The notes below the pieces were generated by a model. That model did no database searches and had not been told where the DNA came from. It saw nothing but the letters and a program-made list of their open reading frames with translations. Source: a virus. From it: a stretch of DNA of 22,802 bases. Below are positions 1-22,802 of this stretch, piece by piece. Position 1 is the stretch's first letter. Each line of letters starts with the position of its first letter. The DNA lies in IMG/VR virus record IMGVR_UViG_3300035672_000005, positions 1 through 22,802 of that record; one strand, given 5' to 3'. The position numbers were made by a program, and so were the translations under genes.

Positions 1-1
1 A

Positions 2-139
2 GCTGTGCGAAGCTCTTCCCGAAAGAGAAAAGGTAGCCGCTTAACCCCGCCGACGATGCCCACCAAGCGCTACATGAGCGACATCGTGCGCAGGGCCAAC
101 GAGGCGATCAGCGAGGCTGAGAGCGGTGGATCGACGTAG
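2..139 (+). CDS. Possible C-terminal end of an upstream gene (partial)
   Basis: This frame is open from the left edge to a TAG stop at 137-139. An internal ATG at 56 would give a 27-residue peptide that starts MPTKRYMSDIVRRANEAISE. The last 25 residues look like a charged amphipathic helix. No ribosome binding site sits at a usable distance before the ATG, so a gene entering from the left is as likely as a small standalone gene. I recognise no family. The reading frame may be open by chance in GC-rich DNA. Confidence 0.25.
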   Translation, partial: AVRSSSRKRKGSRLTPPTMPTKRYMSDIVRRANEAISEAESGGST

Positions 140-195
140 CAGACGCTCCGCCGACAAGCATGGCGCCCGGCGGGCGGCGGCGTTATCTTCCGGGT

Positions 196-432
196 ATGTT
201 CACGCTCACGTTCCACGCTCGAAATTCGAGCCTGCCCCGCATCGAGTGCCGCACAACGCTCGTGAAGACCGCTGAGGCAGCTCAGGACGAAGCGGTTAGC
301 ATGGCGGCCGACATCGCACCGGACTGTGAGCTGATCGAGATCGAAGGCAGCGGTGTTCGCGAGTTCTGGGTTCGCTGCGACGGCGAATGGCAAAGAGACG
401 ACCGTGCTAACGCGGGAACTACCAGAGCTTGA
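196..432 (+). CDS. Small hypothetical protein (78 aa)
   Basis: The predicted protein starts MFTLTFHARNSSLPRIECRT and is acidic. It has an alternating hydrophobic beta-like N-terminus, then an Ala/Glu-rich helix near residues 25-38, then a beta-like end (ELIEIEGSGVREFWVRCDG). I chose the ATG at 196 because the beta-strand start resembles the nearby 717-932 product. An ATG at 160 would add 12 basic residues that look untranslated. Neither start has a clear Shine-Dalgarno. Function is unknown. Small proteins of this layout are common in accessory regions of Caulobacterales-like genomes (recollection, not a search). Confidence 0.45.
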   Translation: MFTLTFHARNSSLPRIECRTTLVKTAEAAQDEAVSMAADIAPDCELIEIEGSGVREFWVRCDGEWQRDDRANAGTTRA

Positions 433-716
433 CAAGCTAAGCCGAACAACACCATTAGAAGCGTAGCTCGCTATCCCTTGTGGGGCTGAGCAGGCGCAGC
501 CGGGTCACCGACCCGTATCTGCGATAGGTGGCAGACGGAGCCCTAGCGGCCAGACCGTCAGCTAAAGTCGCGAAGCGTTGCAGCGGCAGCTCAAGCGGCG
601 AACACCCGAGGAGGCTGACCCTACACCTCTAACCGATGCGCCCTTTTTTCAGGGGCTTTTCAACACCGCCTCCCCGAGACAAAATGCGCAGCCTACAGGC
701 ATCAGGGGGAAGGCAA
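433..716. other. Gene-free stretch with small hairpins
   Basis: I find no convincing gene here; the frames are short and have no recognisable product. The stretch contains a perfect 6-bp hairpin at 501-515 (CGGGTC, loop ACC, GACCCG), a small TATC/GATA hairpin at about 516-526, and a terminator-like structure near its right end. A small structured RNA is possible, but I recognise no RNA family. Confidence 0.4.
638..660 (+). terminator. Weak intrinsic terminator-like hairpin
   Basis: GCGCCC at 638-643 is followed by a T-rich loop and GGGGC at 652-656, then TTTT at 657-660. The core stem is only four G-C pairs, so it is weak, but the trailing T run is unusual in this GC-rich window. It would separate the structured stretch on its left from the small genes on its right. 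Confidence 0.35.
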
Positions 717-932
717 ATGCGCACGTACAGCCTCTACGTCGAAGACGATCGTTCCTCCGTGCCAACGCTGCTGTTCGTAACCGCGAACGACGACACGGCG
801 TTGAGGCGGATCGCCCGCGAAGAGCTATCAGGCCCCCATCACCATGCTGTCGAAGCCAGAGAAGGCGACCGGGTGGTGTTCCGTCTCCCAGCTCCGGAGG
901 ACAACGACTTGAGCCGCGTTCGGCGCCCATGA
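717..932 (+). CDS. Small hypothetical protein (71 aa)
   Basis: The product begins MRTYSLYVEDDRSSVPTLLF and has an N-terminal beta hairpin, an Ala-rich helix (about residues 25-36) and a second acidic beta region (GDRVVFRLPAPEDND). The ATG at 717 was chosen because a good purine-rich Shine-Dalgarno (AGGGGGA, 705-711) precedes it; an upstream ATG at 636 lies inside the terminator-like hairpin. Its layout resembles the 196-432 product, so the two may be distant relatives. Its end overlaps the start of the next small gene (929), which suggests coupled translation. Function is unknown. Confidence 0.55.
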   Translation: MRTYSLYVEDDRSSVPTLLFVTANDDTALRRIAREELSGPHHHAVEAREGDRVVFRLPAPEDNDLSRVRRP

Positions 933-1201
933 AAGCGTCGCGGCCTTCTGTACTCGAACGAGCCTACGAACTCGCGAGGTCCGGTGAGTTTCGATACGTC
1001 AACTCGCTGACGGAGCAATTGAGGCGATAGGGTTACTTCAACCCCGCAGCTCAGGTCAGCGCACCGACGCTGCGGAAGCAGCTCCGGAGGCTCTGCAGAG
1101 ATTCCCAAAAGGGTACCGCGCCGACCGCACAAGCGGTGGCAACAGAAAGCGAAGCCCTGAGCACCCCATGCCCGCAGCTTTCAACATCCGTGCCGACCTG
1201 A
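929..1201 (+). pseudogene. Small conserved-type gene interrupted by an amber codon
   Basis: An ATG at 929 opens a 33-residue peptide with the pattern RPSVLERAYELARSGEF, then a helix ending LTEQLRR, then TAG at 1028-1030. The same frame continues without a stop to TGA at 1199-1201. It reads GYFNPAAQVSAPTLRKQLRR and then LCRD. Small alphaproteobacterial proteins that I recall have an A-x-ELA-x-SG helix, then a helix ending in R-x-EGY, then a second L-x-x-x-L motif. Here the TAG sits exactly where the Glu of EGY would be, one base from GAG. I infer a nonsense mutation. Less likely options are a true 33-aa peptide or amber readthrough. The 3' end overlaps the next gene's start (1168). Confidence 0.5.
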
Positions 1202-1830
1202 AGGCGCTGACCCGCGATCTCGACTATCTGTCCCAACGCCAGATACCGTTCGCCACGGCGCAGACGCTGACCGCCGTGGCCCGCGAGGTCGCCAAGGTCG
1301 AGACCGAAGGCCTGAGGACCAGCTTCGATACGCCGACGCCCTTCACCATGCGGGCGGTCGGGGTGATCCCGGCCCGTAAGGCCACGCTCACCGCGACTGT
1401 GTTCGTCAAGGATCGCCAGGCCAAATACCTCGCGCCGCAGGCCTTCGGTGGCCGACAGTTCCTCGGCGCTAAGCGCGCCATCCTGATGCCGCGCGACGTG
1501 GCGCTGAACACCTACGGCAACATCCCGCGTGGCCGGTTGGCGGCGCTGAAGGGTCAGCCCGGGGTGTTCGTCGGCCAGGTCCGCACGCGAACCGGTCTGA
1601 TCTCAGGGGTGTGGCAACGTCCTGCCTCGCTCGTGCAGCTGAAGGCCAAGCGCCAGCGCGGCGTGAAGCTCAATCGCACGGGCCACCTTCGGCTGCTGAT
1701 CCAGTTCACCGAGCCGCGCGAGATCACCCCGCGCCTTCCCTGGGACCAGCGGGCGCGAGCCACCGTGGCCGCCGCCCTCGGCCCGGCCTGGCGCATGGCC
1801 ATCGCCGCCGCCCTCGCCTCGGCCCATTGA
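1168..1830 (+). CDS. Minor tail protein Z-like / tail completion protein
   Basis: This is a 220-residue basic protein that starts MPAAFNIRADLKALTRDLDY. It has an N-terminal helical part with an Ala/Thr-rich segment (ATAQTLTAVAREVAKVE, about 29-45), a central beta-rich part rich in Lys/Arg (VFVKDRQAKYLAPQAFGGRQ, about 79-98), and a C-terminal Ala-rich helix. The order of a helix that begins with paired Ala/Thr, a TPFTxRA segment, then Arg/Lys-rich strands resembles the lambda gpZ family of tail completion proteins. The resemblance is by eye only. It is odd that the gene sits just upstream of the terminase genes and not between head and tail modules. No strong Shine-Dalgarno is visible. Another virion morphogenesis protein is a fair alternative. 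Confidence 0.5.
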   Translation: MPAAFNIRADLKALTRDLDYLSQRQIPFATAQTLTAVAREVAKVETEGLRTSFDTPTPFTMRAVGVIPARKATLTATVFVKDRQAKYLAPQAFGGRQFLGAKRAILMPRDVALNTYGNIPRGRLAALKGQPGVFVGQVRTRTGLISGVWQRPASLVQLKAKRQRGVKLNRTGHLRLLIQFTEPREITPRLPWDQRARATVAAALGPAWRMAIAAALASAH

Positions 1831-1841
1831 AAAAATGGGTC
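1821..1841 (+). terminator. Hairpin overlapping the stop of the gpZ-like gene
   Basis: CCCATT at 1823-1828, loop GAAAA, and AATGGG at 1834-1839 form a perfect 6-bp stem, extended by a G-U and a G-C pair. It lies across the TGA stop at 1828-1830. What follows is pyrimidine-rich but not a T run, so intrinsic termination would be weak. It may protect the 3' end of the message. Confidence 0.3.
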
Positions 1842-1915
1842 CTTCCTGACCCTCCCCGCACCGCGGGCATTTCGCGCCGTGGGTTCTGGCCAGTCTGAGC
1901 CTGTTTTCGAAAGGT

Positions 1916-1939
1916 GCGGTTCGATTCAATTCGAACCGC
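1916..1939. repeat. 24-nt inverted repeat; candidate cos or operator element
   Basis: GCGGTTCGA at 1916-1924 and TCGAACCGC at 1931-1939 are exact reverse complements around a 6-nt centre. The element lies in the only sizeable non-coding gap (1831-1967) directly upstream of the small terminase gene. That is where lambdoid phages with this terminase type carry cos. It includes a GATTC (GANTC) sequence, the methylation target of CcrM in many alphaproteobacteria. A repressor operator or an RNA hairpin would look the same. The cos role is inference from position and symmetry. Confidence 0.4.
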
Positions 1940-1967
1940 CAGTTCGGACGAGCGGAGCGCCGAATGC

Positions 1968-2591
1968 ATGCCGACCGCAGCCGTAACCAAAACCGAGTTC
2001 GCGCGGCAGACGGGCGTTTCAGAGACCGCGGTCAGGAAGTGGATTTCGTCGGGCATCATCGGGCCTGACGCACTGGAGGGCCAAGGGCGCAGCGCTCGCA
2101 TCCGCGTAGAGATCGCCAAGCGCCAGGTGGCCGATCGCCGATCGCCGGGACAAGCGATGAGCAACGGGCTCGACACGCGGCTCGGCAGCTCCGACAGCCG
2201 GAACCCGGATGCCGACCTGGCCAACGACGCGCTGAACGATGCGCTGAAAACCGAGCGGCTCGCTGATCTGCGTTACAAGAACCGGCGCCAGGCCGAAGAG
2301 GAGATGGCTCGCCGGGGCCTTTACGTCCGGGCGGATGCCACGGCCGCGGCGATGACGCGGGTGGCGGCGAAGATGCTTACCGTCTTCGACGCCGGTCTCT
2401 CCGACATCGTCGGCCAGCTCGCCGCCAAGCACGGCATCGACCGCCGGGAACTGTTGCACGAGGCGCGATCGCTCTGGCGCGCGATCCGCGGGAAGGCCTC
2501 GGAGGCGGCACGTCGCGAGGCTGAAAACCACGCACCGCTGCTTGAGGACCACGTGCTCGACGCCTCCGAACCCGCCGCCGGCGAGGCGTAG
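1968..2591 (+). CDS. Terminase small subunit (Nu1-like)
   Basis: The 207-residue product would recognise the phage DNA end site and load the large terminase. It starts MPTAAVTKTEFARQTGVSET, and residues 7-30 form a winged-helix/HTH-like DNA-binding unit (EFARQTGVSETAVRKWISSG). A linker, a charged helix (LADLRYKNRRQAEEEMARRG), an Ala-rich helix and an acidic tail follow. Nu1 proteins of lambda-like phages have the same order of HTH then helical assembly region. ATG 1968 was chosen because GGAG-like purines (1953-1957) precede it and the HTH follows at once. A GTG at 1914 would add 18 residues encoded across the palindrome, which is unlikely. The stop is 2 nt before the large subunit start. Confidence 0.85.
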   Translation: MPTAAVTKTEFARQTGVSETAVRKWISSGIIGPDALEGQGRSARIRVEIAKRQVADRRSPGQAMSNGLDTRLGSSDSRNPDADLANDALNDALKTERLADLRYKNRRQAEEEMARRGLYVRADATAAAMTRVAAKMLTVFDAGLSDIVGQLAAKHGIDRRELLHEARSLWRAIRGKASEAARREAENHAPLLEDHVLDASEPAAGEA

Positions 2592-2593
2592 TC

Positions 2594-4516
2594 TTGTCGA
2601 TCCACGTCGCCAATCCGGACCGCCTTGGCGCCCAGGCGCTGGCGGCTGTGCTGGAGCCGCCACCTTCAATCGACTACCTCGGCTGGGCCGAGCGCAACGT
2701 GGTCTTCACCGAGCGCGAGACGAACTTCCCGGGCCCCTACAATCGCGACCTCTTCCCGGAATTCGACGAGCCGCTGCGGGCGCTGGGTCCCGACGATCCC
2801 TGCCGCATCGTGACGCTGCTGGCGTCGGCCCAGATCGGCAAGACCGTCGTCATCCTGATCTTCACGCTGGGCTCCCTCGACATGGACCCGAGCGACGTCC
2901 TGGTGGTTCACCCGACCGAGGAGAACGGGCGCCGCTGGTCAAAGATGAAGTTGGCTCCGATGCTCAGGGCCACCACGGCGCTGGGAAGCATCTTCGTCTC
3001 CAAGTCCCGCGACGGCGGCGACTCGATCATGTTCAAGGAACGCGTCGACGGGCGCGGCGCGATCCAGATCTCCGGGGCCAACTCGCCGGCTTCGCTCTCC
3101 CAGGTGACCATGCGCCGCCAGGCGCAGGACGACCTGGCCAAGTGGGAAATGAACGCGGCCGGCGACCCTGAGACCCAGGCGGACAGCCGCTCCCGGGCCC
3201 ACGAGTTCGCCAAGATACTGAAGGCGTCCACCCCGCTCGTCTGGCCCGGTTGCCGGATCACCAAGAGCTACGAGGACGGCTCGCGCGAACGACCCTTCGT
3301 CCCGTGCCCACACTGCGACCACATGCAGGTGCTGGAGTGGGAGAACCTGCAAGCCTCGATCGATGCCGACGCCGATCGGCCGCATTTCCTCTGCACCTCG
3401 GGCAACGGCTGCGCCCTCGAGGAGCACGACCTCCGCTGGATGAAGCAGCGCCTCGAATGGCGCGCCGACAACCCGAAAGCCAAACCCTACCATCGCAGCT
3501 TCTGGATCTGGTCGGCCTACTCCGCCCTGCAATCCTGGACCCGCATCGCCCGCGAGTGGCTGGCGGCCAAGGGCGATCCGGGCAAGGAAAAGGCCTTCTT
3601 CAACGACACGCTGGGCCTGGCCTATCGCGCCGCCGGGGAGTCGGTCCCGTGGGAAACCCTCGCGGCGCGGGCCGAGGAAAGCGACTACCCGCGCGGGAGC
3701 ATCCCGCCCGGCGGCCTACTGCTCACCGTCGGCATCGACTGTCAGATCGACCGGACCGAACATCAGGTGGTCGCCTGGGGGCAGGACTATCGCCGGTGGG
3801 TAGTGGATTACGGGGTCTTCCCCGGCCACATCAACGAGACTCGGACGCAGGAACTGCTCGACGGCCTGCTGAAACAGACCTGGACGAACTCGGCGGGCAA
3901 CAGCATCGGCATCGACCTCGCCGCCATCGACGGCAACGCCTGGACTGAAGACGTCTGGGATTGGGCCAAGAAACACCCGGCCTCGAAGCTTCTGATGCTG
4001 CGCGGCCGCGGCGAGGACACCGCCCCGCTGTTGGCGCGGGTCAAGCGCGAGCGCAGCCGTCAGGGCAAGGTGCTGCGCTACCAGCGCCGCTTCTACAACT
4101 TCGCCACCTCGGTGCTGAAGATGGGCCTCTACCGGAACCTGGAGAAGACCGACCCGCTTGAGCGCGGCTTTATCGGCTTCCCGCGTGGTCTTGAGGACGA
4201 GTACTACCGCCAGCTCACCGCGGAACGCCGACAACCGGTCAAGCGCAAGGACGGCTTCGTCTCCTACCAGTGGGTGAAAGACCCTGGCCAAGCCAACGAG
4301 GGCCTGGACACCCACCTGCAGGCCGAAGCCGCGGCCATTCGGCTCGGGGTCCGCCACCTGCCAGATGCCACGTGGGCGAAGTACCAACAGGCCCGTTGCA
4401 CCGCACCGGCGGCCGCCGAAACGCCACCTGCCCCCGGCGTCCCCCCAGCCACGAGCGAGGGGACCGAACCGGCGCCGGAGCCTGTTCCGAGACCGCGCAC
4501 GCGCCTCGCCATGTAG
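2594..4516 (+). CDS. Terminase large subunit (GpA family)
   Basis: The 640-residue motor and nuclease cuts concatemeric DNA and pumps it into the prohead. The ATPase part has a Walker A loop ASAQIGKT at residues 77-84 and a DVLVVHPTEENGRRWSK segment from 101 typical of GpA proteins. The DDLAKWE near 179-185 probably supplies the Walker B acidic residues. A zinc-finger pattern follows (Cys238, Cys241, Cys267, Cys273). The nuclease part starts near 380 (GIDCQIDRTEHQVVAWG, with Asp382 and Asp386) and continues with IDGNAWTEDVWDW (Asp446, Asp453). The last about 40 residues are Pro-rich and probably disordered. The start is TTG at 2594. Length matches lambda gpA (641 aa). GpA terminases usually serve cos packaging. 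Confidence 0.96.
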   Translation: MSIHVANPDRLGAQALAAVLEPPPSIDYLGWAERNVVFTERETNFPGPYNRDLFPEFDEPLRALGPDDPCRIVTLLASAQIGKTVVILIFTLGSLDMDPSDVLVVHPTEENGRRWSKMKLAPMLRATTALGSIFVSKSRDGGDSIMFKERVDGRGAIQISGANSPASLSQVTMRRQAQDDLAKWEMNAAGDPETQADSRSRAHEFAKILKASTPLVWPGCRITKSYEDGSRERPFVPCPHCDHMQVLEWENLQASIDADADRPHFLCTSGNGCALEEHDLRWMKQRLEWRADNPKAKPYHRSFWIWSAYSALQSWTRIAREWLAAKGDPGKEKAFFNDTLGLAYRAAGESVPWETLAARAEESDYPRGSIPPGGLLLTVGIDCQIDRTEHQVVAWGQDYRRWVVDYGVFPGHINETRTQELLDGLLKQTWTNSAGNSIGIDLAAIDGNAWTEDVWDWAKKHPASKLLMLRGRGEDTAPLLARVKRERSRQGKVLRYQRRFYNFATSVLKMGLYRNLEKTDPLERGFIGFPRGLEDEYYRQLTAERRQPVKRKDGFVSYQWVKDPGQANEGLDTHLQAEAAAIRLGVRHLPDATWAKYQQARCTAPAAAETPPAPGVPPATSEGTEPAPEPVPRPRTRLAM

Positions 4517-4530
4517 CCCGGAGGGCCGCC

Positions 4531-4794
4531 ATGTACGTCGTCCCGGCTGAATTCGCGGGCGTGTCGCGGCAGACTCTGCAGGCCTGGCTCACCGGCGCCC
4601 AGCAGGCGCTGCAGGACCTGACGACCGGCGGAAAGATCGAGGTCGCGGGTTACGCTCAGGGCGACGGCCAGAAGTCTGTCACCTACACCCGCGCCGACAT
4701 CGGTGCCCTGCAACAGCGGATCGCCGGCCTGGCCCAGGCGCTCAGCGGCGGGCGCATGTATCGCCGTCGCCCGATGCGACCCCTGTACCTGTGA
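4531..4794 (+). CDS. gpW-like head-tail joining protein
   Basis: The 87-residue product fits the gpW family, a small alpha/beta protein that joins the filled head near the portal before tail attachment. The sequence shows an N-terminal helix, GKIEVAGYAQGDGQKSVTYT as the beta hairpin, then RADIGALQQRIAGLAQAL as the second helix, the gpW signature order. A Shine-Dalgarno (CGGAGG, 4519-4524) lies 6 nt before ATG 4531. It sits between large terminase and portal, exactly as in lambda. The stop overlaps the portal start (GTGA at 4791-4794). Confidence 0.92.
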   Translation: MYVVPAEFAGVSRQTLQAWLTGAQQALQDLTTGGKIEVAGYAQGDGQKSVTYTRADIGALQQRIAGLAQALSGGRMYRRRPMRPLYL

Positions 4795-6452
4795 GCGAGG
4801 TCCGCATCCTCGACGCGCGCGGCCAGCCGATGCAGCCGGCGCCGAAGCGCGCCCAGATGCTGGCCGGCGCCAACGTCGGCTACGGCACGCCCTATGACGC
4901 CGCCAACGTCACCGACGAACGCTCGGCGGCCTGGCGGCCCTACCTCTGGTCCGCCGACGCCCAGCTCAACATCTACCGCGACCGCATCGTTGCCCGCGCC
5001 CGCGACCTGGCGCGCAATGATGGCTGGGCCTCCGGCGCCGTCACCCGATTGCTCGACAACGCCATCGGCGCGGCTTTTCGGCCGATCTCCAAGCCCGATC
5101 ACCGGGCGCTCGCGGCCTACACCGGCATCGACGCCTTCGACGACGAATGGGCCGAGGAGTTCGGCCGCGCGGTCGACGCGCACTGGCGCGCCTGGGCCGA
5201 TGATGAGATCGGCAAGTACTGCGACGTCGAGCGGAAGTCCTGGATGGGGCTGATGTTCGGCGTGGCCTTCCGCCACCTGCTGATCGACAACGATGCGCTG
5301 GCGGTGCTGCAGGAGCGCCCTGAACGCGTTGGCCTCGGCGGCGCCAGGTATGACGTCTGCGTCCAGCTGGTCGACCCCGACCGGCTCTCCAACCCGCAGA
5401 ACGCCTTCGACATGCGCCACATGCGCGGCGGCGTCGAGATCGACGCCGACGGGGCCGCCATCGCCTACCACGTCCGCAAGGCCCATCAGGGCGACTGGTG
5501 GGCGGCGGCCGACGCGGTGACCTGGCAGCGCATCCCGCGCGAAACCGCCGACGGCCAGCCGCTCGTCGTCCACTACTGGGAGCAAGGACAGGCGGGCGAG
5601 CACCGCGGCGGCGCCGGCATCTTCACCCCGGTGCTGAACCGCATGCGGATGCTGCTCAAGTACGACGACGCCGAGCTCGATGCGGCGATCATCAACGCCT
5701 ACATGGCCGCCGTGGCCGAAAGCCCCTTCGACCACGAGCTGCTCGGCGAGGCCCTCGGCGAGGGCGATGTCAGGGGCCTGCTGGCCTACCAGGACAGCCG
5801 CCGCGAGTTCCACGACGAAGCGCGCCTGATGGTCAACGGCGCCAAGGTGATCAAGCTCTATCCCGGCGAGAAGCTGTCGATGGTGCATTCGGAGCGTCCC
5901 AACCCCAACTTCGCCGCCTTCCAGGGTGCGTTCCTGCGCAACGTCGCCCAGGCCACTGGCGGCAGCTCCACCCAGATCAGCGGCAACTGGGCGGAGATGA
6001 ACTACTCGTCCGCCCGCGCCGAGCTCGGCGAGGTCTGGAAGACCACCATCCGCCGCCGCCACAACTTCGCCGGCGGCTTCGCCCAACCGATCCGCTGCGC
6101 CTTCATGGCCGAGTCCTTCCTGGTCGACGACCTGCCGCTGCCGGCCGGCGCCCCGGACTTCCTCGAGTGCCGCGCCGCCTACGCTCGCGCTCGATGGATG
6201 GGACCCGGCCGAGGCGTCATCGATAGCGTCCAGGAACGCAAGGGCTCGGTCCTCGGCATGGACGCCGGGCTCACCCACCTCGAGGCGGAAGCCGCCGAGA
6301 GCTCCGGGGAGAACTGGGAAGACATCCTGGATCAGCGCAAGCGTGAGGTCGCCGGGTTCCTGCGCCGCGGCCTGCAGCCGCCCAGCTGGTCGGCCATGAA
6401 CCCGCAGGCCGAACAGGCCCACCAGACCATCGCCAATCCGGAGCCGGCATGA
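4791..6452 (+). CDS. Portal protein (lambda gpB family)
   Basis: The 553-residue protein should form the dodecameric ring at the capsid vertex through which DNA is packaged. The N-terminal part carries the lambda-type signature (IYRDRIVARARDLARNDGWA, about residues 61-80, then a segment near LLDNAIGAAF). The central part has the segments LMFGVAFRHLLIDNDALAVL and VQLVDPDRLSNP. The late segment QATGGSSTQISGNWAEMNYS is the usual conserved core of this family. Length is close to lambda gpB (533 aa). The start is GTG at 4791, overlapping the gpW stop. The stop overlaps the protease start (ATGA). Confidence 0.95.
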   Translation: MSEVRILDARGQPMQPAPKRAQMLAGANVGYGTPYDAANVTDERSAAWRPYLWSADAQLNIYRDRIVARARDLARNDGWASGAVTRLLDNAIGAAFRPISKPDHRALAAYTGIDAFDDEWAEEFGRAVDAHWRAWADDEIGKYCDVERKSWMGLMFGVAFRHLLIDNDALAVLQERPERVGLGGARYDVCVQLVDPDRLSNPQNAFDMRHMRGGVEIDADGAAIAYHVRKAHQGDWWAAADAVTWQRIPRETADGQPLVVHYWEQGQAGEHRGGAGIFTPVLNRMRMLLKYDDAELDAAIINAYMAAVAESPFDHELLGEALGEGDVRGLLAYQDSRREFHDEARLMVNGAKVIKLYPGEKLSMVHSERPNPNFAAFQGAFLRNVAQATGGSSTQISGNWAEMNYSSARAELGEVWKTTIRRRHNFAGGFAQPIRCAFMAESFLVDDLPLPAGAPDFLECRAAYARARWMGPGRGVIDSVQERKGSVLGMDAGLTHLEAEAAESSGENWEDILDQRKREVAGFLRRGLQPPSWSAMNPQAEQAHQTIANPEPA

Positions 6453-7339
6453 GCCACCTGGCGCACATCGCCCAGCGGCTGTTCAACGTGCCGCTGGCCA
6501 TCCACCCCCGCAAGGCCGAGGTGATCGTCGCGGCCCTGGCCGAGCGCATCGGCGTCGCCTCCATGCTCCGCCTCGAGGCGGACGGCGCCGTGCTGATCCC
6601 GATGGCCTGGGAGGACGACGACGACTTCGCCGCCCCCTCGCGGACCCGCCCGCAGCAGGACGACGGCTACGATCTGCTGGGCGACGTCGCCCTGATCCCG
6701 GTCACCGGCACCCTGGTGCAGAAGAACGGCACCGTGCGCCCATATTCGGGGATGACCGGCTACGACGGCATCCGCCAGGCCCTGGCCCTGGCGCTGGACG
6801 ATCCGGCGGTCGCCAAGGTGGCGCTGAACATCGATTCGCCCGGCGGCGAGGTGGCTGGCTGCTTCGACCTGGTGGACGCGATCTTCCGGGCCCGGGGCGA
6901 CAAGCCGATCTGGGCAGTGCTCGACGAAATGGCCTGCAGCGCCGCCTACGCCATCGCCTCGGCCGCCGATCACATCACCGTCCCGCGCACCGGCGTCACC
7001 GGCTCGATCGGCGTCATCGCCATGCACGTGGACCTCAGCCAGGCGCTCAGCCAGGCCGGGTTCAAGGTCACCTTCATCACCTCGGACGGCGCCGACCGGA
7101 AGACCGACGGCCATTCCGAGATCCCGCTCAGCGACGAAGCCTATGCCTCGGCCAAGGCCCAGATCGATGAGATGGGCCAGCTCTTCTACGACACCGTGGC
7201 CCGCAATCGCGGCCTCGGCGCCGACGTGGTCAAGAACCTCAAGGCCGCCACCTTCCTCGGCGCCAAGGGCGTCGACGCCGGCCTGGCCGATGTTGTGATG
7301 GCCCCCGACGCCGCCTTCCGCGCCCTCCTGGGCGCATGA
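6449..7339 (+). CDS. S49 family capsid maturation protease (gpC/SppA-like)
   Basis: The 296-residue protein is a ClpP-fold serine peptidase of the S49 family that would process the prohead, as gpC does in lambda. The core starts near residue 78 (GDVALIPVTGTLV). NIDSPGGEVAG (127-137) forms the oxyanion loop. MACSAAYAIASAADHITVP contains the likely catalytic Ser164. GSIGVI (185-190) is the conserved block after it, and Lys218 in ADRKTDG is the likely general base of the Ser-Lys dyad. The first 70 residues are an acidic extension. It is shorter than lambda gpC (439 aa) because it lacks the scaffold-containing C-terminal part; the separate next gene probably supplies scaffolding. Confidence 0.94.
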   Translation: MSHLAHIAQRLFNVPLAIHPRKAEVIVAALAERIGVASMLRLEADGAVLIPMAWEDDDDFAAPSRTRPQQDDGYDLLGDVALIPVTGTLVQKNGTVRPYSGMTGYDGIRQALALALDDPAVAKVALNIDSPGGEVAGCFDLVDAIFRARGDKPIWAVLDEMACSAAYAIASAADHITVPRTGVTGSIGVIAMHVDLSQALSQAGFKVTFITSDGADRKTDGHSEIPLSDEAYASAKAQIDEMGQLFYDTVARNRGLGADVVKNLKAATFLGAKGVDAGLADVVMAPDAAFRALLGA

Positions 7340-7365
7340 TCCCCTCCGCCTCGAAAGGAACTTCC

Positions 7366-8022
7366 ATGGCCTCTCTCGCCCGCGCGGATCTGCGCGCCAC
7401 CACCGCCGTCAGCCGCTTCGCCCACCTGCTGGGCTTTCCCGCGAAGGCGCAGGCCGTCGCCGCCCAGCCAGCCGCCAAGCGCGGGCGCGCCGAGGACGAT
7501 GAACCGAAGAAGGAAGACGACGACAGCGGCGCCAAGTCGACCACGGTCGATGACGAGGACCGCGAGGGCGACGCCTCGGCCGAGGCGGAAGACGAGCCCG
7601 AGGAAGACGACGACGAAGACGAGGACAACAAGAAGAAGTCCAAGAAGGCGAAGAAGGCCAAGGCCGCCACCGACGAGGAGGAGTGCGCCGAGGAAGACGA
7701 CTCCGACGCCAAGGTGGCCAGCGCCGCCCGCGCTGGCCGCGCCTTCGAGCGGGCCCGCTGTCGCGCCATCTTCGCCGCCACCGCCGCCGGCGTCCGCCCC
7801 GACGTCGCCGCCCAGCTCGCCTTCGAGACCCACATGAGCGCCAAGGCGGCGATCGGCGTCCTGCAGGCGGCGGCCAACGTGCAGCCGGCGACGGCGGCGC
7901 TCGCCCGCACCGCCCGGCCCCGCGTCGACCTCGGCAGTGGCGATCCGCCCGCGCCCAGCGGCGCCAAGGGCCTCGCCGCCCAGATCATCGCCGCCGGCAA
8001 GAAGGCCCGCGGCGAGGCTTAA
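7366..8022 (+). CDS. Putative capsid scaffold-like protein (Nu3 position)
   Basis: This 218-residue protein has a short N-terminal helix (RADLRATTAVSRFAHLLGF) and a long disordered region of alternating Asp/Glu and Lys runs (about residues 43-115). The C-terminal part is Ala-rich and helical (FERARCRAIFAATAAGVRPD and following). I see no catalytic motif. Its place between the S49 protease and the decoration protein, its acidity and its predicted disorder fit a scaffold analogous to lambda Nu3. That is inference from position and composition. ATG 7366 was chosen for its Shine-Dalgarno (AAAGGAA, 7354-7360). An ATG at 7336 overlaps the protease stop and lacks one. Confidence 0.6.
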   Translation: MASLARADLRATTAVSRFAHLLGFPAKAQAVAAQPAAKRGRAEDDEPKKEDDDSGAKSTTVDDEDREGDASAEAEDEPEEDDDEDEDNKKKSKKAKKAKAATDEEECAEEDDSDAKVASAARAGRAFERARCRAIFAATAAGVRPDVAAQLAFETHMSAKAAIGVLQAAANVQPATAALARTARPRVDLGSGDPPAPSGAKGLAAQIIAAGKKARGEA

Positions 8023-8035
8023 GGCCCGCCCGTCC

Positions 8036-8054
8036 CGCCGCCGCTCCCGCGGCG
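8036..8054 (+). repeat. GC-rich hairpin between scaffold and decoration genes
   Basis: CGCCGC at 8036-8041 pairs with GCGGCG at 8049-8054 around a 7-nt loop. No T run follows, so it is more likely an RNA-stabilising or attenuating hairpin than a terminator. It could be chance in GC-rich DNA. Confidence 0.3.
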
Positions 8055-8086
8055 ACCCGTTCCCTCAATCCAAGGTCTGAAACCCC

Positions 8087-8785
8087 ATGGTCCTCTCCGT
8101 CACCTCCATCGGCGACAACCAGCAAGCGCCTGGCATCCTCGCCGAAACCTACATCCCCGATCAGCTGATCGCCGGCGACCTCAAACTGGTCAGCGACAGC
8201 GTCACCATCACCGGCGGCGCGGACCTGGTGCGCGGCTCGCTAATGGGCACGGTCACCGTCGGCGCCGCCGCCGCGGCCGTCGCGGGCGCCAACACCGGCA
8301 ACGGCACGGTCACCCTGCAGACCGCGGGCGCCCGGACCAAGATCGGGACCTACACGATCCGCTTTACCGGCGCGCTGGCCTTTACGGTCGTGAACCCCTA
8401 CGGCGTCGAACTGACGCCGGGGGTCGCCGCGGGGCCCTATGCCGATCCCGAGCTCAACTTCACCTTCACCGCCGGCGGCACGCCGATGATCGCTGGCGAC
8501 AGCTTCACCATCGCGGTGGCCGCTGGCTCCGGAAAGATGGTGCTCTCGGCCACGGCAGCCGTGGACGGCTCCCAGTTCCCCACGGCGGTCCTGGCCGACG
8601 CTGCGCTCTGCGCCACCAATGCCGCCGACCAGATCTGCGGCGTCTATCTGATGGGCGAATTCAACGCCAACGCCATGACCTTCGGGATTGGCTGGACCGC
8701 CGCGGCCGCCAAGGCCGCGGCCCCTCCCGGCATCTTCCTGAAGAACGTCGGCGTGCTCGACCTCACCTACACCGACCCGAGCTGA
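8087..8785 (+). CDS. Head decoration protein (lambda gpD-like) with inserted domain
   Basis: The 232-residue protein should trim the capsid surface and stabilise the expanded shell. The N-terminal part (NQQAPGILAETYIPDQLIAG, 11-30, then ITGGADLVRGSLMG, 41-54) and the C-terminal part (DGSQFPTAVLADAA, then GVYLMGEFNANAMTFG) match the two halves of the gpD family. Lambda gpD is only 110 residues. The extra length is mostly one Gly/Thr/Val-rich, beta-predicted insert from about 68 to 150 (GNGTVTLQTA, FTVVNPYGVELTPGV, FTFTAGGTPMIAGDSFTIAV). Similar repeats occur in other long gpD-like proteins. The start has AAGG (8072-8075) 11 nt upstream. Confidence 0.88.
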   Translation: MVLSVTSIGDNQQAPGILAETYIPDQLIAGDLKLVSDSVTITGGADLVRGSLMGTVTVGAAAAAVAGANTGNGTVTLQTAGARTKIGTYTIRFTGALAFTVVNPYGVELTPGVAAGPYADPELNFTFTAGGTPMIAGDSFTIAVAAGSGKMVLSATAAVDGSQFPTAVLADAALCATNAADQICGVYLMGEFNANAMTFGIGWTAAAAKAAAPPGIFLKNVGVLDLTYTDPS

Positions 8786-8913
8786 CGCCCGAAAGCTGAC
8801 GCTCGCTGGGCGCGGAGGCCTGCCCCCTCAGCCGCCGTGCCCACCCTTCCTTCTCACCCAATCCCCGAAATCGGCGCCGCCCCGCGGCCCTCTGAACCTG
8901 GAGCTAGACCCCC

Positions 8914-9972
8914 ATGGCTGGCGGCAACCTGATCTATGACACCAACACCCTCGTGGAGGTGGTGCCGAACCTGAAGCTCTCGCAGAACTGGCTCCTGGAC
9001 CGGTTCTTCCCCAACATCGTCGAAGCCGACAGCGAGTTCGTCTCGATCGACATCGACATCGGCAAGCGGCGCATGTCGCCGTTCGTCAGCCCCCTGGTCG
9101 AAGGCCAGCTGGTCGAGCAGCGCCGCTACCAGACCAACGTCTTCAAGCCCGCCTACATCAAGGACAAGCGCGCCCCGGACCTGCGCAAGCCGGTGCGCCG
9201 GATGATCGGCGAGCGGATCGGCGGCGCGATGACCGGGGCGGAGCGCGAGATGGCCAATCTCGAGTTCGAGATGACCGACCAGATCGACATGCTGAACCGC
9301 CGCCTGGAGTGGATGGCGAGCCAGGGCCTGCAGCTGGGCAGCATCACCATCACCGGCTCCGGCTTCCCCACGGTGCTGGTGGACTTCGGCCGCGACGCCG
9401 CCCTGACCGTCACCCTGACCGGCGGCAATCGCTGGGGTCAGACCGCCAACTTCAACGCCGCGGGCCAGGACCCAGTGCCGACCAAGAACATCGAGACCTG
9501 GCAGACCCTGATCCTGAAGAAGTCGGGCGCCGTGGTCACCGACATCGTCTTCACCACCACTCCGTGGCAGCTCTTCCTTAACGGCGTCTTCGCCCAGGGC
9601 GCGATCCAGTACCCGCGCCTGGCCGACTCCGGCAACAACATCAATCCCGGCCCGGAGGTGGTGCAGGGTGCGATCTTCAAGGGCAAGTGGGGCCAGTATA
9701 ACCTCTGGCTCTACAACGACTGGTACGTCGACACGAGCAACACCGAGCAGCCGATGATTCCGGACGGCACGGTGCTGATGAGCGGCGCCTCGCTGATGGG
9801 CACCCGCGCCTTCGGCCAGATCATGGACGCGTCGTTCAACTACGCGCCGATGGCCTACGCCCCGAAGACCTGGATCAAGGAAGACCCGGGCCAGCGGCTG
9901 ATCATGCTGCAGTCCTCGCCGATCGTGATCCCCAGCCGCGCCAACGCCTGCTTCGCCGCCACGGTGATGTAG
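8914..9972 (+). CDS. Major capsid protein (lambda gpE family)
   Basis: The 352-residue protein forms the HK97-fold shell. Hallmarks of the gpE family are a start with DTNTLVEVVPNLKLSQNWLL, the segment FFPNIVEADSEFVSIDIDIG, then YIKDKRAPDLRKPVRRMIGE, and the late segments near IPDGTVLMSGAS and MLQSSPIVIPSRANA. Length matches lambda gpE (341 aa). A 128-nt gap precedes it (8786-8913), which holds no gene but does hold a Shine-Dalgarno (GGAG, about 8899-8902) before ATG 8914. The protein is the expected most abundant product of the operon. Confidence 0.95.
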   Translation: MAGGNLIYDTNTLVEVVPNLKLSQNWLLDRFFPNIVEADSEFVSIDIDIGKRRMSPFVSPLVEGQLVEQRRYQTNVFKPAYIKDKRAPDLRKPVRRMIGERIGGAMTGAEREMANLEFEMTDQIDMLNRRLEWMASQGLQLGSITITGSGFPTVLVDFGRDAALTVTLTGGNRWGQTANFNAAGQDPVPTKNIETWQTLILKKSGAVVTDIVFTTTPWQLFLNGVFAQGAIQYPRLADSGNNINPGPEVVQGAIFKGKWGQYNLWLYNDWYVDTSNTEQPMIPDGTVLMSGASLMGTRAFGQIMDASFNYAPMAYAPKTWIKEDPGQRLIMLQSSPIVIPSRANACFAATVM

Positions 9973-9974
9973 CC

Positions 9975-9993
9975 GGCCGGCCGCCCGCCGGCC
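9975..9993 (+). terminator. Strong GC hairpin after the major capsid gene
   Basis: GGCCGGC at 9975-9981, a 5-nt loop and GCCGGCC at 9987-9993 form a perfect 7-bp all-G/C stem just 3 nt after the capsid stop. A CCCCCTTTTCC tract follows at 10001-10011, too far away for a classical intrinsic terminator. A leaky terminator or a 3'-end block that raises capsid output over the tail genes would fit. Confidence 0.45.
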
Positions 9994-10033
9994 GCGCCAA
10001 CCCCCTTTTCCTCAAGCCTTAGAGAGGGCCACC

Positions 10034-10300
10034 ATGGCCGCCAAAACTGCCGCCGAAGACCAGCTCGTGGACGGTGTCGTCCAGCGCGGAACCGTCGTCT
10101 GGGGCACGCCGGACAGCCCCATTCATTCCGGCGTGGGCGAGAAGGTGCAGGTCTCCGCCGGCGAGGCCGAGGCGCTGAAGCGCCGTGGTATCCTGGTCGA
10201 CGACCGCAACGGTCCGCCGCCGCTCGGCATCGGGCCCAATTACGGCCTCGACAGCGAGGACGGCCCTGTCACGCCCTCGGCGCTCGACAAGCCGGTTTAG
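10034..10300 (+). CDS. Small protein in the FI position, function unknown
   Basis: This 88-residue protein starts MAAKTAAEDQLVDGVVQRGT. It has a central beta-rich part (VVWGTPDSPIHSGVGEKVQV) followed by SAGEAEALKRRGIL, a helix typical of the small proteins after the capsid gene in lambda-like prophages. The C-terminal third is Pro/Gly-rich. In lambda this slot holds FI, a packaging accessory protein. Sequence similarity to FI is not evident, so only the position suggests a role. AGAGAGGG (10021-10028) precedes ATG 10034. Confidence 0.6.
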   Translation: MAAKTAAEDQLVDGVVQRGTVVWGTPDSPIHSGVGEKVQVSAGEAEALKRRGILVDDRNGPPPLGIGPNYGLDSEDGPVTPSALDKPV

Positions 10301-10305
10301 TCCCC

Positions 10306-10659
10306 TTGGCCCTCGACATCGACGGGCTGATCAATGCGCCCCTGATGGCCTCGGCCATCTTCGGCGAGGCGGTCCAGCCGACCTACACGCCGAAGTCGGG
10401 TGCCGCGAGCTTCGCCATCGATGGCGTCTTCGATCGCCCCTACACCCAGGTGGTGATCGACGCCGAGGCCGTGGGCGGGGTGGGCATGAACACCACCTCG
10501 CCCGGCATCGGGGTGCGCTTGGCGCAGTTCGGCGCCAACCCGCCGGTGCAGGGCGACAAGCTCTACGTGCCGTCCGTCGCCGTCACCTTCGTGGTGAGCA
10601 ACGTGCAACCGGACGGCCATGGCTGGGCCTACCTGAAGCTCAACAAGGTCTCCGGATGA
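10306..10659 (+). CDS. Head-tail joining protein (FII-like)
   Basis: The 117-residue product equals lambda FII in length. It starts with MALDIDGLINAPLMASAIFG, continues with a beta-rich body (VFDRPYTQVVIDAE, then RLAQFGANPPVQGDKLYVPS) and ends with HGWAYLKLNKVSG. It would attach to the gpW/portal end of the head and present the platform for the tail. The start is TTG at 10306, without a clear Shine-Dalgarno; this choice keeps the family-like N-terminus. The stop overlaps the next start (ATGA). It is the last lambda-type head gene. Confidence 0.75.
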   Translation: MALDIDGLINAPLMASAIFGEAVQPTYTPKSGAASFAIDGVFDRPYTQVVIDAEAVGGVGMNTTSPGIGVRLAQFGANPPVQGDKLYVPSVAVTFVVSNVQPDGHGWAYLKLNKVSG

Positions 10660-11210
10660 CGACGCGCGGCGACGTGCGCCAGGCGGTCGCCGAGGCCCTG
10701 ATCGGGGCCACGATCGCCGGCGGCCGGGTGTTCACCCCGCTCGACTGGGACACCTGGGACGGCGACTATCCCTGCGCCATCGTCCGGGCGCCCGAGGAAG
10801 AGAAGCAAAGCCTCGGCCGCGGGCCGCCGCAGTTCACCGTGACCGCGACCATCGAGGTCACCTTTCGCCTGCAGGTCCTGGCTGACAGTGCGGACATCGC
10901 CGCGCTGAAGGCGGAAATGCTGCTCGAGGCGGTCGAGGATCAGGTGCTGCGGGCGGTGATCAACTATCCGCCGCTGATGGCCGCCCTGCAGCAGCACCCC
11001 TTCATCCGCATCAAGACCGGCTTCTCATCCAAGGGCGAAGAGCACCTGGCTGAGATGGTCGCCCAGATCGGCTGCGAGTTTTACCAAGGGCCCGAGGACT
11101 TCTTCCCGACCCCGATGGTCGAACTGCAGGACGTCCGCCTCAACGACCCCGGCGTCTTCACGACCTCGCCGCCCGAAGTCGAGGCGGACATCCCGATCCC
11201 CCAATCCTGA
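10656..11210 (+). CDS. Putative tail terminator / head-tail adaptor
   Basis: This 184-residue protein starts MTTRGDVRQAVAEALIGATI. The N-terminal helix, the segment GGRVFTPLDWDTWDGDYPCA with the acidic/Pro core, the following strand pair (FTVTATIEVTFRLQVLAD) and a long helix (ALKAEMLLEAVEDQVLRAVI) match the usual layout of tail-terminator (gpU-like) folds. The last about 35 residues are Pro-rich and acidic. It lies at the exact seam between the lambda-type head genes and the Mu-type tail genes, where a terminator or adaptor is expected. Assignment is by position and layout only. Confidence 0.6.
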   Translation: MTTRGDVRQAVAEALIGATIAGGRVFTPLDWDTWDGDYPCAIVRAPEEEKQSLGRGPPQFTVTATIEVTFRLQVLADSADIAALKAEMLLEAVEDQVLRAVINYPPLMAALQQHPFIRIKTGFSSKGEEHLAEMVAQIGCEFYQGPEDFFPTPMVELQDVRLNDPGVFTTSPPEVEADIPIPQS

Positions 11211-11262
11211 TCGCCGCGAACGGCGTTCGGCCTCCCCATCCCTTTACGCTCAGGAGCCGCCA

Positions 11263-11565
11263 ATGCGCGTCGTTCCCGCGCCCGGTCTCGTCTTGCGAGA
11301 TCCGCGCACCAAGATGCTGGTCGACCCCGAGCTGGGTGTCGAGATCGACGCCGGCGACATCACCTTCGGCTGGCTGCTGGCCCAGGGCGACATCGTCGAG
11401 CTGGCCGAAGACGCCTACCAGGCCGCCCAGGCCGAGCGCGACGCTGCCGACCAAGCCGGCGTCGACGCGGCGCTGAAGGCGGCCGCTGCAGCGCCGCCCC
11501 CGCCCGCCAAAGCCCCGCCCGCCGCGCCGGCGCCTGACGCCGCCCAGAACAAGGATGTCGCCTGA
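11263..11565 (+). CDS. DUF2635 protein (Mu gp38-like)
   Basis: The 100-residue protein begins MRVVPAPGLVLRDPRTKMLV, then a segment with GVEIDAGDITFGWLLAQGDI. This is the DUF2635 pattern of a short protein that precedes the sheath gene in Mu-like phages. The role is unknown, but it is consistently linked to contractile tails. The last about 35 residues are an Ala/Pro-rich extension that the Mu protein lacks, as far as I recall. AGGAG (11252-11256) precedes ATG 11263. The stop and the sheath start overlap (TGATG). Confidence 0.82.
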   Translation: MRVVPAPGLVLRDPRTKMLVDPELGVEIDAGDITFGWLLAQGDIVELAEDAYQAAQAERDAADQAGVDAALKAAAAAPPPPAKAPPAAPAPDAAQNKDVA

Positions 11566-13073
11566 TGCCCGGCCTCGCCTTCGCCAACATCCCGGGCAAT
11601 CTGCGCATCCCCGGGTTCTTCGCCGAGCTCAACGCCGCCAAGGCGAACACGGCGACCCAGCCGCAGCGCACTCTGATCATCGGCCAGATCCTGGCCGGCG
11701 GCCTCGCCGCGCCCAACGTGCCGCAGATCTCCGCCGGCGCCTCCGACGCCAAGGTGCAGGGTGGCCAGGGCTCGATGCTGGCGGCGATGACGGCCGCCTA
11801 CCTGCAGAACGATCCGTTCCAGGAAGTCTGGTACCTGCCCCTGGCCGACGCCGGCGGCGGCGCGGCCGGCACGGGCACGATCGCCTTCACCGGTCCCTCG
11901 AGCGCGGCCGGGACCATCAGCCTCTATGTCGGTGGCAACCTCAGCTATTACGGCCAGCCTGGCGCGATCTCCGTTCCGGTCACCTCCGGCCAGTCCGCTA
12001 CCTCCATCGGCGCCGCCGTGGCAGCGGCCATCAACGCCGTGCCGGACCTGCCCGTCACCGCCACCGCGTCCACCGGCACGGTCACTCTCAGCGCCCGCCA
12101 CAAGGGCCTGGCCGGCAACGACATCGATATCCGGCTGAACTACCAAGGCTCAGCTGGCGGCGAGGTCCTGCCCGCCGGCGTCGCGGCGGTCATCACCGCC
12201 ATATCGGGCGGCTCGACCAATCCGACCCTGACCACGGCGCTGGGCAACCTCGCCAACCTCGGCTTCGACTTCATCGTCAGTCCCTTCACCGACAACACCT
12301 CGGTCGCCGCGCTGACCGCCTTCATGAACGACACCGCCGGCCGCTGGAGCTGGCAGACCCAGACCTACGGCCATGTGTTCATCGCCAGCCGCGGCACGTT
12401 CGGGAGCCAGACCACCTTCGGCACGGCGCTCAACGACCAGCACCTGTCGGTGATGGGCTTCTTCGATTCGCCAACGCCCAATTATGTCTGGGCCGCCGCC
12501 CTGGCCGGCGCGGCTGCCGCTTCGCTGCGCGCCGACCCGGGCCTGCCCCTGCAGACGCTGGCGCTGCAGGGCGTGCTGGCCCCGCCGGTGCAGTCGCGGT
12601 TCACGCCGTCGCTGCGCAACACCCTGCTCTACGACGGCATCAGCACCTACACGGTGGACGCCGCCGGCGCGGTGCACATCGAAAACTGCATCACCACCTA
12701 CCAGCTCAACTCGACGGGCCAGCCGGACAACAGTTACCTTGAGATCGAGACCCTGTTCCTGCTGATGTACGTGCTGCGCGACCTGCGCAGCTTCCTCACC
12801 AGCAACTACGGCCGCTCCAAGCTGGCGGCTGACGGCACCCGCGCGGCGTCCGGGTCCGGCGTGGTCACGCCCTCGATCCTCAAGGCGGCCATCGTCGGCG
12901 AATACCGGCGCCTGGAAAGCCTCGGCGAGGTCCAGAACTCCGCCGCGTTCGCCGCCGGCCTGATCGTGCAGATCAGCGCCAACAACCCGAGCCGCGTCGA
13001 CATCCTCTTCGACCCGACCCTCATCGGCCAGCTGCGCATCTTCGCGGTCCTGGCCCAGTTCCGTCTGCAATAG
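11565..13073 (+). CDS. Contractile tail sheath protein (Mu gpL-like)
   Basis: The 502-residue protein would form the contractile sheath that drives the tube through the cell envelope. The N-terminal part (FANIPGNLRIPGFFAELNAA, then RTLIIGQILAGG) and the segment ALTAFMNDTAGRWSWQTQTY are typical of Mu-type sheath proteins. The middle contains a beta-rich domain with LSARHKGLAGNDIDIRLNYQ. The C-terminal part has IENCITTYQLN and LEIETLFLLMYVLRDLR. Length is close to Mu gpL (495 aa). It is translationally coupled to the DUF2635 gene. Confidence 0.95.
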   Translation: MPGLAFANIPGNLRIPGFFAELNAAKANTATQPQRTLIIGQILAGGLAAPNVPQISAGASDAKVQGGQGSMLAAMTAAYLQNDPFQEVWYLPLADAGGGAAGTGTIAFTGPSSAAGTISLYVGGNLSYYGQPGAISVPVTSGQSATSIGAAVAAAINAVPDLPVTATASTGTVTLSARHKGLAGNDIDIRLNYQGSAGGEVLPAGVAAVITAISGGSTNPTLTTALGNLANLGFDFIVSPFTDNTSVAALTAFMNDTAGRWSWQTQTYGHVFIASRGTFGSQTTFGTALNDQHLSVMGFFDSPTPNYVWAAALAGAAAASLRADPGLPLQTLALQGVLAPPVQSRFTPSLRNTLLYDGISTYTVDAAGAVHIENCITTYQLNSTGQPDNSYLEIETLFLLMYVLRDLRSFLTSNYGRSKLAADGTRAASGSGVVTPSILKAAIVGEYRRLESLGEVQNSAAFAAGLIVQISANNPSRVDILFDPTLIGQLRIFAVLAQFRLQ

Positions 13074-13085
13074 GGAAGCTGACCG

Positions 13086-13472
13086 ATGGCCCTGGCCCCT
13101 TCGCCCAACCGGCTCGCCGGCGTCGCCACGATGTCGATCGCCGGCAGCCTCTACATGATCGCCGGCGGCCTCGAATGGCGCGTCAGTGACTACAACGTCG
13201 AAACCCTCAAGGGTCAGGACGGTATCCACGGCACCAAGGAGATGCCCGAGGAGGGGATGATCAAGGCCAAGCTGCGCGACAGCGGCCAGATCTCGGTGGC
13301 CGCCCTGTCCGCTCTGCGCAACGCCCCTGTGGTGGTGCAGACGGCCACGGGCAAGATCATCTCCGGCAGCAACATGTGGCGCTCCGGCGATCCGCCCTCG
13401 GTCAGCACCGAGGATGGCACCTTCGACATCGAGTTCTCCGGCGCGGATGTCACCGAGGCGGCCACGCTGTGA
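13086..13472 (+). CDS. Tail tube protein (Mu gpM-like)
   Basis: The 128-residue protein would stack as rings inside the sheath to form the DNA channel. The segments RLAGVATMSIAGSLYMIAGG, then NVETLKGQDGIHGTKEMPEE, fit the tail tube family of Mu. The GTFDIEFSGADV end is the conserved strand. Size fits gpM (118 aa). GGGAAG (13073-13078) lies 8 nt before ATG 13086. The stop overlaps the chaperone start (GTGA). Confidence 0.92.
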   Translation: MALAPSPNRLAGVATMSIAGSLYMIAGGLEWRVSDYNVETLKGQDGIHGTKEMPEEGMIKAKLRDSGQISVAALSALRNAPVVVQTATGKIISGSNMWRSGDPPSVSTEDGTFDIEFSGADVTEAATL

Positions 13473-13765
13473 CCCAGGAGGAGATCGACGCCCTGCCGGA
13501 CGAGATGACGATCGCGCTGAAAAAGCCGGTCGAGGTCGCCGGCCAGACCTACACCACCCTGACTTTCCGTGAGCCGACCGCCGGACAGCTCAAGGAAGCC
13601 TCGGCGACGCAGACCGACATGCAGGGGACCTTCCTGCTGCTGGCGCTTAGCGCCGGCGTCGTCCCCGCCGTGATCGATCGGCTCACCGCCCGTGAGCTGA
13701 AGAAGGCCGGGGCCTTCGTGCAATCTTTTACGGAAGACGCCCAGCAGACTGGCGCGCCCGCCTGA
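13469..13765 (+). CDS. Tail assembly chaperone, short form (Mu gp41-like)
   Basis: The unshifted product is 98 residues. It starts from GTG at 13469 (MTQEEIDALPDEMTIALKKP) and contains the segment TYTTLTFREPTAGQLKEASA, which matches the small chaperones upstream of tape measure genes. Such proteins bind the tape measure protein during tail assembly and are absent from the virion. The start overlaps the tube stop. Near its end the frame carries a T-rich slippery stretch (13724-13730), and a second coding segment follows in the -1 frame. The short form ends 27 nt after a plausible shift site. Confidence 0.88.
   Translation: MTQEEIDALPDEMTIALKKPVEVAGQTYTTLTFREPTAGQLKEASATQTDMQGTFLLLALSAGVVPAVIDRLTARELKKAGAFVQSFTEDAQQTGAPA
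13724..13731 (+). promoter_or_regulatory. Probable -1 ribosomal frameshift site
   Basis: The zero-frame codons TCT TTT ACG at 13724-13732 contain TTTT at 13726-13729. A Phe tRNA on TTT (13727-13729) can re-pair perfectly with TTT one base upstream. Reading then goes on with TAC at 13729. The -1 frame is closed upstream by TGA at 13693-13695, so any shift must occur between 13696 and the zero-frame stop at 13763-13765; this is the only homopolymer-like run I see there. Confidence 0.7.
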
Positions 13766-13875
13766 TCGCGCTGGGCGTCTTCTACGCGTGGGCGTCGCCC
13801 ACCGAACTGAACAAGCTGACCTGGTCCGAGCTCGGCGACTACTGCGCCGCCATGCGGGTGATGCAGAAGGGGTGA
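13729..13875 (+). CDS. Tail assembly chaperone, -1 frame extension (Mu gp42-like)
   Basis: After a -1 shift, 48 codons are read to TGA at 13873-13875. They begin YGRRPADWRARLIALGVF and end with ELNKLTWSELGDYCAAM and a short basic tail. This is the kind of segment (W-R helix, then a YxW, then an E-L-x-x-Y helix) that forms the second half of such chaperones. No good start codon occurs before the conserved part, so it should be made only as a fusion of about 135 residues with the upstream segment. It ends 3 nt before the tape measure start. Gene finders based on start codons would miss it. Confidence 0.75.
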   Translation, partial: YGRRPADWRARLIALGVFYAWASPTELNKLTWSELGDYCAAMRVMQKG

Positions 13876-13878
13876 GGG

Positions 13879-15582
13879 ATGGCGAATTCGTTCAACATCA
13901 CCATCACCGCCGTCGACAAGGCCACGGCCGTGGTCCGCTCAGTCAAGGCATCCTTCGGCAGTTTCATGCAGCCGATCACCCAGTTCCGCACCTCGATGAG
14001 CAAGCTGTCCAAGGAGGCGGGCCTCGACAAGGTCGGCAAGGGCTTGGCCAAGGTCTCCAAGTTCGCCGGCGACGCGTTCGGCGTGGTGCAGAAGCTGGTC
14101 GGGCCGATGGGCATCATGGCCGGCGGCGTCACCATCGCCGGCATCGCCGAGTTGGCGCAGAACTGGGCCAAGCTGGGCTTCAACATCACCCAGTCGTCCG
14201 CCAACCTCGGGATGACGACAACCCGGTTTCAGCAGATGGCCGGTGCTGCGAAGCTCTTCGGTGTCGACGGCGACGCCGCGACCGCCAGCCTGATGTCGCT
14301 GAACCAGACCGTCAACGATGCCCGCTGGGGCCGAAACCAGGGCGCGCTGGCGATGATGAACCAGCTGGGCCTCCGCTTCCGCTACACCAAGGATGGCGCG
14401 GTCGACACCAAGGCGATGCTGATGCAGCTATCGGCCGTCATGCAGCGGCTTGGGCCGCAGCAGCAGCAGATGGTCGCCCAGGCGTTCGGGGTCGAGGCCC
14501 TGTTGACTGAGCTCCGGGCCGGGCCCGCCGCCGTTCAAGACGCAATGGACCGGGCGCAGAGAAGCGCCCAGTCGCCAGAGCAGATCGCCACGGCGAAAAA
14601 GATGACGGACTCGCTGAACGATCTGTGGCTGAGCGTCTCCGGCGTCTGGAACAACATCGCCGGCCGCATCTTTCCGCAGCTGACGCAGATCACCAGCACG
14701 GTCTCCGACTTCATCGTCAAGAACCAGGACGACCTCGGCCGATGGGGCGCTTACTTGCTGAAGGCCCCGATCTTTCCGCTGCTGCTCTCCAACCGTGCCG
14801 CGGGCTGGGGCCAGGAGTTCCGCCAGGTCCTCGAGACCCAGTTTGCCGGCCTGGTGCCGTTCTTCAAGAAGCTCTGGGACAATATCCTGATCGTCTTCCG
14901 CAACGCCATCACCCAGGCGCAGCAGATGGCCGGCAACCTCGTCCCGCCAGGCCTGCAGGGCCTGGTCGGCCTGGGACGCAGCGGGCTGGCCGGCATGGCA
15001 GCGGGCGCCGGTGTTGGCGCTTCCGGTCCAGCCGCCAGGGCGCTCCCGGGCAATCTGGTGACCGTGAAGAGCCGCAATGGCGTCTCGTTCGCCGTCGATT
15101 CGCGCTACGCGCAGAACTTCCTCGGCTTCGTCAACGACCTCGAGGCGACGGGCTACGATGTCCGCAGCGTGATGGGATACCAGCCGCGGAATGTGGCCGG
15201 AACCAATGTGCCCTCCTACCACGCGCAAGGCGCGGCGATCGATGTCAACCCGACCCAGAACCCGGTCGGCTCGCTGGGCAATCTGCCGCCCAATGTGCGC
15301 GCCATCGCGCGCAAGTGGGGTCTGGGGTGGGGCGAGGACTGGCGGACCAAGAAAGACCCGATGCACTTCAGCATCGCGTCACAAGAGGGCGGCAGCGTGC
15401 CGCTGAGCCGCTACGGCGGCGGTCCAGGCGGGCGCCCCGCCATGGGCAGTGTCGGCGGCGAGGTCTCGGTCAACGTCACCGTGCAGCACAACGGCAGCCA
15501 CGCCACTGCAACCACGCGCGCCACCGGCAACGTTCGCGCCCATGGCCGGGTGGTGCGTAGCCTCAATGCGGTGCCGGCGTGA
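13879..15582 (+). CDS. Tape measure protein with embedded M15 peptidase domain
   Basis: This is a 567-residue protein. Residues 1-390 are helical with Ala/Gln/Met-rich segments (FNITITAVDKATAVVRSVKA at the start, then hydrophobic patches near GIMAGGVTIAGIAELAQ). This is usual for the rod that sets tail length. Residues about 395-505 form a zinc peptidase of the M15 (VanY / L-Ala-D-Glu) type, with a YHAQGAAIDVNP motif (His448, Asp455) and a DPMHFS motif (His496). The tail (about 520-567) is beta-rich (EVSVNVTVQHNGSHATATT) like other Mu-type tape measures. The peptidase would digest peptidoglycan during DNA entry. The ATG follows the chaperone stop by 3 nt. Confidence 0.9.
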   Translation: MANSFNITITAVDKATAVVRSVKASFGSFMQPITQFRTSMSKLSKEAGLDKVGKGLAKVSKFAGDAFGVVQKLVGPMGIMAGGVTIAGIAELAQNWAKLGFNITQSSANLGMTTTRFQQMAGAAKLFGVDGDAATASLMSLNQTVNDARWGRNQGALAMMNQLGLRFRYTKDGAVDTKAMLMQLSAVMQRLGPQQQQMVAQAFGVEALLTELRAGPAAVQDAMDRAQRSAQSPEQIATAKKMTDSLNDLWLSVSGVWNNIAGRIFPQLTQITSTVSDFIVKNQDDLGRWGAYLLKAPIFPLLLSNRAAGWGQEFRQVLETQFAGLVPFFKKLWDNILIVFRNAITQAQQMAGNLVPPGLQGLVGLGRSGLAGMAAGAGVGASGPAARALPGNLVTVKSRNGVSFAVDSRYAQNFLGFVNDLEATGYDVRSVMGYQPRNVAGTNVPSYHAQGAAIDVNPTQNPVGSLGNLPPNVRAIARKWGLGWGEDWRTKKDPMHFSIASQEGGSVPLSRYGGGPGGRPAMGSVGGEVSVNVTVQHNGSHATATTRATGNVRAHGRVVRSLNAVPA

Positions 15583-16934
15583 GTCGGGGCTCCGACTTCG
15601 TCCAGGCGCTGCGCCCGGCGTCCTTCCGCGGGGTGCCGTTCGGCGTCAGCGCCTCGCGCAAGGTGTTCGGGCGCAAGACGGCCGTGCACGACTACCCGTT
15701 CCGCGACGTGGTCTGGGTCGAGGATCTGGGCCGCAAGGGCCGCCAGATCACCCTCACCGGTTTCCTGGTGGCGAACTCGCTGATCTACGGCGGCGGCGAT
15801 GTCCTCGCCCAGCAGCTGGCGCTGATCGCCGCCGTCGAGACCGCCGGACCGGGCAAGCTGATCCACCCGACCCTGGGCGCCCTCAATGTGAGCGTCACCG
15901 GCGACTGCGCGATCAACGAGAGCCTGGAGGGCGGCGGCGTCCTCGAATTCGACCTCGTGGTCACTGAGGCCGGCGAGAAGATCTTCCCGAGCATCGTGAC
16001 GGCGACGCCACAGGCGGTAACGGCCGCCGCCGCGCTCGGTGACGCCGCCACCCAGGCGGACGCCGCCATCGTCATTCCGCCCCAGCTCTCTGTCGGCGCG
16101 CTGGCGCCGATCACGGCGAGCGCGTCGATCGCCCCGTGGCTGTCAGCCATCAGTGCGGCCGGCAGGGACGCCACCAACCTCTTCAGCCTAGGCGCCCAGC
16201 TTTCCGGTGACTTCGGGCGCTTCTTCAACGGCGGCAACGTCGGCGGCCTTAGCGCCGCCTTTGCCGTGTTGCTCGGCCCGACCTCAACAATCACCACCCT
16301 GGTCGGCCTCGCAGCGTCCGCGCAGGCAAACATCGCCCGGGCGGTGCTCACCGTGCAGGCGGTGGCGGCCAACCTCGGCCTCGGCAGCTCCAACAATACT
16401 CCGACCGACCTGGCGACCGCGACGCAAGCCGTCGTGGCGACGCTGCTTGCCAGCACCGCCGATCCGGCTGACGCGGTTCGTCTGCTATCCGGTCTAGCGC
16501 AATTAACCCCTTCGGCAGCGGCAAACGGCACCCCGCTCGGGTCCGCGATCGGCGACATCGTCCGCCGCGCGGCCGCGGTCGCCCTGGCGCGTGCCGGCTC
16601 GACCTATCAGCCGGCGTCCTACGACGACGCGAACGCCGTTCGCGCCACCATCACGGCCGCGCTCGACCACGAGATCGATGTCGCGGGCGACGCCGGCGAC
16701 GACGCCAGCTTCAACGCCCTGCGCGCGCTGCGGGTCGCCGTGGTGCAGGACCTCGCGGCCCGCGGCGCCAACCTGGCCCCGATCGTCACGGTCACATCCG
16801 CCGCGCCGCTGCCGGCCGTGGTGCTGGCCCAGCGGCTCTACCGCGACGCATCGCGCGCCGACCAGCTGATCACGGAGGCGGACTGCATCTCGCCGCTGTT
16901 CATGCCGACGTCGTTCAAGGCGCTGGCGGCCTGA
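15579..16934 (+). CDS. DNA circularization / baseplate protein (Mu gpN-like)
   Basis: The 451-residue protein starts with SDFVQALRPASFRGVPFGVS and continues with KTAVHDYPFRDVVWVEDLG, then ITLTGFLVAN. This is the N-terminal signature of the DNA circularization protein N family. Mu N is a tail/baseplate protein. The middle and C-terminal parts are Ala-rich and helical. Start is GTG at 15579, overlapping the tape measure stop. Gene order tape measure, N, P, gp45 is that of Mu. Confidence 0.92.
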   Translation: MSRGSDFVQALRPASFRGVPFGVSASRKVFGRKTAVHDYPFRDVVWVEDLGRKGRQITLTGFLVANSLIYGGGDVLAQQLALIAAVETAGPGKLIHPTLGALNVSVTGDCAINESLEGGGVLEFDLVVTEAGEKIFPSIVTATPQAVTAAAALGDAATQADAAIVIPPQLSVGALAPITASASIAPWLSAISAAGRDATNLFSLGAQLSGDFGRFFNGGNVGGLSAAFAVLLGPTSTITTLVGLAASAQANIARAVLTVQAVAANLGLGSSNNTPTDLATATQAVVATLLASTADPADAVRLLSGLAQLTPSAAANGTPLGSAIGDIVRRAAAVALARAGSTYQPASYDDANAVRATITAALDHEIDVAGDAGDDASFNALRALRVAVVQDLAARGANLAPIVTVTSAAPLPAVVLAQRLYRDASRADQLITEADCISPLFMPTSFKALAA

Positions 16935-16937
16935 TCT

Positions 16938-18083
16938 GTGGCCGATGACCTCACCCTCAAGGTCGCCGGCGCGGCGATCTCCGGCTGGACTGAGCTGCGG
17001 GTGACGCGTGGCATTGAACGCTGCCCGTCCACCTTCGACATCTCGATGACCGAGCTCTTCCCCGGCAACGCCGCGCAGTTCGTCATCGAGCCCGGCGCGC
17101 CCTGCCAGGTGCTGCTCGGCGGGGATCTGGTGGTCACCGGCTATGTCGACGCCATCGCGCCGACCCTGACCGGCGGCCAGCACATCCTGCGCGTCACCGG
17201 CCGCGGCAAATGTGAAGACCTGGTCGACTGCGCCGCCGAGTGGGCGGGCGGCCAGATCAGCGGAACCTCGGCGCTCGACATCGCCACCAAGCTCGCCCAA
17301 CCCTACGGCATCACCGTCACCGGGATCGGGAGCGTCGGCGGCTCGATCGGCGCGGTCGCCGGCGCCGGGGTTGGCGACGGCGGGGCAAGTGTCGGCACGG
17401 CGCTGGCGATCATCCCGCAGTTCAACCTGATGATCGGCGAAACCGCCTACGACATCATCGAGCGCGTCTGCCGCGCCTCGCAGCTGCTGTGTTTCGAAGA
17501 CGCCAAGGGCAACCTGGTGCTCGCCCAGGCCGGTGGCCAGACCCATGCCAGCGGGGTCGCTCAAGGCCAGAACCTTCAGGAAGGCCACGCCGAGTATTCG
17601 CTGGCCGAGCGGTACTCCGAATATGACTGCTGGCTGCAGAGCATGGAGACGCTCGGCGACCTCGGGAACAACGACAACATCGTCTCCACAGCCCGGGACC
17701 CCGGCGTCACCCGCAATCGCAAGCATTTCATCATCTGCGACGGCGGCGGCCAGGGGCTGGCCCTGGCGCAGGCGCGGGTGAACTGGGAAATGAACCGGCG
17801 CATCGGCCGCGGCACCCAGCTCACTGTGACCGTCGATTCCTGGCGCGACACCGCCAGCGTGCTCTGGTCGCCCAACAACGTCATCCCGGTCGACGCACCG
17901 GCGCTGAAAAGCAACCGCGCCAGCGCCTGGCTGATCGGCGAGGTCAGCTACTTCCGCGATGAGCGTGGCACCCACGCCGAGCTGCACCTGATGCCACCGC
18001 AGGCATTCCAGCCTGAGCCCTTCCTGGTACAGCCGACCTTCCCGGACCTGACGCCCACGGTCGGCGGCCAGGTCGGCTTCTGA
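16938..18083 (+). CDS. Baseplate hub protein (Mu gpP-like, late control D type)
   Basis: The 381-residue protein has a start (LTLKVAGAAISGWTELRVTR), the following GIERCPSTFDISMTE and YVDAIAPTLTGGQHILRVTG. This is the typical beta-rich hub domain pattern, as in Mu P and T4 gp27-like proteins. It would form the trimeric central hub that holds the spike. The start is GTG at 16938, 3 nt after the gpN stop. The stop overlaps the spike gene start (TGATG). Length matches Mu P (379 aa). Confidence 0.92.
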   Translation: MADDLTLKVAGAAISGWTELRVTRGIERCPSTFDISMTELFPGNAAQFVIEPGAPCQVLLGGDLVVTGYVDAIAPTLTGGQHILRVTGRGKCEDLVDCAAEWAGGQISGTSALDIATKLAQPYGITVTGIGSVGGSIGAVAGAGVGDGGASVGTALAIIPQFNLMIGETAYDIIERVCRASQLLCFEDAKGNLVLAQAGGQTHASGVAQGQNLQEGHAEYSLAERYSEYDCWLQSMETLGDLGNNDNIVSTARDPGVTRNRKHFIICDGGGQGLALAQARVNWEMNRRIGRGTQLTVTVDSWRDTASVLWSPNNVIPVDAPALKSNRASAWLIGEVSYFRDERGTHAELHLMPPQAFQPEPFLVQPTFPDLTPTVGGQVGF

Positions 18084-18679
18084 TGGACCAGGTCCTAGCT
18101 CGCCTCTACCGGCGGCTGATGATGACCGTCGGCCGCGGGCGCGTGACCACGGTCGACGACAGCGGCTCGGTGCAGCTGCACCAGGTCGACCTGGGGCTGA
18201 TGTCTTCCAATGGCGCGCCGATGCTGGTCCGCGACAAGACGCCGGCCCTGGGCCTTTTCGGCCATGCATCCTCGCCGCCCCTGGGCGCCGACGTCGTCGT
18301 GCTGGCGCTGGGCGGCGACCAGAACAAGCTGGTGGTGATCGGCCACGGCCACCAGGCCTCGCGCCTCAAGAACCTCGAGACGGGCGACGCCGCCCTCTAC
18401 GACGTCCGCGGCGCCTATTTCTGGATGACCGCCTCCGGCCCCGTGATCGACGCAGCCGGCGGGGCGGTGACGGTGCGGAACGCCAGCAGCGTCACGGTGA
18501 CCGCAAGCGGCGCGATCACCTTCAACCCTGGTGCGCCCGGCGTTGTCATCAACGGCAACCTCGCCGTCAGCGGCGATGTCAGCCTGGGCGGGACTGCCGG
18601 GCAAGCGGTGGCGCGGGTTGGCGACGCGGTGGCGGGGGGGGTTATCACGAGCGGCGCGGCGAAGGTGAAGGCGGTATGA
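18083..18679 (+). CDS. Baseplate spike protein (Mu gp45-like)
   Basis: The 198-residue protein has an N-terminal OB-fold part (about 14-90; VGRGRVTTVDDSGSVQLHQV, and NKLVVIGHGHQASRL). A repetitive beta-helix part follows (GGAVTVRNASSVTVTASGAI and so on), as in the membrane-piercing spike of Mu and P2. The last part (ARVGDAVAGGVITSGAAKV, from residue about 176) resembles a shortened PAAR tip motif without the usual His/Cys ligands. The gene has a run of eight G at 18634-18641, and its stop overlaps the gp46 start (ATGA). Confidence 0.92.
   Translation: MDQVLARLYRRLMMTVGRGRVTTVDDSGSVQLHQVDLGLMSSNGAPMLVRDKTPALGLFGHASSPPLGADVVVLALGGDQNKLVVIGHGHQASRLKNLETGDAALYDVRGAYFWMTASGPVIDAAGGAVTVRNASSVTVTASGAITFNPGAPGVVINGNLAVSGDVSLGGTAGQAVARVGDAVAGGVITSGAAKVKAV
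18634..18641 (+). repeat. G8 homopolymer in the spike gene
   Basis: Eight G residues in a row encode part of AGGV near the spike C-terminus (codons GCG GGG GGG GTT). This is a classic slippage tract for polymerase and ribosome. After a -1 ribosomal shift (or a one-G insertion) the frame is open through the gp46 start at 18676. A one-G loss would stop after a few residues. Confidence 0.6.
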
Positions 18680-19230
18680 CCGACATCACCACCTTCTGGG
18701 ATTTCGCAGGCGCGCGCGGAGACTGGGCGCTGGCGACGCCTGGGGCGCTGAACCCCGTGGCGATCGCCACGGAGGGCGATCCGGACTTCCTCGATACCGA
18801 AGGTGGCCTTGAGATCGATATCGACGGCCAGGCCGGTCCGACCAATGTCGATCTTGTCACCGGACTGGATCTCGAGACGGCGGTGCTGATCAGTCTCTTC
18901 ACCGACCGGAGCGCCAATCCCGACGACGTCATCCCTGATGCCACCAACGATCCGCGCGGCTGGTGGGGCGATTCCGGCGAAACCCGGCCGATCGGCTCGC
19001 GGCTGTGGTTGCTGCAGCGGGCCAAGAGGACACCACAAACCCTCGGCCTGGCGCAGGACGCGATCACCGAGGCGCTGCAGTGGCTGGTGGGCGACGGGAT
19101 CGCCGCCACCGTGGATGTCGTCACGAGCTGGATCGGAGTCAGCGGCCTGGGAGCTCAGATCAGCATCTGGCAGCCGGCCGGGCCGCCCGCCTCGTTCAAC
19201 TACTCCTGGGTGTGGGGAGGACTTGGCTAG
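18676..19230 (+). CDS. Baseplate protein (Mu gp46-like)
   Basis: The 184-residue protein has the GP46 family core LDLETAVLISLFTDRSANPD, then RGWWGDSG and IGSRLWLLQRAKRTPQT, then EALQWLVGDGIAATVDV. It is related in position to T4 gp25-type wedge proteins, which link sheath to baseplate. The stop is directly followed by the next ATG. The start overlaps the spike stop, so translation is probably coupled. Confidence 0.93.
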   Translation: MTDITTFWDFAGARGDWALATPGALNPVAIATEGDPDFLDTEGGLEIDIDGQAGPTNVDLVTGLDLETAVLISLFTDRSANPDDVIPDATNDPRGWWGDSGETRPIGSRLWLLQRAKRTPQTLGLAQDAITEALQWLVGDGIAATVDVVTSWIGVSGLGAQISIWQPAGPPASFNYSWVWGGLG

Positions 19231-20412
19231 ATGCCGTTCCAACGCCCCACGCTCACGCAACTCAAAGCGCAGGCCGCCGCCGACATCGCCACGGCCGTGC
19301 CGGGCGCCGACGCGCTGCTACGCTTCAGCAACTTCGGTATCCTGGGGAAGATCCTCGCCGCTCTAGTCAATGGCCTCTACGGCTACCTCGATTGGATTGC
19401 CCAGCAGGCCGTGCCGTTCACGGCCACCGACCCAACCTATGTCCAGGGCTGGGCGGCGCTGAAGAATATCTTCATCAAGCCCGCCGTGGCCGCTGGCGTC
19501 GCCGCGCCGCTCACGGTCCGGTTCTCCGGCGCCAACGGCACCCCGCTGCCGAACCTGTGGCCGCTCGTGCGCAGCGATGGCGTCGCCTACACCGTAACGG
19601 GCGCTGGCGTGGTCGCCATGGACGCCGTCACCGTGCCCGCGGCCTGCAACGTCGCCGGCTCGAGCGGCACCGTGCTGGTCGGCCAGACCATCAGCCTCGC
19701 GACGCAGATCGCCGGCATCAACTCCACCGGCGTCGTGGTCACCGCCGGCTCGGCTGGCGCGGATGTCGAGACCGATGCGGCGCTGCGCGAACGCATGCTG
19801 CAGGCCTACCAGAACCCGCCGCAAGGCGGCGATGCTGCCGACTACGTCACCTGGGCCCTGGACGTGCCGGGCGTCACCCGCGCCTGGACCGTGCCCCTCG
19901 AGGGCGGCCCTGGCACCGTCACCGTCTACTTCATGATGGACGTGGCCGAGGCGGCATTCGCCGGTTTCCCACAAGGAACTAGCGGCGTCGCCACCAACGA
20001 GACGCGTGCGGCGCCCGCCACTGGCGACCAGCTTGCCGTTGCCAACGCGGTCTATCCACGGCGGCCAGTAACGGCCCTGGTCACCGCCAAGGCGCCCGGT
20101 CAGAACACCATCGCCCTGACCATCAATGGCCTGGCGGGCGCCGGCGCCGCCCTGCAGGCGGCCGTGGCCGCGACCATCACCGGCGTCCTCATGACCCTGG
20201 GCGCGCCAGGTGGCGCGGTAGACGGCCAGGGCGCGGCCATCGGCCCGGTGGACATGAGCTACATCCAGGCCGCAATCGGGGCCGTGGCGGGCACGGCCGG
20301 CTTCGTCGTCACGGCGGTGAGCTGCTCACACGGCTCGGTCTCGCCCACCAACGGCAACATCACCTCCAACGCCGGCTACCTGCCGGTGCTGGGCGCGATC
20401 ACCTGGTCGTAG
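19231..20412 (+). CDS. Baseplate wedge protein (Mu gp47-like, gpJ family)
   Basis: The 393-residue protein fits the baseplate J-like family. The N-terminal part FQRPTLTQLKAQAAADIATA and the segments ALVNGLYGYLDWIAQQAVPF, EGWAALKN-like (VQGWAALKNIFIKP) and ADVETDAALRERMLQAYQNP are family signatures. PPQGGDAADYVTWALDVPGV follows at once. The C-terminal half is beta-rich. It starts with no gap after the gp46 stop. Length is near Mu gp47 (about 360 aa). Confidence 0.94.
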   Translation: MPFQRPTLTQLKAQAAADIATAVPGADALLRFSNFGILGKILAALVNGLYGYLDWIAQQAVPFTATDPTYVQGWAALKNIFIKPAVAAGVAAPLTVRFSGANGTPLPNLWPLVRSDGVAYTVTGAGVVAMDAVTVPAACNVAGSSGTVLVGQTISLATQIAGINSTGVVVTAGSAGADVETDAALRERMLQAYQNPPQGGDAADYVTWALDVPGVTRAWTVPLEGGPGTVTVYFMMDVAEAAFAGFPQGTSGVATNETRAAPATGDQLAVANAVYPRRPVTALVTAKAPGQNTIALTINGLAGAGAALQAAVAATITGVLMTLGAPGGAVDGQGAAIGPVDMSYIQAAIGAVAGTAGFVVTAVSCSHGSVSPTNGNITSNAGYLPVLGAITWS

Positions 20413-20415
20413 CAG

Positions 20416-20976
20416 ATGGCCGGGCGCTTCCAGGTCTCCGACTATCTCGGCGCGATCCAGGCGCTGCTGCCCCGCGGCCGCGCCTGGCCGCGCGACGCCG
20501 ATGCGGTGCAGACTAAAGTGCTCGGTGGCCTGGCCGCCACCCCGGCGCGCCTCGACGAGGCCGCGATCCAGCTGCTGGTCGACATCTTCCCGGCCACCAC
20601 GGTAGCGCTGCTACCGGAGTGGGAGGCCACCCTCGGCCTGCCCGATCCCTGCGCCGGGCCGGAACCGACGATCGCCCTGCGCCAAGCCCAAGTGCTCGCC
20701 CGCTTCCTCGGTTTCGGCGGCCAGAGCGTGCCGTTCTTCATCGCCTTCGCCGCGGCACTGGGCTTCGCCATCACTATCCAGGAGTACGCGGGCTCCACGG
20801 CGCTGGCGAACACCTGGCAGGTCACCGTTCCGGGCAGTGGCGCGTCCTACTTCACGGCGGACGGCAGCTATTCGGAAGACCCAGTTGACGCCGTCACCAG
20901 CGACGCCGCGGTTCTGCAGTGTGAGTTCGAACGGCTGAAGCCGGCGCACACCCAGCTCAACTGGAATTTCACCTAG
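20416..20976 (+). CDS. Tail protein (Mu gp48-like, DUF2313/YmfQ)
   Basis: The 186-residue protein has YLGAIQALLPRGRAWPRDAD near its start, the family hallmark, and PEWEATLGLPDPC in the middle. The C-terminal end has CEFERLKPAHTQLNWNFT, again typical. It would connect the baseplate wedge to tail fibres. It starts 3 nt after the gp47 stop. Confidence 0.93.
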   Translation: MAGRFQVSDYLGAIQALLPRGRAWPRDADAVQTKVLGGLAATPARLDEAAIQLLVDIFPATTVALLPEWEATLGLPDPCAGPEPTIALRQAQVLARFLGFGGQSVPFFIAFAAALGFAITIQEYAGSTALANTWQVTVPGSGASYFTADGSYSEDPVDAVTSDAAVLQCEFERLKPAHTQLNWNFT

Positions 20977-20985
20977 GAGAGCGGC

Positions 20986-21915
20986 TTGCAGCGTATCGCC
21001 AACGGCACCCAGCTCGCCGCCGCTCCAGCCGCGGACGGGCCATCCGGCACGCCCGGCTATTTCGGCCGCACGTCGGACGGCGCCCCGGCGCCGACCCGTG
21101 TGGGGCGCGACTGGCTGAACAGCGTTCAGGAGGAGCTCTGCAGCGTCATCGCCGCCGCGGCGATCTCGCTGAACGCCGGCGTCTACAACCAGCTCCTCAG
21201 CGCCATCCAGTCCCTGATCGCCTCCGGGACCTCGGCCTTCCTCAGCGACACCGGCACGGCCAACACCTACGTGCTGACGCCGGCGCCGGTCCTGGGCGCC
21301 TATTCGGCCGGCTACACGGCCGTGTTCAAGGCGGCCCACGCCAACACCGGCACCTCTACCGTCAACGTCTCGGCCCTGGGGGCCAAGGCCATCGTTCACC
21401 GCGACGGCACCGCCCTGCAGGCCGGCGACATCCCTGCCGGCTCGGCCTGCCGCGTCGTCTACGACGGGGCGGAGTTCCAGCTCGAGGATGCGATCCCGAC
21501 GCTGGCCACCACGACACTCGAAGGCCTGGTGCAATTGGCCACGGACGCCCAGGCTGAGGCCAGGTCGGCCACCAACGTGGCGCTGACGCCCTCGAACCTG
21601 GCGGCGCTCTACGCCGCCAGCCTGGCCAACCCGGGCTACGAGAAGAACGCCAGCGGAATCATCCGCCAATGGGGCGAGATCTCGATCAGCTTCAACACCG
21701 GGCCGGTGACCGTGTCGCTGCCGATCGCTTTCCCCAACGGGGCGCTCAATGCACTGGCCGTCATCCAGGCAACCAGCCTGGCCACAGACTTCACGGCGGG
21801 CATCGTGCAGGTCGTCGCCATCACCACGACGACGATCGAGCTCTTCATCTCGCCGGCCACGTCGAACGCCCACAGCACCGTCTTCACCGTCCTATGGGAG
21901 GCCGCCGGGTGGTAA
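20986..21915 (+). CDS. Tail fibre protein
   Basis: The 309-residue protein has an N-terminal baseplate-binding part (GTPGYFGRTSDGAPAPTRVG, then DWLNSVQEELCSVIAAAAIS). A repetitive middle follows (NTYVLTPAPVLGAYSAGYTA, then NTGTSTVNVSALGAKAI). A short coiled or trimer part (LEGLVQLATDAQAEARSATN) precedes a C-terminal receptor domain that begins NPGYEKNASGIIRQWGEISI. Such C-terminal domains occur in Mu/P2-type fibres. The start is TTG at 20986, chosen because AGGAGAG at 20975-20981 precedes it closely. It is a short fibre. Confidence 0.88.
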   Translation: MQRIANGTQLAAAPAADGPSGTPGYFGRTSDGAPAPTRVGRDWLNSVQEELCSVIAAAAISLNAGVYNQLLSAIQSLIASGTSAFLSDTGTANTYVLTPAPVLGAYSAGYTAVFKAAHANTGTSTVNVSALGAKAIVHRDGTALQAGDIPAGSACRVVYDGAEFQLEDAIPTLATTTLEGLVQLATDAQAEARSATNVALTPSNLAALYAASLANPGYEKNASGIIRQWGEISISFNTGPVTVSLPIAFPNGALNALAVIQATSLATDFTAGIVQVVAITTTTIELFISPATSNAHSTVFTVLWEAAGW

Positions 21916-22313
21916 AGCGCCAAAAAGCTCCGAAGGCCGTTGCTGCTCCGCTGCCCGCGGCCGAGCCCCCGCCTTACGTCTGGTCGCCTTCGACGCGCGG
22001 GTTTTATCACCCGGACATCCACGGCGCGGCGATTCCGGCCGATGCCCTGCCGGTGACCGAAGACGAGCGTCGCGCGCTGCTGGCCGGTCAGTCCAAGGGC
22101 CATGAAATCGCGGCCGGCCCGAAAGGCCGCCCGGTGCTGCGCGACCGCGATCCCTTTCAGCCGCCCCTGCACATGCGCCGACGCGAGGCCTACGGGGAGA
22201 TTCAGGACCAGCTGCTGATGCTCGCGGGGGACCTGAAGCGCGCCGGCATCGACAGCGATCTGGTGCGCCACTTCGATCGGGTGCATGCCGCGCATCCCAA
22301 GTCGGCGTCCTGA
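21909..22313 (+). CDS. Tail fibre assembly-like protein
   Basis: The 134-residue protein starts from GTG at 21909 with GGGAGG (21896-21901) just upstream, overlapping the fibre stop. It has WSPSTRGFYHPDIHGAAIPA, then LPVTEDERRALLAGQSKGHE, then GPKGRPVLRDRDP. This is the pattern of Tfa-type assembly chaperones, with the IHG-x-x-IP and LL-x-GQS-x-G blocks. The C-terminal part is helical and charged (MRRREAYGEIQDQLLMLAGD). It should fold or trimerise the fibre made by the upstream gene. Confidence 0.75.
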   Translation: MVKRQKAPKAVAAPLPAAEPPPYVWSPSTRGFYHPDIHGAAIPADALPVTEDERRALLAGQSKGHEIAAGPKGRPVLRDRDPFQPPLHMRRREAYGEIQDQLLMLAGDLKRAGIDSDLVRHFDRVHAAHPKSAS

Positions 22314-22325
22314 AGGGCCCTGAGG

Positions 22326-22670
22326 ATGGCGCGGTTCGTCAATAGCCAACCGTTTGTGGACGCCAGAGGCAATATACAGGTCCAGGGCCGCAGCGGCCTG
22401 TCGCTCACCTATCAGCGCTTGGTGGCTGGCGTGGCGCAGAACATCTCCGCCGACGCCCTCTTCTTCGAGATTGCCGGCGTCGCGCGCACTACCCTTGGCG
22501 CTGGCGGTGACAACGAGACCCGGACCCTCGTCGTCGAGTCCGCCACCATCGCCGAACTACCCCTGGCCACGCCGATCGCCTTCGCGCTGCGCGACGAGAC
22601 ACACGATCCGGCGATCGTCCGCTGGGATGGCTTCATCAGCGTTCGCGGCTTCACCGCAGAGCCAACCTGA
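22326..22670 (+). CDS. Hypothetical phage protein after the fibre genes
   Basis: The 114-residue protein starts MARFVNSQPFVDARGNIQVQ. It is beta-rich (LTYQRLVAGVAQNISADALF, then TRTLVVESATIAELPLATPI) and ends with WDGFISVRGFTAEPT. It has no signal peptide or membrane segment, so it is not a holin. A role in the tail tip or fibre decoration is possible, but I recognise no family. The stop overlaps the next gene start (TGATG), so the two are probably co-translated. Confidence 0.65.
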   Translation: MARFVNSQPFVDARGNIQVQGRSGLSLTYQRLVAGVAQNISADALFFEIAGVARTTLGAGGDNETRTLVVESATIAELPLATPIAFALRDETHDPAIVRWDGFISVRGFTAEPT

Positions 22671-22802
22671 TGCCCGCCACATGGCTGGTTCCCGTAGACC
22701 CGGACTCGCCGGGTATTCGGCAATTCGAGCAGGAAGACGGATCGGTCGTGCTTATCGCCTCTCTCGACGATGCCATGACGATCTTCATCGGCGAGACCGG
22801 CT
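22670..22802 (+). CDS. Hypothetical protein, cut by the window end
   Basis: An ATG at 22670 overlaps the previous stop. The 44 visible residues begin MPATWLVPVDPDSPGIRQFE and continue to the right edge without a stop. The segment is acidic and beta-like (QEDGSVVLIASLDDAMTIFI). No family is recognised. Coupling to the previous gene supports a shared function. Confidence 0.5.
   Translation, partial: MPATWLVPVDPDSPGIRQFEQEDGSVVLIASLDDAMTIFIGETG

Follow-up and report, generated by a model that had tools for sequence, protein, structure and literature searches.

The 22,802-nucleotide stretch of viral DNA analysed here (IMG/VR record IMGVR_UViG_3300035672_000005; in the following the window) very probably encodes, for a contractile tail of the Mu/SfV type, a tape measure protein (TMP) with a virion-associated M15 metallopeptidase as exchangeable cassette, which would cut the cell wall at entry. 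M15 is an enzyme class new to this TMP family, whereas virion-associated hydrolases in tape measures are as such already known. Tape measures are generally accepted as frequent carriers of wall hydrolases, a picture that this finding leaves unchanged. The part of the literature covered by the search contained no published description of an M15 domain in the tape measure of a Mu-like phage.

The tape measure gene and its neighbourhood

The genes of the window are arranged in the order terminase, portal, protease, head decoration, major head protein, head closure, sheath, tube, chaperone, tape measure, hub proteins, gp45-like spike, wedge proteins, and fibre. On sequence grounds, this arrangement corresponds to that of Mu/SfV-like contractile tails. 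The tail genes around the tape measure are the following:

11565..13073, plus strand: tail sheath of the Mu gpL type (phrog_165, E = 1e-175)
13086..13472, plus strand: tail tube protein (phrog_185)
13376..13765, plus strand: tail assembly chaperone, start uncertain (phrog_166)
13879..15582, plus strand: TMP gene, an open reading frame (ORF) of 567 amino acids located 3' of the chaperone and 5' of the hub gene
15579..16934, plus strand: hub or "DNA circularization" protein at the Mu gp43 position (phrog_184)
16938..18083, plus strand: baseplate hub of the Mu gpP type (phrog_177, E = 3e-107)
18083..18679, plus strand: Mu gp45-like spike (Pfam Phage_Mu_Gp45)

The sheath shares 42–50% identity with the sheaths of SfV, SfII, and phiNP. 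Residues 1–296 of the TMP matched the tape measure family phrog_2276 with an E-value of 1.2e-49 as well as several other tape measure families, and this homology, together with the location of the gene between the chaperone and hub genes, identifies the protein as a member of the Mu-like TMP family. The G + C content of the gene by codon position (0.63/0.48/0.89) is as expected for a genuine coding sequence. A search against NCBIfam gave no matches, and the searched phage collection contained no phage resembling the window at the DNA level. Of the window proteins that were scanned, none was recognised as a separate endolysin; the record may be a fragment, and an endolysin may lie outside of it. 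The chaperone ORF stops at 13765, and the −1 frame stays open to approximately 13875 with chaperone-extension-like sequence (13376–13875), which might reflect a programmed −1 frameshift near a TCT TTT ACG run.

The 567-residue protein consists of the following parts:

13879..14766, plus strand: conserved, all-helical N-terminal TMP region (residues 1–296; TMP families phrog_2276, phrog_9570, and phrog_8125)
14941..15054, plus strand: Gly/Ala/Pro-rich linker preceding the enzyme (residues 355–392; from the sequence)
15055..15402, plus strand: M15 peptidase domain (residues 393–508; Pfam PF13539)
15214..15243, plus strand: metal motif S-Y-H-A-Q-G-A-A-I-D, corresponding to SxHxxGxAxD (S446, H448, D455)
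15355..15369, plus strand: D-P-M-H-F with the predicted catalytic Asp493 and third metal ligand His496, aligning with KDYPHF of Ply500
15403..15459, plus strand: Gly-rich linker past the enzyme (residues 509–527; from the sequence and low pLDDT)
15460..15579, plus strand: conserved C-terminal tail with a beta hairpin (residues 528–567; AlphaFold2 pLDDT 81–90)

The N-terminal region is approximately 24–44% identical to its homologues and was modelled with a pLDDT above 90 at residues ~100–230, and the linker at residues 355–392 appeared unstructured in the full-length model (pLDDT < 50). The C-terminal tail, for which hairpin strands are predicted at residues 528–536 and 541–549, is common to homologous TMPs (e.g., VxVxxxxAPxGTxA). 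The M15 part was poorly predicted in the full-length model, as expected since the underlying alignment contained no other M15 row, and a fold search with this model returned only chance helical matches.

Profile, active site and fold of the M15 domain

The preliminary description had placed an M15 layout with His448, Asp455, and His496 at positions 15058–15402, an assignment that proved correct. Pfam Peptidase_M15_4 (PF13539; curated cut-off 25 bits) matched residues 441–498 with an E-value of 1.7e-12 and a score of 48.2 bits for the whole protein and 51.7 bits for the domain alone; the wider domain bounds of about 393–508 were set by comparison with relatives. The complete site reads S446-x-H448-x2-G451-x-A453-x-D455, followed by D493-P-M-H496-F, with the codons of H448 at 15220–15222, D455 at 15241–15243, D493 at 15355–15357, and H496 at 15364–15366. 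The three residues named beforehand thus belong to the site, but the predicted catalytic D493 had not been named. This residue aligns with the catalytic acid of Ply500 and PlyP56, in which SxHxxGxAxD and a later D-x-x-H provide the metal ligands and the catalytic acid (PMC5977269).

S446, H448, G451, D455, W484, D493, and H496 were invariant in 43 aligned M15 domains drawn from the window, viral contigs, and one bacterial genome; on account of these residues, degeneration to an inactive domain was rejected. The pattern S-x-H-x2-G-x-A-x-D...D-x2-H-F occurs once in the TMP and was found in none of 20,000 shuffled versions of it, by which a chance motif was likewise rejected.

Whether His448, Asp455, and His496 would surround one metal was assessed by means of the fold and the alignment to solved M15 enzymes. 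An AlphaFold2 model of the domain alone reached a pLDDT of 88 and a pTM of 0.83, and its best Foldseek matches were the M15 endopeptidases LysB4 (E = 6.8e-4), Ply500, and ChiX, followed by VanY, VanX, and hedgehog; the TM-scores of the top three solved M15 enzymes were modest (0.41–0.49). At the sequence level, a profile of the M15 domains matched Ply500 (4e-7), LysB4 (5e-5), the L-Ala-D-Glu endopeptidase 8q2g (1e-3), and ChiX (7e-3). The score above the family cut-off, the metal ligands and catalytic acid, and a fold of the hedgehog/DD-peptidase type were all found, and residues 393–508 are, as judged from the sequence and the model, an M15 peptidase domain in which no metal or catalytic residue is missing and which would bind zinc and be enzymatically active. 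Ply500 (2vo9), LysB4 (6akv), and ChiX (5opz) share the fold family and the SxHxxGxAxD/D-x-x-H site with the window domain. These M15 L-Ala-D-Glu endopeptidases, which are also the nearest solved sequences, have only about 20% identity to it and are free enzymes or endolysin domains, whereas the window domain is embedded in a virion protein.

The Pfam family is named after D-Ala-D-Ala carboxypeptidase, and the matching VanY and VanX folds point in the same direction, namely to a VanY-like D,D-carboxypeptidase or a wall-binding remnant in place of a wall-opening endopeptidase. We regard this reading as improbable, since the sequence profile matched Ply500, LysB4, 8q2g, and ChiX, with LysB4, Ply500, and ChiX also first by fold, every site residue is intact and invariant, which speaks against a remnant, and no hole would be opened by a carboxypeptidase. 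The domain therefore probably acts as an endopeptidase on L-Ala-D-Glu, a preference resting on the nearest solved relatives being endopeptidases and on the gap in the wall that a carboxypeptidase would leave unopened.

The enzyme slot and a proposed role in DNA entry

Two N-terminal alignments retrieved 126 viral loci with homologous TMPs, comprising 125 TMP ORFs of which 109 were complete; a search of the viral contigs with the whole TMP had found no relatives, and a whole-length alignment of four TMP sequences revealed no usable pattern. Slot enzymes were sought by phmmer with five seed sequences, and their positions refer to the best matching stretch only. In the same penultimate slot, 80 of the 109 complete homologues contain a peptidoglycan hydrolase (Phage_lysozyme2 in 60, SLT in 19, and Hydrolase_2 in 1), and the remaining 29, approximately a quarter, have no recognised enzyme. 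A Pfam scan of 46 representative TMPs also yielded mainly Phage_lysozyme2, SLT, and Hydrolase_2. The M15 domain was absent from all 125 homologous TMP ORFs, compared with 1.9e-60 for the window with the same profile. Two alphaproteobacterial prophage homologues (L180 and L181) have no recognisable enzyme and contain hydrophobic stretches in the middle that are possibly membrane segments.

The absence of M15 from all homologues is what might be expected if the M15 stretch were foreign to the TMP ORF, having arrived there by an assembly chimera or as a chance motif. This explanation is extremely improbable, given the result of the shuffles and the single open frame, in which codon-position bias and composition are the same throughout, the M15 stretch agreeing in composition with the remainder of the gene; furthermore, the conserved C-terminal tail resumes past the domain, and a false join would need to restore both the frame and the family tail.

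The enzyme starts at residue 365–642 (median 470) in the 80 homologues and at residue 393 in the window, and is followed by 33–168 residues (median 71) and 59 residues, respectively. This TMP family is normally built with the enzyme in an internal position ahead of a beta tail, and the enzyme class alone is unusual. The preliminary description had rightly located the domain inside the protein before a beta-rich tail, for which the predicted hairpin at residues 528–549 speaks, but this location is the rule in the family. Similarly, the rod that it called short does rank among the shorter ones of the family without being an outlier, and neither internal position nor shortness was retained as a special feature, as both the enzyme start and the number of residues past the enzyme are within the range of the homologues. 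Its main proposal, a tape measure with its own peptidoglycan hydrolase, is well supported by the identity of the TMP, the complete M15 site, and the other wall hydrolases in the homologues' slot; in terms of its sequence, the protein is a virion-associated peptidoglycan hydrolase, with a wall-cutting domain forming part of a virion protein. The Mu-like TMPs of phages phiKM1 (Komagataeibacter), phiAP1 (Acetobacter), and phiNP (Citrobacter) resemble that of the window in their homologous N-terminal half (25–28% identity), in gene order, and in an enzyme that lies in the C-terminal part before the end, but this enzyme is Phage_lysozyme2 or SLT and not M15.

For the M15 domain, we infer the following course of events, which covers its zinc and activity as well as the bond that it cuts and how and when it is delivered. 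The N-terminal and middle helices (residues ~1–354) would fill the tube and set the tail length, and the domain would hang between two flexible linkers ahead of the conserved beta-hairpin end. This end is taken to sit at the baseplate, where T5 and 80-alpha also have the C terminus of their tape measure. Upon tail contraction the TMP would be expelled, so that the domain could reach the periplasm, where it would cut a peptide bond of the wall, most likely L-Ala-D-Glu of the stem peptide, and open a local gap for the tube and the DNA. The domain may be dispensable, since 29 of the 109 complete homologous TMPs show no recognised enzyme. The linkers at residues 355–392 and 509–527 would allow it to be cleaved from the rod, as the preliminary description suggested, a speculative possibility based on analogy with T5 pb2.

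Comparable arrangements are described for T5 pb2, motif 3 of the TM4 Tmp, and the phiCbK TMP, where a peptidoglycan hydrolase in the tape measure is thought to aid DNA entry; these tape measures differ from that of the window, their tails are non-contractile, and the phiCbK domain is a CHAP domain (PMC3556154). In T5, the C-terminal end of pb2 lies in the baseplate hub, is cut after R1127, and remains in the tail, and its metallopeptidase part is muralytic and has been proposed to digest peptidoglycan once expelled (PMC10038345). The hydrolase motif of the TM4 tape measure is not essential but aids infection of stationary cells (PMC1796659).

According to the same T5 source, the tape measures of both T5 and lambda undergo cleavage while the tail is assembled (PMC10038345), and with flexible linkers on both sides of the M15 domain it could be argued that the peptidase acts in tail assembly, cutting the TMP or another tail protein instead of the wall. 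We consider this very unlikely, as the nearest solved relatives are peptidoglycan endopeptidases and the homologues' slot holds glycan cutters (SLT, Phage_lysozyme2), enzymes that suit passage through the wall rather than the processing of proteins. M15 adds a peptide-cutting class to a TMP family in which the present analysis otherwise encountered only Phage_lysozyme2, a lytic transglycosylase, one predicted hydrolase of the cell wall, or no enzyme, and the penultimate slot lends itself to comparing which wall bond must be cut by contractile phages at entry.

The same M15 domain in other carriers

Relatives of the domain elsewhere are 40–56% identical to it. The N-terminus of the window TMP was not found in any of the best 80 viral loci of a scan with the M15 domain, beyond which there were 253 weaker candidates. 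A corresponding scan of genome contigs gave one strong match, an Acuticoccus locus with the domain within an 882-residue TMP-like protein, and otherwise weak M15 enzymes. The Rhizobium phages RHph_N1_10 and V1VFA-S and those of the RHEph10 group likewise have an M15 domain within the tape measure, which is 41–43% identical to that of the window and located at residues ~940–1050 of 1,595. Unlike the window protein, these are lambda-like siphophage TMPs of ~1,540–1,600 residues that belong to the TMP_3 family, do not match in their N-terminal part, and continue for several hundred residues past the enzyme. The domain also lies within lambda-like tape measures (L053).

A member of the same M15 clade is also found in a cell-puncturing virion protein, the T4-gp5-like hub L057, where it follows the OB domain at the place where T4 has its lysozyme; this carrier is an OB/spike hub and not a tape measure. 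L057:5455–7752 and similar loci (L056, L058–L059, L062–L065, L067–L072, L074–L075, L078–L079, L081, L083, and L088) encode T4-gp5-like baseplate hubs of ~765 residues with M15 at the place of the gp5 lysozyme domain, with Gp5_OB identified in L057 and the similar loci judged by length and M15 position.

Slightly favoured is the view of a separate M15 clade with its main use in entry, which would pass from one unrelated virion protein to another as a cassette and there replace glycan-cutting lysozymes; its carriers would be Mu-like TMPs, siphophage TMPs, T4-gp5-like hubs, and multi-enzyme virion proteins. If this is true, phages can switch the bond attacked during entry and leave the carrier protein unchanged.

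Two further loci (L009:3176–6004 and L023:4822–6987) each encode a single large virion-type protein with several wall enzymes, the sets being M15, Phage_lysozyme2, and a second M15/VanY domain, or glucosaminidase and M15. In Rhizobium phage RHph_N65, M15 occurs as a smaller, separate protein of 228 amino acids.
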